From an uncultured Aliiroseovarius sp. (lineage in GTDB: Bacteria > Pseudomonadota > Alphaproteobacteria > Rhodobacterales > Rhodobacteraceae), in assembly GCF_947497285.1 (NCBI RefSeq), contig NZ_CANMFT010000003.1:62001-126000 (forward strand): a stretch of 64,000 bases of DNA, written 5' to 3'. The translations under genes and the position numbers were made by a program. Positions 1 to 64,000 of the stretch are shown one piece after another. Under the pieces are notes generated by a model. That model was given only the letters and a program-made list of their open reading frames with translations. It searched no databases and was not told the origin of the DNA. The number at the start of each line of letters is the position of its first letter. Position 1 is the first letter of the stretch.

Positions 1-1
1 T

Positions 2-1180
2 GGCAGCAGCGCTATGCCTATGGACCGCCTTGGTTTCGAGGCGATGCAGCACGAATTGAACTGCCTGCGCGCCACCGCCCAGCATGTGCCCCTGATGGTC
101 TGGCGCGAAAACCAGCAGGGGGTCATCACTTGGGCAAACCGTGCCTATCTGGATATGGCAACGTCGGCGATGGACCCGGACGACATAGCCGCTTGGCCGC
201 CGAAGCAAATTTTTGAACACGCGCACCTGACGGATGCGAGCGAGCTGGACCAGCCGCGCCGCGTGGCGGTGCAGCTTCACGACGATGACACACGCCACTG
301 GTTTGATTTGCATGCCGTCCAAGCTGGTGATGAAACGCTTTTTACCGCTGTTCCGGCAGACAAGGTCGTGCATGCCGAAAGCACCTTGTCCGAATTCGTC
401 ACCACCCTGACAAAAACCTTTGCACACTTGCCCATCGGGCTGGCGATCTTCGACCGCAAGCGGCAGTTGACACTGTTTAACCCAGCATTGACCGATCTTG
501 TGACTTTGCCGATTGATTTTCTCGTTGGCAAACCACGACTGTTTGCATTTCTGGACCGCTTGCGGGAAAAGCGCATGATGCCGGAGCCAAAGGACTATAT
601 GTCATGGCGGCAGCAGATGTCCGACCTCGAAGCCGCGGCGGTAAATGGAACCTATGAAGAAACCTGGGCACTTCCAACAGGGCAAACCTATCGGGTCACG
701 GGGCGGCCGCACCCAGACGGTGCCGTTGCGTTTCTGTTCGAAGACATCACCGCCGAAATCTCGCTGACGCGCCGTTTCCGTGCAGAGCTTGAGATGGGTC
801 AATCGGCATTGGACAGCTTCGGCGATGCAGTCGCCATCTTTTCGGCGGGTGGCGTTCTGTCCATGTCTAACAAGGCCTACGATCAGCTTTGGGGCAACGA
901 TCCTTCGATTTCGCTGGCAGATGTCAATCTGGGCGATGCGATCAGCACTTGGCGCCAGACCAGCATGGAAACACCCGTTTGGAACCAGCTCAAGGAATTT
1001 GTCGCAACAAACGGAAAGCGCACGGAATGGTCCGCCCGCGTAAACCTGCGCGATGGTCGAGTGTTGGAGGCCCAGTTTGTCCCGATGGTGCGTGGTGCAA
1101 CGATGGCGCGGTTCCACCTTCTGGACGCATTGCCTCAATTCGGCGCGCTCGATATCGACAGGCTGCCCGCCGAGGCCTGA
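2..1180 (+). CDS. PAS-domain protein, 5' end outside window
   Basis: The reading frame is already open at the left edge, so the methionine at position 14 need not be the true start. The visible ~390 residues contain three PAS-like segments, roughly residues 15-110, 130-235 and 265-375, each with the typical aromatic/NxA pattern (WANRAYLDM, LFNPALTDL, MSNKAYDQLW). No histidine kinase, GGDEF or other output domain follows: the protein ends 10-15 residues after the last PAS segment. It is probably a sensory or scaffold protein, possibly membrane-anchored by the missing N-terminus. The ligand is unknown. tsaE follows after 41 bp on the same strand, so they may be co-transcribed. Confidence 0.75.
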   Translation, partial: GSSAMPMDRLGFEAMQHELNCLRATAQHVPLMVWRENQQGVITWANRAYLDMATSAMDPDDIAAWPPKQIFEHAHLTDASELDQPRRVAVQLHDDDTRHWFDLHAVQAGDETLFTAVPADKVVHAESTLSEFVTTLTKTFAHLPIGLAIFDRKRQLTLFNPALTDLVTLPIDFLVGKPRLFAFLDRLREKRMMPEPKDYMSWRQQMSDLEAAAVNGTYEETWALPTGQTYRVTGRPHPDGAVAFLFEDITAEISLTRRFRAELEMGQSALDSFGDAVAIFSAGGVLSMSNKAYDQLWGNDPSISLADVNLGDAISTWRQTSMETPVWNQLKEFVATNGKRTEWSARVNLRDGRVLEAQFVPMVRGATMARFHLLDALPQFGALDIDRLPAEA

Positions 1181-1221
1181 ACGGGCTTGCGTCACCGTGA
1201 CAGAGGGCTAAAACTCCTGTT

Positions 1222-1719
1222 ATGTCTCAGGCCTTCCATCAGCAGGTTCAATTCCGCTCCCCCGAAGAAACAGCAGGTTTTGCAGCCCGGTTTTCGCAAT
1301 GCTTGAAGCAGGGCGATGTGATTTTGCTTGAAGGCAGTATCGGCGCTGGAAAAACACATTTCGCGCGCGCCCTGATACAAACGCGACTGGCCGCAGCCAG
1401 TGCGATGGAAGATGTGCCTTCCCCGACCTTCACCTTGGTGCAGACCTACGACGACGGATGCTGCGAGATTTGGCATGCTGACCTGTATCGCCTTACCCAT
1501 CCCGACGAAGTCGAGGAATTGGGCCTGCTGGCTGCCTTTGAAACCGCAATTTGCCTTGTGGAATGGCCCGATCGACTGGGCAACCTTGCCCCGCCAAGCG
1601 CACTGAAACTGACATTTGAAATGGTGCCGGACCCGGTCGAACACGAGCACCGCCTTGTCACGATCAGCAGCGCCAATCTTCAATGGCAATCCCGCGTCGA
1701 AGCGGCCCTGCGCTCATGA
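1222..1719 (+). CDS. tsaE: tRNA t6A37 biosynthesis ATPase TsaE
   Basis: This is a small P-loop ATPase of 165 residues, the usual TsaE length. The Walker A motif GSIGAGKT is at residues 38-45, followed by the family signatures SPTFTLVQTY (about 67) and HADLYRL (about 88), and LVEWPDRLG near 112. TsaE works with TsaB and TsaD in the cytoplasm to make threonylcarbamoyladenosine at position 37 of ANN-decoding tRNAs. Its stop codon overlaps the next gene as ATGA, so translation of tsaE and the sugar kinase is probably coupled. This tsaE-kinase-nucleotidyltransferase order is common in alphaproteobacteria. Confidence 0.95.
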   Translation: MSQAFHQQVQFRSPEETAGFAARFSQCLKQGDVILLEGSIGAGKTHFARALIQTRLAAASAMEDVPSPTFTLVQTYDDGCCEIWHADLYRLTHPDEVEELGLLAAFETAICLVEWPDRLGNLAPPSALKLTFEMVPDPVEHEHRLVTISSANLQWQSRVEAALRS

Positions 1720-2729
1720 CCTCTCGCGCCACACAACAAGCTCGGTTTCTAATGTGCGTCGGATGGTCAGATGCGGTGAAAGAGCCGATCACAGGCGATG
1801 CCTCGGCGCGGCAGTATCATAGACTAACACAGCCAGAAAGCGGACAGACGGCGATTTTAATGGACGCCCCTCTGGACCTGTGTGGCACGATGCAGCCCTT
1901 TGTCGAGGTCGCCTCTTATTTGTCAAATGTCGGGCTTTCCGCACCCAAAATAATGCATCAGGATATCGAGCAGGGTTTTTTGCTTCTTGAAGACCTTGGC
2001 CGCGCGGTTTTTGCAGCCGAAATTGCATCGGACCCCCGCCGCGAAGCCCCCCTTTACACGGCAGCCGTGCATCTTATTGCCAAGCTTCATGATCACCCAA
2101 ACGAACGCTTGCCTTTGTATGACGCCGACAAGATGGCTGAGGCCGTCGATCTTGCCTTTCTGCACTATCGCGCCACCCCGACAGACAAACTTGATGCCCC
2201 CGCGAAAGACGCAAGTGCGCTTTTGTGGGAACACCTGACCCAACTCAGCAATTTCAGCACCGTATCGCTCAGGGATTACCATGCAGAGAACCTCCTTTGG
2301 CTGCCAGATCGCGACGAGGACAAGCGCGTCGGTTTGCTTGATTTTCAGGATGCTGTGCAAACCCACCCGGCCTACGATCTGGTTTCCCTGTTGCGCGATG
2401 CGCGCCGTGATGTGTCGCCTGAATTGGCCGACCACTTGATCGGTGTTTTCTGCCACCTTCGGGGGTATGACGAAGACCGCTTCCGCGCCGAGGCGGCTTT
2501 GATCTCGGTTCAGCGAAATCTACGCATCCTCGGCATCTTTGCACGCCTGTCGCGCCAGATGGGAAAACCGCATTATGTTGACCTGATTCCGCGGGTTTGG
2601 GACCACCTTCAACGCGACCTGGACCACCCGTCGCTTGATCGCCTCAGACCAACGCTGCGCACCATATTGCCAGCCCCTGAACCAGACTTTCTGACAATAC
2701 TGAGGTCCCCATGCCAAACTCTGCGATGA
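1716..2729 (+). CDS. amgK: Aminoglycoside phosphotransferase-family kinase, probable AmgK (MurNAc/GlcNAc anomeric kinase)
   Basis: This 337-residue protein has the APH-type kinase fold. GDASARQYHRL near the N-terminus matches the AmgK nucleotide-loop region. The catalytic loop is LRDYHAENLLW and the metal-binding motif is LLDFQDAV, both near residue 200. In Pseudomonas and relatives AmgK phosphorylates MurNAc at C1 in peptidoglycan recycling, and MurU then makes UDP-MurNAc. The overlapping downstream murU supports this role. I chose the ATG at 1716, which overlaps the tsaE stop as ATGA; an in-frame ATG at 1683 lies deep inside tsaE. The substrate is inferred from family and context. Confidence 0.88.
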   Translation: MTSRATQQARFLMCVGWSDAVKEPITGDASARQYHRLTQPESGQTAILMDAPLDLCGTMQPFVEVASYLSNVGLSAPKIMHQDIEQGFLLLEDLGRAVFAAEIASDPRREAPLYTAAVHLIAKLHDHPNERLPLYDADKMAEAVDLAFLHYRATPTDKLDAPAKDASALLWEHLTQLSNFSTVSLRDYHAENLLWLPDRDEDKRVGLLDFQDAVQTHPAYDLVSLLRDARRDVSPELADHLIGVFCHLRGYDEDRFRAEAALISVQRNLRILGIFARLSRQMGKPHYVDLIPRVWDHLQRDLDHPSLDRLRPTLRTILPAPEPDFLTILRSPCQTLR

Positions 2730-3394
2730 TATTTGCCGCCGGTCGCGGGACACGTATGGGGTCGTTGACCAAGGACTGCCCGAAGCCTCTGATCAAGGTC
2801 TCGGGACGACCGCTAATCGACTATGCGATGGACTTAGTCCAAAGCAGCCCAATCGAAAAAACCGTGGTGAATGTCCATTATCTTGCAGATCAGATTGCAG
2901 ACCACCTTCGAGACCAAGATGTCTTGCTGTCCTACGAAGCCGGCACAGTTCTGGAGACCGGGGGCGGGCTAAAAAAGGCTCTAACCTTGCTAAATTCTGA
3001 CACTGTTGTCACATTGAACTCTGACGCGGTCTGGACTGGTGCGAACCCGATCAATGCCCTTCTAAGCGCGTGGGACCCCGCGAAAATGGACGCGCTTTTA
3101 ATGCTGGTGGACCACCCTGACGCCATTGGCCACAATGGGGCCGGTGACTTTCTTATGTCCACGGATGGGACGCTTCAACGTGGGCAGGGGCTGACCTATA
3201 CCGGGTGCCAAATCATCAAGACCCAATTTGTGGAAGCGATTCCGCAGGACGTATTTTCCCTTAACCTCGCTTGGGATTCCATTTTGCAGACGGATCGCGC
3301 ATTCGGGCTGCGTCATCACGGACAATGGTGCGATGTTGGTCATCCCGAGGGGATCACGCTTGCTGAAGCGATGCTAAGGAATGCCGATGTTTGA
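2711..3394 (+). CDS. murU: Nucleotidyltransferase, probable MurNAc-1-phosphate uridylyltransferase MurU
   Basis: The 227 residues form a single nucleotidyltransferase domain. The N-terminal signature is MIFAAGRGTRMGSLT with the following KPLIKV, and there is a GTVLETGGGL loop near residue 78 and a metal-binding NSDAVW near 102. There is no left-handed beta-helix acyltransferase domain, which separates it from GlmU. MurU converts MurNAc-alpha-1-phosphate and UTP to UDP-MurNAc, bypassing de novo synthesis. It overlaps the upstream kinase by 19 bp and addB downstream, so it sits inside a tightly coupled operon. A general sugar-phosphate nucleotidyltransferase remains possible, but the amgK neighbour favours MurU. 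Confidence 0.88.
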   Translation: MPNSAMIFAAGRGTRMGSLTKDCPKPLIKVSGRPLIDYAMDLVQSSPIEKTVVNVHYLADQIADHLRDQDVLLSYEAGTVLETGGGLKKALTLLNSDTVVTLNSDAVWTGANPINALLSAWDPAKMDALLMLVDHPDAIGHNGAGDFLMSTDGTLQRGQGLTYTGCQIIKTQFVEAIPQDVFSLNLAWDSILQTDRAFGLRHHGQWCDVGHPEGITLAEAMLRNADV

Positions 3395-6332
3395 TCCTAT
3401 TGAAAGTGCCCGCGTTTTTGGGGCGCCACTCGGCGTCGACTTTCCGAAGGCTCTGGTCGATGGCGTGCTGGCCCGCACCAAGGACCAGCCGCCCGAAGCG
3501 CTTGCCCGGATCGAACTGTTCGTGAACACAAGCCGCATGCAGTCGCGTGTGCGAAGCCTTTTTTCGGGCCAAACCCGGTTTTTGCCACGCATCCGCCTGA
3601 TCACCGACTTGGCCCAAGATCCAGCTTTGTCCAACGTGCCACAACCCGTTGCACCCCTGCGCCGAAGGCTAGAGCTTCGTCAATTGATCGCGGCCTTGAT
3701 TGAACGCGAACCCGACCTGGCCCCAAAAGCAGCTGTTTTCGACCTTGCCGACAGTCTGGCCAACCTGATGGACGAAATGCACAGCGAAGGGGTGCATCCA
3801 AAAGACCTTCAGCAGCTTGATGTTGGCGAAATGTCCGAGCACTGGGCACGCAGCTTGAAATTCATCTCTTTGGTGGAGCGCTATTTCGGCGATGCGTCGA
3901 AAGAGGCGCCCGATGTCGAGACGCGACAGCGCATGGTGATCGAAGCGACGATCCAAAAGTGGCACGCCGACCCGCCTGCACACCCCATCCTGATTGCGGG
4001 CTCAACCGGTTCACGCGGTGCGACTGCGATGTTGATGGAAGCGGTTGCCAAATTGCCTCAGGGCGCGGTGATCCTTCCGGGATTTGACTATGACATGCCG
4101 CCCGAGATTTGGGCGCAACTTCGCGACGCTCTCTCATCTGAGGATCACCCACAGTTTCGTTTTGCCAAGCTGATGGACAGGCTTGGCATGTTGCCAACTG
4201 CGGTCATGAACTGGACCGAAACAGTCCCTAATTCGCCCCAAAGGAACGCTCTGGTTTCTTTGGCGCTGCGACCTGCGCCCGTCACGGATCAATGGCAAGT
4301 TGAGGGAAAGACCTTCAAAGGCATCGAACCGGCCACCCGGGATCTGACGCTGATCGAAGCCCGAACACCTCGCGCCGAAGCGATGTCCATTGCCGTCATT
4401 CTGCGCCGATCTGTCGAAGACGGCGTGCCTGTTGCATTGATCACACCTGACCGAAACCTGACACGACAGGTCACCGCAGCGCTGGACCGTTGGGGCATTG
4501 AGCCAGATGACAGCGCTGGGCGGCCACTTGCCCAGTCGGCACCCGGCCGTTTCCTGCAACATGTCGCACGTCTGATGTGCGAAGACACCCGCGCCGAAAC
4601 GCTACTGACGCTGTTGAAGCATCCGCTTACGCATAGCGCGCCGGGAATGCGCGGCGACCATCTGCGCTGGACCCGCGATTTTGAGCTTCAGGTCCTGCGG
4701 GGGGGGATTGCACTGCCATCACAGGACACTCTTGCGCAATGGGCCACGCGCCATGCCGACGACACCGCAAGATTGAAATGGATCAAATGGGTTGACGACA
4801 CTTTTTTGAACAAAGCCGTGCCGGGTGAAACGGACCTAGAGGCCCTCGTGGACGGTCACATCGCGCTTGCCGAACGCATTGCGCGCGGAACCAGTGATGG
4901 CGGCACCGGCGAACTGTGGGAACGCACAGCCGGAAAACGCGCTTTGGAAATCGTCTCTAATCTTGCAGAAAATGGCCAATACGGGGGCACGCTTAGCGCC
5001 GCGGCCTATCGCGATCTTTTCCGGTCTGTGCTGAATACCGGCGAGGTGCGCGACCCCGTCACACCACACCCGCATGTGATGTTCTGGGGCACGCTTGAGG
5101 CCCGCGTTCAGGGTGCGGACCGTGTCATTCTGGCGGGTCTGAATGACGGAATTTGGCCTGAGCTTCCAGCACCGGACTCATGGCTCAATCGCAAAATGCG
5201 ACTTGATGCGGGCTTGCTTCTGCCTGAACGGCGCATCGGCTTGTCAGCACACGACTTTCAGCAGGCGATCGCCGCAAAAGAGGTGTATCTGACTCGCGCA
5301 ACCCGAGATGAAGACAGCGAAACGATCCCGTCGCGTTGGCTTAACCGGCTCTGCAACCTGATGGGTGGCATGTCGGATCAAGGTGCTGCACAGCTTGACG
5401 CAATGCGCAGGCGAGGCGACGTTTGGATCGCACTTGCCCAACAGCTTGACGACGTTCAAACACGCCTCCCACCCGAGCCGCGCCCATCGCCCGCGCCGCC
5501 CGTGTCAGCGCGCCCAACGCGGTTGTCGGCAACGGGTGTGACGAAGCTGATCCGTGACCCATACGCTATCTATGCCGACAAAGTGCTTCATCTGCGCACG
5601 CTGCCTCCGATCCAGCAAGAATCTGATGCGTTGGTGCGCGGCACTGTTCTTCACCGTGTTTTTGAACGGTTTGCCCAGGAAACCGCCCTGCCGCAAGATC
5701 CGCCAATGGAACAAGAACGCCTTATGCAGATCGCCCACGAGGTGATGCAGGATTTGGTGCCTTGGCCCGCAACTCGATTCCTGTGGCTGGCCCGAATTGG
5801 GCGCATCGCTGAGTGGTTCGTGGCGCAAGAAACGCAGCGCCGCATGCGCTCTGAAAACCTGGCCAACGAAGTGTGGGGCGAAGTGACGTTTGAACACCTC
5901 GGGTTCACGCTTGGCGCCAAGGCCGACCGGATCGATCGTCGCAACGACGGGCAGCTTGAAATCTACGATTACAAAACAGGCACACCGCCCAATGCAAAGA
6001 TGCAGAAACACTTTGACAAACAGCTATTGCTAGAAGCCGTTATTGCCAATCTGGGCGGGTTTAGAGACTTATCTGAACGCCAGACGGCGTCGATCTGCTA
6101 CATTGGGCTTACCCCCAAGAAGGAAGAGCGCACAGACCTTTCGCAAGCCGACGTTACGATCGCTCAGGCGGAGTTCGAGGCGCTTGTTCAAGCCTACCAA
6201 GACCCGGCCCAAGGATTCACATCGCGCCGGTCAGTTCACATGCAGCGATTTGAGGGGGACTATGACCATCTCGCGCGGTTTGGGGAATGGGACGACAGTT
6301 TCGACCCGACGGTATTGGAGGTTGGTCGATGA
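3387..6332 (+). CDS. addB: Double-strand break repair protein AddB
   Basis: AddB is the second subunit of the AddAB helicase-nuclease that processes DNA double-strand ends for RecA-dependent repair. The protein is 981 residues with an inactivated helicase-like N-terminal half and a C-terminal RecB-type nuclease, seen as ALVRGTVLHRVFERFAQ around residue 750 and the catalytic EIYDYKTGTPP around 855. The four-cysteine iron-sulfur cluster of Firmicutes AddB is not evident; no CxxC pattern exists near the C-terminus. An alternative ATG lies at 3381, but the ribosome site AAGGA (3376-3380) touches it directly and is spaced properly only for 3387. The stop overlaps addA as ATGA. Confidence 0.94.
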   Translation: MFDPIESARVFGAPLGVDFPKALVDGVLARTKDQPPEALARIELFVNTSRMQSRVRSLFSGQTRFLPRIRLITDLAQDPALSNVPQPVAPLRRRLELRQLIAALIEREPDLAPKAAVFDLADSLANLMDEMHSEGVHPKDLQQLDVGEMSEHWARSLKFISLVERYFGDASKEAPDVETRQRMVIEATIQKWHADPPAHPILIAGSTGSRGATAMLMEAVAKLPQGAVILPGFDYDMPPEIWAQLRDALSSEDHPQFRFAKLMDRLGMLPTAVMNWTETVPNSPQRNALVSLALRPAPVTDQWQVEGKTFKGIEPATRDLTLIEARTPRAEAMSIAVILRRSVEDGVPVALITPDRNLTRQVTAALDRWGIEPDDSAGRPLAQSAPGRFLQHVARLMCEDTRAETLLTLLKHPLTHSAPGMRGDHLRWTRDFELQVLRGGIALPSQDTLAQWATRHADDTARLKWIKWVDDTFLNKAVPGETDLEALVDGHIALAERIARGTSDGGTGELWERTAGKRALEIVSNLAENGQYGGTLSAAAYRDLFRSVLNTGEVRDPVTPHPHVMFWGTLEARVQGADRVILAGLNDGIWPELPAPDSWLNRKMRLDAGLLLPERRIGLSAHDFQQAIAAKEVYLTRATRDEDSETIPSRWLNRLCNLMGGMSDQGAAQLDAMRRRGDVWIALAQQLDDVQTRLPPEPRPSPAPPVSARPTRLSATGVTKLIRDPYAIYADKVLHLRTLPPIQQESDALVRGTVLHRVFERFAQETALPQDPPMEQERLMQIAHEVMQDLVPWPATRFLWLARIGRIAEWFVAQETQRRMRSENLANEVWGEVTFEHLGFTLGAKADRIDRRNDGQLEIYDYKTGTPPNAKMQKHFDKQLLLEAVIANLGGFRDLSERQTASICYIGLTPKKEERTDLSQADVTIAQAEFEALVQAYQDPAQGFTSRRSVHMQRFEGDYDHLARFGEWDDSFDPTVLEVGR

Positions 6333-9300
6333 ATACCAACGAAGCTACGCTCCGGCAGATCGACGCCGCGGATCCCGGCAACTCTACGTGGCTGTCAGCC
6401 AATGCTGGGTCTGGCAAGACCCGTGTGCTGACCGATCGCGTTGCGCGTCTTTTGCTGGATGGGGTGTCGCCCCAGAATATCCTGTGCCTGACTTACACAA
6501 AAGCCGCCGCCAGCGAGATGCAGAACCGGTTGTTCAAGCGGCTGGGTGAATGGGCGATGAAAGACGATGTCGCACTGTCCACCGCCTTGCAGGAACTCGG
6601 CTTGGACAGCACACGCGACCTTTCGCTGGCACGACAGCTGTTTGCCCGCGCCATCGAAACTCCCGGCGGGTTGAAAATTCAAACCATTCACGCCTATTGC
6701 GCCTCGCTGCTGCGCCGCTTTCCGATGGAGGCAGGCGTGTCGCCGCAATTCGCCGAGATGGACGAACGCGCCGCAAAGCACCTGCGCGCAGATGTCGTGG
6801 ATCAGATGAGCGACGGCCCGTTGGCATGCCATGTCCAAGCGCTTGCGCAACATTTCACGGGCGAGGATCTTGCAAAGTTCACCCAAGACATCGCGAAACA
6901 TCGCACCTTGTTCACCCAAATGCCAAGCTCTGAGGACGTTGCCCGTTGGTTTTCGCTGCCTCCAAACTGTGATGAAGCACAGATTCTGGAAGCAACCTTT
7001 CAGCCCGGCGACCTGGATATGCTCAAGGGGTTTGCAACCCAGCTGAGAGCCGGCAGCACCCAGGATCAGAAACATGCCGACCGCCTTGATGGTGCTGATT
7101 TCAACCAACCAACCATGGACCTGCTTCAGCGGTTAGAAAGCTTCCTGTTGCTACAAGGATCACCGTTTTCAGCAAAGATAGACAAGATTCCTACCAAACC
7201 GCTCCGGACTGGTATCTGCGCCCCAATCATGCCCGCGCTTAACGACTTGATGCTCAGGGTCGAGGACGCCCGGCGCGATCGCCTTGCGCTTTTGAACACC
7301 CGCAGAACCTATGCCCTGCATAGATTTGCGCACCACTTCATCGCACTTTACGAAGCCGCCAAGCTGGATCGCGGGTGGCTTGATTTTGACGACCTGATTC
7401 TGAAAGCCGGCGCGCTTTTGACCGATCCATCCGTCGCCGCTTGGGTGCTGTATCGCCTTGATGGCGGGATCGATCATATTTTGGTGGACGAAGCGCAGGA
7501 CACCAGCCCGGCCCAGTGGCGCATCGTCGACAATCTTGCGCGCGAATTCACAAGCGGGTCAGGCGCGCGCGATGACGTCGAGCGGACGATTTTTGTCGTC
7601 GGGGATCCCAAACAGTCGATCTATTCGTTTCAAGGTGCTGAACCTGCTGCCTTTGATCGCATGAATGCCGCGTTCACAGCCAGGTTGTCACAGATCGGTC
7701 GGACGCTTGTTCAACTGCCGCTGGAGTTCTCGTTCCGCTCGTCCCCCGCTGTTCTGGGGTTCGTCGATATGGCGTTGGAGGACCGAAGCGGTCTGGGCAA
7801 TTCGTTCCAGCACCGCGCCTTCTTTTCTGACATGCCCGGTCGGGTTGACCTGTGGCCAGTCATCGAGCCCGTAAAACAAGACGAGGACCGCGTCTGGAAC
7901 GACCCCGTTGACCGACCCTCGCCGCGTGACAATCGAGTTCAGCTGGCAGACCAGATCGCGGCCGAGATTGATCGCTTGGTGAAAACAGAGACTATTCAAG
8001 GTAAAAACGGGGACCGCAGACCCGTCAATGCCGGGGATATTCTGGTTCTTGTCAGGTCGCGCAAGGTGCTGTTTCACGAAATCATTCGCGCTTGCAAAGC
8101 CCGTGACATCCCCATTGCAGGGGCTGATCAGTTGAAGATTGGCGCAGAGCTTGCGGTAAAAGACATGACGGCACTTCTGTCCTTCCTGGCCACCCCCGAA
8201 GACGATCTTTCGCTTGCCGCACTGTTGCGGTCGCCATTGCTCGGGTGGTCAGAGGACGCGCTGTTCCGACTGGCGCACTATCGGAGCAAAGGCGTGTTTT
8301 TGTGGCGCGCTCTGTCCGACCAGGCGGCCCAGTACCCAAAGACACTGGAAATTCTTCATGACCTTCGAAACGCCGCTGACTTTCTTCGGCCCTATGAACT
8401 GTTGGAGCGCGCACTGACCCGTCACGATGGGCGTCGCAAATTTCTGGCACGCCTCGGACAAGAAGCCGAGGATGGGATTGATGCACTTCTGGCTCAGTCG
8501 ATGGCCTATGAGCATCTGGAGGTCCCTAGCCTGACCGGCTTTCTGACATGGCTGCAATCGGACGAGGTTACGATCAAGCGGCAAATGGATTCGGTGGGCC
8601 GGCAGGTGCGCGTGATGACAATTCATGGCTCCAAGGGGCTAGAATCGCCGATCGTCATCTTGCCCGATCTGCTCGCAATACCCTCGAACGAAACGCCGAA
8701 TGTCGCAACACTGCCGGATGGCGCCGCCTACTGGCCCCCTGTTACAAAGGACCGAACCGAAGTCATCGAGGCCTCAGCAGAGCAGATCCGCGACGCAGAA
8801 ACCGAAGAACGCACGCGTCTTCTATACGTGGCCATGACGCGGGCCGAACAGTGGTTGGTTCTGGCCGGGGCGGGAAAACCCGGCAACAGCGACGACAACT
8901 GGTTTCGGATCTGCGAGGCAGCGATGCAGAAAGCTGGCGGAATAGACACAGATTTCCCAACAGGAGCGGGCAAACGTTTCGAACTCGGGAATTGGCCAAA
9001 GGCGACTGTCAACGCCTCGCCGGACGAAGACCAGACGCCCGCGGAATTGCCATCTTGGCTTCAGGTCCCGGTCGCATCTGTGCCCACGCGTCTCAAGCCG
9101 ATCACGCCTTCGGAGCTCGGCGGTGCCAAGGCGCTTGCCGCCGAAACGGCATATGGGGGCGGGGATGCCGCCCTGAAGCGCGGTCGCCAGATCCATCTGT
9201 TGCTGGAGCATTTGCCACCCCTGCCCGAAGACATGTGGTCACAAACCGCGCGAGCCCTGCTTGGTCAGGGTGAGGATAAGGCAGACGGGGCCGAGCTGGA

Positions 9301-9697
9301 CGAGTTGCTGCAAGAAGCGACGCGTGTGTTGAAGACACCAGCGCTTGCGCCGCTGTTTGCCAACGATGATTTGGCCGAAGTTCCTGTCACCGCGACCTTC
9401 GATCACTTGCCCGGCCGCGTTCTTCACGGGGTGTTAGACCGCTTGCTGATCACCGACGACGCGGTTTTAGCGGTCGATTTCAAGACCAACCGTGCAGTTC
9501 CAGCCACGCAAGCCGAAACGCCCGAGGGTCTGTTGCGCCAACTTGGCGCTTATCGTGCGGTTTTGCAGCAGATCTACCCTGACCGTCCCGTGCACACCGC
9601 GATCCTTTGGACACAAAGCTGTGAGCTCATGACATTTGAGGATGCTTTGGTCGATGCGGCGTTCGTTCACCTTGACGCAACCACGCTGCCTACCTAG
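6329..9697 (+). CDS. addA: Double-strand break repair helicase-nuclease AddA
   Basis: This is a UvrD-type superfamily 1 helicase fused to a RecB-type nuclease, 1122 residues. Walker A is ANAGSGKT at 24-31, motif Ia follows (LCLTYTKAAA), and Walker B is ILVDEAQDTSP near 390. Motif III/IV is VGDPKQSIYSFQGA near 425, motif V is MTIHGSKGLE near 765, and motif VI is RLLYVAMTRAEQ near 830. The C-terminal nuclease has GVLDRL and AVDFKTNR around residue 1050. With AddB it resects DNA ends. The ATG at 6329 overlaps the addB stop (ATGA) and has GGAG at 6317-6320; an earlier in-frame ATG at 6287 is embedded in addB. Confidence 0.96.
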   Translation: MNTNEATLRQIDAADPGNSTWLSANAGSGKTRVLTDRVARLLLDGVSPQNILCLTYTKAAASEMQNRLFKRLGEWAMKDDVALSTALQELGLDSTRDLSLARQLFARAIETPGGLKIQTIHAYCASLLRRFPMEAGVSPQFAEMDERAAKHLRADVVDQMSDGPLACHVQALAQHFTGEDLAKFTQDIAKHRTLFTQMPSSEDVARWFSLPPNCDEAQILEATFQPGDLDMLKGFATQLRAGSTQDQKHADRLDGADFNQPTMDLLQRLESFLLLQGSPFSAKIDKIPTKPLRTGICAPIMPALNDLMLRVEDARRDRLALLNTRRTYALHRFAHHFIALYEAAKLDRGWLDFDDLILKAGALLTDPSVAAWVLYRLDGGIDHILVDEAQDTSPAQWRIVDNLAREFTSGSGARDDVERTIFVVGDPKQSIYSFQGAEPAAFDRMNAAFTARLSQIGRTLVQLPLEFSFRSSPAVLGFVDMALEDRSGLGNSFQHRAFFSDMPGRVDLWPVIEPVKQDEDRVWNDPVDRPSPRDNRVQLADQIAAEIDRLVKTETIQGKNGDRRPVNAGDILVLVRSRKVLFHEIIRACKARDIPIAGADQLKIGAELAVKDMTALLSFLATPEDDLSLAALLRSPLLGWSEDALFRLAHYRSKGVFLWRALSDQAAQYPKTLEILHDLRNAADFLRPYELLERALTRHDGRRKFLARLGQEAEDGIDALLAQSMAYEHLEVPSLTGFLTWLQSDEVTIKRQMDSVGRQVRVMTIHGSKGLESPIVILPDLLAIPSNETPNVATLPDGAAYWPPVTKDRTEVIEASAEQIRDAETEERTRLLYVAMTRAEQWLVLAGAGKPGNSDDNWFRICEAAMQKAGGIDTDFPTGAGKRFELGNWPKATVNASPDEDQTPAELPSWLQVPVASVPTRLKPITPSELGGAKALAAETAYGGGDAALKRGRQIHLLLEHLPPLPEDMWSQTARALLGQGEDKADGAELDELLQEATRVLKTPALAPLFANDDLAEVPVTATFDHLPGRVLHGVLDRLLITDDAVLAVDFKTNRAVPATQAETPEGLLRQLGAYRAVLQQIYPDRPVHTAILWTQSCELMTFEDALVDAAFVHLDATTLPT

Positions 9698-9733
9698 TTT
9701 CACCACAACATCTAGTTTTCAGGAGAATGAAAC

Positions 9734-10054
9734 ATGGCAACTGTTGCTGTCACCGACGCCACTTTCGAAGAAGAGGTCCGCAACGCTGACCTTCCCGTTA
9801 TCGTGGATTTCTGGGCTGAGTGGTGCGGTCCCTGCAAACAGATCGGCCCCGCCTTGGAAGAGCTGTCCGCGGAATATGAAGGCAAGGTCAAGATCGTGAA
9901 GGTGAACGTGGACGAAAACCCAAACTCGCCCGCCCAAATGGGAGTTCGCGGTATTCCGGCGCTGTTCATGTTCAAAGACGGCCAAGTCATCTCGAACAAA
10001 GTCGGCGCCGCACCAAAGGCCGCGCTGCAATCCTGGATCGACGAAAGCGTCTGA
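9734..10054 (+). CDS. trxA: Thioredoxin TrxA
   Basis: This is a cytoplasmic thioredoxin of 106 residues with the active site WCGPC (cysteines 31 and 34) and the conserved cis-proline region GIPALFMF near residue 75. It reduces protein disulfides and supplies electrons to enzymes such as ribonucleotide reductase. A strong ribosome binding site (AGGAG, 9721-9725) precedes the ATG. It lies 36 bp after addA and is followed immediately by an intrinsic terminator. It is probably the last gene of this transcription unit, likely with its own promoter as well. Confidence 0.97.
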
Positions 10055-10076
10055 TCCAGACTGCCGAAAAGCAAAA

Positions 10077-10103
10077 AGCCCCGCTGTTTGGCGGGGCTTT
10101 TTT
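10077..10103 (+). terminator. Intrinsic terminator after trxA
   Basis: The stem AGCCCCGC (10077-10084) pairs perfectly with GCGGGGCT (10091-10098) around a 6-nt loop, followed by a run of T (10098-10103). A-rich sequence on the other side (10073-10077) is also present. The next gene runs leftward and ends at 10122, so the site may act from both directions. Confidence 0.9.
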
Positions 10104-10121
10104 GTTGGGCCTTGGCTGCCC

Positions 10122-10724
10122 TTAGATCAAAAGCACCTGAGTGCCCGATTTGGCATACTGGAACAGCTCGGCAATGTGCTGATTGTAAAGCCCAATGCAG
10201 CCATTCGAAGACTGGCGGCCAATTTTGCGCGTGTCGTGGGTGCCGTGAATGCGGTAATACTTCCACCCCAGATACAGCGCATGGGTGCCCAACGGGTTGT
10301 CAGGGCCGGGGCCGACAAACGCGGGCCATTCCGGGTTGCGAATACGCATGGCTGGTGTCGGCGCCCAAGACGGGCCCTCCACTTTGCGGATCACACTTGT
10401 GCGTCCGCGCCGCGTCAGGTCTTCGGTCAATGGCACCGACGTCGGGAACAGCCGATAGATGGATTGATCTTCAGACCAATAGTGCAAACAGCGCGAGCTG
10501 ACATCGACCAGAATCGCCCCATTGCGCGTGTTGCTGAAATAGGGTTGCCATTGAAGCGACCGGAAGCTGGAAATGTTCCGCTTCACCACCTCGGTCAGGT
10601 CACGCTCAACCTCGGTCGTGTTCTCAAACTGCGCAAGGGCCGGCGTGGCCAGCCCTGCTGCCGCTGCAACAGTTCCACTCAGGAAAGCACGCCGCCCCAT
10701 CAGGGCGTCAGGTTGTTTCCGCAT
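10122..10724 (-). CDS. L,D-transpeptidase (YkuD domain) with Tat-type signal
   Basis: The 200-residue product starts with a twin-arginine signal, GRRAFLSG followed by a hydrophobic stretch and an ALA cleavage site near residue 31, so it acts in the periplasm. The YkuD catalytic motif is HGTHDTRKIG followed by SSNGCIGLYN, with the nucleophilic cysteine near residue 176. Such enzymes make 3-3 peptidoglycan cross-links or attach proteins to peptidoglycan. A second YkuD protein lies 1.2 kb away (11412-11906), and a CAP-domain lipoprotein lies between them. Which reaction this paralogue performs cannot be told from sequence. Confidence 0.9.
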   Translation of the reverse strand: MRKQPDALMGRRAFLSGTVAAAAGLATPALAQFENTTEVERDLTEVVKRNISSFRSLQWQPYFSNTRNGAILVDVSSRCLHYWSEDQSIYRLFPTSVPLTEDLTRRGRTSVIRKVEGPSWAPTPAMRIRNPEWPAFVGPGPDNPLGTHALYLGWKYYRIHGTHDTRKIGRQSSNGCIGLYNQHIAELFQYAKSGTQVLLI

Positions 10725-10846
10725 CGCGTTTCTCCAAAAAAATTCACTCGTTTCGGACGATGTATATTGCGCAACAGCATCAGTCGCAATTCAAACGGCC
10801 GTTATCGGCCTATTATCGCATAGCCGTTATTTGATCCTCGGCTATT

Positions 10847-10860
10847 CTCTCTATAGAGAG
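10847..10860. promoter_or_regulatory. Perfect 14-bp palindrome upstream of the CAP lipoprotein gene
   Basis: CTCTCTATAGAGAG is a perfect palindrome 36 bp before the start codon at 10896. It contains TATAGA, which could serve as a -10 element with TTGATC at 10831-10836, although the 15-nt spacer is short. It could be an operator, a promoter core or a small hairpin in the leader. Confidence 0.35.
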
Positions 10861-10895
10861 ATCCGGAAACAATGCTTTTTTGCAGGGAAACTAAG

Positions 10896-11390
10896 ATGCG
10901 CGCGTTTTTGATTGCTATTGCTGCTGTTACGGCCCTTTCAGCCTGCGAGGCGACAAGCCCGGGGACGGGTGGCGGCGTCAAGATCTACAAGATCTCGGCC
11001 GCAAAGACATCGAAAATCCAATATCGGATGCTCGATTCGGTCAACTCCCTGCGTCAGGCTGCAGGCGCCGCCCCGGTTCAGTTGGATTCGCGCCTGAACG
11101 CTGCCGCGGCCACGCATGCGCGCGATATGTCGGTTCAGAACCGCCCGTGGCATTTCGGATCTGATGGCTCGTCCCCCATCGATCGCGCCAGACGCGCGGG
11201 CTATAGCGGCGTTTATCTTGGCGAAACGATTTCCGAAACGTTCGAGACTGAGCTGCAAACTCTTTCGGCTTGGATGAACAAGCCCGATACACGCCGGATC
11301 ATCCTTGACCCGCGCGCCCGAAACATGGGCTTTTCGTGGTTGCAGGAACGCAATGGCAAAATCTGGTGGGTGCTTGAGATGGGCGGCTGA
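10896..11390 (+). CDS. CAP/SCP-domain lipoprotein
   Basis: The 164-residue product has a short lipoprotein signal, MRAFLIAIAAVTALSAC, with the lipobox LSAC, then a CAP (cysteine-rich secretory, SCP-like) domain. Visible CAP features are LDSVNSLRQAAGAAPVQ, AATHARDMSV and the HFGSDGSS / YSGVYLGETI region. CAP proteins are extracytoplasmic and their bacterial function is mostly unknown. I chose the ATG at 10896 because AGGGA at 10885-10889 precedes it at good distance and it begins the signal peptide; an upstream ATG at 10872 would spoil the signal. The gene lies between two L,D-transpeptidase genes, which suggests a cell-envelope role. Confidence 0.85.
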   Translation: MRAFLIAIAAVTALSACEATSPGTGGGVKIYKISAAKTSKIQYRMLDSVNSLRQAAGAAPVQLDSRLNAAAATHARDMSVQNRPWHFGSDGSSPIDRARRAGYSGVYLGETISETFETELQTLSAWMNKPDTRRIILDPRARNMGFSWLQERNGKIWWVLEMGG

Positions 11391-11411
11391 CGTCACCCGA
11401 TCAACGACACA

Positions 11412-11906
11412 TTAGGGATTGATGTCAATCACGGTGCCCAAGCGGACCATCGTGAAAATCTCGCGCATTTCATGGTTCTTGACCGAGATACAGCCAGCTG
11501 TCCAATCCGCGCCCTTGGGATCTTTCGGCCGTCTGGCGCCGTGGATATAGATCTCGCCCCCGGGCTTGCGGCCGTTGGTGCGCGCGTGATCTGCATCCTG
11601 CCGGTTCGGATAGGAAACACCGATCGACAGATAGAACGCGCTTTTCGGATTGCGCCGATCAATGACGTAGCGGCCTTCGGGCGTTTTGCCGTCACCTTCG
11701 AACCGTTTGCCGCCATTCGGCTCAAACCCCAGATCAATGCGATAGGTTTTCAGAACTTCTTTGCCGTGCATCAGAAACAAGCGGCGGTCACTTTTGTTGA
11801 CGATGATCTGCGTGACCTCGGGTCCATCATACTGATATCGCTTCGGGCCGCATGACGCGATGACCAATAGGGACAGGACTGCTACGATCTTCAGGACGGC
11901 TCTCAT
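11412..11906 (-). CDS. L,D-transpeptidase (YkuD domain) lipoprotein
   Basis: The 164-residue product begins with MRAVLKIVAVLSLLVIASC, a lipoprotein signal with lipobox ASC, so it is probably membrane-anchored in the periplasm. The YkuD domain shows IIVNKSDRRLFLMHG at its start and IHGARRPKDP followed by WTAGCISVKN, with the catalytic cysteine near residue 142. It is shorter and only distantly similar to the YkuD protein at 10122-10724. Longer in-frame starts at 11933 and 12002 would put basic residues before the signal and are less likely. It ends 21 bp from the convergent CAP gene. Confidence 0.87.
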   Translation of the reverse strand: MRAVLKIVAVLSLLVIASCGPKRYQYDGPEVTQIIVNKSDRRLFLMHGKEVLKTYRIDLGFEPNGGKRFEGDGKTPEGRYVIDRRNPKSAFYLSIGVSYPNRQDADHARTNGRKPGGEIYIHGARRPKDPKGADWTAGCISVKNHEMREIFTMVRLGTVIDINP

Positions 11907-12005
11907 GGACGTTCCCAACTGCTTCTTTTGCATCATGGTAGAACAGTCTGGCAGCAAGACAAGCGCATTCTCACGCTCTCGTCGCCTTCGGCGGAACTGC
12001 ACAGG

Positions 12006-13241
12006 TCACGGGATCTTTGTGAAGCTTGCGACTTGCTCGATATGGGGGGACCAGCGGAACTGGTCGATCACCTGAACCCAATTCAGGCGATATCCGGCGT
12101 CAATCAGGGTGCGTGCATCGCGGGCAAAGCTGACGGCATTGCAAGACACCATCGCCACCTTGGCCACCGATGATTGCGCCAACTGGGCAATCTGCGCTTC
12201 GGCCCCAGCGCGCGGCGGGTCGATGACAGCTGCGTCGAACGCTAAAAGGTCCTCTGGAAACAGAGGGTTGCGAAACAAGTCCCTGGTTTCGGTCGTGACC
12301 TTTCGCAACCCTTGCGTTTTGCGCCAAGCTGCCTCTAGCGCAGCCAACATCGAACCGTCGCCTTCGACGGCAAGCAGGTCTGCGTGTTCAGCCAAGGGCA
12401 AAGTGAATGTGCCGCAGCCAGCAAAAAGGTCTACAACATGCGCCGCGCCATCGACGATCTCGCGCACAGCCTGCAGCAAAGCGGCTTCGCCTTCACGAGT
12501 CGCTTGCAGAAACGACCCTGGCGGTGGCACCACAGCGGCGCGTCCGAACGACTGAGCGGGCGGTGCTTGGGTTGCTACGGTTTCGCCATTCCACGACAGA
12601 CGTGCAAATCCGAACCGGTGCAACGCCTCTGCCAGTTGTGTTTCAAGCGCGCGCTCCAGTGGCTTGCCGCCAGTGACCGAAACGTCAAGCCCAACGCCTG
12701 ACTGCACGATGGTGACCGAAAGCTCGCCCTTGCGGGATGCGCCCAGAACCGTAAGCTCAGCAATCGCGGGAAGCCCAGCCAAGATATCCGGGTGCAAAAG
12801 CAGGCATTTGTCGATTGCCGTTATCGTGTCCGAGCGCCGCGTATGAAATCCGACAATCGCGCCCTTCTTGCCGCGTCGCGCAGACAAAACCGCACGGCGT
12901 CGCGATTGAGGCGGCGAGGTTTGGATGTCGCGAAACTCCGGCGTCAAACCATGGGCTGCAAGCGCTGTTTTCACGACGCTTGTCTTCCATTGCGCCACGA
13001 AACCATCCGAAGCATGCATCAGCGCACACCCACCGCAGGTGTTGTAGTGAGGGCAGGGCGCCTTAACCCGGTCGGGCGACGGCGTCACGATGCGCGGCGC
13101 GTCGATCCGATCGTCGACAGCGTCGCCCTGAATGACCTCGCCGGGTAAACAGCGGGGTGCGAACACGGGGCCGGGGGCAATTCCATCACCCAAGTGGCCC
13201 AACCGTTCAATCCGAAAGGTTTCGCCTTGTTTGTCACTCAT
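12006..13241 (-). CDS. Class I SAM-dependent RNA methyltransferase (RumA/RlmD/TrmA family)
   Basis: The 411-residue protein is a 23S rRNA or tRNA m5U-type methyltransferase. The iron-sulfur cysteine set CPHYNTCGGC lies near residue 70 and a fourth candidate cysteine is in DKCLLLHP near 140. The SAM motif is DLFAGCGTFTLPLA near 275, and the catalytic region holds DPPRAGAEAQ then MVSCNAVSFARD, with the nucleophilic cysteine near 370. The target base cannot be assigned from sequence. The start at 13241 overlaps the stop of the upstream CCA gene as ATGA, so the two are translationally coupled. An in-frame ATG 45 bp upstream falls within that gene. Confidence 0.9.
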   Translation of the reverse strand: MSDKQGETFRIERLGHLGDGIAPGPVFAPRCLPGEVIQGDAVDDRIDAPRIVTPSPDRVKAPCPHYNTCGGCALMHASDGFVAQWKTSVVKTALAAHGLTPEFRDIQTSPPQSRRRAVLSARRGKKGAIVGFHTRRSDTITAIDKCLLLHPDILAGLPAIAELTVLGASRKGELSVTIVQSGVGLDVSVTGGKPLERALETQLAEALHRFGFARLSWNGETVATQAPPAQSFGRAAVVPPPGSFLQATREGEAALLQAVREIVDGAAHVVDLFAGCGTFTLPLAEHADLLAVEGDGSMLAALEAAWRKTQGLRKVTTETRDLFRNPLFPEDLLAFDAAVIDPPRAGAEAQIAQLAQSSVAKVAMVSCNAVSFARDARTLIDAGYRLNWVQVIDQFRWSPHIEQVASFTKIP

Positions 13242-14386
13242 TTCAACAAGTCCTCGCGACTTAGGGCAAAGCCGGATGCGATCCATTTAGCTTCTAGCTG
13301 GCCAAGCCGTTCGCCCAGCGCAGGGCCAGTGAGTTTTGGCATAAGATCAACAGGCTTTACCGGAAACGTCGCCTCTGCACCCGTTGTGATCTGTGCCCAA
13401 ACCGAGGGGTCGATCGGGTGTTCGAACAAAGTGGCCCGCAAGATAGCCACATCTTGCGCCACCCGTGTTCCGTGGCGATAGGCCAATTCTTGCGGCAAAG
13501 TGGTGGTGCCCACCTCACTGCGCAACAGTTGCAGGCGTTTCTGGTCGCGTTTCGACAGGCGCAACCTTTCCGCAACGCTCTCCCCTCCAAGCAGGGCCAA
13601 GCGGCGCATCGGGTCGGGGGAGAAATCGCCTTCCAGGTGGATCAGAACGGGCAGCATCTTCGGATCTGCACCGGGCAAGACCGACGCCAGCACACCGGAT
13701 CGCGCCATCGCGGCGACAGCCAGGGATGGGTCTGGTGCGGCCATCAATTTGGTGATTTCGGCCCCGACCCTTTCACGCGAAAGTGTCTCTAACCCAGCCA
13801 AGTTTTGCGCACAGGCCGCCAGCCCTTCGGGGTCTATGCCCAGTGACGGGTCGCCATACCACGCCTGAAACCGGAAAAAGCGCAGCGTCCGAAGATAGTC
13901 TTCGCGGATGCGTGCTTCGGCATCATCAATGAACCGGACACGGCGCGCTTTCAGATCGGCAAGCCCGTCCAACGGGTCGATGACAGACCCGTCCGACGCG
14001 GCATAAAGCGCGTTCATCGTAAAATCGCGGCGGCGAGCGTCGTCTTCGATATGGTCAGAAAACGCGACGACGGCGCGGCGCCCATCTGTTTCGACGTCTT
14101 TGCGGAAGGTCGTGACCTCGAAAGGCTCTCCGGCAACGATTACAGTAACGGTCCCGTGGTCAATTCCGGTTGGAACCGGGCGCATTCCCGCATCATTGGC
14201 GATCTGGATAATCCGATCAGGGCGGGCATCTGTGCTTAGATCAAGATCTGAAATCGGCGCGCCCAGCAGGTCGTTTCGCACACAACCGCCAACGAAAAAG
14301 GCTTTGTGCCCTGCGCGCTCCAAGACCTTGCAAAGCCGTTGCGCCGGCGGGGACTTGATCCAATCGCCAGAGACACGGGTCATCAT
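13238..14386 (-). CDS. cca: CCA tRNA nucleotidyltransferase / poly(A) polymerase family
   Basis: The 382-residue protein has the class II nucleotidyltransferase head: GGCVRNDLLGAPISDLDLST with the two catalytic aspartates, then the RRRDFTMNAL motif near residue 115 and the RVRFIDDAEARIREDYLRTLR region near 150. The alpha-helical tail follows. It adds or repairs the 3' CCA of tRNA; a poly(A) polymerase activity cannot be fully excluded. It sits between a Nudix hydrolase and an RNA methyltransferase gene with 4-nt overlaps on both sides. A second ATG at 14383 directly follows the first. Confidence 0.93.
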   Translation of the reverse strand: MMTRVSGDWIKSPPAQRLCKVLERAGHKAFFVGGCVRNDLLGAPISDLDLSTDARPDRIIQIANDAGMRPVPTGIDHGTVTVIVAGEPFEVTTFRKDVETDGRRAVVAFSDHIEDDARRRDFTMNALYAASDGSVIDPLDGLADLKARRVRFIDDAEARIREDYLRTLRFFRFQAWYGDPSLGIDPEGLAACAQNLAGLETLSRERVGAEITKLMAAPDPSLAVAAMARSGVLASVLPGADPKMLPVLIHLEGDFSPDPMRRLALLGGESVAERLRLSKRDQKRLQLLRSEVGTTTLPQELAYRHGTRVAQDVAILRATLFEHPIDPSVWAQITTGAEATFPVKPVDLMPKLTGPALGERLGQLEAKWIASGFALSREDLLK

Positions 14387-15000
14387 TGCATCCTTTCCGC
14401 CAGCGCACGCAACATCCGCGCTGTTGCGCCCCAGATGTAGTATGGCCCGAACGGCACCGTTTCATACATCCGCATCCGGCCCTGCCAAATACGCCCCTGT
14501 TGGCTAAATTGCGCAAGGTTAGTGACATGTTCGAACGGCACATCGAAGACTTCGTCGACTTCGCCCGCTTCGGCTACGATCCTGAATTCACGCCTTATCA
14601 CCCCAAGGAGTGGCGTCACGGTAAAGCCAGTCACCGTCTCATGGGGTGGCATCTGGCCTATCAGCTCGACATGATCGCGCGGCAGGCCAATTTCCTCTTG
14701 CGCCTCGCGCAGCGCGGCGTCTGCTGCATCGCGATCCCCTGCGTCGATCTTGCCACCGGGAAAGGCGATTTGCCCTGGGTGGTGTTTCAACGCTGACGAC
14801 CGCTTGGTCAGGATAAGGCGAAGCCCATCAGGCGCACAGACCAATGGCAGCAAGACCGCTGCGGGTCGCAACGTGCGGCCTGCGGGAAGCTTAATATCCG
14901 GATGAAGATCAAAATCAGAGCTCCCCTCGCCGGGTTTGGCAAGGGCGTGCTTGATTTTGTTGATCACATCAGGCGCCGTCACCGTCCGAGCCCTCTGCAT
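14383..15000 (-). CDS. Nudix hydrolase, CoA pyrophosphatase type
   Basis: The 205-residue protein carries the CoA-pyrophosphatase signature LTKRSSALKHHPGQIAFPGG directly before the Nudix box, GGKIDAGDRDAADAALREAQ and EEIGL (about residues 95-120). Members of this group hydrolyse coenzyme A or its derivatives to phosphopantetheine and 3',5'-ADP. The start is uncertain: ATG 15000 overlaps the end of the Hsp33 gene by 32 bp, while GTG 14982 overlaps less. The 3' end overlaps the CCA gene start as ATGA, so this is part of a four-gene leftward run. Confidence 0.88.
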   Translation of the reverse strand: MQRARTVTAPDVINKIKHALAKPGEGSSDFDLHPDIKLPAGRTLRPAAVLLPLVCAPDGLRLILTKRSSALKHHPGQIAFPGGKIDAGDRDAADAALREAQEEIGLPRDHVELIGQMPPHETVTGFTVTPLLGVIRREFRIVAEAGEVDEVFDVPFEHVTNLAQFSQQGRIWQGRMRMYETVPFGPYYIWGATARMLRALAERMQ

Positions 15001-15970
15001 CCTTGCCCAAGGTTGTGGGGTCAAGATTGTAATGCGCGCCGCAGAATTGGCAGTCGGCTGTGACGCGACCATCTTCGGTGGTCATGTGCCCCAAATCGCG
15101 CGCCGAATAGATCGAGAGGCTTTCACGCACCCGTTCCTCCGAGCAGGGGCAGCCAAACCTGACCTGCTGAGGGTCGAAGACGCGCGGACCTTCTTCGTGG
15201 AATAGACGCACAAGCAGGCTGGTGGGCTGCACTGTCGGCCCTACCATTTCCAGCTCTTCCACCGAATCAAGCAATATGTTTGCACGGTTCCAGTTCTCGG
15301 CATCGTCATCGGCCAACAGATCTTTCGCCGAAAGCACGCCGCCCTCGCCGCTGCCACCTTCGCCCGTCACATGGGGGGAGGCTTTGGGCATATGTTGCAA
15401 CATGATACCGCCTGCGCGCCAGCTTTCCTGCTGCCCGGCCCAGGTCGATTTGCCAAAGGTCAACTGAAAACGGGTCGGCAACTGTTCAGACTGCGCAAAA
15501 TATGCCTGCGCGCAATCTGACAACGATTTACCAACCAAAGGCGTCATACCCGTATAAGGCTTGTTGGCGCTGCCTTGGTGGATCAGCACTGCGAAATAGC
15601 CCTTGCCGACCTGCTCGAACCCCGGCCCATTGGGGATCAGCCGCTCCTTGTCATAGCTTGCATAGGCGCGAATGGTGGCTGGGTCGCCCTCTTTTTCAGG
15701 TGCGTAGAAGTCCGTCGCGATCAAGCGGGCCGGACCATCCCCGCGAACTTGCAAAGACAGCTTCCATTTCAACTTGATCGTTTGGCCAATCATGGCTGTC
15801 AGCATCGCTGCCTCGGCCACCAGTGCTTCGATCGCCGGGGGATAATCATGCTGGGACAAGATCGTGTCCAACGTGCCGTCAAGGCGAAGCAAGCGGCCGC
15901 GGACATCGCTGTTGTCCAACTGGAAGGGCAGGATGGTATCATCCCAGGCAATTTGAGGTCCAAGGGTCAT
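14969..15970 (-). CDS. hslO: Redox-regulated chaperone Hsp33
   Basis: The 333-residue cytoplasmic chaperone has the redox zinc centre near the C-terminus: GCPCSEERV followed by DCQFCGAHYN, the CxC...CxxC pattern. Oxidation releases zinc and activates holdase function under oxidative heat stress. I start at ATG 15970 (MTLGPQIAWDD), which has AGGAAA just upstream on the minus strand. The in-frame ATG at 16024 would add 18 residues not expected in the family. It is the first gene of the leftward run Hsp33-Nudix-CCA-methyltransferase and diverges from the Nudix gene at 16040. Confidence 0.93.
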   Translation of the reverse strand: MTLGPQIAWDDTILPFQLDNSDVRGRLLRLDGTLDTILSQHDYPPAIEALVAEAAMLTAMIGQTIKLKWKLSLQVRGDGPARLIATDFYAPEKEGDPATIRAYASYDKERLIPNGPGFEQVGKGYFAVLIHQGSANKPYTGMTPLVGKSLSDCAQAYFAQSEQLPTRFQLTFGKSTWAGQQESWRAGGIMLQHMPKASPHVTGEGGSGEGGVLSAKDLLADDDAENWNRANILLDSVEELEMVGPTVQPTSLLVRLFHEEGPRVFDPQQVRFGCPCSEERVRESLSIYSARDLGHMTTEDGRVTADCQFCGAHYNLDPTTLGKDAEGSDGDGA

Positions 15971-16039
15971 GGGGTTTCCTATCGGCGTTCTGCTTGGCAT
16001 ACCGTGTCTATGTAGTGGCGGCAACCGAAGGGAAAAGGG

Positions 16040-16486
16040 ATGATCCGCAGATTTGGAGCACCAAGAGTAAATGGCCGCGATTATGTGTTGCGACCGGGTG
16101 CCTATGCGATTCTCGCACGCGGGTCAGAGCTTTTGCTAACGTTTCAGTCAGACCCGTTCAACGAGTTCCAGCTTCCCGGTGGCGGTATCGACCCCGGTGA
16201 GACGCCCCTTGCAGCGCTCCATCGCGAAGTGATGGAAGAAACCGGTTGGAAAATCGCCCAACCGCGTCGTTTGGGGGCGTTTCGAAAATTCACTTACATG
16301 CCGGAATATGACAAATGGGCCGAGAAGATTTGCCATATCTATCACGCTCTGCCCGTGCGCCAGATCAGCGACCCGACCGAGCCGGATCATCAAGCCGTTT
16401 GGACAAGCTCCATCACGGCCAGCCGAATCCTTCACAATGACGGCGATCGACATTTCGTCGCGCGTTACGCACAGTCGGGCTTATAG
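16040..16486 (+). CDS. Nudix hydrolase, MutT-like, substrate unknown
   Basis: The 148-residue protein is a single Nudix domain with the box GGGIDPGETPLAALHREVME and ETGW (about residues 50-73), complete in its metal-binding glutamates. The N-terminus VNGRDYVLRPGAYAILARG is typical of small Nudix proteins of Rhodobacteraceae. The substrate cannot be predicted. Its 3' end overlaps the convergent response regulator gene by 22 bp, so there is no room for a terminator between them. Confidence 0.85.
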   Translation: MIRRFGAPRVNGRDYVLRPGAYAILARGSELLLTFQSDPFNEFQLPGGGIDPGETPLAALHREVMEETGWKIAQPRRLGAFRKFTYMPEYDKWAEKICHIYHALPVRQISDPTEPDHQAVWTSSITASRILHNDGDRHFVARYAQSGL

Positions 16487-17763
16487 GTTACCATCACGCA
16501 AGACAGGTCATCGCCCAGATCTTGTCCGCCGGAATAAGCATCTAAGTCCCAGACAAGCAGATCGAACAGGTTTTCATTTGTTGCGTCACGATTTTTCACC
16601 AAGAGCTTGGAAAACCCGTCTTCGTCCAGAAGCCGGCCCTGACTGTCTGCGCATTCTGTGAAGCCGTCTGAATAGAACAGCAGACGGTCGCCGGGTCCAA
16701 GTTGAAGCCGTTGCGATTGGAATGTCGCACCGTCGATCAAACCAATGGGCATACCTCCATCGCCAACGAACCGCGTGTTGCCATCTTGGGACAGCACGAC
16801 AGCATTCGGGTGACCGCACTGAGAAAGGTCGACCGCGCCTGTCTTCAAATCGATGTAGCCCAACAGCATCGTGAAATAGTGCTCGGATTGAATGTCGTTC
16901 AACAGCAAGGCGTTCAGCTCTTTCGCAACCAATTCGGGCGGGCGGCTGGTATAGCTGCCATCCAAACTTGCCTCCAAAGCGATATTGTGTGCCGGCGAGC
17001 CATCGGACAGATAAGACGCCAATCGCGCCGTCAGCAGCGCCGACGCGATGCCGTGGCCAGAGACATCTATGGAATAAAACGCCAGCTTGTCTGGCCCGGC
17101 TTCGAAAAAGCCAACAAGATCACCACCCACATGACCGCAGGGTTTCAAAAGCAACGATACCTCGGCGGTGCCCATGTCCCTGTATTTCTCGCGCACCAAG
17201 GATTGTTGCATTTTGCGCGCTTCGATCAGGTCCCGGTCAAGCGAGTTATAAAGGCTTTGAATTTCCGCAAGCGTCGAGCTGACAAGCCGGTTGGTTTGAT
17301 GAAGCTCACGCTCCATCGACAGAATTCGACCGCCAGCGTTGATTCGTGCGCGCAATTCGTCGGGGTTTACGGGTTTGGCCAGAAAATCATCGGCCCCGAC
17401 ATCCAAACCCTGTGCAACCGCACCCTTGTCCGTTTTCGAGGTCAGCAGAATGAAATAAACATACCCTTCTCGCGGAAGTGCACGAAACGCTTCGCACAGT
17501 TCAAGCCCATCCATCCCCGGCATCATCCAATCGCTAAGGATAAGATCAAGATCCTGTTCGCGGCAGATCGCCAAGGCTTCATCGCCGGTGGCCGCTTCGA
17601 TCACCTCATAGCCTTGGCGGCTAAGCGATGATGACAGAATGCGGCGCTGCGCGCGGCTGTCATCGACAACCAGAATCCGGCGGACGGGGTTGGGCAAAGT
17701 TACACCAACAGGCTCTGCGCCTGTTACTTCGGTGTCGGTCACATATGATGCTGCAGCGCTCAA
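16465..17763 (-). CDS. Response regulator with SpoIIE/RsbU-type PP2C phosphatase output
   Basis: The 432-residue protein has a ~28-residue lead, then a receiver domain with acidic pair D34-D35, phospho-acceptor D78 (in LILSDWMMPG), T108 and K130. A helical linker (about 150-190) carries the RDLIEARKMQQSL signature of PP2C regulators. The SpoIIE-type phosphatase follows with GGDLVGFF, DVSGHGIASALLTA, FYSDGFTEC and DDLSCVM holding the metal-binding aspartates. Such proteins control an anti-sigma/anti-anti-sigma partner switch, but neither partner is encoded nearby. A small Hpt gene lies divergently 149 bp away and may feed phosphate to D78. Confidence 0.92.
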   Translation of the reverse strand: MSAAASYVTDTEVTGAEPVGVTLPNPVRRILVVDDSRAQRRILSSSLSRQGYEVIEAATGDEALAICREQDLDLILSDWMMPGMDGLELCEAFRALPREGYVYFILLTSKTDKGAVAQGLDVGADDFLAKPVNPDELRARINAGGRILSMERELHQTNRLVSSTLAEIQSLYNSLDRDLIEARKMQQSLVREKYRDMGTAEVSLLLKPCGHVGGDLVGFFEAGPDKLAFYSIDVSGHGIASALLTARLASYLSDGSPAHNIALEASLDGSYTSRPPELVAKELNALLLNDIQSEHYFTMLLGYIDLKTGAVDLSQCGHPNAVVLSQDGNTRFVGDGGMPIGLIDGATFQSQRLQLGPGDRLLFYSDGFTECADSQGRLLDEDGFSKLLVKNRDATNENLFDLLVWDLDAYSGGQDLGDDLSCVMVTYKPDCA

Positions 17764-17912
17764 GACTGCTCCTGAATATCCGTATCAATGCATCCGTGAT
17801 TAGCGGGCCGGTTTTAACAGGTCTTTAAAGCTAAAATTCTTATCTTTCGGCCGCGCCTTACGGCTTGTTAACTGTCGCGCGCCATACTGAAGGGGTCACT
17901 GCGGAGGTGCTG

Positions 17913-18227
17913 ATGATTGATTGGAACCGCGTTACCGAACTAAAAGATGAGATTGGCGAAGATGACTTCGCCATCGTGGCCGAGATGTTTTTGGAAGAAG
18001 TGGAAGAAGTGATCGACCGCCTAAAAGCCAATCCGAAACCAGCGCTGTTTGAACAAGACATGCATTTTCTGAAAAGCTCGGCTCTGAATTTGGGCTTCAA
18101 GGCTTTGACGGCCCTATGTGCGGTGGGTGAACGTGAAGCCGCCGCTGGCAATTTCGAAGCCGTGCCGCTTGCCCCATTGTTCAAAACCTATGATGCGTCG
18201 AAGGCGGAGTTCGTAGCGCGCGCCTAA
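17913..18227 (+). CDS. Hpt (histidine phosphotransfer) domain protein
   Basis: This is a free-standing 104-residue Hpt domain: a helical bundle with the phospho-accepting histidine H51 in the motif MHFLKSSALNLGF. It has no kinase domain of its own, so it would relay phosphate between a hybrid kinase and a response regulator. The start ATG at 17913 has GGAGGT at 17903-17908 just upstream. It is divergent from the receiver-PP2C gene, its probable partner. Its TAA stop overlaps the TAG stop of convergent ilvA in the tetranucleotide CTAA. Confidence 0.85.
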   Translation: MIDWNRVTELKDEIGEDDFAIVAEMFLEEVEEVIDRLKANPKPALFEQDMHFLKSSALNLGFKALTALCAVGEREAAAGNFEAVPLAPLFKTYDASKAEFVARA

Positions 18228-19471
18228 ACGATAAACTCGGCTATGGTTTCGTTGCCGGTGATGTCGGAATACACGAACCCACCCTCATCAAGCCGTCGAA
18301 AAAGCGAGTCAAAGTTGTCAGGCTGTGTCGTTTCGATTCCAATCAGAACCGAACCGAAATTTCGCGCGCTTTTCTTGAGATACTCGAACCGAGCGATATT
18401 GTCGTCCGGTCCAAGCACCTGAAGGAAATCTTTCAGCGCACCGGGCCGTTGTGGCAGGCGCAACAGAAAATACTTCTTCAGCCCTGAATGTCGCTGGCTA
18501 CGCTCTTTCACTTCGGGAAGGCGTTCGAAATCGAAATTGCCGCCAGAAGTCACACAAACAACGGTCTTGCCCCGTATCACCTTGCGAAGATCTTGCAGCG
18601 CATCAACAGACATTGCGCCGGCCGGCTCAAGCACGACACCTTCGACGTTCAGCATCTCTAGAATGGTCGTGCAAATGCGATCTTCCGGGACCGCAATTAC
18701 ATGGTCCGTTGGCACCGACTTTAGCGTGCTGAATGTCAGATCACCAATTCGGGCCACCGCCGCGCCATCAACAAAGTTGTCGACCTTGTCCAGCTTGACG
18801 GGGTGACCCGCATCAAGTGCCGCCGCAAGGCTGGCACCGCCCGCGGGTTCAATATATCGCAGATCGGTCTTGGGCCCGACAGCGGCAAAATACCGCGTGG
18901 TCCCTGCGGCCAATCCACCGCCGCCCACGGGCAAAACAACCACGTCCGGCGTGCGACCAAGCTGTTCCATGATTTCGGCGGCGACACTCGCCTGACCTTC
19001 AATGACATCAAGGTCGTCAAAGGGCGACAGAAAATGGCCGCCTGCCTCTTTGCAAAAGGCCTGCGCCTCGATCAGCGTGTCGTCAAAATAGTCCCCAACA
19101 AGACGGATTTCGATGTTTTCCCCGCCGAAGGTGCGCGTCTTCGCGATCTTTTGCTGCGGCGTTGTCACCGGCATGAAAATCACGCCCTTAACCCCAAGAT
19201 GGCGGCAGACGAAAGCCACGCCTTGCGCGTGATTTCCAGCCGACGCGCATACGAACACCTTCAGCTTCGGATCACGTGCCAAAGCCTTGGTCATGGCATT
19301 CAGGGCACCCCGTATCTTGTAGCTGCGCACCGGGCTCAGGTCTTCCCGTTTCAGCCAGACGTCAGCACCATATCTGGCGGACAGATGATCATTGCGCTGC
19401 AACGGCGTCGCGGGAAACACCGCGCGCATATGATGTTCGGCACTGTGGGCCTTGTCGACGAAATCGCTCAT
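18224..19471 (-). CDS. ilvA: Threonine ammonia-lyase (threonine dehydratase) IlvA
   Basis: This PLP enzyme of 415 residues deaminates threonine to 2-oxobutanoate, the first step of isoleucine synthesis. The PLP lysine is K52 in SYKIRGA, the phosphate-binding glycine loop is PVGGGGLAAG near 188, and FVCASAGNHAQG near 90 contacts substrate. The C-terminal ~85 residues (KKYFLLRLPQRPGALKDFL onward) form a single ACT-like regulatory domain, so feedback by isoleucine is likely. This is shorter than the 514-residue E. coli form, which has two. It converges on the Hpt gene and diverges from argG. Confidence 0.93.
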   Translation of the reverse strand: MSDFVDKAHSAEHHMRAVFPATPLQRNDHLSARYGADVWLKREDLSPVRSYKIRGALNAMTKALARDPKLKVFVCASAGNHAQGVAFVCRHLGVKGVIFMPVTTPQQKIAKTRTFGGENIEIRLVGDYFDDTLIEAQAFCKEAGGHFLSPFDDLDVIEGQASVAAEIMEQLGRTPDVVVLPVGGGGLAAGTTRYFAAVGPKTDLRYIEPAGGASLAAALDAGHPVKLDKVDNFVDGAAVARIGDLTFSTLKSVPTDHVIAVPEDRICTTILEMLNVEGVVLEPAGAMSVDALQDLRKVIRGKTVVCVTSGGNFDFERLPEVKERSQRHSGLKKYFLLRLPQRPGALKDFLQVLGPDDNIARFEYLKKSARNFGSVLIGIETTQPDNFDSLFRRLDEGGFVYSDITGNETIAEFIV

Positions 19472-19611
19472 CCCCTAGCATTTGCGCGAAACCGGATGCA
19501 GTTCAAGCCCTGCCAACCCGGCCCGCAAAGAACGCGGGCTTGGCGTCAAGTGACCTTGCTCTTCCCAAGAAAAACAGGTAACTGCGCGCGGACCCCACGT
19601 AGGAGAAAACG

Positions 19612-20838
19612 ATGTCTGCGCCCAAGAAAGTTGTTCTGGCCTATTCCGGCGGCCTTGATACCTCGATCATCCTGAAATGGCTGCAAACCGAGTATGGTTG
19701 CGAAGTGATTACCTTTACCGCTGACCTGGGTCAGGGTGAAGAACTGGAACCCGCCCGCAAGAAGGCCGAGATGCTGGGCATCAAGCCCGAAAACATCCAC
19801 ATCGAAGACCTGCGCGAGGAATTCGTGCGCGACTATGTGTTCCCGATGTTCCGCGCCAATGCACAATACGAAGGGCTCTATCTGCTGGGCACTTCAATCG
19901 CGCGGCCGCTGATCTCGAAGCGATTGGTTGAGATTGCCGAAGAACACGGCGCGGATGCGGTCAGCCACGGCGCGACCGGCAAAGGCAACGATCAGGTTCG
20001 GTTTGAACTGGCCTGCTATGCGCTGAACCCGGAAATTCAGGTGATCGCGCCTTGGCGAAAGTGGGATCTGGGCTCGCGGACACGCTTGATTGAGTTCGCC
20101 GAGCAACACCAGATACCGGTCGCAAAAGACAAGCGTGGCGAGGCGCCGTTCTCGGTCGATGCGAACCTTCTACACACCTCGTCCGAGGGCAAATCCCTGG
20201 AAGATCCGGCCGAAGACGCGCCCGATTACGTTTACCAACGCACGGTTAATCCCGAAGACGCGCCTGATACGCCCGAGTTTATCGAGGTCGGTTTTGAAAA
20301 AGGCGACGCGGTGTCGGTCAACGGTGTCGACATGTCCCCCGCGACGATCCTGACTGTGCTGAACGAATACGGCCACAAGCACGGCATTGGTCGTCTTGAT
20401 CTGGTCGAAGGTCGCTATGTCGGGATGAAATCGCGCGGCATCTACGAAACGCCCGGCGGCACCATTCTGCTGGACGCGCATCGCGGGATCGAGTCGATCA
20501 CCATGGATCGTGGCGCGATGCACCTGAAAGACGAGCTGATGCCGAAATACGCCGAGCTGATTTACAACGGCTACTGGTTCAGCCCCGAACGCGAGATGTT
20601 GCAAGCCGCCATCGACGCCAGCCAGGACCACGTGACCGGCACGGTTCGCATGAAGCTTTACAAAGGGCTTGCCCGCGTTGTGGGGCGTTGGTCCGATCAT
20701 TCGCTGTATTCAGAAGAACACGTGACGTTCGAAGAAGACATGGGCGCTTATGATCAGACCGACGCGGCTGGCTTCATCCAGCTGAACGCCCTGCGTCTGA
20801 AGCTGATCGCGATGCGCAACAAGCGCGTTGCAAAGTGA
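19612..20838 (+). CDS. argG: Argininosuccinate synthase
   Basis: The 408-residue enzyme joins citrulline and aspartate with ATP in arginine biosynthesis. The ATP-pyrophosphatase loop [11 protein letters not shown] is at residues 10-20, and the family signatures [13 protein letters not shown] (about 120) and [17 protein letters not shown] (about 268) are intact. TAGGAG upstream gives a good ribosome site. The promoter must lie in the 140-bp gap to divergent ilvA. The TGA stop overlaps the GTG start of the DUF1810 gene as GTGA. Confidence 0.97.
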
Positions 20839-21275
20839 GTTTCGACGACGATACCGATGATGAACTGGACATGTTCATCGAAGCTCAGGATACCGTATGG
20901 CACGATGTCCTGAACGAACTTCAGGCTGGAAAGAAGACAAGCCATTGGATGTGGTTTGTCTTCCCGCAGCTTGCTGAATTGGGCCGATCTGATCTGGCGC
21001 AGCTTTACGGGCTTGAGGATTTGAACGAAGCAACGGCCTATCTGCATCATGAAGAGCTGAAGCGCCGCCTGCTTGTGGTCTCATCGCTGCTGCTTGAGCA
21101 CGCTGGCACCGACCCGGCGGACATTCTGGGCGAAGTTGACGCCAAGAAGCTGCGGTCCAGCATGACGATTTTTGCTGCCGTGCATGACGCCCCACCGATC
21201 TTTCAGCAGGTCCTAGAGGTGTTTTATGGCGGCACCCCGTGTGCCCACACGGTCGCCGCCCTGTCCCGGACCTGA
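20835..21275 (+). CDS. DUF1810 family protein
   Basis: The 146-residue cytoplasmic protein matches the DUF1810 pattern: [20 protein letters not shown] at the N-terminus, [17 protein letters not shown] near 35, and a C-terminal [19 protein letters not shown] then [10 protein letters not shown]. No enzymatic activity is established for the family as far as I know; some database entries call it calpastatin without biochemical basis. The start is GTG at 20835, overlapping the argG stop, so it is translationally coupled to argG. A role in arginine metabolism is only an inference from this linkage. Confidence 0.8.
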
Positions 21276-21349
21276 CGTCACCGGCCCTTTGGTCAATCTT
21301 GCCGCTTTACCCTGTTTGTCTTATCGCAATGCGATGCGGAGGGATTGAC

Positions 21350-21637
21350 ATGCCACTTACCAATATCGTTCAGGGAATGCAGGCCGGGCTTGCTGGCAAT
21401 GGCTTTGACGGGTCGCTCAAGTTTGATTGCGGAAAGGACGGCGTTATCGTGCTGGCCGACAACGAAGTCAGCACCCAGAATCGCGAGACGGATTGCGCGC
21501 TTCACCTGTCCACCGAGAACCTGAAAAAGCTTTTGACCGGAAAGCTAAACCCGATGACCGCCGTTATGATGGGCAAGATAAAGATCACAGGTGATGTGTC
21601 GGTCGCAATGCGACTGGGGCAGCTATTGAAGGGCTAG
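21350..21637 (+). CDS. SCP2 sterol-binding domain protein
   Basis: The 95-residue protein is a single SCP2-like lipid-binding domain, recognisable from the hydrophobic core LKFDCGKDGVIVLADN, DCALHLSTENLKKLLTG and the terminal MGKIKITGDVSVAMRLGQLL. Such proteins bind lipids or acyl chains; the bacterial role is poorly defined. I start at ATG 21350, preceded by GGAGGGA at 21338-21344. An upstream in-frame ATG at 21239 overlaps the preceding gene and adds unrelated sequence. Its TAG overlaps the rbsK stop in CTAG. Confidence 0.82.
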   Translation: MPLTNIVQGMQAGLAGNGFDGSLKFDCGKDGVIVLADNEVSTQNRETDCALHLSTENLKKLLTGKLNPMTAVMMGKIKITGDVSVAMRLGQLLKG

Positions 21638-22521
21638 TCAGAGCCTGTTTCAGTCAGAAACGCATCAACCTCAGCCCGATTTGGCATGGCGTCTGCGGTG
21701 CCGTGGCGGGTGACCTGAATGGCGGACGCAGCAGCGCCCAACCGCATCGCGTCGCGGATGTCCAACCCCTGATCCAGCCCGGCCGCGACATAGCCGATAA
21801 AGCAATCACCAGCGCCGGTCGTATCAACCGGATCGACCTTGAAAGCAGGGACGTCTGTTTTCTGGCCCTTTGCACCAACCCGCCACACGGCACCTTGCGC
21901 ACCTTTGGTGATCAACAGGTTCGGCACATCAATTTGGTCCGTCGCCACGCCCAGCGCATTGGAAAGCTGTTTGGCTTCGACCTCATTCACCACAAGAAGG
22001 TCGGTCACGGGCAACATGTGCGCCGCGCGCGATGCGTCGAAGGGCGCGGCGGAGTAGACGACAAACAGGCCCTTCTTTCGTGCCAGCGTGGCGGCTTCCA
22101 ACGTCAAAACCGTTTCATTCTGCATGATTAGAGTATCATTCGCATCGGCATCCTTGAGAGCGTCTGCGACTTGCGCGTCGGTTATCTGCGCATTTGCCCC
22201 CGCGAACAAGACAATCATATTCTCACCTGCTGCGTCGACGCAGATATTGGCGTGTCCTGTGGGCGCGTTGACCACTGCCACGTTGTCGGTTTTGACCCCA
22301 GCTTTGGCCAACCGGTCCACGCACCATGCTCCCTCCGCTCCGACGGCGCCGATATGATGAACTGTTGCCCCAGCCAGCGCAGCCGCGATGGATTGGTTTG
22401 CGCCCTTCCCGCCCAAACCGACACGATGATCATTCGACGCCAGCGTTTCACCCGGCCTCGGCAGGTGATCGACGTCATAGAAATTGTCGATGTTGATCGA
22501 CCCCAGATTATAGATCGCCAC
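21634..22521 (-). CDS. rbsK: Ribokinase (PfkB family)
   Basis: The 295-residue PfkB sugar kinase has the N-terminal signature GSINIDNFYDVDHLPRPGET, the substrate motif GGKGANQSIAAALAG near residue 38, and the C-terminal PfkB motif DTTGAGDCFIGYVAAG near 240, with the catalytic aspartate. The ribokinase-like GGKGANQ supports ribose, although other ribose-like sugars or nucleosides are possible. No ribose transporter or rbsR lies beside it. It is divergent from the isocitrate dehydrogenase gene at 22698 and converges on the SCP2 gene. Confidence 0.8.
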   Translation of the reverse strand: MAIYNLGSINIDNFYDVDHLPRPGETLASNDHRVGLGGKGANQSIAAALAGATVHHIGAVGAEGAWCVDRLAKAGVKTDNVAVVNAPTGHANICVDAAGENMIVLFAGANAQITDAQVADALKDADANDTLIMQNETVLTLEAATLARKKGLFVVYSAAPFDASRAAHMLPVTDLLVVNEVEAKQLSNALGVATDQIDVPNLLITKGAQGAVWRVGAKGQKTDVPAFKVDPVDTTGAGDCFIGYVAAGLDQGLDIRDAMRLGAAASAIQVTRHGTADAMPNRAEVDAFLTETGSD

Positions 22522-22646
22522 GGCGGCCTCCTGCTTTTGGACAGCCTATTGCGCTGGACAGCGATCTCAAGGGAAAGCTAGGTTATTGCATCGAAGACCT
22601 ATGATTTATTCGGGTTTCTGAATTTGAGATTCCTCTTGTATTCCAT

Positions 22647-22659
22647 GGTATACCGTATA
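22647..22659. promoter_or_regulatory. Overlapping palindromes GGTATACC / TATACcGTATA upstream of the NAD-IDH gene
   Basis: GGTATACC (22647-22654) is a perfect 8-bp palindrome and overlaps TATAC-C-GTATA (22649-22659), a 5+1+5 palindrome. It lies 38 bp before the ATG at 22698 in the rbsK-IDH divergent gap, where a promoter is expected. GTATAC cores are seen in operators of some GntR-family regulators, but no regulator gene lies nearby. It could equally be part of a -10 region. Confidence 0.3.
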
Positions 22660-22697
22660 GATGAGCGGTAACGCGCACCAAAAGCCTGGAGACAACC

Positions 22698-23717
22698 ATG
22701 ACCACCAAGATCCAAGCAACCCTGATTCCCGGCGACGGTATCGGCCCCGAAATCACCGAAGCCGTGACCGCCATCCTTGACCATATGGGCAGCCCGTTTG
22801 AATGGGATGTTCAGCAGGCAGGTATGGCTGGCATTGACGCAACCGGCGACCCGCTTCCACAAGCCACCATTGACAGCATCCGTCGCACCAAACTGGCGCT
22901 GAAAGGCCCGCTGACCACGCCGGTCGGCGGTGGCTTCAAGTCGATCAACCTGCAACTGCGGCAGGAGTTTGAGCTTTTTGCCAACGTGCGCCCCACCAAG
23001 ACGATCAAGACTGATGGGCGCTATGACAACATTGACATGGTGATTTTCCGTGAAAACCTCGAAGGCTACTACATCGCCGACGAAGGCTACATGGAGCATA
23101 ACGGCGACCCGAAGGGCAAAGTTTACTCGACCGGCTACAACACCAAGGATGAAGCGCGCCGGATCACCCGCGCGGCGTTCGATTACGCAGTGGCAAATGG
23201 GCGCAAGAAGGTGTCGATCGTGCACAAGGCCAACATCCTGAAGCTGCTGTCCGGCATGTTTCTGGAAGAAGCCCGCGAGGTGGCGAAGGAATACGAGGGG
23301 CGCGTCGAGGTTGATGAACGCATCGTTGATGCCTGCGCCATGCAGATGGTCATGTATCCCGAAGCGTTTGATGTGATCGTCACCACCAACCTGTTTGGCG
23401 ACATCCTGTCCGACCTTGCTGCCGGTCTGGTCGGCGGTCTGGGGCTGGCCCCCGGCGCGAACATCGGCAAAGACGCCGCAATTTTTGAGGCCGTCCATGG
23501 ATCGGCCCCCGACATTGCCGGCCAACAAAAAGCCAACCCCTGCGCCTTTCTGATGGCCGCTGGTCTGATGTTGGAACATGTTGGCCTGAATGCCGATGCC
23601 GATCGCCTGAAAAAGGCTGTGATAGACACTGTTCAAGCCAAAGATCGCGTCACCCCTGATCTGGGCGGCACCGGCAATACAATGTCGATCGCCGAAGCGA
23701 TCATGGACCGTCTGTAA
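22698..23717 (+). CDS. Isocitrate/isopropylmalate dehydrogenase family, probable NAD-dependent isocitrate dehydrogenase
   Basis: This is a 339-residue beta-decarboxylating dehydrogenase. The N-terminal PGDGIGPEI is intact. The substrate loop reads KSINLQLRQEF (about 82), the S-x-N-x-x-L-R pattern of isocitrate enzymes rather than the isopropylmalate pattern. The metal site has TTNLFGDILSDLAAG near 240. The cofactor loop reads VHGSAPDIAGQQKANP near 270: Asp-Ile, where NADP enzymes have Lys-Tyr, so NAD is expected. It resembles the mitochondrial IDH3 type. An NADP-type monomeric isocitrate dehydrogenase lies 1 kb downstream. Related dehydrogenases such as homoisocitrate dehydrogenase are possible but fit less well. 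Confidence 0.85.
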   Translation: MTTKIQATLIPGDGIGPEITEAVTAILDHMGSPFEWDVQQAGMAGIDATGDPLPQATIDSIRRTKLALKGPLTTPVGGGFKSINLQLRQEFELFANVRPTKTIKTDGRYDNIDMVIFRENLEGYYIADEGYMEHNGDPKGKVYSTGYNTKDEARRITRAAFDYAVANGRKKVSIVHKANILKLLSGMFLEEAREVAKEYEGRVEVDERIVDACAMQMVMYPEAFDVIVTTNLFGDILSDLAAGLVGGLGLAPGANIGKDAAIFEAVHGSAPDIAGQQKANPCAFLMAAGLMLEHVGLNADADRLKKAVIDTVQAKDRVTPDLGGTGNTMSIAEAIMDRL

Positions 23718-23754
23718 GCGCGATTGACGCGCCTCAAAGACAGCCAAGATCAAT

Positions 23755-23787
23755 CATGCGAGCTTGCTTCTCAAGGAGGCTCGCATG
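23755..23787 (+). promoter_or_regulatory. Inverted repeat that includes the start codon of the GNAT-YoaP gene
   Basis: CATGCGAGC (23755-23763) is the exact reverse complement of GCTCGCATG (23779-23787). The right arm includes the ATG start codon (23785-23787), and the loop of 15 nt contains AAGGAG of the ribosome binding site. If transcribed, the RNA would form a 9-bp stem that occludes the start codon, so it may control translation. A DNA-binding operator is the alternative. Confidence 0.45.
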
Positions 23788-24537
23788 ACAGAACTGATCA
23801 CCGTCACAAACGACACCGTCGAACAACACGGCTTTTTCTGCAAGATGAGCGCGCGCAAGACCAGTGCGTGGAAGCGGAAGCGCGCATGGCTCGCCGATCG
23901 CTTTGAGGAAGGCTTGCAGCTGCGGCTGCTGGGCGACGGCGAACGCGGATTTGTCGAATTTATCCCGGCCGAATTCGCTTGGCGCGGGATTGAAAACGCG
24001 AAGGGTCTGGTCGCCATCCACTGTATCTGGGTCGTCGGTAATAGCCGGGGTCAAGGTCACGCACAATTGCTGCTGGACGAAGTCGAAAACTGGGCCCGTG
24101 ACAACGGCTTTCTCGGCGTGACCGCGCTGACTCGATCCGGCAACTGGTTGGTCGACAAGAAACTTCTGACGCCGCGGGGTTACCTGTCGGTCGATCAAGC
24201 CGACCCGAATTTCGACCTTGTCTTGAAGTCGTTCAAGAAAGGCCCCACCCCATCTATTGTTGGCAGGGCGGCAGAAAAGGCCAAGGCCTGCGGTCCCGGC
24301 CTAACGGTGTTCCACAGCGCGCAGTGCCCGTATCTGGAAGACGCGGTCAGCAACGCAAAAGACGCGGCAGACGAGGCGGGCATTCCCTTCCACGCGATCG
24401 AAGTCACATCCGCAAAGCAGCTTCGGCAGTCCGTTCCCAACCCCTATGGTGTCTTTTCAATCGTCCATGATGGGCGCGAGATTGCCAGCCACTACCTTTT
24501 GAAGAAGCAGATATTGCCACTGCTTGCGTTATCATAG
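23785..24537 (+). CDS. GNAT acetyltransferase with C-terminal YoaP-like domain
   Basis: The 250-residue protein has an N-terminal GNAT-like half, with acetyl-CoA loop region IHCIWVVGNSRGQGHAQLLL near residue 75-95. The C-terminal half (about 165-250) matches the YoaP-like domain: LTVFHSAQCPYLEDAV, then PFHAIEVTS, NPYGVFSIVHDGREIASHYL. The YoaP part looks thioredoxin-like with a single CPY cysteine. Substrate and role are unknown. The ATG at 23785 follows AAGGAGG; an in-frame ATG at 23764 lies before the ribosome site. It sits between two isocitrate dehydrogenase genes. Confidence 0.8.
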   Translation: MTELITVTNDTVEQHGFFCKMSARKTSAWKRKRAWLADRFEEGLQLRLLGDGERGFVEFIPAEFAWRGIENAKGLVAIHCIWVVGNSRGQGHAQLLLDEVENWARDNGFLGVTALTRSGNWLVDKKLLTPRGYLSVDQADPNFDLVLKSFKKGPTPSIVGRAAEKAKACGPGLTVFHSAQCPYLEDAVSNAKDAADEAGIPFHAIEVTSAKQLRQSVPNPYGVFSIVHDGREIASHYLLKKQILPLLALS

Positions 24538-24614
24538 CTGAAATCGGCCCCTGCGTCCGCAAGTCCCTTTTTTTTCGCGGCAATCTTGTGTATGTGGGTG
24601 TGGAATTCTCACCT

Positions 24615-24645
24615 TTCACCGTCCGGGCATTGACCCCGAGGTGAA
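24615..24645 (+). other. Possible leader hairpin before the monomeric isocitrate dehydrogenase gene
   Basis: TTCACC (24615-24620) pairs with GGTGAA (24640-24645), and inside it CGGG (24624-24627) pairs with CCCG (24635-24638). The two stems could stack in an RNA hairpin 28 nt before the ATG at 24674. There is no T run, so it is not an intrinsic terminator. Whether it matters for expression is unknown. Confidence 0.3.
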
Positions 24646-24673
24646 GCTCTCCGCAAAAAAGAGGTGTCCTGAC

Positions 24674-26887
24674 ATGACTGATACATCACAACCCGACATT
24701 CTGTATACCATTGTAGACGAAGCGCCCGAGCTGGCCAGCGCCTCGTTCCTGCCGATCATCAAGCGCTTCGCTTCTGCCGCTGGTGTGACCGTCGGCACCA
24801 AAGATATCTCGCTTGCGGCGCGCATCATCTCGACTTTCCCGGAGAACCTGACGGCAGAGCAACGCCAATCCGACGATTTGGCCGAACTTGGCAACCTGGT
24901 GAAAACGCCCGACGCGAATGTTATCAAGCTGCCCAACATCTCGGCCTCGGTGCCGCAACTTGTGGCCGCGGTGGAAGAACTTCAGGCGCAGGGCTACAAG
25001 CTGCCCGACTATCCTGAAGAACCCAAGACAGACGAAGAAAGGGCCATCCGCGCGCGCTATGACGCCATCAAAGGGTCGGCGGTGAACCCGGTTCTACGTG
25101 AGGGCAACTCGGACCGTCGCGCGGCCAAGGCCGTGAAGAACTTCGCCCAAAAGAACCCGCATTCAATGGGTGAATGGTCGTCGGACAGCAAGACCAAGGT
25201 TTCGTCGATGCCCGACAATGACTTCTACGCGAATGAGAAGTCGGCAACGATCACCGCCGCGCAAGCGGGCGATGCGAAGATCGAATTTGTTGCCAAAGAC
25301 GGTAGCGTCACCGTTCTGAAAGACGGCTGGACGCTGGACGAAGGCACCATCGCGGATGCGACCTTTATGTCGGCTCGCGCGCTGGGTGCTTTCCTGGCAG
25401 ACGCCATTGAAGACACCAAGAAAGACGGCACCATGTTCTCGCTTCACATGAAAGCGACGATGATGAAGGTGTCGGATCCAATCATCTTTGGTCACGCCGT
25501 GAAAGCATGGCTCGCGCCCGTGTTCGACAAGTTTGGCGACAGGCTGGAGGCGCTGGGCGTCAATCCGAACTCCGGCATGGGCGACCTACTGGAGCGGGTC
25601 GAAGGCGACGCCGAGATCATGGCCGCCATCGAAGCCCTGACCGCTGAGCGTCCCGCCATGTATATGGTCGACTCGGACAAGGGCATCACCAACCTGCATG
25701 TCCCGTCGGACGTGATCATCGACGCCTCGATGCCCGCCGTGATCCGCGCGGGCGGCAAGGGTTGGGACGCCGCTGGCAAGAAAGGCGACACCAACTGTGT
25801 GATCCCCGACCGCTGCTACGCAACCGTCTATGACGAAACGATCAACTTCTTCAAGGAAAACGGCAAGCTGGACGTGACCACCGCTGGCGCGGTCGCGAAT
25901 GTGGGTCTGATGGCGCAGAAAGCCGAGGAATATGGCTCGCACCCCACCACCTTCGAAGCGCCTGCCGACGGCACCATTCGCATCGTGCTGGCCAATGGCG
26001 AAACCCTGCATGAGCATCAGGTCGAGGCCGGTGACATCTGGCGCGCTTGCACCGTGAAGAAGGCCCCGATTGAAAACTGGATCGAGCTGGCGATGGACCG
26101 TCAGCGCCTGACGGGGTCGGAAGCGATCTTCTGGCTGGACGCAAACCGCGCCCATGACGCCGAGCTGATCAAATATGTGAAGCCCGCGCTGGAAAAAGCC
26201 GGTGTGGCGGACAAGTTCCAGATCATGGCGCCGCGCGAAGCGACCCGCCAGTCGCTGGAAACCATCACCGCGGGCAAGGATTCAATTGCGATCACCGGCA
26301 ACGTGCTGCGCGATTATCTGACCGACCTGTTCCCGATTTTGGAGCTTGGCACCTCGGCCAAGATGCTGTCGATCGTGAAGCTGATGAACGGTGGTGGATT
26401 GTTTGAAACCGGTGCGGGTGGATCCGCCCCCAAGCACGTTCAGCAACTCGTTGAAGAAAACCACCTGCGCTGGGATTCGATGGGCGAGTTCTGCGCGCTG
26501 GGTGAAAGCCTGAACTTCCTGGCCGACGCGAAAGGCAATGCCAAAGCCGGTGTTCTGGGCGCTGCGGCTGAGGAAGCCACGCAAGGTATCCTCGACAACA
26601 ACCGCTCGCCCTCGCGCAAGGTGGGTGAGCCGGACAACCGCGACAGCCACTATTGGTTCGCCCGCTACTGGGCCGAGGCGCTGGCCGCCCAGACCGATGA
26701 CGCCGAAATCGCAGCGGAATTCGCCCCGATTGCCAAGGCGCTGGCCGATGGCGAAGACGCAATTCTGGCAGAACTGGCCGCCGTGCAAGGTCCGCCCGCC
26801 GACATTGGCGGATACTATCACCCGAGCGTCGAGAAAAAGGCGAAAGTGATGCGGCCCAGCGCGACGCTGAACGCCATCATCGGCTAA
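24674..26887 (+). CDS. icd: NADP-dependent isocitrate dehydrogenase, monomeric type
   Basis: The 737-residue length and the collinear match to the monomeric IDH family identify this enzyme: [18 protein letters not shown] near 100, [13 protein letters not shown] near 135, MWSxKxxx-like [14 protein letters not shown] near 165, and [17 protein letters not shown] near 370. It oxidatively decarboxylates isocitrate to 2-oxoglutarate in the TCA cycle, making NADPH. I start at ATG 24674, preceded by AGAGGTG; an upstream in-frame ATG at 24641 lies within the putative leader hairpin. A strong terminator follows. The reaction is shared with the unrelated-length dehydrogenase at 22698. Confidence 0.95.
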
Positions 26888-26908
26888 AGACTATCCGATC
26901 CAAAGCTG

Positions 26909-26944
26909 AACGCCCTACCGTGAATTCGGTGGGGCGTTTTTCTT
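26909..26944. terminator. Intrinsic terminator after icd, possibly bidirectional
   Basis: AACGCCCTACCG (26909-26920) pairs with CGGTGGGGCGTT (26927-26938) around a 6-nt loop with one T-G wobble, followed by TTTTTCTTTCT. It sits between convergent icd and the ClpP-like membrane protein gene. Confidence 0.85.
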
Positions 26945-26962
26945 TCTCTGTCTGCGCAGAAA

Positions 26963-27823
26963 CTAGTCCCGCAAGACGCCAGAATTTCGCAATGTGGCGT
27001 GATCGGGAAACCAGATGGACGGGCTGGCAGTCTGGAACATACGCGTCAGGAAAGGCTCTGACGCGCCTTGGTTTCTGAAAAACTCTCGGTCGCGGTCCTG
27101 TTCAGCTTCGATGTCAAACCGAGGCAGTTGCGCCGCATCCTGCAGCGCGTAGCCGTGAAACCCAAGCCTTGCGCCCGCATCCGCCGACCGCCGATCCCCG
27201 GCCATAAACACCGTCGTGCATGAGGAAGCGCAGATTTGCGCCACATGTGTGGAAAGCCCTTTTTGCCTGATCAGGCCGGCCAGCCCACGTGCCTCGAATA
27301 TATTCCCGCCTTCGCTTTCCAAATGAACCGTGATTACGTCAGGCGTCACCTCCAGAAGCTCGCGAAGCTTCTTGGTCACGCCGTGCGTGATGGTTCCGCT
27401 AATCAGGATGGTGTTGCCATCATCCGAGACATTCAGCGCGTATTGTGCGGCACGGTATCGCTCCAGCTTGGCAAAATGGTGCTCTTCTTCTGGCGCGGGA
27501 TTTGCTGCCAAAACAAGACCCCACCACTGCGCAAACATGATAAAAACAGCAACGATCAAGGCGATCATCCCGCCCCAAAGCGGCAACTGTGACCCAGTGC
27601 CAGAAAGGTTGTGTTCGGCCGCCCTGAAATACCCCGTGGCTTGCCAGATGAAAATCAGCGCATCCAGAACAACGGCGACCAGAAAGATTGGCGCCGGCAA
27701 CGGTTGGGTCTGCGTCAGAATAACCAACGCAAAATAGACCAACAGCCGCAGCGCAACCCCATTCAGCCAAAACGACCGAGCCAAGGGATGTTCCCCGCGC
27801 CAATGAGATCTGATGTACGTCAT
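26963..27823 (-). CDS. Membrane protein with ClpP/SppA-like periplasmic domain
   Basis: The 286-residue product has three hydrophobic segments in the N-terminal half, at about 20-42, 45-65 and 82-105. A ClpP-crotonase-like domain follows: ITVHLESEGGNIFEARGLAGLI around 165 and QICASSCTTVFMAGD around 200, the expected serine nucleophile region, flanked by two cysteines. GFHGY near 228 is where the histidine is expected. This resembles the predicted periplasmic protein group COG3904. It may be a membrane-tethered serine protease, but activity is unproven. I start at 27823 (MTYIRSHWRGEH) rather than 27862. Confidence 0.72.
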   Translation of the reverse strand: MTYIRSHWRGEHPLARSFWLNGVALRLLVYFALVILTQTQPLPAPIFLVAVVLDALIFIWQATGYFRAAEHNLSGTGSQLPLWGGMIALIVAVFIMFAQWWGLVLAANPAPEEEHHFAKLERYRAAQYALNVSDDGNTILISGTITHGVTKKLRELLEVTPDVITVHLESEGGNIFEARGLAGLIRQKGLSTHVAQICASSCTTVFMAGDRRSADAGARLGFHGYALQDAAQLPRFDIEAEQDRDREFFRNQGASEPFLTRMFQTASPSIWFPDHATLRNSGVLRD

Positions 27824-27876
27824 GCGCCACGTTACGAGCGACGCATGACGTTGGTCAAACAAGAGCCTACGTCGCT

Positions 27877-30138
27877 TTAGTGTTCGCCCAGCCGCGCCGC
27901 TGCCAGAACGGCCATGTTCAGAATGTCATTCGCGGTCGAATTCGTCGAACAGATCTGAATTGGCTGGTTGATCCCGGACAGGATCGGCCCGATCACCGTC
28001 GCTCCTGCCAGTTCCTGCATCAACTTCACCGAGATCGACGCAGAATGCCGCGCCGGCACCACCAACACATTGGCCGGAGCGGACAAGCGGCAGAACGGAT
28101 ACTGCGCCATAACGTCGGCGTTCAGGGCAACATCGGCCGTCATTTCACCGTCAAATTCGAAATCGACGCCCCGTGCTTCCAGGATCTCAGGCGCCTCGTG
28201 CATTTTCTCGGCGCGCTCTGACACCGGATAGCCAAAGGTCGAAAAGCTGACAAAGGCGACCCGGGGTTCAAGCCCCAACCCGCGTGCGACCGTCGCCGCG
28301 CGCTCGGCGATGTTTGCCAGATCCTCGCTGTCGGGCCATTCATGCACCAAGGTATCGGCGATCAGAACAATCCGGCCACGATGCAGCACCGCCGTGACGC
28401 CAACCGCCCCATCGCAGGCCCGCGCGTCGAAAACGTGATTGATCCGATCAAGCACATAGGCCGATTTGCGTGTCGCACCGGTGATCAGCCCGTCGCCATG
28501 CCCATGCGCCAGCATAAGGGAGGAAAACACATGCCGATCACGGGCCGCCAGCCGGTGAATATCGTGACGGTCGAACCCTTTTCGCTGCAACCGCTCATAC
28601 AGGAAGTCTTTATAGACGGGCATGAATTCGGTGTTGCCCGCATTGACCACGCGCAGTTCACGAACGGCATCCTCTAGCCCTTCGGCAACAAGCTTGGCTT
28701 TGACATCCTCTTCACGGCCAACGACCAAGGCCCGCCCGTAGCCGTCACGCTGATATTGCACAGCCGCACGCAGAACCTGCGGCGTATCGCCTTCGGCAAA
28801 GACCATCGTCGCCTGGTTTTTCCGCGCCCGCGCCGTGATCCCCCGCAGGATTGAGGCCGTCGGGTCCATCCGCGCTTTCAACGACATCTCGTAGCCATCC
28901 ATGTCAATGATGGGTCGGCGGGCTACCCCAGTGTCCATGCCAGCCCGCGCCACGGCGGGCGGAATGCGGTAAATCAGCCGCGGATCGAATGGCGTGGGAA
29001 TGATATAGTCCCGACCGAATGTCAGCTTTTTGCCGTAGGCAACCGCCACTTCGTCTGGCACATCTTCGCGCGCCAGCTCTGCCAAGGCACGGGCGCAGGC
29101 CAGCTTCATCTCGTCATTGATGGCGCGCGCGTTGATGTCCAGCGCGCCGCGAAACAGGTAGGGAAAGCCCAGCACATTATTGACCTGGTTTGGATAGTCC
29201 GACCGGCCCGTGGCGACGATCGCGTCATTGCGCACTTCGTGGGCTTCTTCGGGGGTGATCTCGGGGTCGGGGTTCGCCATGGCGAAAATGACAGGATTAT
29301 CTGCCATCGAAGCCACCATGTCTTGCGTCACGGCCCCCTTCACGGACACGCCAAGGAAAACATCCGCGCCCTGCATCGCCTCTTCCAAGGTGCGCAACTC
29401 GGTGTTGGCGGCGTGGGCAGATTTCCACTGGTTCATGCCGTCTTTGCGGCCCTGATAGATGACGCCTTTGGTGTCACAAACGATGCAATTGTCGTGCTTT
29501 GCACCCATCGTCTTGATCAGCTCGATACACGCAATCCCCGCTGCGCCCGCGCCGTTCAGGACGATGCGGCAGTCTTCAATTTTCTTGCCAGACAGGTGCA
29601 GAGCATTCATCAAGCCCGCCGCGCAGATCACCGCCGTTCCATGCTGGTCGTCATGGAAAACCGGGATGTCCATTTCTTCCTTGAGCCGCTGCTCGATGAT
29701 AAAGCATTCCGGCGCCTTGATATCTTCAAGATTGATGCCGCCAAAGGTCGGTCCCATCAGCTTTACGGCGTTGATGAATGCGTCTGGATCTTCGGTGTCC
29801 AGTTCGATATCGATCGAGTTCACGTCCGCAAAGCGCTTGAACAGAACGGCCTTGCCTTCCATGACAGGTTTCGACGCAAGCGCACCAAGATTGCCCAGCC
29901 CCAAAACCGCCGTGCCGTTCGAAATCACGGCCACAAGATTGCCCTTGGTGGTGTAGTCATAAGCGGTCTGAGGATCAGCCGCGATAGCCTCGCAGGGCAC
30001 CGCAACACCGGGGCTATAGGCCAGCGACAAATCACGCTGTGTTGTCATCGCAACCGATGCCGTAATTTCAAACTTTCCCGGCGACGGGTTCAAGTGATAG
30101 GCAAGTGCCTCTTCTGAGGTAATCTTGGCTTTGGGCAT
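27877..30138 (-). CDS. maeB: NADP-dependent malic enzyme with phosphotransacetylase-like domain
   Basis: The 753-residue fusion decarboxylates malate to pyruvate. Residues 1-430 are the malic enzyme: YSPGVAVPCEAI near 40, GLGNLGALASKPVMEGKAVLFK near 80-100 with the catalytic lysine, DDQHGTAV near 143, and the NAD(P) motif NGAGAAGIAC near 175. Residues ~430-753 resemble phosphotransacetylase (ILRGITARARKN, GVTAVLHRGRI, NVLVVPARHSASISVKLMQ) and usually act in acetyl-CoA regulation, not catalysis. The gene is monocistronic, between the ClpP-like gene (53 bp downstream) and divergent galE. Confidence 0.95.
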   Translation of the reverse strand: MPKAKITSEEALAYHLNPSPGKFEITASVAMTTQRDLSLAYSPGVAVPCEAIAADPQTAYDYTTKGNLVAVISNGTAVLGLGNLGALASKPVMEGKAVLFKRFADVNSIDIELDTEDPDAFINAVKLMGPTFGGINLEDIKAPECFIIEQRLKEEMDIPVFHDDQHGTAVICAAGLMNALHLSGKKIEDCRIVLNGAGAAGIACIELIKTMGAKHDNCIVCDTKGVIYQGRKDGMNQWKSAHAANTELRTLEEAMQGADVFLGVSVKGAVTQDMVASMADNPVIFAMANPDPEITPEEAHEVRNDAIVATGRSDYPNQVNNVLGFPYLFRGALDINARAINDEMKLACARALAELAREDVPDEVAVAYGKKLTFGRDYIIPTPFDPRLIYRIPPAVARAGMDTGVARRPIIDMDGYEMSLKARMDPTASILRGITARARKNQATMVFAEGDTPQVLRAAVQYQRDGYGRALVVGREEDVKAKLVAEGLEDAVRELRVVNAGNTEFMPVYKDFLYERLQRKGFDRHDIHRLAARDRHVFSSLMLAHGHGDGLITGATRKSAYVLDRINHVFDARACDGAVGVTAVLHRGRIVLIADTLVHEWPDSEDLANIAERAATVARGLGLEPRVAFVSFSTFGYPVSERAEKMHEAPEILEARGVDFEFDGEMTADVALNADVMAQYPFCRLSAPANVLVVPARHSASISVKLMQELAGATVIGPILSGINQPIQICSTNSTANDILNMAVLAAARLGEH

Positions 30139-30390
30139 CGTCTTGGCCTTCTTCTACGCTTCTGTGCAGGCCAACCCATACAGGGGCAGAAACTGGGCCT
30201 CAACCGCTATTGACGCAGCTTTGTGTCTTTTTTCGACGGTTTTTTGTAATTCTGTGACCTTCGTGCGCTAGTTTCTTGCAATTTTCGGAATGATCGACCT
30301 TTAGGCGGCACCCTTTTGGCGCGATATCATTCTGGCGTGCCTTTTCGGTCAAGACGCCCTATATCTCGACCCGTAAGCAGGAGGTCACAC

Positions 30391-31401
30391 GTGGCGCAGA
30401 AAATCCTTTTGACCGGAGGCGCGGGCTTTATTGGCTCTCACACTTATGTCGAGCTTTGCAATGCGGGTTACGAGGTGGTCATTCTTGACAACTTCTCAAA
30501 CGCCCAGCGCGATGTGACCGACCGACTGGAGGTTATCAGCGGCGCAGCAGTAACCTGTATCGAAGGCGATGTGCTGGACGCGGATTGCCTTGATCGCATC
30601 TTTTCAGACCATCAGATCAACGCCGTGATTCACTTCGCTGCGCTGAAGGCTGTGGGCGAAAGCACCGAGAAGCCGCTCGACTATCTGACCACCAACATCT
30701 CGGGTCTTTATACGCTTTTGGGGGCCATGCAGCGCGCTGGCGTATTCACTCTGGTCTTTTCTTCTTCGGCCACCGTTTACGGTCAGCCCGACCAGCTTCC
30801 GGTGCCTGAAACCGCGCCGCGCAGCTTCAACAGCCCCTATGGCTATACCAAGCTGGTGTGTGAGCAGTCGCTGGAACAAATCGCTGACTCAGATGATCGC
30901 TGGACCTTCGGCATCCTGCGCTATTTCAACCCGGCGGGCGCCCATCCCACAGGGCTGATCGGGGAAGATCCCAACGATATTCCAAACAATCTGATGCCCT
31001 ATATCGCGAAGGTCGCTACTGGCGAGCTTGAGACGTTGTCGATCTTTGGTGCGGACTATGACACGCCCGACGGAACCGGTGTGCGCGACTATATCCATGT
31101 GATGGACCTTGCGCGTGGGCATGTGCAGTCTGTCGAAACGCTTCTGAATACCGGTGAAAGCCATACGGTGAACCTTGGCACTGGCACCGGCTATTCGGTT
31201 CTGGACATGCTGAAAGCCTATGAGCGTGCAGCCGGCCATACTTTGGCCTATGAAATTGCGCCGCGCCGCGCAGGAGATATCGCCTGTGTTTACGGTGACC
31301 CGAAGTTGGCGCGGGATTTGTTGGGTTTCAAGGCCAAGCTTGGCCTTGACGATATGTGTGCGTCTAGCTGGAATTGGGTCTCGCGGCGCAAAAACACCTG
31401 A
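30391..31401 (+). CDS. galE: UDP-glucose 4-epimerase GalE
   Basis: The 336-residue extended SDR enzyme interconverts UDP-glucose and UDP-galactose for surface polysaccharides. The NAD-binding motif is TGGAGFIGSHT (residues 8-18), the catalytic serine/threonine is in VFSSSATVYG near 122, and YxxxK is SPYGYTKL near 150. I chose GTG at 30391, which has AGGAGGT at 30379-30385; the ATG at 30316 would add 25 residues before the Rossmann fold. It is followed after 63 bp by mutS, which may be co-transcribed. Confidence 0.93.
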   Translation: MAQKILLTGGAGFIGSHTYVELCNAGYEVVILDNFSNAQRDVTDRLEVISGAAVTCIEGDVLDADCLDRIFSDHQINAVIHFAALKAVGESTEKPLDYLTTNISGLYTLLGAMQRAGVFTLVFSSSATVYGQPDQLPVPETAPRSFNSPYGYTKLVCEQSLEQIADSDDRWTFGILRYFNPAGAHPTGLIGEDPNDIPNNLMPYIAKVATGELETLSIFGADYDTPDGTGVRDYIHVMDLARGHVQSVETLLNTGESHTVNLGTGTGYSVLDMLKAYERAAGHTLAYEIAPRRAGDIACVYGDPKLARDLLGFKAKLGLDDMCASSWNWVSRRKNT

Positions 31402-31464
31402 CCCCCCTTTCGCCCAAATGGCAGAGGTCATAGTCTTGCGCAAACCGCAAGACCGGGGGCCAGG

Positions 31465-34116
31465 GTGAGCGAAAAGACAGCCAAGATCACGCCGATGATG
31501 GCGCAGTTCCTTGACCTCAAGGAAAACTACCCTGACGCGCTGTTGTTTTATCGCATGGGCGATTTTTACGAGCTGTTCTTTGATGATGCTGTCGCCGCAG
31601 CAGCCGCGCTTGATATCGCGCTAACCAAGCGCGGCAAGCATCTGGGCGAAGACATCCCGATGTGCGGCGTGCCGGTTCACGCGGCCGAAGGTTACCTGCT
31701 GGCGCTGATCCGCAAGGGGTTCCGCGTTGCCGTCTGCGAGCAGATGGAGGATCCCGCCGAAGCCAAGAAGCGTGGGTCGAAATCAGTGGTGAAGCGCGAC
31801 GTTGTGCGGCTTGTCACACCCGGCACGCTGACCGAAGAAAGCCTTCTGGATGCGCGGCGCCACAACTTTCTGGCCGCCTACAATGAAATACGCGACGACG
31901 CTGCTTTGGCATGGGTTGATATCTCGACCGGCGCGATCCGCGTTATGCCCTGTGCGCGCCACCGCCTGTCACCCGAACTGGCCCGACTTGCCCCTCGCGA
32001 ATTGATCATTTGTGACACGATCGAAGCCGAATTGGCCGATTTAGTGACTGAATCAAGTGCATCTGCGACCCCTCTTTCGCGGGCTGCGTTTGACAGCACA
32101 AGTGCGGAAAAGCGGTTGCTTGACCTCTATAACATCGGCTCGCTTGAGGCGTTCGGCGCGTTTTCGCGGGCCGAGGTTGGTGCCTTGGGGGCGATCGTCG
32201 AATACCTCGACATCACACAAAAGGGCAAACTGCCTCTGCTGCAATCGCCACAACGCGAAACCGCGCAAGGCACGATGCAGATCGACGCAGCGACTCGCCG
32301 CAACCTTGAACTGACGCACAGCTTGTCAGGCGGTCGCGAAGGATCACTTTTGGCCGCAATAGATCACACCATCACCGCGGGTGGCGGTCGTTTGTTGGAG
32401 CGTCGGCTGTCCAGCCCATCGCGCAATCTGACCGAGATCCATGCACGCCTGTCTGCTGTGACGTTCCTGAAAGACGAGCGTCGGCTGGCCGAAGACTTGC
32501 GCACCGCCCTGCGCAACGCGCCAGACATGGACCGCGCACTGTCCCGACTGGGATTGGATCGCGGTGGGCCGCGCGATTTGGCCGCCATCCGCAGCGCGAT
32601 CGCCGCCGCATCAGACATTCACGCCACGCTGTCCGGTCTTGATTTGCCCGAAACGCTTGCAAAAGCGACAGAGGCTTTGGTCGGGCATGACGATCTGTCT
32701 CGTCTGCTCGAAGACGCCCTGATTGCTGAACCCCCGCTTCTGGCGCGCGACGGCGGCTTTATCGCGCCCGGCTATGATCAAGACCTGGACGAAGCACGCC
32801 AATTGCGGGACGAAGGTCGCAGTGTCATCGCAAAGATGCAATCGCAATACGCGGAACACACCGGTATCGGGTCGCTGAAGATCAAGCACAACAACGTGCT
32901 TGGTTACTTCATCGAAACAACATCGACCCATGCCCAGAAAATGCTGGGGCCGCCACTGTCTGAGCAATATATTCATCGCCAAACAACCGCCAACGCCGTG
33001 CGCTTCACGACCGTCGCACTTGGCGATATGGAAACCAAAATCCTGAATGCGCGCAACCGGTCGCTTGAGATCGAAAAAGGTCTCTATTCCACCTTGGTTG
33101 AAGCAATTCTTGACCGCGCTGCCGCCCTTGCCCAAACCGCGCGCGCCCTGGCCGAGATCGACGTGGCCGCAGGTTTTTCAGACCTGGCCCGCGTTGAAAA
33201 CTGGTGCAAACCTCTTGTTGATGACAGCCGCATCCTTGACATCAAAGGCGGCAGGCACCCCGTTGTCGAAGCCGCCTTGCGAAAGACCGGCGAGCCGTTC
33301 ATCGCCAATGATTGCGACCTTGCCGATGGCACCAAAGGGGCTGATGTCTGGCTTTTGACCGGGCCAAACATGGCGGGTAAGTCAACGTTTCTGCGCCAGA
33401 ACGCCCTGATCGCTCTGCTGGCGCAAGCGGGAAGCTATGTCCCCGCAACATCCGCCCATATTGGCCTTGTCTCACAGCTTTTCAGTCGCGTTGGGGCGTC
33501 GGATGATCTGGCGCGTGGCCGCTCCACCTTCATGGTGGAAATGGTCGAAACGGCAGCCATTCTGAATCAGGCTGACGACCGGGCACTTGTCATTCTGGAT
33601 GAAATCGGGCGTGGCACGGCGACCTATGACGGCCTGTCCATCGCGTGGGCGACACTTGAACATCTGCACGACGTCAACCGAAGCCGCGCGTTGTTCGCGA
33701 CCCACTATCACGAAATGACGCAACTGGCGGACAAGCTGGACGGGGTTGAAAACGCGACCATCGCGGTCAAGGAGTGGGAAGGCGATGTCATCTTCCTGCA
33801 CGAAGTGCGCAAAGGCGCGGCAGATCGGTCCTATGGGGTGCAAGTCGCCAAGCTTGCCGGGCTACCCGGAAGCGTGATCGAACGTGCAAACCTTGTTCTG
33901 GCGGCGCTTGAAAAAGGCGAGCGCGAAGGCAGCGGGCAAAAGGCCGTGATCGACGACTTGCCGCTTTTCTCGGCTGTTCCCGCGACCGCGCCGGTTAGCC
34001 AAAGCGGCCCTTCGGATCTGGAGCTTGCCCTGCGTGATATCCACCCCGACGATTTGCGACCCATCGAGGCGTTAAACCTTCTTTACGAGCTGAAAGAGCT
34101 GATGGGCGAAGGCTAG
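31465..34116 (+). CDS. mutS: DNA mismatch repair protein MutS
   Basis: The 883-residue MutS1 protein recognises mispairs and recruits MutL. The mismatch-binding Phe-x-Glu is GDFYELF with F34 and E36. The core domain contains LGYFIETT near 480. The ATPase has Walker [11 protein letters not shown] near 632, Walker [11 protein letters not shown] near 710 with the signature [14 protein letters not shown] before it, and ATHYHEM near 750. The start is GTG at 31465. mutL is not in the window. It converges on grpE with a weak hairpin between. Confidence 0.96.
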
Positions 34117-34142
34117 AACGCCCCCGCAAATGCAAGGGCGTT
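34117..34142. terminator. Possible terminator hairpin between convergent mutS and grpE
   Basis: AACGCCC (34117-34123) pairs with GGGCGTT (34136-34142) around a 12-nt loop. No long T run follows on either strand, so termination would be weak or Rho-assisted. Confidence 0.45.
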
Positions 34143-34161
34143 CAAAGGTGCGATTGCCCGT

Positions 34162-34725
34162 TTAGGCGGGCGTGGACGACACGCCAACCTGCGCGGGGCG
34201 CAAAAGGCGGTCATGTAGCATGAACCCTTCTGCCATGACCTGAATGATGTCGCCCGCTTTGCTACCGGGAACCGGGGCTTCGAACATCGCCTCGTGGATT
34301 TCAGGGTCGAATTTATCACCCTCTTTCGGGGACACGAGCCGCATTCCATGCTTCTCAAAGATGTTCAGAAGCGACCGCATCGTCAGCTCGACACCCTCAA
34401 CCAAGGCTTTTGCGCCGTCGCCAGCATCGCCGGCAGCTTCCAGCGCGCGCTTCATGTTGTCATAAACCGGCAGCATATCGCGCGCCAGTTTCGACCCGCC
34501 ATATTGCTCAGCTTCGCGGCGATCACGCTCACCACGCTTGCGGGTATTCTCCGCATCAGCCAGTGCACGCATGAAGCGGTCCTTGAATTCGTCCCGTTCG
34601 GCGCGCAGGGCGTCCATCTCTTCGGCTGGATCGACTTCGGTCAGGTCAATCTCGACCTCCTCGGTCATCAGCTCTTCGATTGCCGTTTCCATGTTTTCAA
34701 CTGCGTTGTCTTTCGCGTCAGCCAT
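34162..34725 (-). CDS. grpE: Nucleotide exchange factor GrpE
   Basis: The 187-residue DnaK co-chaperone promotes ADP release from DnaK. An acidic N-terminus is followed by the long helix ALRAERDEFKDRFMRALADA with ENTRKR (about 38-65), the family hallmark. The C-terminal beta domain includes MRLVSPKEGDKFDPEIHEAM, then GDIIQVMAEGFMLHDRLLRPA. It is 10 bp downstream of hrcA and surely in the same operon. dnaK and dnaJ are not in the window. Confidence 0.95.
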   Translation of the reverse strand: MADAKDNAVENMETAIEELMTEEVEIDLTEVDPAEEMDALRAERDEFKDRFMRALADAENTRKRGERDRREAEQYGGSKLARDMLPVYDNMKRALEAAGDAGDGAKALVEGVELTMRSLLNIFEKHGMRLVSPKEGDKFDPEIHEAMFEAPVPGSKAGDIIQVMAEGFMLHDRLLRPAQVGVSSTPA

Positions 34726-34735
34726 CTCTTCGCCT

Positions 34736-35800
34736 CTATTTCCGATCCGAGATCATCTTGCCGATCAATTGCGCGGTGTAGTCCACGATGGGGACAATCC
34801 GTCCATAGTTTAACCGTGTGGGCCCGATGACCCCTACCGCACCAATAATCTTTCGATCAGCGTTCATATAAGGTGAAACCACCAAAGAGGAACCCGAAAG
34901 TGAGAAAAGTTTGTTCTCTGACCCAATAAAAATGCGCACACCCTCGCCTTGATCGGCAAGTTCAAGGAATTCTGCGATGTCACGCTTGCGTTCGAGGTCG
35001 TCAAACAGCGTTTTTATCTTTTCAAGGTCGGCGGCTTCCGCATCTTCGGCCAACAGATTTGACCGGCCCCGCACAATCAGACGCTCATAAGGCTGGCCTT
35101 CGTTTTCCCAAAGCGCGGCACCGCTTTCCACAAGATCCTGCGCCAGGACATCGAGCTCCTGCCGCCGCCTCTTGATTTCACGTGTCACAATGGTCTGCAA
35201 TTCCGAGATCGTGCGCCCTTCGGCCAACGCATTCAGAAAATTCGCAGCCTCGCGCATTGACGATGGGGTCTGGCCAATCGGCGGCGTGAACACGCGGTTT
35301 TCCACATGCCCGTCGGCGAACACCAGCACCACCAGCGCCCGGTCAGCGCCAAGCGATACAAACTCGATATGTTTGATCGGGGCTTCGTGCTTTGGTGTCA
35401 GAACAAGACTGGCCCCAGCGGTAATGCCAGACAGCGCGGACCCGACCCGGTCCATCATCGTGTTGATATTGCTGTCGGACTTGCCAACCGTCTCATCGAT
35501 TTTCTGACGGTCCCCCTGATCCAGATTGGACACTTCCAAAAGCCCGTCGACAAACATCCGCAGACCAAGCTCGGTCGGGATGCGCCCGGCCGAGATATGC
35601 GGGCTGCCCAACAGCCCCATAAACTCCAAGTCCTGCATGACATTGCGAATGGTCGCCGCGCTTACCTTTTCGGTCAGGGCGCGGGTCAGCGTGCGTGACC
35701 CCACCGGCGCACCCGTGCTCAGGTAGCTTTCAACCACGCTTCGAAACACCTCGCGCGAACGGGCGTTCATATCGTTCATCAGATCTGGACGGTCTTCCAT
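34736..35800 (-). CDS. hrcA: Heat-inducible transcription repressor HrcA
   Basis: The 354-residue HrcA protein has an N-terminal winged helix-turn-helix ([20 protein letters not shown], then [19 protein letters not shown], about residues 12-60), a GAF-like domain and the C-terminal [20 protein letters not shown]-type signature near 325. HrcA represses chaperonin operons by binding CIRCE. I see no CIRCE inverted repeat (TTAGCACTC-N9-GAGTGCTAA) upstream of hrcA-grpE, so the targets must be elsewhere. I start at 35800 (MEDRPDL); the ATG at 35860 would overlap the control region of divergent rph. Confidence 0.93.
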
Positions 35801-35872
35801 GCGCAATCGCCTTGCCTTTTCGCCAGAGCCATGGGTATCACGCCTTTGAACATGAAACAAAGGGGGAAGCTC

Positions 35873-36583
35873 ATGCGCCCATCAGGTCGGAATCTAGATC
35901 AAATGCGCCCGGTTTCAATCGAGACCGGAGTCACAAAGCATGCCGAAGGTTCGTGCATGATTAAAATGGGTGACACGCATGTGCTGTGCACTGCCTCGCT
36001 TGAGGAACGCGTGCCGCCGTTTCTGCGCAATTCCGGCAAGGGCTGGGTGACCGCAGAATACGGTATGCTGCCCCGGTCCACCGGGTCGCGGATGCGTCGC
36101 GAAGCCGCAGCTGGTAAGCAGGGCGGGCGGACGGTCGAAATCCAACGCCTGATCGGTCGTTCACTGCGCGCCGGTGTTGATCTGGTTGGTCTTGGCGAAC
36201 GCCAAATCACCGTCGATTGCGATGTTATTCAGGCCGATGGCGGCACGCGCTGTGCGGCGATCACCGGTGGCTGGGTTGCGTTGCGTCTGGCCGTGAACAA
36301 GCTGCTGAAGGCGGGCGACATCACCACCAACCCGCTGGTTGATCCGGTGGCTGCTGTGTCATGCGGCATTTATGCAGGCCAGCCGGTGCTTGATCTGGAT
36401 TATCCCGAGGATAGCGAAGCTGGCGTTGACGGCAACTTCGTCCTTTGCGGTCCCAAACTGATCGAGGTGCAAATGTCCGCTGAAGGGTCGACCTTCACCC
36501 GCGACCAAATGAACGAGCTGATGAACCTTGCCGACAAAGGCGTGTCCGAGCTGGTCGCCGCTCAGTTAGAGGCAACGAGCTAA
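35873..36583 (+). CDS. rph: Ribonuclease PH
   Basis: The 236-residue phosphorolytic 3'-5' exonuclease trims tRNA precursors. Family signatures are [19 protein letters not shown] at the start, [19 protein letters not shown] (about 60-80), [20 protein letters not shown] (about 88) and [18 protein letters not shown] (about 118). I start at ATG 35873, preceded by AGGGGGA; the in-frame ATG at 35831 is too far upstream. The TAATG junction couples it to rdgB. Confidence 0.96.
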
Positions 36584-37191
36584 TGCGCAAGTTCACGGGC
36601 AAGGAGCTTGTCATCGCGACCCATAATGACGGCAAGCTGCGCGAAATTTCCGCGTTGCTAGAGCCTTTTGGCGTCAAAGTGACATCGGCGGGGGCTCTTG
36701 GTTTGGATGAGCCTGAGGAAACCGAAGACACCTTCGTCGGCAATGCCCGGATCAAGGCGCACTTTGCCGCAAAGGCCTCTGGCCTGCCCGCGCTGTCCGA
36801 CGACAGCGGCATCATGGTCGATGCGCTGGACGGCGCTCCAGGCGTTTACACCGCAGATTGGGCCGAAACGCCCAATGGTCGTGATTTTCCGATGGCGATG
36901 GAAAAAACATGGGCGCTTCTGGAAGAAAAGAACGCGCCACACCCGCGCTTGGCCAAGTTTTGTGCCACGCTGTGCCTGGCTTGGCCCGATGGGCATGACG
37001 AGGTATTCGAAGGCAGTGTTGATGGGCACCTGACATGGCCCATGCGCGGCGATCTTGGGTTCGGATATGACCCCATTTTCGTGCCAAACGGTCACGACAT
37101 CACCTTTGGTGAAATGGACCCGGCCGAGAAACATCAGATGAGCCACCGCGCCGACGCGTTCGCCAAACTTGTGCGTGGCGCATTTGCTTGA
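36583..37191 (+). CDS. rdgB: RdgB/HAM1 XTP/dITP pyrophosphatase
   Basis: The 202-residue protein removes non-canonical purine nucleotides (dITP, XTP) from the pool. It has the N-terminal [32 protein letters not shown] near 47, [19 protein letters not shown] near 73 with the catalytic aspartate, and [15 protein letters not shown] near 160. The start codon shares an A with the rph stop (TAATG). hemW overlaps the 3' end. Confidence 0.95.
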
Positions 37192-38341
37192 AAATTGGCA
37201 AATCGGCGGGTTCGGACTGTATGTCCACTGGCCGTTCTGCCAATCCAAATGCCCCTATTGCGATTTCAACAGCCATGTCGTCGCGTCGATCGACCATGAC
37301 GCTTGGCTAAACGCCTACATCGCGGAGATTGACCGATACGCGGCTGAAACGCCTGATCGCATCCTGAACTCAATCTATTTCGGCGGCGGCACACCAAGCC
37401 TGATGGCGCCAGCGACCGTTGGGGCGATCATCGAACGCGCCGCGCATCACTGGACCTTCGCCAATGACATTGAAATCACGCTGGAGGCCAACCCCGGATC
37501 AATCGAGGCGCAGAACTTCGCGGGCTACAAAGCGGGGGGCGTCAACCGGATCTCGGTCGGCATTCAGGCATTGAATGACACGGACCTGAAGCGGTTGGGG
37601 CGCCTGCATACCGTGAGCGAAGCGAAGCAGGCTCTAACCTTGGCGAAATCACTGTTTGACCGGGTGAGTTTTGACCTGATCTATGCGCGGCAAGATCAAT
37701 CAATGGACGCGTGGAAAGATGAGCTGCAATGCGCGCTTTCATTCGGGGCCGATCATCTGTCGCTCTATCAACTCACCATCGAACCCGGAACAGCATTCGG
37801 CGCACGGTTTGACGCGGGAAAGCTTCAAGGCTTACCCCCGGACGAGCTTGCGACGGACATGTATTTCCTGACGCAACAGATGACAACAGATGCAGGCCTT
37901 CCGGCCTATGAAGTATCCAACCACGCGGCCCCCACACAGGAAAGCCGACACAACATGATTTATTGGCGGTCCGGCGATTGGGTGGGAATCGGACCCGGCG
38001 CGCATGGTCGCCTGACCATTGACGGGACCAGATTTGCCAGCGAAGCGCCGCTTTCACCCGCGCTCTGGCTTAGTGCGGCGGCGAATGGAGCCGCTGAAAA
38101 CATCCGCTCGGTGATTGAGCTTGATGAGCAGACGACTGAATACCTTCTTATGGGCCTTAGAACGACCGAGGGCATCGATCTTGACCGCCTTGACGATCAG
38201 TTCAAATCAAGGTTAAATATCAATAAAATCAAAGGCTTAATTGAGCTATCGTTGGTCGAAGTCACCGATCAGACACTAAAAGCGACCCGCGCGGGCCGCC
38301 CCGTGTTGAATGCAATCATCCGCGAGCTGCTCCCGGACTAA
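37175..38341 (+). CDS. hemW: Radical SAM heme chaperone HemW (coproporphyrinogen oxidase-like)
   Basis: The ~388-residue radical SAM protein has the cluster motif CQSKCPYC near residue 24 preceded by GLYVHWPF, the glycine-rich [10 protein letters not shown] near 70, and the HemW C-terminal domain ([17 protein letters not shown] near 325). HemW delivers heme to apoproteins; older annotation calls it oxygen-independent coproporphyrinogen oxidase. The start is unsure: no ATG lies nearby, GTG 37175 or TTG 37169 are candidates, and both overlap rdgB. The TAA stop overlaps the parB TAG in CTAA. Confidence 0.9.
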
Positions 38342-39225
38342 GTCGAAAGCTTGCCGCAAAGCTCGTCAAGCTCGTCCAGAGACTTATAGCGAACCGTCAC
38401 GACCCCCGCATCGCCCCCGGCTGCGTGATCGATCTGAACCTTCATACCCAGCGCGGCAGAGAGGTCGGATTCAAGTGCTCGTGTGTCTGCGTCCTTCTCT
38501 GCCCTCTGCGCTGCCGGTTTCGCAACCTTTGCAGCGGGTGCTTTGGCAAGCTTTTCAGCGGCGCGAACGGAAAGCCCTTTGGAAATGATCTGACGCGCAA
38601 GCTCTAAGGGGTGTTCGGCATTGACCAAGGTGCGCGCGTGGCCGGCTGTCAGCTTCCCATTACGAACGAAATCCTGCACCTCTTCGGGCAGGTTCAAAAG
38701 GCGCAGCAGATTCGCGATGTGGCTTCGGCTTTTTCCAAGCGCCTCGGATACTTTTTCCTGCGTATGACCAAAACGCTTCATCAAGTCGCGATACCCTGCG
38801 GCCTCTTCTATCGCATTGAGGTCGGCGCGCTGGATATTCTCGATAATTGCGACTTCCAACGCCTCTGTATCGCTATATTCTCTAATGATAACAGGTAGTT
38901 CGTGAAGTTGCGCCATCTGAGAGGCGCGCCAGCGCCGCTCCCCTGCGACAATCTCGAACTCACCTTCTTTGGTTGGGCTAGGGCGAACGATAAGCGGTTG
39001 AATTACGCCCTTTTCGCGGATCGAGGACGCGAGATCCTCCAGCTGTTCCTGTGTGAACAGGCGGCGCGGCTGTTCTGGGTTGGGAACGATCTTTTCGACG
39101 GGCACCAACATGTCGGCACGCCGCGTTGCCTGCGCCTCTGACCTGGTGTCGTCTTCGGGCGTCACGTCCGCCATAAGGGCGGACAGCCCCCGGCCAAGGC
39201 CTCTTTGCTTTTGGTTCTTGCTCAC
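38338..39225 (-). CDS. parB: Chromosome-partitioning protein ParB
   Basis: The 295-residue CTP-dependent DNA clamp loads at parS and spreads. The N-terminal ParA-stimulating part is RGLGRGLSALM. The CTP-binding/arginine-patch box is GERRWRASQ near 105, and the helix-turn-helix is FGHTQEKVSEALGKSRSHIA near 155-180. An Ala/Lys-rich linker (about 225-250) leads to a C-terminal dimerisation domain. The start is GTG 39225, with AGGAGG 6-11 nt upstream. Two perfect parS sites lie 1.4 and 3.3 kb upstream. parA is immediately upstream in the same operon. Confidence 0.96.
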   Translation of the reverse strand: MSKNQKQRGLGRGLSALMADVTPEDDTRSEAQATRRADMLVPVEKIVPNPEQPRRLFTQEQLEDLASSIREKGVIQPLIVRPSPTKEGEFEIVAGERRWRASQMAQLHELPVIIREYSDTEALEVAIIENIQRADLNAIEEAAGYRDLMKRFGHTQEKVSEALGKSRSHIANLLRLLNLPEEVQDFVRNGKLTAGHARTLVNAEHPLELARQIISKGLSVRAAEKLAKAPAAKVAKPAAQRAEKDADTRALESDLSAALGMKVQIDHAAGGDAGVVTVRYKSLDELDELCGKLST

Positions 39226-39226
39226 T

Positions 39227-40030
39227 CTAGCCTCCTTGTTTGCGGCCCAACAATTCTGCCGCCAAGTCGCGGTAGGCGATGCTGCCTTTCGATGTCGGAT
39301 CATACATCAATACCGGAAGCGCAAAAGACGGTGCCTCGCTGACACGCACGTTGCGCGGTATGATTGTCTTGAAGACAAGATCACCAAGGTTGTCACGAGC
39401 ATCGCTTTCAACCTGCCGTGACAGATTGTTGCGGGTGTCATACATCGTCAGAACGATCCCTTCGATGCGCAACTTCGGATTCGCGGTCTGTCGGACCTCG
39501 CGCACGCTGAGCATAAGCTGAGACAGGCCCTCCAGCGCGAAAAATTCGCTTTGCAGGGGGATCAGGACACTGTCGGCCGCGACCAGAGCATTTACCGTCA
39601 GCAAGTTCAGTGACGGCGGACAATCAATCAGGACATAGTCGATCTTTAGCGCATCAAGCCCCGGCGCGCGCAGGGCATCATGCAGCAAATGACTGCGTTT
39701 TTCATTGGAAACCAACTCGATATCCGCCGAAGACAGGTCTGTCGTTGCGGGCGCGATCAGCAGGTTTTCGACATCCGTTTCCTGAAGAATGTCGATCAGC
39801 GGAGCTTCTTCCAGCAGAAGATCATAGGTTGTCAGCTCGCGGTCGCTCATGTCCACACCAAGCCCGGTTGATGCGTTGCCCTGAGGATCAAGATCAACAA
39901 GCAGCACCGTTTTTCCGACCTCGGCAAGCGCCGCGCCCAAATTGATGGTCGTCGTCGTTTTCCCGACCCCGCCCTTCTGGTTTGTGACCGCGATAATCTT
40001 GGTCCGATGCTCGCGAAGAGTGTCAGGCAC
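39227..40030 (-). CDS. parA: Chromosome-partitioning ATPase ParA
   Basis: The 267-residue MinD/ParA-family ATPase has the deviant Walker A NQKGGVGKTTTTINLG (about 18-33), the switch LLVDLDPQGNAST near 44 and the Walker B region YVLIDCPPSLNLLTV near 130. It forms a nucleoid gradient that moves ParB-parS complexes to the cell poles. It overlaps rsmG by 8 bp upstream and is 1 bp from parB, so rsmG-parA-parB are co-translated. Confidence 0.97.
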   Translation of the reverse strand: MPDTLREHRTKIIAVTNQKGGVGKTTTTINLGAALAEVGKTVLLVDLDPQGNASTGLGVDMSDRELTTYDLLLEEAPLIDILQETDVENLLIAPATTDLSSADIELVSNEKRSHLLHDALRAPGLDALKIDYVLIDCPPSLNLLTVNALVAADSVLIPLQSEFFALEGLSQLMLSVREVRQTANPKLRIEGIVLTMYDTRNNLSRQVESDARDNLGDLVFKTIIPRNVRVSEAPSFALPVLMYDPTSKGSIAYRDLAAELLGRKQGG

Positions 40031-40640
40031 GGGTGAGGTCTCCGATTTTCAGAATGGTGGCGCTTGGGTTGGTTTTGCTGGGATATGTATCAAGCTCGAA
40101 CCGCCAATGATCAAGAGCTTCATCCAGTTCCTTGTTGAAATTCTCGCCTTTCAAAAAAAGGCACACCCCATTTTCGGTCAGGTGACGCGATGCGTAGCCC
40201 AGAAGGTCGCTCAGCGGCGCCAACGCACGGGCGGACACGACATCGGCGCCCAACGGCGCGACACTTTCGATTCGATGCGCCTCAACTGACGCGCGGATGC
40301 CGGTTTCCCGGATTACGGTTCGTAGAAACGTGGCTTTGCGCAAATCGCTTTCTACGCAAACTGTTGTTCGACCGGGATCAGCCTCTGCCGCCAGAATCGC
40401 TGTAACCAGGCCGGGGAATCCGCCGCCTGCCCCCATATCACACCACATATTGATGTTTTTTGGAGCCAGGTCATAAATCTGGGCCGAATCAACAAAATGT
40501 CTGGACCAAAGATCTGGCAGCGTTGAGTGCGCGACCAGATTGATCGCGGGGTTCCACTTGGTCAACAGCGCGGCATAGACCTCTAGTCGCTGCATTGTTT
40601 CACGTGAAACATCAAGCTGATCCGACGACTTCGCGCTCAT
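40023..40640 (-). CDS. rsmG: 16S rRNA m7G527 methyltransferase RsmG (GidB)
   Basis: The 205-residue SAM methyltransferase modifies G527 of 16S rRNA. It contains NLVAHSTLPDLWSRHFVDSA (about 35), the SAM loop CDMGAGGGFPGLV near 67, ESDLRKATFLRTVIRETG near 97 and VSARALAPLSDLL near 135. Its codons 10-15 contain a perfect parS site. The stop of mnmG touches its start (position 40640 shared), continuing the mnmG-rsmG-parA-parB operon. Confidence 0.95.
   Translation of the reverse strand: MSAKSSDQLDVSRETMQRLEVYAALLTKWNPAINLVAHSTLPDLWSRHFVDSAQIYDLAPKNINMWCDMGAGGGFPGLVTAILAAEADPGRTTVCVESDLRKATFLRTVIRETGIRASVEAHRIESVAPLGADVVSARALAPLSDLLGYASRHLTENGVCLFLKGENFNKELDEALDHWRFELDTYPSKTNPSATILKIGDLTRA
40596..40611. 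other. parS centromere site inside rsmG
   Basis: TGTTTCACGTGAAACA is a perfect 16-bp palindrome identical to the well-known chromosomal parS consensus bound by ParB. It is read within rsmG as codons 10-15 (part of D-V-S-R-E-T). It is about 5.3 kb from the proposed oriC. Confidence 0.95.
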
Positions 40641-42517
40641 CAGGCTGATTTCTTCTTCTGATTTTGCCGCAGTCTGGCCAGAATAAGCGTCAGCGCTGCT
40701 GGCGTCACTCCTTCGACCCGCCCGGCTTGAGCAAGGGTTCTTGGGCGTGCGCGCGAAAGCTTGTCGACAAGCTCGTTCGACAGGCCCTCCATCGCTTCAT
40801 ACTGGAAATCGCTTGGTATCTGCCATGCTTCGTCACGGCGAAGCGCCTCAACATCGCGGGCTTGCCGGTCAATGTAGTTCGCATATAGGGCGTCGCGTGA
40901 GGCTTGGACCTGAATTTCGTGTGGTATAGCATCAAACGTCTGATCCAGCTGGATAATCTTCTCGAAGTCCATGTCCGGAAAGGCGAGCAGGTCAAACGCT
41001 GTCCGCTTGGTTCCGTCTTTGCGAACGGTCAGCCCCAGTTTCTCCAAGTCCTGCGGGGTGAATGTTCGCGCGGTTAGTTGCTCCTTAGCCTTTGCCAAGG
41101 CCGCCGATTTATCCAGAAACACTTGGCGACGAGCCTGACTTACGCAACCAAGCTCAATGCCCAGCGGCGTAAGGCGCTGGTCTGCGTTATCGGCACGCAG
41201 CGACAGCCGGAATTCAGCGCGAGATGTGAACATTCGATAAGGCTCGGTGACGCCTCGAGTGATCAGATCGTCGATCATAACGCCCAGATAGGACGATGAA
41301 CGCGAAAACACCACCGGGTCACGGCCCTTGGCAGCGAGCGCTGCGTTCAGGCCGGCAACGAGCCCCTGCGCGGCGGCTTCCTCATATCCTGTGGTGCCAT
41401 TGATCTGGCCTGCCAGATATAGACCCGACACCTCGCGCAGCTCCAAAGTTTCGGTCAATGACCTTGGATCAACGTAGTCATATTCAATCGCGTATCCGGG
41501 CTGAAGAATCTCGGCAGACTCCAGGCCATGGATCGAGCGAACATAGGCTTCTTGCACATCGATCGGGAGCGATGTGCTGATCCCGTTTGGATAAACGGTG
41601 TGATCGTCGATGCCTTCTGGCTCAAGAAACACCTGGTGCGAGCTCTTGTCGGCAAAGCGCACGATCTTGTCCTCAATCGAGGGACAATAGCGCGGCCCAA
41701 CACCATCGATCTGGCCACCATACATCGCAGAGCGATCAAGGTTTTCTCGAATGATATCATGAGTTTGCGAGTTTGTATGAGTGATCCCGCACGATACTTG
41801 CGCGGCTGAAGGCTTGGTGTTCAGGAACGAGAACATCACCGGGGCATCATCGCCGGGCTGCATATCCAGAACATCCCAGTTGATGGTCCGCCCATCCAGC
41901 CTTGGTGGCGTCCCTGTCTTCAACCGCCCAAGCGAAAGCCCAAACCCGTCGATGCGTTCGGCAAGCTTGACCGAAGGACGATCCCCCATTCTTCCGCCTG
42001 ACGAGGTCTTGTCACCCACATGAATGATTCCCCGCAGAAACGTGCCGGTCGTCAAAATCACCGCAGCGGCATGAAGCTCTGACCCATCCAGAAGACGCAC
42101 ACCGGCAACGCGCGCGCCCTTCATTAGAAAATCTACGGCCTCGCCCTCAACCACAGTCAGATTTGGTGTTGCGGCGATCTCTGCCTGCATCGTTTGACGA
42201 TAGATCTTGCGGTCAGCCTGCGCGCGTGGACCTTGCACCGCTGGTCCTTTGCGTCGGTTCAAAAGCCGGAATTGAATGCCCGCTTTGTCAGCGACGCGCC
42301 CCATCAACCCGTCCAGCGCATCAATCTCTCGCACCAGATGGCCTTTTCCAAGCCCTCCGATGGCTGGATTACACGACATAACACCAAGATCTTCCTTGCG
42401 CAGCGTGATAAGGGCCGTTTTCGCACCAAGTCGAGCCGACGCATGGGCAGCATCGGCGCCAGCGTGGCCCCCACCAACCACAATCACATCAAAGTCGCGA
42501 TGTTTCACGTGAAACAC
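40640..42517 (-). CDS. mnmG: tRNA uridine-5-carboxymethylaminomethyl modification enzyme MnmG (GidA)
   Basis: The 625-residue FAD protein works with MnmE to make cmnm5U34 in tRNA wobble positions. The FAD loop is [20 protein letters not shown] (about 13-32); further signatures are [20 protein letters not shown] near 50 and [20 protein letters not shown] near 370. The start is GTG at 42517; its first codons (M-F-H-V-K-H) are the parS site at 42501-42516. It is the first gene of the mnmG-rsmG-parA-parB run, 22 bp after mnmE. Confidence 0.96.
42501..42516. other. parS centromere site at the mnmG start
   Basis: A second perfect TGTTTCACGTGAAACA palindrome. It covers codons 1-6 of mnmG, beginning one base after the first nucleotide of its GTG start, so binding of ParB could affect mnmG expression. 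It lies about 3.2 kb from the proposed oriC and 1.9 kb from the other parS. Confidence 0.96.
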
Positions 42518-42539
42518 TCCAATCCGTCAACTCAGGTCG

Positions 42540-43829
42540 TTACTTTCCAAGGCAAAAACTTGCAAAGATTTCATCCAACAGGTGCTCTACATCGACACGA
42601 CCAACCAAACTATCAAGGGCTCTGATCGCTGTTCTGATCTCTTCTGCGGCAAATTCTGCACGCTCAGGACCGTGTTGTATCTCGATTCGAGCGTCTTCCA
42701 AAGCGGCAAGCGCACCGGTCATGGCAACCCTGTGCCGTTCACGGGTTGCGATGCCGGCGCCTTGAACCCGTCGCTCCAGAACCGAGGCGATGCGGTTGAT
42801 AAGCTCATCCACCCCCTGCCCGGTGCGCCCAGACACAGAAAACCCGGCCGATGCGCTCAGATCGGCTTTCCCATAGACAACAATATCATCATCACGGGGT
42901 TGCATCAGAAGCTCGTCCTGCGCTGAATCCAGAAGAAAAATCCGCAGATCAGCGGCTTGAGCACGCGTTAATGCGCGCTCGACACCAATCGCTTCGATTT
43001 CATCCGTTGCTTTGCGAAGGCCAGCAGTATCAAGAACCGTAACCGCAAGCCCGGCAAGCTCCATCTGAACCTCGATCACATCTCGCGTTGTGCCCGCAAT
43101 CTCAGAGGTTATCGCGGCATCGCGACCCGCAAGAGCGTTCAGCAATGTCGATTTACCAGCATTCGGCCGCCCGACAATCGCCACTTCAAAACCGTCGCGT
43201 ATGCGTTCTGCAATCCGCGTTCCCAACGTTTCCTTGCGCAGCTTTGTCAGCACATCATCCAAAAGAGCGCTCACTTCGGGCGAGACATCGACCGGAACAT
43301 CTTCGTCTGCGAAATCAATGGTCGCCTCAAGCAACGCCGCCGCTCGGATCAGATCGCGCCGCCAGCCTTCTGCCGTATCACCAAGCGCGCCAGACAGAAC
43401 AGCGAAGGCCTGACGCCGCTGCGCTTCGGTTTCCGCATCAAGCAAGTCGGCCAAGCCTTCAACCTGTGCCAGATCGAGACATTCGTTTTCCAAGGCGCGG
43501 CGCGTAAACTCCCCAGGCTCTGCAAGGCGAAGGTTTGGAATACGAGAGAGCGCGGACAGCACACCTCGCTCGACAGCACTTGAACCATGCAGCTGAAGCT
43601 CGACGACATCTTCCCCGGTAAAGCTGGCACCCGAGTCAAAACAGATCACCAGCGCTTCATCCAAGATGGTGCCGTCAGTCGTTCTTAGCTTTCTCAGCCC
43701 TGCATTGCGGACGGGTGGAAGGCTGCCTGCCATCTGTCGCGCAGCCGAAAACGCATGTGGCCCGGAAATCCGGACCACTGCAACACCCGCTTTCCCGCGG
43801 GCACTGGCAAGAGCAAAAATCGTATCCAT
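42540..43829 (-). CDS. mnmE: tRNA modification GTPase MnmE (TrmE)
   Basis: The 429-residue GTPase partners MnmG. The N-terminal folate-binding domain starts [20 protein letters not shown]. The inserted G domain has [14 protein letters not shown] near 222 (G1), TTRDV (G2) and [13 protein letters not shown] near 270 (G3); the G4 motif is a divergent YGKADL near 325. The C-terminus ends CLGK, the conserved cysteine tail. It lies 30 bp downstream of rho and just upstream of mnmG. Confidence 0.95.
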
Positions 43830-43859
43830 ATATCTAACCCATTGTTTTATAACAATAAG

Positions 43860-45131
43860 TTACGTGTTCATTGAATCAAAGAACTCTGCATTCGACTTCG
43901 TTTGTTTGAGCTTCGAGATCAGGAATTCAATCGCGTCTGTGGTGCCCATCGGATTCAAGATACGACGAAGCACAAAGGTTTTATGCAGATCTTTTGCATC
44001 AACAAGCAGTTCTTCCTTCCGCGTGCCGGACTTGAGGATGTCGATGGCTGGGAATACCCGCTTGTCAGCGACCTTGCGGTCCAGCACAATCTCGCTGTTG
44101 CCGGTGCCTTTGAATTCCTCAAAGATCACCTCATCCATCCGCGAACCGGTATCGATCAAAGCGGTCGACACGATGGTCAGCGACCCGCCCTCTTCAATAT
44201 TCCGTGCAGCACCGAAGAACCGCTTTGGGCGTTGCAGGGCATTGGCATCCACACCGCCGGTCAAGACCTTGCCAGAGGACGGCACAGTCGTGTTGAAGGC
44301 GCGTCCCAGGCGTGTGATCGAGTCCAGCAAGATCACGACATCACGTTTGTGTTCGACCAAGCGCTTGGCTTTCTCGATCACCATCTCGGCGACGGCCACG
44401 TGACGGGTGGCGGGTTCGTCGAAGGTCGATGATACAACTTCGCCCTTCACTGACCGCTGCATGTCGGTCACTTCTTCCGGGCGCTCGTCGATCAGCAAAA
44501 CGATCAGATAGCATTCCGGGTGATTGGTTTCGATCGAATGGGCGATGTTTTGCAACAGCACGGTTTTACCCGTCCGCGGTGGCGCCACGATCAATGCCCG
44601 TTGGCCTTTCCCGATCGGTGACACCAGGTCAATGATCCGGGCCGAGCGGTCTTTGATGGTGGGGTCTTCAATTTCCATCTTCAGGCGTTCATCGGGATAC
44701 AACGGGGTCAGGTTGTCAAACGCCACTTTGTGTTTGGCCAGCTCCGGATCGCCGAAGTTGATCTTTTCAACCTTCGTGATGGCAAAGTAGTTTTCGTTTT
44801 CCCGTGGGGCCTGAATGATCCCTTCGATCGTATCACCAGTGCGCAGCGAATACTGGCGGATCACGTCGGGGGAAACGTAAATATCATCAGGACCTGACAG
44901 ATAGTTCGCTTCGGGTGAGCGCAGAAAGCCAAAGCCGTCTTGCACGACTTCCAACACGCCGTCGCCACCGATGATCCATTCATCATCCGCCAGCTCTTTC
45001 AGGATCGAGAACATCATCTCGCCCTTGCGCATGGTGGATGCGTTTTCGATTTCAAGCTCTTCCGCCATGTTCACAAGCTCTTTCGGGCTTTTGGCTTTGA
45101 GTTCAGCTAGATTCAGACGGTTTTCGGACAT
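43860..45131 (-). CDS. rho: Transcription termination factor Rho
   Basis: The 423-residue RNA-dependent hexameric ATPase has the N-terminal helical and cold-shock-like RNA-binding domain ([40 protein letters not shown] near 68). The motor domain has P-loop [15 protein letters not shown] near 185, [17 protein letters not shown] near 210, and the Q-loop/R-loop [11 protein letters not shown] with [15 protein letters not shown] near 285-310. It has no long inserted region, as is normal for this class. It precedes mnmE in the same direction. Confidence 0.97.
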
Positions 45132-45263
45132 GGGGATGCTCTGATTGGCCTCAAGACAGCAAAAATTTGGACAGATGCGGTCTGATTAGAAATGGGAAAT
45201 GCGGTCAGCCGGACGGCTCGCTTGACGCCGACATATGCGCGATTGCCGCACGAGTCAACGATT

Positions 45264-45713
45264 TCAGAATTTAACAATCACTGAAAACACGATCACAAGC
45301 ATCAGCAATGTCGGGAATTCATTCATCATCCGATAGCGACGGCCGGTCAGCGTGTTGGTCCCCGCGATGAAATCTTTGCGACGCCCTGCAAGCCACATAT
45401 GAAACCAGGTCATCAAAATCACGGAAAGCCCCTTGGTCCATGGCCAAACCATCGACCAATCGACAATCCCCGGCGTGAACACCAGACACAGCCCGAAGAT
45501 CCAAGTGCTGATCATGGAGGGATTCATGATCGCTTTCAAAAGGCGACGTTCCATCGTCTGAAACAGATCATCGGTTTCATTGCCCGATCCGACGACTTCT
45601 ACGTGATAGACAAACAGACGAGGCAGATAGAACAGCCCTGCCATCCAAGCGATCACCGAGATGACATGAAGCGATTTTGTCCATGGATAAACATCAGCAA
45701 GAAAATCACCCAT
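45264..45713 (-). CDS. hemJ: Protoporphyrinogen IX oxidase HemJ
   Basis: The 149-residue integral membrane protein (four hydrophobic segments at about 10-32, 62-80, 83-100 and 125-149) matches HemJ (UPF0093): WTKSLHVISVIAWMAGLFYLPRLFVYH near the N-terminus, with the conserved histidine, and MVWPWTKGLSVILMTWFHMWLAG. HemJ performs the penultimate heme step in many alphaproteobacteria that lack HemG and HemY. I start at 45713 (MGDFLADV), preceded by AAGGAG. It is the last leftward gene before the proposed origin. hemE, its common neighbour in relatives, is absent here. Confidence 0.92.
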   Translation of the reverse strand: MGDFLADVYPWTKSLHVISVIAWMAGLFYLPRLFVYHVEVVGSGNETDDLFQTMERRLLKAIMNPSMISTWIFGLCLVFTPGIVDWSMVWPWTKGLSVILMTWFHMWLAGRRKDFIAGTNTLTGRRYRMMNEFPTLLMLVIVFSVIVKF

Positions 45714-45749
45714 TCTAAGCACTCCTTGTCTGACCACCGGGTTCAGGCC

Positions 45750-45792
45750 TTCTTAAAATAATAAAGAAGAGAAAGAAAAGATGATGTTTTTG
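45750..45792. other. A+T-rich tract, candidate DNA-unwinding element
   Basis: A purine-rich, nearly GC-free run (TTCTTAAAATAATAAAGAAG and the following AGAAAGAAAAGATGATGTTTT) stands out from the G+C-rich surroundings. It lies directly beside the perfect DnaA box at 45800-45808, the usual arrangement for origin unwinding. Confidence 0.55.
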
Positions 45793-45799
45793 TAGGGCC

Positions 45800-45808
45800 T
45801 GTGGATAA
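45800..45808 (-). promoter_or_regulatory. Perfect DnaA box
   Basis: TGTGGATAA on the plus strand is TTATCCACA on the minus strand, the canonical high-affinity DnaA box. It lies next to the A+T-rich tract. Confidence 0.8.
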
Positions 45809-46090
45809 TGGGGATTAATGGATTATCCCGCCCCTTTCGCACAGAGGCAAAAGCAGAGGATACTTTTCTGGATAGATCACGGATGACGTGAAAAACAAGG
45901 TAGGAGCGGGCAGTTCCAATGGGGATAACTCAAGGGACAGTTTCGAACCGTTTCCTGATATCCACACCAACAGAAGAATTTTCCCAACAGTGGAAGAATT
46001 CAGGATTTTATCTTAGTGGTGGGATGAGTTATCCCGGATCGAAGTCAGGGCACGGTTTTCCATGTTTTTCGACACCGGAACAAACAGAGT

Positions 46091-46099
46091 TTTTCCACA
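46091..46099 (+). promoter_or_regulatory. Relaxed DnaA box upstream of maf
   Basis: TTTTCCACA fits the relaxed consensus TTWTNCACA. It is 11 bp before the maf start codon, at the right end of the proposed oriC, and so could also affect maf expression. Confidence 0.6.
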
Positions 46100-46109
46100 G
46101 GGTTATCAG

Positions 46110-46709
46110 ATGAGCGCCACGTTGATTCTTGCCTCTCGTTCGGAAATCCGGGCGCAACTGTTGCGAAACGCTGGTGTTGATATCGAAATTCAACCCGCCC
46201 GTATAGACGAAGAAACGATCCGCGCCTCGCTGGAGGCCGAGGGCACCTCTCCGCGCGATCTGGCCGATGCGTTGGCTGAGTTCAAAGCCCGCAAGATAGC
46301 AGACAAGAACCCCGATCGGCTGGTTCTGGGCTGTGATCAGATCGCAGAGATTGGCGGAAAGGTTCTGTCAAAGCCCCGCGACCCGGACGACGCAAAGGCT
46401 CAATTGATGGAGATGTCAGGCCAGACGCATCGTCTATTGTCGGCCGCGGTCTTGTATGAAGATCGCAAGCCCATCTGGCGTCAGGTGGGGATGGTTCGTC
46501 TGCGGATGCGAGACTTGTCTGCGGCCTATGTCGACGACTACGTCACCCGCAATTGGGACAGTATCCGCCATTCTGTCGGTGCCTATAAGCTCGAGGAAGA
46601 AGGCGTTCGGCTGTTCGCAAAAGTTGACGGCGATTATTTCAATGTTTTGGGTTTGCCGCTGACCGACCTGCTGTCATACCTGATCTTGCGAGGAGATCTT
46701 AAAATATGA
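46110..46709 (+). CDS. Maf family nucleotide pyrophosphatase
   Basis: The 199-residue Maf/HAM1-superfamily protein hydrolyses nucleoside triphosphates to monophosphates. Visible features are LILASRSEIRAQLLRNAGV at the N-terminus, IDEETIR near 30, LGCDQIAEIGGKVLSKPRD near 73 (catalytic aspartate) and SAAVLYEDRKPIW. Whether it acts on dTTP/UTP or m7GTP cannot be told. ATG 46110 is chosen; 46062 is an in-frame ATG in the A+T-rich origin region and adds non-family sequence. The stop overlaps aroE as ATGA. Confidence 0.92.
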   Translation: MSATLILASRSEIRAQLLRNAGVDIEIQPARIDEETIRASLEAEGTSPRDLADALAEFKARKIADKNPDRLVLGCDQIAEIGGKVLSKPRDPDDAKAQLMEMSGQTHRLLSAAVLYEDRKPIWRQVGMVRLRMRDLSAAYVDDYVTRNWDSIRHSVGAYKLEEEGVRLFAKVDGDYFNVLGLPLTDLLSYLILRGDLKI

Positions 46710-47542
46710 GCGAAACACGCATCCCTTTGGCTGGTGTAATCGGGGATCCGATTGAACACTCTTTGTCCCCGCGACTGCACGGCCATTGGCTCAAAACATT
46801 GGGCATCAACGGGCACTATATCCCGATGCGAGTCGTTAACGAAGACTTGGAGCGGGTCGTGCGCACTTTGCCCAAGGCCGGGTTTGTTGGCGTGAACGTT
46901 ACGATACCGCACAAGGAAACCGTGTTGTCGCTGGCAGATATCGTCACCGACCGCGCTGCGCTGATCGGGGCGGCGAACACGCTGATTTTCCGCGCCGATG
47001 GGAAAATCCATGCCGACAACACAGACGGCTACGGGTTCACGGAAAACCTGCGTCAGGGCGCGCCGGGATGGACGCCGACGGCTGGGCCAGCCGTTGTTTT
47101 CGGGGCGGGGGGTGCTGCGCGGGCTGTCATCGCCTCTTTGATCGAGGTGGGCGCGCCGGAAATCCGGTTGGCCAATCGCACCCGCGCGCGCGCCGATGCG
47201 TTGCGGGCGGAGTTCGGTACCCGCATCAAGGTCTTTGACTGGCTTCAGGCCGGCAACATGCTGGAAGGCGCGGCAACAGTCGTGAACACCACCTCGCTTG
47301 GGATGGTGGGCAAGCAGGAATTCCGGGTGCCGCTTGATGGCTTGAAGCCCGGTGCGGTGGTGACGGATCTGGTCTATACACCGCTCCGCACGCACTTCCT
47401 TAGCGAAGCTGAAAAGGCCGGCTGCACAGTGGTGGACGGTTTGGGCATGTTATTGCATCAGGCCGTGCCAGGCTTTGAACGCTGGTTCGGATTGCGACCG
47501 AAGGTGGATGATGGCTTGCGCGCGGCCGTAATTGGTCGATGA
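46706..47542 (+). CDS. aroE: Shikimate dehydrogenase
   Basis: The 278-residue NADP enzyme reduces 3-dehydroshikimate in aromatic amino acid synthesis. Substrate motifs are GDPIEHSLSPRLHGHW (about 11-26) and NVTIPHKE near 65 with the catalytic lysine; NTDGYGF near 106; the NADP loop is GAGGAARAVIASL near 134 followed by NRTRARA. It overlaps maf (ATGA) and coaE (ATGA), forming a coupled operon maf-aroE-coaE-dnaQ. Confidence 0.96.
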   Translation: MSETRIPLAGVIGDPIEHSLSPRLHGHWLKTLGINGHYIPMRVVNEDLERVVRTLPKAGFVGVNVTIPHKETVLSLADIVTDRAALIGAANTLIFRADGKIHADNTDGYGFTENLRQGAPGWTPTAGPAVVFGAGGAARAVIASLIEVGAPEIRLANRTRARADALRAEFGTRIKVFDWLQAGNMLEGAATVVNTTSLGMVGKQEFRVPLDGLKPGAVVTDLVYTPLRTHFLSEAEKAGCTVVDGLGMLLHQAVPGFERWFGLRPKVDDGLRAAVIGR

Positions 47543-48138
47543 GCGGCCCGTTTATCATTGGACTGACCGGCTCGATCGGGATGGGCAAATCTACCACCGC
47601 TCAGATGTTTGCCGACGAGGGCGTTCCGGTCTGGGACGCAGACGCCGCTGTGCACCGGATCTATGCGCCCGAAGGGGCAGCGGTCGCGCCGGTGCGCGCG
47701 CTTTGCCCCGAGGCGATTATCGACGGTGGCGTTGATCGTGATGCGCTGAAGACGTGGATCGCAAGCGACGACAAGGCATTGAAAAAGCTGGAAGAAGTCG
47801 TTCATCCACTGGTCGCATCAGACAGAAAAAGGTTTCTAGCCGACACCCGGTCCCCGATCGTTGTCCTGGATATTCCGCTGCTGTTTGAAACCGGCGCCAA
47901 CCGCCATGTCGATCTGGTTGTCGTTGTATCTGCCCCATCAGACGTGCAACGCGACCGCGTGCTATCACGCGGGTCGATGACAGACGCCCAGTTCAAGACC
48001 ATCCTTGCAAAACAGCTTCCAGATGCCGAAAAAAGAAGCCGGGCGGATGTCGTGATCCCGACGGAAACGATGGACGGGGCGCGGCATGCCGTGAAACAGG
48101 TGCTTGCCGACGTGAAGGAGCGGTTGGACCATGCGTGA
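47539..48138 (+). CDS. coaE: Dephospho-CoA kinase
   Basis: The 199-residue P-loop kinase catalyses the last step of coenzyme A synthesis. The P-loop is GLTGSIGMGKSTTAQMF (residues 7-23). WDADAAVHRIYA and the IVVLDIPLLFETGANRHVD region near 108 match the family. It overlaps aroE as ATGA and dnaQ by 8 bp. Confidence 0.96.
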   Translation: MSGPFIIGLTGSIGMGKSTTAQMFADEGVPVWDADAAVHRIYAPEGAAVAPVRALCPEAIIDGGVDRDALKTWIASDDKALKKLEEVVHPLVASDRKRFLADTRSPIVVLDIPLLFETGANRHVDLVVVVSAPSDVQRDRVLSRGSMTDAQFKTILAKQLPDAEKRSRADVVIPTETMDGARHAVKQVLADVKERLDHA

Positions 48139-48862
48139 AATCGTGCTTGATACTGAAACCACAGGGTTCGACCCCGAAAGCGGGGACCGGATCGTTGAAA
48201 TCGGCTGTCTTGAGCTGTTCAACCACATGCCGACCGGAAAGACCTACCATCAGTATATCAATCCCGAACGCGACATGCCGGACGAGGCGTTCGGCGTGCA
48301 CGGCATTGGCCCAGACCTTTTGATCCAACCACGCCCCGCCGCGAAAGGCGAGGTGACGTTGAAGGACAAGCCAGTTTTCAAATCTGTGGGTCAGGCGTTT
48401 GTCGATTTCATCGGTGACGCGAAGCTTGTGATCCACAACGCCAGCTTTGACATGAAGTTTCTGAATGCCGAGCTGAAATGGATGGGTCTGCCAGCGATCC
48501 CTTGGGAACAAGCCACTGACACACTGGCCATTGCGCGCAAGAAGTTTCCCGGCTCGCCCGCATCGTTGGACGCCTTGTGCAGACGGTTCGGCATCGACAA
48601 CACCTCTCGGACGTTACACGGCGCGCTGTTGGACAGTGAAATTCTGGCCGAGGTCTATTTGGAGCTGATCGGTGGACGCCAGCCCGACCTGGTGCTTGCC
48701 GCAGGGTCCGGGTCCGACACAACAGGCGCCAGGACCGAGGCTTGGCGGCCGCAACCCCGGCCCCAACCGCTGCCCCCGCGGATCAGTCAAAAAGAAGCCG
48801 CCGCCCATGACGCTTTTGTTGAAAAGCTGGGCGACGGCGCGCTTTGGAAAAAGTTCAGCTAA
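48131..48862 (+). CDS. dnaQ: DNA polymerase III epsilon subunit (3'-5' proofreading exonuclease)
   Basis: The 243-residue DEDDh exonuclease has Exo I LDTETTGFDPESGDRIVEIG (residues 5-24), Exo II VIHNASFDMKFLNAEL near 100 and Exo III RTLHGALLDSEILAEVYLEL near 158. The C-terminal tail (about 195-243) is proline-rich and would bind the polymerase alpha subunit. It ends the maf-aroE-coaE-dnaQ operon next to the origin. Its TAA lies within an inverted repeat shared with convergent secB. Confidence 0.96.
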   Translation: MREIVLDTETTGFDPESGDRIVEIGCLELFNHMPTGKTYHQYINPERDMPDEAFGVHGIGPDLLIQPRPAAKGEVTLKDKPVFKSVGQAFVDFIGDAKLVIHNASFDMKFLNAELKWMGLPAIPWEQATDTLAIARKKFPGSPASLDALCRRFGIDNTSRTLHGALLDSEILAEVYLELIGGRQPDLVLAAGSGSDTTGARTEAWRPQPRPQPLPPRISQKEAAAHDAFVEKLGDGALWKKFS

Positions 48863-48883
48863 GGCGTTCTGACTACCTTAGCT
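48857..48883. terminator. Inverted repeat spanning the stop codons of convergent dnaQ and secB
   Basis: AGCTAAGG (48857-48864) is the exact reverse complement of CCTTAGCT (48876-48883). Each arm contains one stop codon: TAA of dnaQ (48860-48862) and of secB (48878-48880). No T run follows, so if it terminates transcription it does so weakly. Confidence 0.4.
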
Positions 48884-49369
48884 TACCGGCGTGTCACCGC
48901 GTTCGGCAGCAGCCCGGCGCTCGATTTCGTGACGATACAGCGCAAGGAAGTCGACCGTATCCAGATTAAGCGACGGGAAGCCCCCGTCACGGGTCACGTC
49001 TGCCACGATACGACGCACAAACGGGAACAACATGCGCGGGCATTCGATCATCAGAAACGGGTGCATCTGATCTTCGGGCACGTTTTCGACCTGAAAGATG
49101 CCTGAATACTCAAGCTCCATCAAAAACAGCTGCTCGCCACCGTTCTTGTTCTTCGACCCGACCGTGTATTTCGAGATAACCTCGAACTGGTTGTCACCGG
49201 TGCGCTTCTTGGCGTCCAGGGCGACCTCGACGCTGATGTCGGGCTGAACCTCTCCTTGTGCGCCCTTTTGCGCCAGGATGTTTTCAAACGACATGTCGCG
49301 AATGAATTGGCCAAGAATTTGCATCTTGGGGGGAACGGGGGCTTTCTGTTCAGCGGCTTGTTCGGCCAT
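48878..49369 (-). CDS. secB: Protein-export chaperone SecB
   Basis: The 163-residue cytoplasmic chaperone keeps preproteins unfolded for SecA. The family core is MQILGQFIRDMSFENILAQ (about 16-34), FEVISKYTVGSKNKNGGEQL near 65, FLMELEYSGIFQVENVPED near 80 and CPRMLFPFVRRIVADVTRDG near 105. I start at 49369 (MAEQAAEQ), with AAGGAG upstream; the ATG at 49411 is an unlikely longer start. It is often near the origin in this group. Confidence 0.96.
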   Translation of the reverse strand: MAEQAAEQKAPVPPKMQILGQFIRDMSFENILAQKGAQGEVQPDISVEVALDAKKRTGDNQFEVISKYTVGSKNKNGGEQLFLMELEYSGIFQVENVPEDQMHPFLMIECPRMLFPFVRRIVADVTRDGGFPSLNLDTVDFLALYRHEIERRAAAERGDTPVS

Positions 49370-49473
49370 TGTCTTCTCCTTCGGGAAAAACCTTTGGATC
49401 GTCCTTATCACCTTGGTCGCGGGCCCTCAACCAAGGGGTTTCACCGCACGAAAATTGCGGGTATTTGATCACT

Positions 49474-49995
49474 ATGACAGAGATGATCCCCGCTTGGTGC
49501 GACGACACGCTGACTCCGGTTGAAAAGCTTGAGGCCCACAAACAGGGTCTGAAGCACAAAGCCGTGTCGGTTTTTCTGTTTCACGGTGACAAGGTGCTGA
49601 TCCAGCAGCGCGCGGCAGAAAAATACCATACGCCAAACCTGTGGGCGAACACCTGTTGCACCCATCCGCATTGGGGCGAAGACCCCGCATTGTGCGCCCA
49701 GCGTCGGTTGGAAGAGGAATTGGGCATCACCGGCTGTATGCCGAAATGGGTCGAAAATCTGGAATACCGCGCTGATGTTGGCGGGGGCCTGGTCGAACAC
49801 GAGGTCGTCGACCTGTTTGTCATTCACTGTGACGCGATGCCCAGCCTGACCCTGAACCCAGCAGAGGTTCAGGCGGTGCAATGGCTGACCCGCGAATCGC
49901 TAGAGCAGCAGATCGCGCACACGCCCGAGGTCTTCACCCCGTGGCTCAAGATCTACATGTCAGAACACGCACGCTCAGTTTTTGGTCCAGCCTGA
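49474..49995 (+). CDS. idi: Isopentenyl-diphosphate delta-isomerase, type 1
   Basis: The 173-residue Nudix-fold isomerase interconverts IPP and DMAPP. The active-site cysteine lies in NLWANTCCTHPHWGED near residue 60, and the metal-binding glutamates are in RRLEEELGI near 80-88. QAVQWLTRESL near 130 completes the fold. In phototrophic relatives idi can lie with carotenoid genes; here it stands alone. The start could be ATG 49474 or 49483. The 3' end overlaps convergent fxsA by 21 bp. Confidence 0.9.
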   Translation: MTEMIPAWCDDTLTPVEKLEAHKQGLKHKAVSVFLFHGDKVLIQQRAAEKYHTPNLWANTCCTHPHWGEDPALCAQRRLEEELGITGCMPKWVENLEYRADVGGGLVEHEVVDLFVIHCDAMPSLTLNPAEVQAVQWLTRESLEQQIAHTPEVFTPWLKIYMSEHARSVFGPA

Positions 49996-50469
49996 CGGAC
50001 CATCCACGCGAGGATGCTTTGATTGGTTTTCCGGCGTGACGTCCGTAAAATCCGCGTCAATCACATCTTCGTCCTGCGGCGGACGGGCGTGCGGGTTCTG
50101 CGACCCCATGCTGAAAGACTGCACCTGCACACGTGCACGCACCCAATTATACACCGCGCGGCGAACCGCCGGGATCAACAGCGAAAAACCAACGAAATCG
50201 GTGAAAAACCCCGGTGTGAGCAGCAGAGCGCCGGAAAACAAGATCATCGCGCCGTGGGCCAAAGGCTCGGTCGGATCGTTCAGTTGACCGAAGCTTTCAC
50301 GCAGTTGTGACATCGCCAAGGCACCTTGCGCCCGCATGAGTTGGGTGCCGACGATCGCCGTCAAAACGACGATCGCGAGCGTTGGCCACAAGCCGATTGC
50401 GCCCCCGACTTGAATGAACAAGGCGATCTCGATCAGCGGAACGGCGATGAATAGGGCAAAAAGCCACAT
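49975..50469 (-). CDS. fxsA: FxsA family membrane protein
   Basis: The 164-residue protein has the FxsA N-terminus MWLFALFIAVPLIEIALFIQ with VGGAIG, a second hydrophobic segment (TLAIVVLTAIVGTQLMRAQG, about 30-50) and a third (MILFSGALLLTPGFFTDFVG with FSLLIPAV, about 75-102). The tail is polar. FxsA overexpression eases F-exclusion of phage T7 in E. coli; the general function is unknown. I start at 50469, preceded by AAGGAG. It is divergent from the Tim44 gene. Confidence 0.88.
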   Translation of the reverse strand: MWLFALFIAVPLIEIALFIQVGGAIGLWPTLAIVVLTAIVGTQLMRAQGALAMSQLRESFGQLNDPTEPLAHGAMILFSGALLLTPGFFTDFVGFSLLIPAVRRAVYNWVRARVQVQSFSMGSQNPHARPPQDEDVIDADFTDVTPENQSKHPRVDGPSGWTKN

Positions 50470-50574
50470 GAGGCTGCACTCCTTTTCGTTTCGAGCAGTG
50501 GACTTGACCCCGCACAGCACCTACATATGTCACCGGTTAGCGCGTTTCCATATGGCGCTTGAAAAGAGGTATAA

Positions 50575-51234
50575 ATGAGCTCACCCCTGATCCAGCTTCT
50601 GGTTCTTGCCGGAATTGCCCTGTTTCTGATTTTGCGACTGCGCGACGTGCTTGGCACGCGTGAAGGTTTTGAAAAGCCCGTGGTGACCCGCAATGATGAT
50701 CGCGCCATCGCGCGCGACCAGTTTGAAGTCATTGAAGGTGGTCCGGACAGCGACATCACGGACCACGTTCCCGACGGAAGCCCGGCCGCCAAGGCGCTTG
50801 CCGCCATGAAGGGCGCCGAACCAAGCTTTAATGTCAGCGAATTTCTGGGGGGCGCGCGGGGCGCCTATGAAATGATCCTGATGGGGTTTGAAGCTGGCGA
50901 CATGGCGAAGATCAAACCGTTTCTGTCCGACGAGGTTTACGATACCTTCGCTTCGGTCGTCGAGCAGCGCGAAAAGAAGGGCCTGTCAGTCGAGGCAAAC
51001 TTTGTCGGGCTGCGTGAGCTGAAGCTTGTGGATGCCGAATTTGACCCCGACAGCCGCGAAGGCGAAGTCACGGTGCGCTTTATCGGAGAGCTGACGTCGG
51101 TCTTGCGGGACAAGGGCGGCGACATCATCGAGGGCAACCCGAACGAAGTTAAGCGCCAGAAAGACATCTGGACCTTCGCGCGCGTCATGGGATCGAACAA
51201 CCCGAACTGGCAGCTTGTTGCCACAGGTGGATGA
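50575..51234 (+). CDS. Tim44/TimA-like domain protein
   Basis: The 219-residue protein has one N-terminal membrane segment (LIQLLVLAGIALFLILRL, about 5-22), a polar linker, then a Tim44-like domain from about residue 80 (FNVSEFLGGARGAYEMILMG, GDMAKIKPFLSDEVYDTFAS, VEANFVGLRELKLVDAEF). It resembles the inner-membrane TimA proteins of alphaproteobacteria, related to the mitochondrial import component; the bacterial function is unclear. The stop overlaps mltA as ATGA. Location beside secB and mltA is conserved in related genomes to my knowledge. Confidence 0.85.
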   Translation: MSSPLIQLLVLAGIALFLILRLRDVLGTREGFEKPVVTRNDDRAIARDQFEVIEGGPDSDITDHVPDGSPAAKALAAMKGAEPSFNVSEFLGGARGAYEMILMGFEAGDMAKIKPFLSDEVYDTFASVVEQREKKGLSVEANFVGLRELKLVDAEFDPDSREGEVTVRFIGELTSVLRDKGGDIIEGNPNEVKRQKDIWTFARVMGSNNPNWQLVATGG

Positions 51235-52262
51235 TGTTTCGGGGGCTGGCATGCGCGCTGGCCCTTTTGGGCGCCCCGGCTTTCGCTGGGTTGCAGGATG
51301 CCGACGTTTCGATCCTTGCTTTTGACGAGCTTGAGGGCTGGGAACAGGACGACCACCAAGCCGCATTGTCGGTTTTTCTGGACACTTGTCGCGATCTTGA
51401 TGATCCCCGGTGGCGGCCGATTTGTGCGCTTGGCGCAACGCAAGAAGACGGCAAAACATTTTTTGAACTGTTTTTTCGTCCTGTCCTGATCAAGGACGGC
51501 AACGACCCGCTTTTCACCGCCTATTACGAACCTGAGATTCGAGGGTCTCGGACCGAGACGCTTCGGTTCCGACATCCGGTCTATCGCAAACCACCAGAGC
51601 TGGGTGCAAACGACCTTTGGTTGTCGCGGCGCGATATCGAAGAAGGTGGTGTGCTGCGCGAACGTGGTCTTGAAATCGCGTGGGTCGAAGACCCGGTCGA
51701 ACTTCAGTTTCTGCAAATTCAGGGGTCGGGTCGCATCCGGCTGCCTGACGGAAGCACCATCAGGCTGGGGTATGGCGGATCAAACGGCCACAGCTTCAAA
51801 TCTCTTGGGAAAGAGCTGGTTCGCCAGGGTGTCTATAACCGGCATCAGGTCTCGCAGCGCGTTATCCAGAATTGGGTGAAGCGAAACCCCGAAGCAGGGC
51901 ATGAGCTTTTGATGTCCAACCCGTCCTATGTCTTCTTTCGCAAAATCGGCAAAGTGGCGGCTGAAAAGGGACCACTTGGGGCGATGAACCGATCCATTAC
52001 GGCGCACAGATCGCTGGCGGTGGACCCGAAATACACGCCGCTTGGCGCGCCGGTTTGGCTTGAAAAAGACGGCGAAGAACCCTTTCGCAGACTCATGGTC
52101 GCGCAAGATACCGGGTCGCGGGTGAAGGGTGCGCAGCGTGCCGATATTTTCTGGGGAACCGGGGATAAGGCGGGGCTTCTGGCAGGCAGGATTCGCGACA
52201 CCGGCCGGATGATCGTGTTGCTGCCGATCCAGCGCGCCTTCGCCATCCTGCCAGAGGAATAG
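51231..52262 (+). CDS. mltA: Membrane-bound lytic murein transglycosylase A
   Basis: The 343-residue periplasmic enzyme starts with a signal peptide, MMFRGLACALALLGAPAFAG. The MltA domain includes PLFTAYYEPEIRGSR near 90, VEDPVELQFLQIQGSGRIRL near 152 and the 3D-type C-terminal region VAQDTGSRVKGAQRADIFWG near 288, with the catalytic aspartate in AQDTG. It cleaves glycan strands giving 1,6-anhydro-MurNAc products, which the AmgK/MurU branch would help recycle. No lipobox cysteine is seen, so it may be soluble or weakly anchored. Confidence 0.92.
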   Translation: MMFRGLACALALLGAPAFAGLQDADVSILAFDELEGWEQDDHQAALSVFLDTCRDLDDPRWRPICALGATQEDGKTFFELFFRPVLIKDGNDPLFTAYYEPEIRGSRTETLRFRHPVYRKPPELGANDLWLSRRDIEEGGVLRERGLEIAWVEDPVELQFLQIQGSGRIRLPDGSTIRLGYGGSNGHSFKSLGKELVRQGVYNRHQVSQRVIQNWVKRNPEAGHELLMSNPSYVFFRKIGKVAAEKGPLGAMNRSITAHRSLAVDPKYTPLGAPVWLEKDGEEPFRRLMVAQDTGSRVKGAQRADIFWGTGDKAGLLAGRIRDTGRMIVLLPIQRAFAILPEE

Positions 52263-52266
52263 GCCC

Positions 52267-52857
52267 GTGCGACGCCCCAGACATCTAAGCGCTGAAGAAA
52301 AGGCGCTTTGGAAGAAGGTGACAGACAGCACGGACCGGCTGCACCCGCTTCAGCGCAAGCCAGACCAACCTTTGCCTGACCGCCCGCGAAAACCGGTGCC
52401 ACCTGTGCAGACCGACCTATCCCGGTTTCGGGTGGGCGAAAGAACATCCTCAAGCACCCGACCGCATGAACTGGCGCCGGTTCTGGCTGATGCTATCGCC
52501 CAAAAGCCCGTCGCGATGGATCGCAAGACCTTTGGCAAGATGAAAAAGGGGCGGCTTTCCCCTGAAGCCCGACTTGATCTGCACGGTATGACGATCGCCC
52601 AAGCTCACCCAGTGCTGACCCGCTTTATACTCGAGGCTGCTGCATCCGACCGGCGGTTGGTGCTGATCATCACCGGTAAGGGCAAGCACCGCGACGACGG
52701 CGGCCCGATCCCGGTGCGCCATGGCGTTCTGCGCCACCAGGTGCCCCATTGGTTGCATACGATGCCGCTGCGCCAGCACGTGCTTCAGATCACCGAGGCC
52801 CATTTGAAACATGGTGGTCAGGGCGCCTATTACGTCTACCTGCGGCGGCGACGCTAG
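52267..52857 (+). CDS. Smr domain protein
   Basis: The 196-residue protein has a basic, proline-rich N-terminal half and a Smr domain in the C-terminal 90 residues: LDLHGMTIAQAHPVLTRFI near 105, LVLIITGKGKHRD near 135 and HLKHGGQGAYYVYLRRRR at the end. The LDLHG and TGKG motifs are the hallmark. Smr proteins act as nucleases on nucleic acids in several organisms; here the target is unknown. The GTG start at 52267 lies 4 nt after mltA, so the three genes from 50575 form one operon. Confidence 0.88.
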   Translation: MRRPRHLSAEEKALWKKVTDSTDRLHPLQRKPDQPLPDRPRKPVPPVQTDLSRFRVGERTSSSTRPHELAPVLADAIAQKPVAMDRKTFGKMKKGRLSPEARLDLHGMTIAQAHPVLTRFILEAAASDRRLVLIITGKGKHRDDGGPIPVRHGVLRHQVPHWLHTMPLRQHVLQITEAHLKHGGQGAYYVYLRRRR

Positions 52858-52860
52858 CGC

Positions 52861-53979
52861 CTATTGAGCAAGGTTCGGAACGATCAGGCGTGTAGCGTTC
52901 TGCACAACAAGCACCGTGCCCGGTATCAGGCCGATCCGTGCCGAAGGGTCGGCGCCATAAGCCGCCCCTAGGTCAGGCACTTTCCGCAGCAGGCGCAAAA
53001 AGGACGGTGAGGCAAGCGCCGTTGCGTGATCAATCTTGCCATCGCTGAAGGCAGAGATATCAACCATCGTCACGTTAAGCTCGGCAAGCTGTTCGACATC
53101 CGTTGTGTTGCCCAACCGTGCAGTTTGACCAGTTAGCCCAGCTGACAGCCGTAATGCGATGTCGCGCGTGGACGAGAAGATATAGAACGGCTCGGGTAGC
53201 TTGCCGATCCGGTTTGCCTGTTGGCGAAACACGTCGATGTCGATGTCGGGTGAAATCAGCACGACGCCACCGATCTTGCGCAGCCCCTTCTGACCATCGG
53301 CGATCGCCATCTGGCGCATCGTCTCCATCGCCAACAAGGCACCCATCGAGTGACCAACCAGAAGGATTTCGTCCACCCCGGCCTCGGACACGGACCTTAG
53401 CGTCGTTTCCAACCCGTCACGTGCAATCAACATCGAATCCCGGTCATAACCATATCCCAGCGGGTGCCCCGCGCTGGGCCATGAATAATGGACCGGCAAG
53501 AAGGGCAGGCCCAGATCCTCGGTCAGCTGCGCAAACCGATAAAGGCCTTCTGAAAAGTTGTTGTTGAAACCGTGGACAAACACAATCGCCGTGCGGGATT
53601 CCGACCGGCGCGAGCGAAGCTCTTGACGCAAGGCGCTGTTGAAGGCCTCGGATGTTGCGATGGGCGAGAAGTTGTCGAGCAGGAAGTGCTGGGCAGGATC
53701 CGGTTTGGCTGAATATGGCCAATTGATGCTTCCCGGCTCCCGCTCTGGCGGCACAGAGACATCGAAGCGACCGAAAATCAGGTTACGACTGCGGTTTCCG
53801 CTGGGAAACCCCATCTCGTCGATCTCACGCGTGGTGCCGACATAAATGCGTTGCAGGTCGCCCGTCTGACCGGCGCCGGCAAACAGGGTAAGCTCCCCAC
53901 GCGGAGCGCAGGAAACGAGCAGCAGGAACAAAGTCAGGTGATGGAATAGGCGCAAACGGGGTCTCCTCGGGTCATCCAT
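52861..53979 (-). CDS. Alpha/beta hydrolase lipoprotein (DUF900 family)
   Basis: The 372-residue protein has an N-terminal signal with lipobox LLLVSCAP, so it is probably a periplasmic lipoprotein. The alpha/beta hydrolase core contains AIVFVHGFNNNFSEGLYRFA near 130 and the nucleophile elbow LVGHSMGALLAMETM near 208, with serine in GHSMG. The DUF900 pattern, including YVGTTRE at the N-terminus and FLPVHYSWPSAG, is clear. The substrate is unknown. The gene converges on the Smr gene with 3 bp between and is 33 bp downstream of the hslU end region. Confidence 0.85.
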   Translation of the reverse strand: MDDPRRPRLRLFHHLTLFLLLVSCAPRGELTLFAGAGQTGDLQRIYVGTTREIDEMGFPSGNRSRNLIFGRFDVSVPPEREPGSINWPYSAKPDPAQHFLLDNFSPIATSEAFNSALRQELRSRRSESRTAIVFVHGFNNNFSEGLYRFAQLTEDLGLPFLPVHYSWPSAGHPLGYGYDRDSMLIARDGLETTLRSVSEAGVDEILLVGHSMGALLAMETMRQMAIADGQKGLRKIGGVVLISPDIDIDVFRQQANRIGKLPEPFYIFSSTRDIALRLSAGLTGQTARLGNTTDVEQLAELNVTMVDISAFSDGKIDHATALASPSFLRLLRKVPDLGAAYGADPSARIGLIPGTVLVVQNATRLIVPNLAQ

Positions 53980-54012
53980 TGGATAACCGAGCTTTCCCCG
54001 CCTGCATAGCCA

Positions 54013-55316
54013 TCAAAGCATGTAGCGGCTCACATCGGTCGAGGTCATCAGCGCCCCAAGGTTTTTCTGAACGAACCCTTTATCAACGGTCACTGTTTCG
54101 CCCGGTTTGTCAGGCGCGGTGAAGCTAAGCTCTTCGAACACGCGTTCCAGCACGGTGTAAAGACGTCGTGCGCCGATGTTTTCAACGCTCTGGTTCACCT
54201 CAGCCGCGATGCTGGCCAAGGCCGCAATTCCGTCTTCGGTAAAGTCGACGGTTACCTGCTCGGTGTCCATCAAGGCTGTGTATTGGCGGGTCAGCGCGTT
54301 GTCGGTTTCGGTCAGGATGCGCACGAAATCTTCTTCCGTCAGGGCGCGAAGCTCGACCCGAATGGGAAGGCGGCCTTGCAGCTCGGGCAGAAGGTCAGAC
54401 GGCTTGGCGACATGGAATGCACCTGATGCGATGAACAAGATGTGGTCGGTCTTGACCGGCCCATGCTTGGTCGACACGGTCGTGCCTTCAATCAGCGGCA
54501 GCAGATCGCGCTGCACACCTTCACGGCTGACATCGGCCCCGCGCGCATCGGCGCGGGCGCAGACCTTGTCAATTTCGTCTAGGAACACGATGCCGTTCTG
54601 CTCAACCGCTTCCAACGCCGCACGGTTGACGGTTTCGTCATCCAAAAGCTTGTCGGCTTCGTCCGAGATCAGCAGGTCATAGCTATCGCGCACGGTGATC
54701 TTGCGTTTCACGGTGCGTTGCCCAAACGCTTTGCCGAACATATCGCCAAGGTTCATCATGCCCATGCCCTGCCCCGGCTGACCCGGCACGTCGAACATCT
54801 GCATCGGGTTCGAGCTGTCAGCGATATCTATTTCGACCTCGTGATCGTCCAGCTCGCCAGACCGCAACTTCTTTCGAAACATTTCGCGCGTGGCGTCGCG
54901 CGCATCGGTGCCGGCAATCGCTTCGATCACACGATCTTCGGCGGCGGCTTCGGCGCGGGCTTTCACGTCTTCGCGCATTTGCTCACGGGTTTGCATGATC
55001 GCCGCATCCACCAGATCGCGCACGATCTGTTCGACGTCGCGACCGACATAGCCAACCTCAGTGAACTTTGTCGCCTCAACTTTAATGAATGGCGCGCGCG
55101 CCAGTTTGGCCAGCCGGCGGCTGATCTCGGTCTTACCAACGCCAGTGGGGCCGATCATCAGGATGTTCTTGGGGTACACCTCGTCGCGCAGATCATCGGC
55201 CAATTGCTTGCGCCGCCAGCGGTTGCGCAGCGCCACGGCCACGGCGCGTTTGGCGTCTTTTTGCCCGATGATATAGCGGTCCAGCTCGCTGACGATTTCG
55301 CGGGGGGTCAGGTCGG

Positions 55317-55320
<4 letters not shown>
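54013..55320 (-). CDS. hslU: HslU, ATPase subunit of the HslVU protease
   Basis: The 435-residue AAA+ unfoldase has [20 protein letters not shown] at the start, Walker [21 protein letters not shown] (about 55), the pore GYVGRDVE near 88, and Walker [15 protein letters not shown] near 245. The C-terminal YML tail docks with HslV. The protease degrades misfolded proteins and regulators such as SulA. It overlaps hslV as ATGA. Confidence 0.97.
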
Positions 55321-55874
<554 letters not shown>

Positions 55875-55971
55875 GTCGCCTCCGTTCGATTTCATCCTAT
55901 ATGGACGTGGGTGCCGGGTCAGACAAGCACCTCGGCTTGTTCTTGTTGCTGCTCAGGGCTAGCGTGCAGCC

Positions 55972-56892
55972 ATGGCCGAAAAGAAAATCCTTCGCGTTTA
56001 TCTTAATCCCGACATGTTGGATCATGCGCGGAATGGAGGATTCAACTTCGTTAACCGGATCGCAAATGCGTTGGAGCCACGCGGGTTTCGCATCGAGTTT
56101 CGCAAGAATAGTGACGTAGAGCGGCTGAAATCGGCCGGTCGTAAGGGCTACTCTCTGTTCTTGATGGACGATCCGATTCACGCCAAGGCGCTGACCATGA
56201 GGCGCAGTTACTTCTACCCCTTCTGGCGGATCGAGGCGTCGGCAAAGCGTTGGGAGTTCGAAGTTGCCCAGACGCCATTTGATGCGGCAACCATTGATGG
56301 CGCGGCTGCAACCGATTGGGCAGACAAGTGGCGGAAGTGGTTGTTCAAAGGGGAGGCGAAAGCGGTGTCTCGCGACGGCCCGATTTATGTGCCGCTTCAG
56401 GGAAAGCTGCTGCGTCAACGAAGCTTTCAATCCACAAGTCCGGTCGAGATGTTGGACCTAACCGCGACCCGGTTCCCGGCGCATGTCATTCTGGCAGGGC
56501 TTCACCCCGGCGAGGTGTATTCCGAAAAGGAACGTCTTGCCCTGGATGGCCTGCGCCAGAAACACCCGAATTTGACGATCACGACAGGCGACATGACGCA
56601 GGCGCTGAAAACCTGTCGGCTTGTGGTCACGCAAAACTCATCCGCCGCGTTCTTCGGCTATTTTTTCCACAAGCCCGCAGTGTTGTTTGGCAAGATAGAT
56701 TTTCACCATATTGCATCGAACACGCACGACTTGGGCATCGACGATGCCTTTACCGCGGCGTTGGGGTCGCAGCCCGAATTTGATCGGTATCTCTACTGGT
56801 TCACCATGATGAATGCCATTCGCGCGGATGCCGAAGATTGTGAAGACCAGATCCTGAAAACCCTTGCCCGTCGCGGTTGGCAGGTGGATTAG
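55972..56892 (+). CDS. KpsC/capsule-polysaccharide-type protein, function unassigned
   Basis: The 306-residue cytoplasmic protein has no signal peptide or membrane segment. The C-terminal half, HVILAGLHPGEVYSEKERLA then LVVTQNSSAAFFGYFFHKPA and VLFGKIDFHH, resembles the glycosyltransferase-B-like fold of KpsC/LpsZ Kdo transferases, in which a similar NSS...F..KP loop binds nucleotide sugar. Similarity is weak and by eye, so the activity is unproven. No other capsule gene is nearby; it lies alone between divergent hslV and convergent hemH. Confidence 0.55.
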   Translation: MAEKKILRVYLNPDMLDHARNGGFNFVNRIANALEPRGFRIEFRKNSDVERLKSAGRKGYSLFLMDDPIHAKALTMRRSYFYPFWRIEASAKRWEFEVAQTPFDAATIDGAAATDWADKWRKWLFKGEAKAVSRDGPIYVPLQGKLLRQRSFQSTSPVEMLDLTATRFPAHVILAGLHPGEVYSEKERLALDGLRQKHPNLTITTGDMTQALKTCRLVVTQNSSAAFFGYFFHKPAVLFGKIDFHHIASNTHDLGIDDAFTAALGSQPEFDRYLYWFTMMNAIRADAEDCEDQILKTLARRGWQVD

Positions 56893-56895
56893 AGC

Positions 56896-57930
56896 CTATT
56901 CCAGCCAACCTGACAGATTGCGAGCGGCGACACCAATCAGGGCCTCGATATGGGCGTCGTCGTCATTCAGACAGGGAATATAGGTGAAACTTTCACCGCC
57001 CGCCTCGACGAAAGCCTCCTGAATTTCTTCCTGAATTTCCTCAAGCGTTTCGATGCAATCCGCCGAGAAGGCAGGCGCGATTACAGCGATGTTCTTCTTG
57101 CCGGTTTCAGCAAGCCGCGCGACCTCTTTCACGGTGTAGGGCTTGAGCCATTCTTCGGGTCCGAAAACGGATTGGAAGGTGGTTGTGATGTCTGCCTCGT
57201 CCCAGCCCAAGCGCTCTTGCAGCAAGCGGGTGCTTTTCTGGCACTGGCAGTGATAGGGATCACCTTGCTTCAAATAGCGTTCGGGCATGCCGTGATAGGA
57301 CACAACCAATAGATCAGGTCGCTTGGGCATTGCGGCATAGCCGCGTTCGACCGACTGCGCCAGCGCGTCGATATAGGCGGGGTCGTCGAAATAGGGCGTG
57401 ATGGTCCGGCTCGCCGGTTGCCAGGCTTCCTCCATCAGGGCGCGGAAGAACTGGTCGTTTGCTGTGCCCATCGTCGCGCCCGCGTATTGTGGATACAGCG
57501 GAAAAAACAGAATGCGGTCGCAGCCTGCGGCCACCATTTCCTGCACCTTCGATTTGGTAGAAGGGTTGCCATAGCGCATGCAATAATCAGTCACGACTTC
57601 TGCCCCAAACCGCTTTTCCAACCCGGCGCGCAGCTTGTCGGCCTGTTGCTTTGTGATGGTCATCAGCGGGCTTTCGTCCAGATCTTCGTTCCAGATCGAC
57701 TTGTATGCCTCGCCTGACGAAAAGGGGCGTTTGGTCAGGATGATGCCCTGCAGGATCGGCTGCCATTTCCACGCGGGGTAGTCGATCACCCGCTTGTCCG
57801 ACAGAAACTCGTTCAGATAGCGGCGCATGGACCAATAATCATAGCCGTCGGGCGTGCCCAGATTGGCGAACAGAACGCCGACCTTGCGGGCGGGCATTGT
57901 GGGGTGATCAGCAGGTCTTTTCATAATCAT
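56896..57930 (-). CDS. hemH: Ferrochelatase
   Basis: The 344-residue enzyme inserts iron into protoporphyrin IX. It contains VGVLFANLGTPDGYDYWSMR (about 15-34), the LSDKRVIDYP motif, PLYPQYAGATMGTANDQFF near 155, LLVVSYHGMPERYLKQGDPYHCQCQ near 208 with the catalytic histidine, and the C-terminal APAFSADCIETLEEI near 295 with the catalytic glutamate. The ATG at 57930 has GGAG upstream; 57960 is a longer alternative. Iron-sulfur cysteines typical of some ferrochelatases are not evident at the C-terminus. hemJ lies 11 kb away. Confidence 0.95.
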   Translation of the reverse strand: MIMKRPADHPTMPARKVGVLFANLGTPDGYDYWSMRRYLNEFLSDKRVIDYPAWKWQPILQGIILTKRPFSSGEAYKSIWNEDLDESPLMTITKQQADKLRAGLEKRFGAEVVTDYCMRYGNPSTKSKVQEMVAAGCDRILFFPLYPQYAGATMGTANDQFFRALMEEAWQPASRTITPYFDDPAYIDALAQSVERGYAAMPKRPDLLVVSYHGMPERYLKQGDPYHCQCQKSTRLLQERLGWDEADITTTFQSVFGPEEWLKPYTVKEVARLAETGKKNIAVIAPAFSADCIETLEEIQEEIQEAFVEAGGESFTYIPCLNDDDAHIEALIGVAARNLSGWLE

Positions 57931-57981
57931 GGTTACGCTCCGTTTCGCACCTTGGATCAATCGCGGGACACGGGTCTGGTG

Positions 57982-58815
57982 TCAATCGGGCAATTTGCTT
58001 TCGTCGGTGCCAAGCGCGTCGGCAAGCCGTGCGGCGGCTGATCCGGGCCGAAGTGGCTTTGGCTGACTGCCATCCGGGACCCAGCCGGTCAGAAACACCA
58101 AATCGAAGCTTGCTGAAATGCGGTTCTGGTCGGCTGGAAAATGCGCTGCATAGCGCGACTCTATCTCTTGTAAGAAAGCGCGCGTGAGTGGCGACTTCAG
58201 TCTCTGTTCCAGCGCATTTCGCTCTCCCATCAGTCTCAGATCGCGAAAAAGGGCAGTGGCAGAACCATAGGTGACCTCTCTCAAATCGCTGTCCGCTACC
58301 GGAAGCGCAAAGCCTGCCCGTTGTAGCAGCGCGCCAAGGTCGCGGATCTCTCCCATCGGGAGCACGCGGGGCGACAGGCCGCCAGTCTGGGCGATTTCGA
58401 CTTCGGACAAAATGGCGCGCAGTTCAGCCAAGGTTTGTCCGCCAAACAGGACGGCCATGAAAAGTCCGTCGGGTTTCAGCGCGCGTTTGGCTTGTATCAG
58501 CTGCCCGACCGGGTCGTTGGACCAGTGCAGCGATAAGCCGTGAACGACCAGATCATGAGCGCCTTGATCCAGATCGAGCACATCCTGATCAGCTACAATC
58601 TTGGCATCGGGGAAGGCGTTGGACCAGATTTCTGGAAAACCTGTCACAATCGCCGGCTTGGTAAACGTTCTGTTAACCTCTGTTAGGCGATCCTTGACTT
58701 CATCCGCGGCAAGTTCGTGCAGGAACATCCCGCTTGTGCGGGCGCGTTTGCGGTTCTGCGCAAGCTGGCCAAGGTCGGTAAGGTTTGGCGGTGTATCCGG
58801 ATCTGGCCGTGTCAT
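57982..58815 (-). CDS. SAM-dependent methyltransferase-fold protein, BioC/NDUFAF5-like
   Basis: The 277-residue protein has a class I methyltransferase fold of the BioC/NDUFAF5 type: an N-terminal helical region (LAQNRKRARTSGMFLHELAADEV), HDLVVHGLSLHWSNDPVGQL near 100 and LKPDGLFMAVLFGGQTLAEL near 125. The canonical glycine-rich SAM loop is degenerate: the stretch IVTGFPEIW replaces it. NDUFAF5-like proteins act in complex I assembly in mitochondria, and the bacterial role is unknown. I start at 58815; the ATG at 59013 lies inside the divergent comF gene. Confidence 0.8.
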   Translation of the reverse strand: MTRPDPDTPPNLTDLGQLAQNRKRARTSGMFLHELAADEVKDRLTEVNRTFTKPAIVTGFPEIWSNAFPDAKIVADQDVLDLDQGAHDLVVHGLSLHWSNDPVGQLIQAKRALKPDGLFMAVLFGGQTLAELRAILSEVEIAQTGGLSPRVLPMGEIRDLGALLQRAGFALPVADSDLREVTYGSATALFRDLRLMGERNALEQRLKSPLTRAFLQEIESRYAAHFPADQNRISASFDLVFLTGWVPDGSQPKPLRPGSAAARLADALGTDESKLPD

Positions 58816-58845
58816 GGGCGCGGACCATAGATGGAAGGATAAAAA

Positions 58846-59562
58846 ATGCAATCGGTGCTGAGCGTCCTTTACCCGCCGAAATGTATTAGCTGCGATGCAC
58901 CAACGGAAACGGATTTTGCCCTTTGCGGGGCTTGTTGGCGGGAAACTCCGTTCATCGAAGGACATGTCTGCGATCTGTGCGGTGATCCTTTGCCCGGCGA
59001 AGCGGATGGGCACGAAGATTATTGCGACGCCTGCCTTGCGACCCAGCGACCCTGGTCGCGGGGTCGGGCGGCGTTGCTATACAAGGGGAACGCACGGCGT
59101 TTGGTCTTGGCGCTCAAGCACGGAGATCGACCAGAGCTGGCGCGCGCGTCTGCGCCTTGGCTGGCGCGTGCTGCTACACCATTGCTTCTTGCCGACACGT
59201 TGATCGTGCCGGTTCCGATCCATTGGTCAAGGCGGCTGAAGCGTCGCTATAACCAATCTGCAGAGCTTGGACGGGCCTTGGCGCGCACCCTGTGCCTTGA
59301 CCACCAGCCGGACGCCTTATGCAGGCACAAGCGCACCCGCCCGCACGAAGGCATGGACGCCGAAACCCGGTTCGCAAATATGCAAAACGCTGTTCTTGCG
59401 CACCCAAAGCATGGCAAGGTTCTGGCCGGGCGGAACGTTCTTGTCCTTGACGATGTCATGACCTCGGGCGCCACCTTCGACGCGGCAACCCACGCGTGTC
59501 TGGACGCGGGCGCGAAATCGGTTCAGGTGCTTGCCCTTGCCCGCGTTGCGCGTGATGCCTAG
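58846..59562 (+). CDS. ComF family protein (amidophosphoribosyltransferase-like)
   Basis: The 238-residue protein combines an N-terminal zinc region (CISCDAPTETDFALCGACW, then CDLCGDPLP and DYCDACL) with a phosphoribosyltransferase domain (LIVPVPIHWSRRLKRRYNQS near 120; NVLVLDDVMTSGATFDAA near 198). Related ComF proteins support DNA uptake or nucleotide-linked repair in competent bacteria; the activity here is not established. It is divergent from the methyltransferase gene, with 30 bp between, and the glutaredoxin gene follows after 48 bp. Confidence 0.87.
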   Translation: MQSVLSVLYPPKCISCDAPTETDFALCGACWRETPFIEGHVCDLCGDPLPGEADGHEDYCDACLATQRPWSRGRAALLYKGNARRLVLALKHGDRPELARASAPWLARAATPLLLADTLIVPVPIHWSRRLKRRYNQSAELGRALARTLCLDHQPDALCRHKRTRPHEGMDAETRFANMQNAVLAHPKHGKVLAGRNVLVLDDVMTSGATFDAATHACLDAGAKSVQVLALARVARDA

Positions 59563-59610
59563 ATCCTTATAGTTCAGACACCACCGATTGGGCAGTAAGC
59601 GGAGCGGCAG

Positions 59611-59868
59611 ATGAAGCCAGTTACGATCTACACGACGCAATTATGCGGCTTTTGCCATGCGGCAAAGCGGCTTTTGACCAGCAAAGACATCGCGTTCGAC
59701 GAAATCGACGTGGCGATGAACCCCGACAAGCGACAGGAAATGATGTCGCGCGCGCATGGGCGCCACACCGTGCCGCAGATCTTTATCGGTGACACCCATG
59801 TCGGGGGCTGCGACGAGCTGTATGCGCTAGAGCGCGAAGGCAAACTTGACCCACTTTTGGCTGCGTAG
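59611..59868 (+). CDS. grxC: Glutaredoxin 3
   Basis: The 85-residue protein is a small glutaredoxin with the active site CGFC (YTTQLCGFCHAAKRLL; cysteines 12 and 15), followed by the cis-proline HTVPQIFIGD and GGCDELYALER glutathione-binding region. The usual active site is CPYC; CGFC is a variant but retains both cysteines. It reduces glutathione-mixed disulfides. It is 3 bp ahead of the nitrilase gene, so probably co-transcribed with it. Confidence 0.95.
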   Translation: MKPVTIYTTQLCGFCHAAKRLLTSKDIAFDEIDVAMNPDKRQEMMSRAHGRHTVPQIFIGDTHVGGCDELYALEREGKLDPLLAA

Positions 59869-59871
59869 GGC

Positions 59872-60690
59872 ATGAAGGTTGCGCTGATCCAGTTCACGGC
59901 AGGCGACGATCCCCAAACCAATCTGGCCGTTGTTCGCACCATGATCCGTGACGCAGCGCAGGCAGGTGCGCGTTTTATCCTGACGCCCGAAGTCTCGAAC
60001 ATCATTTCGACCAGTCGCCGCCATCAAAACAAGGTGCTTCATGCGGAGCAGGACGATCCCTTTCTGGCTCGCCTGCGCGAAGAGGCCCGCGCGCTGGGCG
60101 TCTGGCTTCTGATCGGCTCGCTTGCGATCAAGGCAGGCGATGAAGATGGGCGCTTTGCCAACCGCTCTTTTCTGATTTCGCCTGATGGGTCGGTGGTTGC
60201 GCGCTATGACAAGATCCACATGTTCGACGTGCAGATCGACGAAACAGAGACCTACCGCGAAAGCGCAGCCTATCGTCCGGGCACCAAGGCGGTTGTCGCC
60301 GACACGGAGTTTGCGAAAATCGGCATGACGATCTGTTACGATATGCGGTTTCCACATTTGTATCGCCGCCTTGCGAAGGCGGGCGCGACAATCATTACTG
60401 TGCCAGCCGCATTCTCTCCCGTCACCGGCAAAGCGCACTGGGAAAGCCTGCTGCGCGCGCGCGCGATCGAAAACGGTGTGTTCATTCTTGCCCCGGCGCA
60501 ATGCGGACAGAACGGGCCAGCCCGCGCGACGCATGGGCATTCGCTTGTGGTTTCCCCATGGGGAGAGGTTTTGGCGGATGGTGGCGAGGTGCCGGGCATC
60601 ACAATGGTTGATCTTGATCTAGCGGACGTGGAACAGTCGCGCCGACGCGTGCCGTCATTGAACCATGATCGCGAAATAGAGGGCCCCTGA
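59872..60690 (+). CDS. Carbon-nitrogen hydrolase (nitrilase superfamily, Nit-like)
   Basis: The 272-residue enzyme has the Glu-Lys-Cys triad: LTPEVSNI near 43 (glutamate), RYDKIHMFDV near 117 (lysine) and IGMTICYDMRFPHLYRRL near 150 (cysteine). It belongs to the Nit1/Nit2 group, deaminated glutathione or omega-amidase type; the exact substrate is not set by sequence alone. The glutaredoxin neighbour fits a glutathione-repair role, which is an inference. The TGA stop overlaps the marR ATG (TGATG). Confidence 0.88.
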   Translation: MKVALIQFTAGDDPQTNLAVVRTMIRDAAQAGARFILTPEVSNIISTSRRHQNKVLHAEQDDPFLARLREEARALGVWLLIGSLAIKAGDEDGRFANRSFLISPDGSVVARYDKIHMFDVQIDETETYRESAAYRPGTKAVVADTEFAKIGMTICYDMRFPHLYRRLAKAGATIITVPAAFSPVTGKAHWESLLRARAIENGVFILAPAQCGQNGPARATHGHSLVVSPWGEVLADGGEVPGITMVDLDLADVEQSRRRVPSLNHDREIEGP

Positions 60691-61136
60691 TGTCAGAAAG
60701 TTCGGTTGAAACCCTTTCGGTCGCCCTATTCAGCGAAATGTTCATGGCAGACCAGCTGGCGCGCAACCGCCTTTCGAAAGCCTTGCCAAAAGGGATGGAG
60801 CTGAGCCATTTTTCAGTGCTCAACCATCTGGCCCGGGTGAACGAGGAAAAAAGCCCTGCCCAATTGGCGAAGGCGTTTCATGTCACGCGTGGCGCCATGA
60901 CCAATACCTTGAGCAAGCTGGAATGGGCCGGACACGTTCATATCCGCCCCGACTGGGACGACGCGCGCCGTAAATTTGTGTCGATCTCGCCGTCGGGTCG
61001 GTCAGCGCGTGATGTCGCCCTTCTGGCCATCACACCGATTATCGCCAACATGGTCACCAAAATCGGACCCGAGAAGGTGCGAAACGTGCTTCCCGTGCTG
61101 CGCGAAATGCGCCAGCTGTTCAGCGATTTGGAATGA
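60690..61136 (+). CDS. MarR family transcriptional regulator
   Basis: The 148-residue protein is a winged helix-turn-helix regulator: LSHFSVLNHLARVNEEKSPA, then QLAKAFHVTRGAMTNTLSKL (recognition helix, about 60-85), and the wing WAGHVHIRPDWDDARRKFVS. The ligand is unknown. It is translationally coupled to the upstream nitrilase gene and, by ATGA, to the GNAT gene downstream, so it may regulate this small operon. Confidence 0.88.
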   Translation: MSESSVETLSVALFSEMFMADQLARNRLSKALPKGMELSHFSVLNHLARVNEEKSPAQLAKAFHVTRGAMTNTLSKLEWAGHVHIRPDWDDARRKFVSISPSGRSARDVALLAITPIIANMVTKIGPEKVRNVLPVLREMRQLFSDLE

Positions 61137-61921
61137 GGGCGCTTGAATTTGACACCGACTTGATGGTTCAGGCGGGCCAATGCGACGTTGTGGACCTGCC
61201 AGACCGCATCATACAGACCACGCCGGCCGAGCCGAATTTCTGGTTCGGGAACCGGGTGCTGTTTCGTGATCCGCCACGCGACGCAGCGCAAGTGATCGAC
61301 GGCTTCCACGGGGATCTTCCGCATGCCCGGCACATCTGCCTTGGCTGGGATATTCCAAATTTGCCGCTTGACCATGTCAGGACGGTTTTTGCTCAAACCG
61401 ATCTGGTCGTCGAGCAATCCGAAACGCTGGCCCTGCGCGGACAGCTAAACCGTGCCAGCGCCCCAAAGGGCCTCACCATTCGACCGCTTGTGAGCGCTGC
61501 GGACTGGGCGCAGAGCGAGGCGATCTCTAAGCGTGATCTGCTGGCCGACAAGATGCCGGTTCGCGGCATGGACAGCTTCCTGTCCAAACGCTCGAAAGGG
61601 CGGTGGGCCCAGATCGAAAAGCGGATGGGCCAGTGGTTCGGGGCTTTTCGTGGGGCCGATCTGGTCGGTGATATGGGCATCTTTCATAACGATCGGCTGA
61701 TCCGCTATCAGTCAGTGCAGACGCATTTCGACCATCGGCGCCAAGGAATCTGTTCGGCCCTTCTTTGTGCGAGCCTTGATTGGGCGCGAGCGCGGGCGCC
61801 TGATGCATTGGCTGTGATTGTGGCAAACGCAGAAAGCGACGCCGGGCGACTATACCGTCGGGCGGGTTTTGCAGCCTTGGAAACCACGATCAGCGCGTTT
61901 CGCCCACCTGATGACGGCTAG
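61133..61921 (+). CDS. GNAT family acetyltransferase
   Basis: The 262-residue protein has an N-terminal ~120-residue region unlike known GNATs and a C-terminal GNAT domain. The acetyl-CoA pattern is QTHFDHRRQGICSALLCASL near 195-213, then ANAESDAGRLYRRAGFAALE near 225. The N-terminal part includes FHGDLPHARHICLGWDIPNL. The substrate is unknown. ATGA overlap with marR indicates co-expression. It converges on ubiG, 15 bp apart. Confidence 0.78.
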   Translation: MRALEFDTDLMVQAGQCDVVDLPDRIIQTTPAEPNFWFGNRVLFRDPPRDAAQVIDGFHGDLPHARHICLGWDIPNLPLDHVRTVFAQTDLVVEQSETLALRGQLNRASAPKGLTIRPLVSAADWAQSEAISKRDLLADKMPVRGMDSFLSKRSKGRWAQIEKRMGQWFGAFRGADLVGDMGIFHNDRLIRYQSVQTHFDHRRQGICSALLCASLDWARARAPDALAVIVANAESDAGRLYRRAGFAALETTISAFRPPDDG

Positions 61922-61936
61922 GCGCGCTGTGCGGCT

Positions 61937-62689
61937 TTAGCCTTTGGGTTTCACACAGGCGACGGCATAGTTCACTGACAGATCCGTGTCCGAGATTGAC
62001 CAGCTCCAACCAAGCGGGCTGAACACCATGCCTTTGCGGTCAACGACGCGCAGACCCGCGCTATCGATCAGCGCAACCAGTTCGTCCGGGGTGATGAATT
62101 TGGACCATTCATGCGTTCCCTTGGGCAGCCAGCGCATTACATGCTCGGCCCCGACGATCGCGACCATGAAGCTCTTCGGATTGCGATTGATTGTCGACGC
62201 CACCATCAGCCCGCCGGGTTTCAGCAGTTGCTGGCACGCCGTCAGATAGGCCAGGGGATCGGCGACATGTTCGACCACTTCCATGTTCAGAACGACATCA
62301 AACTGCTCGCCCGCATCGGCCATCGCTTCGGCTGTGGTGTGGCGATAGTCGATCTTGAGCCCCATTTGTTCGGCATGTAGCTGCGCCACCGGAATATTGC
62401 GCGGTGCGGCATCCGCGCCAATCACCGTGGCGCCAAGGCGCGCCATGGGCTCTGACAAAAGCCCGCCGCCACACCCGATATCCAGAAGGCGCAACCCCTT
62501 GAACGGCATGATATCATTCAGATCACGACCGAATTCAGCAGCGATCTGGTTTGTGATATAATCCAGACGCACCGGGTTCATCATGTGCAGCGGTTTGAAC
62601 TTGCCGGTCGGGTCCCACCATTCGGCGGCCATGGCTTCGAACTTGGCGACTTCGGCGGGATCGACAGTTGTTTTGGCTTCTGCGCTCAT
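61937..62689 (-). CDS. ubiG: Ubiquinone biosynthesis O-methyltransferase UbiG
   Basis: The 250-residue SAM methyltransferase does the two O-methylations of ubiquinone synthesis. It shows [20 protein letters not shown] with [11 protein letters not shown] at the N-terminus, the SAM loop [20 protein letters not shown] near 70, and [20 protein letters not shown] near 138. [20 protein letters not shown] near 220 is typical. The start is the ATG at 62689. It is divergent from the pip gene, with 54 bp between. Confidence 0.95.
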
Positions 62690-62743
62690 GACGGGGCTTT
62701 CTTTCTGATGGCAGGCACGTTCGCACCATTATATAGAGGACAT

Positions 62744-63733
62744 ATGGACAAGGCCGCTGGAAAAAACAACGCCACGCAAAGGCTCTTTCGCTCGATCGAC
62801 CCCTTTGATCGGCGGATGTTGGATGTGGGCGATGGGCATAGGCTGTATGTCGAGCAAAGCGGCAATCCGCACGGAATACCGGTTGTTGTTCTGCATGGTG
62901 GACCGGGGGGTGGGTCGTCACCCGCGATGCGGCGGTTCTTTGACCCAGAGCAGTATCGCATCATCCTGTTTGACCAGCGTGGCTGCGGCCGGTCGCGTCC
63001 GCATGCCAGTATCGAAGCCAACACCACATGGCATCTGATCCGAGATATCGAGCATATTCGCCTGACATTGGGCATTGACCGCTGGATCGTGTTTGGTGGC
63101 AGCTGGGGTGCGACGCTTGCTCTGATTTATGCTCAGGAACACCCCGCCCAAGTGGCATGGCTTGTCCTGCGTGGTGTGTTTCTGGCCACGAAAGCTGAAC
63201 TTGACTGGTTCTATGGCGGCGGTGCCGGGCGCTTCTGGCCCGAACTTTGGAGCCGCTTTGAAGAGATGATTCCCGAAGCTGAGCGCTACAACATGATTGC
63301 GGCATATAATCGCCGCCTGTTTTCAGGCGACTACCGGGAGGAGGCTCGCTTTGCCAAGGCGTGGACGGGGTGGGAAAATGCGCTGGCGTCGATCCACAAT
63401 ACGGGTGCGATGATCGAAAGCCCTGCCGACTATGCCCGTGCTTTTGCCCGGCTGGAAAACCACTATTTCACCAACGGTGCCTTTTTGAACGAAGATGGCC
63501 ACATCCTGCGCGGAATGCCGCGTATCGCCCATATTCCGGGCACGATCGTGCAGGGGCGTCATGACATGATCTGTCCGCCCACAACAGCGTGGACGCTGCA
63601 CCAACGCTGGCCGTCGTCCGAACTGCGCATGATCCACATGGCTGGTCATGCCTTGTCAGAACGCGGTATCGCTGACGAACTGGTGCGCACGATGGAGAAG
63701 CTGGCCCGACAGCGCGACACTTTGGGGGTTTAG
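62744..63733 (+). CDS. pip: Proline iminopeptidase
   Basis: The 329-residue alpha/beta hydrolase releases N-terminal proline from peptides. It has VVLHGGPGGGSSPAMRRFFD near 47 (oxyanion), FDQRGCGRSRPHASIEANTT near 73, the nucleophile elbow FGGSWGATLALIYAQ near 115 (serine in GGSWG) and the MAGHALSE histidine near 300. I start at ATG 62744, preceded by AGAGGA; the earlier in-frame ATG at 62585 lies inside ubiG. A short leader and terminator separate it from rimP. Confidence 0.92.
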   Translation: MDKAAGKNNATQRLFRSIDPFDRRMLDVGDGHRLYVEQSGNPHGIPVVVLHGGPGGGSSPAMRRFFDPEQYRIILFDQRGCGRSRPHASIEANTTWHLIRDIEHIRLTLGIDRWIVFGGSWGATLALIYAQEHPAQVAWLVLRGVFLATKAELDWFYGGGAGRFWPELWSRFEEMIPEAERYNMIAAYNRRLFSGDYREEARFAKAWTGWENALASIHNTGAMIESPADYARAFARLENHYFTNGAFLNEDGHILRGMPRIAHIPGTIVQGRHDMICPPTTAWTLHQRWPSSELRMIHMAGHALSERGIADELVRTMEKLARQRDTLGV

Positions 63734-63865
63734 AGACTCAGCTTGCATCCGGATGCCTTCTGACCTATATCCCTTTTCAACAGCGGTGCTTCGGCCTCCA
63801 CCCCCGAAGCTCCACCGGAAATTCCGACGGGCCCGCTGGCCCGTTTTTTTGTTTTGGAGAGATGT
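63734..63865 (+). other. Structured leader between pip and rimP
   Basis: The 132-nt gap holds no gene. It contains a perfect 12-bp palindrome, GCATCCGGATGC (63745-63756), an inverted repeat GCTTCGG (63788-63794) / CCGAAGC (63804-63810), and the intrinsic terminator at 63827-63850. If a promoter lies inside, the terminator would be an attenuator or end a small RNA; otherwise it ends pip mRNA. I could not identify a riboswitch. Confidence 0.5.
63827..63850 (+). terminator. Intrinsic terminator upstream of rimP
   Basis: ACGGGCC (63827-63833) pairs with GGCCCGT (63838-63844) around the loop CGCT, followed by a seven-T run (63844-63850). It ends 15 nt before the rimP start and could terminate pip transcripts or act as an attenuator. 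Confidence 0.88.
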
Positions 63866-64000
63866 GTGAGCAACCTTGTTGCCAAAGCAGCGATCGACCG
63901 ACGTCTGGCCGATATCGTCCAACCCGTGATCGAAGGGATGGGGTTCGAGCTTGTGCGCCTGCGCCTGATGGGTGGCAACACGCCCACATTGCAGATCATG
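63866..64000 (+). CDS. rimP: Ribosome maturation factor RimP, 3' part outside window
   Basis: The first 45 codons are present, [20 protein letters not shown] followed by [20 protein letters not shown], the typical RimP N-terminus. The start is GTG at 63866 with GGAGAG at 63856-63861. RimP is needed for 30S subunit assembly and is usually followed by nusA and infB, which would lie beyond the right edge. The coding frame runs off the window. Confidence 0.9.

Follow-up and report, generated by a model that had tools for sequence, protein, structure and literature searches.

Where does the chromosome of an Aliiroseovarius-like bacterium begin to replicate, and how might its initiator protein open the double helix there? 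These questions are raised by an intergenic spacer in the window, the whole stretch of 64,000 nucleotides that was analyzed, which corresponds to positions 62001-126000 of contig C3 (446,818 bases) in a genome assembly of 3,372,361 bases in 21 contigs. The closest named relatives of the maf protein encoded next to the spacer come from Aliiroseovarius species, with a protein identity of 83% at best. A preliminary description of the window had placed a probable replication origin, oriC, between hemJ and maf. A cluster of DnaA boxes, an unstable tract, a switch in strand composition, a pair of parS sites and the gene order support this placement, and positions 45714-46109 are very probably the chromosomal oriC of this Aliiroseovarius-like member of the Rhodobacteraceae. 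The features of the region are collected in Table 1.

Table 1. Features of the proposed origin region and its surroundings, in window positions
Feature	Position	Strand	Evidence and remarks
parA-parB	38338..40030	-	ParB: TIGR00180, 199 bits (cut-off 58.45); ParA: ParA-type hits below their cut-offs
parS TGTTTCACGTGAAACA	40596..40611		Inside the 5' end of rsmG
parS TGTTTCACGTGAAACA	42501..42516		Inside the 5' end of mnmG (MFHVKH...)
rho	43860..45131	-	TIGR00767, 681 bits
hemJ	45264..45713	-	TIGR00701, 135.8 bits, just under the cut-off of 138.05; alternative GTG start at 45737
Spacer, predicted oriC	45714..46109		Intergenic, between hemJ (leftward) and maf (rightward); boxes, least stable 45-mer, skew minimum, synteny
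A+T-rich duplex unwinding element (predicted)	45750..45794		Nearest-neighbor stability rank 1 of all 45-base windows; + strand nearly C-free
Trinucleotide repeat GATGATGTTTTTGTAG, candidate DnaA-trio element	45780..45795	+	3'->5' from the box: GAT GTT TTT GTA GTA G
GC-rich spacer GGCC	45796..45799		Between the trio element and the DnaA box; column-conserved
Perfect DnaA box TTATCCACA	45800..45808	-	Identical in 12/18 aligned rows including the window; the remaining 6 rows have a single change (by eye)
Weak second DnaA box TGGGGATTA / TAATCCCCA	45809..45817	-	Two mismatches; abuts the perfect box, co-oriented; GGGGATTA in 18/18 rows
Degenerate site	45845..45853	-	GTGGA of a DnaA box in 15/17 close relatives (by eye), lost in the window
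DnaA box TTATCCCCA	45920..45928	-	Identical in 14/18 rows (by eye)
DnaA box-like ATATCCACA	45958..45966	+	One mismatch; none of 17 close relatives has a box here
Conserved block CAACAGTGGAAGAA	45985..45998		18-row alignment
Conserved block AACAGAGTTTTTCCACAGGGTTATCA just upstream of maf	46083..46108	+	Holds the DnaA box TTTTCCACA (46091-46099)
maf-like nucleotide pyrophosphatase	46110..46709	+	TIGR00172, 132 bits

The spacer lies between divergent genes, as had been described. Rho and hemJ point leftward, and maf, aroE, coaE and dnaQ point rightward, all six having been assigned with NCBIfam. The order of genes that the preliminary description gave for related alphaproteobacteria is correct at this locus. 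The groups rho-hemJ and maf-aroE-coaE are also present in relatives, where the order from rho to coaE is the same. It agrees with Caulobacter crescentus and Rickettsia, whose origins are located between hemE and COG1806 and likewise carry DnaA boxes between divergent hem-side and maf-side genes (PMC1914354). The window differs from both in that hemJ and rho occupy the hemE side, with maf directly next to the spacer. Among seven genomes of the class that were searched, four have hemE at a distance of 1.1-1.2 kb from maf and pointing away from it. The search for maf in the class relied on a protein query; a family model had been tried and abandoned, as another Maf paralogue outranked the origin-linked one in the genome under study.

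The description of the spacer as the longest intergenic stretch of the window is supported, though not proven: seven other gaps of 440-885 bp, which were left by a crude gene finder, each hold at least one long open reading frame that the program had missed. The G+C content of the spacer is 0.447, compared to 0.545-0.607 in 2-kb windows not touching it. A search with Rfam families and for tRNA gave no match anywhere in the 64-kb window.

The four DnaA boxes that had been reported, namely a perfect one (TTATCCACA), a relaxed one (TTTTCCACA) and two with a single mismatch (TTATCCCCA and ATATCCACA), are all present. The entire assembly contains 379 matches with up to one mismatch, or about 0.045 per 396 bp, and the spacer alone has four. 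The perfect box is uninformative by itself, since there are 14 such boxes in the genome and 24 matches to a reversed control pattern. The cluster as a whole exceeds chance. A scan of 196,009 bases (the window and 11 stretches of C3) yielded 27 boxes, with no second pair within 396 bp anywhere else. On contig C1, three pairs of boxes within 396 bp and no groups of three were found by eye among 100 matches listed, which comprise the 14 perfect boxes and otherwise sites on C1 and a part of C2. Two observations were counted against an origin: the box at 45958 is unconserved, and a box that 15 of 17 close relatives keep has been lost here.

When GC skew is cumulated along the window, it reaches its lowest value at 45738. 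A minimum far from the site, which the preliminary description had named as grounds for rejecting the origin, was not seen as far as the data allow, the skew of this genome having been followed through the window and sampled pieces of C3 in an assembly of 21 unordered contigs. The sampled pieces of C3 left of the site are negative, with a value of approximately zero at the contig end. The 8-kb pieces at the site and just to the right of it give -0.026 and -0.003, respectively, and farther right, in the interval from 118 to 412 kb, nine out of nine sampled pieces are positive. The left end of C3 (L005, G000:C3:1-12000), in which GC skew is absent, has a G+C content of 0.50 compared to 0.56-0.60 in the other pieces, and is perhaps acquired DNA. 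In two relatives with single-contig assemblies, each sampled at 20 places, the skew left of maf is negative in 11 of 11 (G141) and 10 of 11 (G123) samples, and right of maf it is positive in 7 of 10 (G141) and 6 of 10 (G123). These series are coarse and noisy, and they put the switch near the site without placing it sharply, least of all in G123. In this genome, the first five samples to the right of maf include four with slightly negative values, so the minimum could be up to about 0.7 Mb away.

The partitioning genes parAB and the two parS sites that had been noted nearby lend further support to the origin. Both sites are exact and lie 3.3 and 5.2 kb from the spacer; at a tolerance of three mismatches, 0.14 sites would be expected in the window. 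The 3.37-Mb genome contains exactly these two sites when up to two mismatches are allowed. A reversed control pattern gives three matches per strand at this tolerance, and thus the exactness and the place of the sites are what counts. The arrangement is not peculiar to this genome. Of the 60 loci of the maf search, 50 contain parA, mnmG and maf together, and parS sites with no more than one mismatch are present in all 50. There are two such sites in 46 of them and three in the other four, and their distances from maf are in most loci about 3.6 and 5.5 kb.

Within this order, dnaA is often found close to the origin (PMC8116508), and the dnaA gene of this genome is located on contig C7 (L002, open reading frame 1420-2841), separate from C3. 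The true origin might lie elsewhere, on another contig or near dnaA, in which case the spacer would represent a secondary cluster of DnaA boxes, for instance a titration site. The 21 contigs are unordered, the skew of G123 is noisy, and the check for clusters among the 379 near-boxes covers 196 kb plus the 100 matches listed. Such a location is nevertheless highly improbable in view of the sign switch on C3, of parS sites that occur only here in the genome, and of the synteny in relatives. The position of oriC between hemJ and maf also agrees with published predictions for the family and represents a known kind of locus. Among 109 Rhodobacteraceae strains, an oriC was assigned to 101 (closed genomes) by Ori-Finder combined with manual curation, which was based on nearness to the GC-disparity minimum, a local minimum of G+C and nearness to parAB (PMC6699656). 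The origins of that set resemble the window in family, DnaA boxes, GC-disparity minimum, low local G+C and adjoining parAB; the hemJ and maf flanks, the conserved blocks and the trio elements are not described in the parts of that study considered here (PMC6699656).

The A+T-rich tract that had been pointed out adjoins the perfect box. No other 45-mer in the 64-kb window is as unstable as the one that starts here at 45750, for which stacking energies give -47.9 kcal/mol compared to a mean of -66.9. The + strand of the tract is nearly devoid of C: cytosine accounts for only 9 of 1748 aligned bases of the + strand at 45765-45797 in 53 loci.

Besides the window itself, these 53 loci include 52 of the 60 that the maf search had yielded. 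Seven loci with no hemJ match or with an unrelated maf were left out, as was L067 with a hemJ-maf spacer of 2,281 bp. The latter locus (1276-4028 of a sphingomonad-labelled MAG contig) keeps both rho-hemJ and maf-aroE-coaE, with 2.3 kb between hemJ and maf. Measured from the longer reading of HemJ, spacer length ranges from 335 to 418 bp across the 53 loci and is 372 bp in the window. The spacers contain from zero to six boxes with up to one mismatch, at least one in 52 and at least three in 39 of the 53, whereas control stretches inside maf have none in 52 of the 53. In the 18 Aliiroseovarius-type rows, the spacers are 369-383 bp long and consist of discrete conserved blocks amid divergent sequence.

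The most deeply conserved block reads, on the + strand, an A/G/T tract, GATGATGNTNNTGTAG, a GC-rich spacer, TGTGGATAA and TG(G/T)GGATTA. The box adjoining the GC-rich spacer is unrecognizable by eye in five loci (L035, L045, L046, L051 and L068), which keep only the second box, and thus either box of the pair can be the strong one. In a Nioella-like group (L053, L054, L057, L058, L060 and L066), the repeat consists mainly of GTT, and the GC-rich spacer in front of the box is reduced in length or absent.

A second block, at 46083-46108, is nearly invariant across the Aliiroseovarius-type loci (L031 being the most different) and ends at the start codon of maf, so that DnaA may also influence the expression of maf. 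The conserved box in this block is 10 bp before the start. It could be argued that the spacer is nothing but the divergent promoter of hemJ-rho and maf, with DnaA acting on the box cluster as a transcription factor. The genes do diverge, and the region 45500-46300 has three sigma-70-like matches compared to 0.8 expected, in addition to the conserved box before maf. A promoter would, however, leave the skew switch, the pair of parS sites, the unstable tract and the deeply conserved block of box, GGCC and repeat unexplained, and there is very little chance that it accounts for the locus.

The spacer differs from the Caulobacter origin, which has five CtrA sites and one IHF site (PMC1914354), in that it holds the consensus of neither. 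The motif TTAA-N7-TTAA of CtrA (also with N6), GANTC and the IHF consensus were all searched for and not found in the spacer. Its layout is that of the "basal unwinding system" (BUS) of Bacillus subtilis. An A+T tract, a trinucleotide repeat, a GC-rich spacer and two co-oriented boxes follow each other in the same order and with the same polarity (PMC8287927, PMC10721633, PMC10316083), and this layout of single or tandem boxes, short spacer and oriented repeat is found both in the sequence of the window and in the alignment of the 53 loci. The first trio is TAG, as in B. subtilis, and a G recurs every three bases at the captured position. There are differences as well: the middle base of trios 2-5 is mostly T and not A, the DnaA protein has Tyr at the position of Asn187, and in the window the strong box is the one adjoining the GC-rich spacer.

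Read 3'->5' from the box, the window has GAT GTT TTT GTA GTA GAA. The typical repeats near the box are 3'-GAT-5' once and then 3'-GT(A/T)-5', with T where the DnaA-trio has its central adenine. With the register starting directly after the GC-rich spacer, the first base is G in 44, 51, 27, 43 and 43 of the 53 loci in trios 1-5. The middle base is A in trio 1 in 36 of the 53, and T in trios 2-5 in 42, 37, 38 and 42. The box-proximal trios thus fail to show the middle adenine as a rule. Among 36 representatives that are less than 65% identical, T is the middle base of trios 2-5 in 28, 23, 25 and 27. The spacing of G by three exceeds that in shuffled sequences (P<0.05) in 39 of the 53 loci and in 24 of the 36 representatives, with P = 0.0025 in the window. 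In some loci, the register of the repeat is shifted by one base. The spelling of the trios is a conserved variant at the level of sequence. Deviant trios, for example ones that have no middle adenine, have been suspected to be possible by Pelliciari et al. 2021 (PMC8287927). No trios in Alphaproteobacteria were found among the titles and abstract openings of the matches listed in open-licence PMC; the supplementary tables of Pelliciari et al. 2021 may list Rhodobacteraceae, and absence from print is not established.

The published rule for trios asks for a run of at least three 3'-NAN-5' no farther than 16 bp from a box. In the window, TAG TAG AAA at a spacer of 14 is such a run in another register, and it is thus the choice of register that decides how the trios are read. 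The trio element may be canonical, with DnaA using the out-of-phase 3'-TAG TAG AAA-5' across a 14-base spacer while the T-rich part near the box is melted and not read. In Thermotoga maritima, the trio next to the box is supportive but dispensable, and the TAG repeats needed for function are found farther away; the boxes and repeats of T. maritima are spelled differently from those of the window (PMC10316083). Here, too, it may be the more distant TAG-type repeats that matter. Trios according to the published rule occur in 36 of the 53 loci including the window, but 17 loci have none, and only two have them at a spacer of 5 or less. The near repeats are conserved as well, and trios 1-3 of B. 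subtilis are termed essential (PMC10721633). The chance that the canonical repeats are the ones used is only slightly below even.

A different proposal is that the T-centred repeats themselves are read by DnaA. In B. subtilis, Asn187 contacts the middle adenine, and Arg202 and Glu228 contact the guanine; when the middle A of trios 1-3 is changed, T or G reduces initiation more strongly than C does (PMC10721633). The DnaA of the genome under study can be aligned to B. subtilis DnaA (8btg) free of gaps over the relevant part, and N187, I190, I193, R202 and E228 correspond to Y, V, I, K and E. Of 30 DnaAs from Rhodobacteraceae, 28 have Tyr at position 187 and the other two have Phe. Among 30 DnaAs scanned from the rest of the class, 29 are readable at this position, with Tyr in 23, Phe in three, and Asn, Arg and Ser in one each. 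No origin element was identified near maf or hemE of the sole genome with Asn (G214). The family has Arg188 in 28 of 30 and Gln191 in 22 of 30 proteins, whereas the other members of the class have Gln188 in 21 of 29 and Arg191 in 24 of 29. To judge from the aligned residues, a swap of two side chains at positions 188 and 191 of the initiator-specific motif possibly separates the family from the rest of the Alphaproteobacteria. In addition to the dnaA gene itself, positions 81771-82403 of contig C1 (G000:C1:81771-82403) encode part of a protein similar to DnaA, with scores of 39.5 and 22.4 bits, which may be an initiation regulator of the HdaA type.

The wider class was examined at 40 loci, where the elements were located by the tandem-box anchor alone. 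An earlier class-wide detector had been rejected as circular, because the periodicity of G and the absence of C were built into its score. The anchor is weak when up to three mismatches in 13 are allowed, with matches on the expected strand in 33 of the 40 loci and on the other strand in 26; at up to two mismatches in 13, the numbers are 19 and 10 (by eye). In 14 of these 19 anchored loci, the 30 bases upstream contain at most one C, compared to 0.44% of random positions. Spelling was compared using 14 loci from outside the family, the other 26 of the 40 having been dropped. 5'-(A/T)TG-3' outnumbers 5'-TAG-3' in 28 of the 36 family representatives and in 4 of the 14 others, while 5'-TAG-3' is the more frequent in 4 of the representatives and 8 of the others. 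In a class member from outside the family, L163 (G261), GTT repeats that are in phase precede GGGCC and a DnaA box, similar to the family pattern. The residue that reads adenine has thus been mostly lost in the class, and the T-centred spelling is commonest in Rhodobacteraceae. Tyr alone does not explain the T-centred trios, since some members of the class have Tyr together with ordinary 3'-GAT-5' repeats (for example L164 of G164 and L172 of G187).

The combination of these observations leads to the proposal that Rhodobacteraceae origins carry a deviant trio, 3'-GT(A/T)-5', which would be read by a DnaA with Tyr in place of Asn187 together with the family-typical Arg188 and Gln191. This proposal is tentative, and we regard it as possible but less likely than not. 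If it is true, the guanine contact would be kept and the second captured base changed.

Val is found at the position of I190 in 25 of the 30 family DnaAs, and the DnaA of Escherichia coli has Val at the equivalent position. The T-rich repeat might instead act like the single-stranded TTGT/TTATT motifs of E. coli and be bound by DnaA that is recruited back from the boxes. The complexes of E. coli DnaA bind TTGT/TTATT in the unwinding element (PMC10316083), and TTGTTGTTGT is present in those members of the family that have GTT repeats. Against this, G recurs every three bases, the GC-rich spacer and the tandem boxes are those of the B. subtilis layout, and an IHF-consensus site was not found in the spacer, all of which make a mechanism of the E. 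coli type unlikely.

By combining the anatomy of the locus with what is established in other bacteria, it is possible to outline how the origin would be opened. DnaA would bind the strong box at 45800-45808 and its weak neighbor at 45809-45817, and the boxes at 45920 and 46091 would help it to bind. The DnaA filament would then extend leftward across GGCC onto the + strand of the repeat at 45780-45795. The presence of the filament on the repeat would cause the A+T tract to open, allowing the helicase to be loaded. Replication forks would leave oriC in both directions, and ParB bound at the two parS sites 3-5 kb away would separate the new origins.

The locus thus indicates where the chromosome probably starts replicating, in line with the predictions for the family. 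The variant repeat matters more than the location. The single-strand code for origin opening, which has been proposed to be broadly conserved, rests on a central adenine, and the near-box repeats of this family mostly keep the G and have T as the next base. Such T-centred repeats occur in a class where most DnaA proteins no longer have the residue by which B. subtilis DnaA contacts this adenine. Whether the single-strand code of DnaA can drift has in this way become a question open to simple assays.
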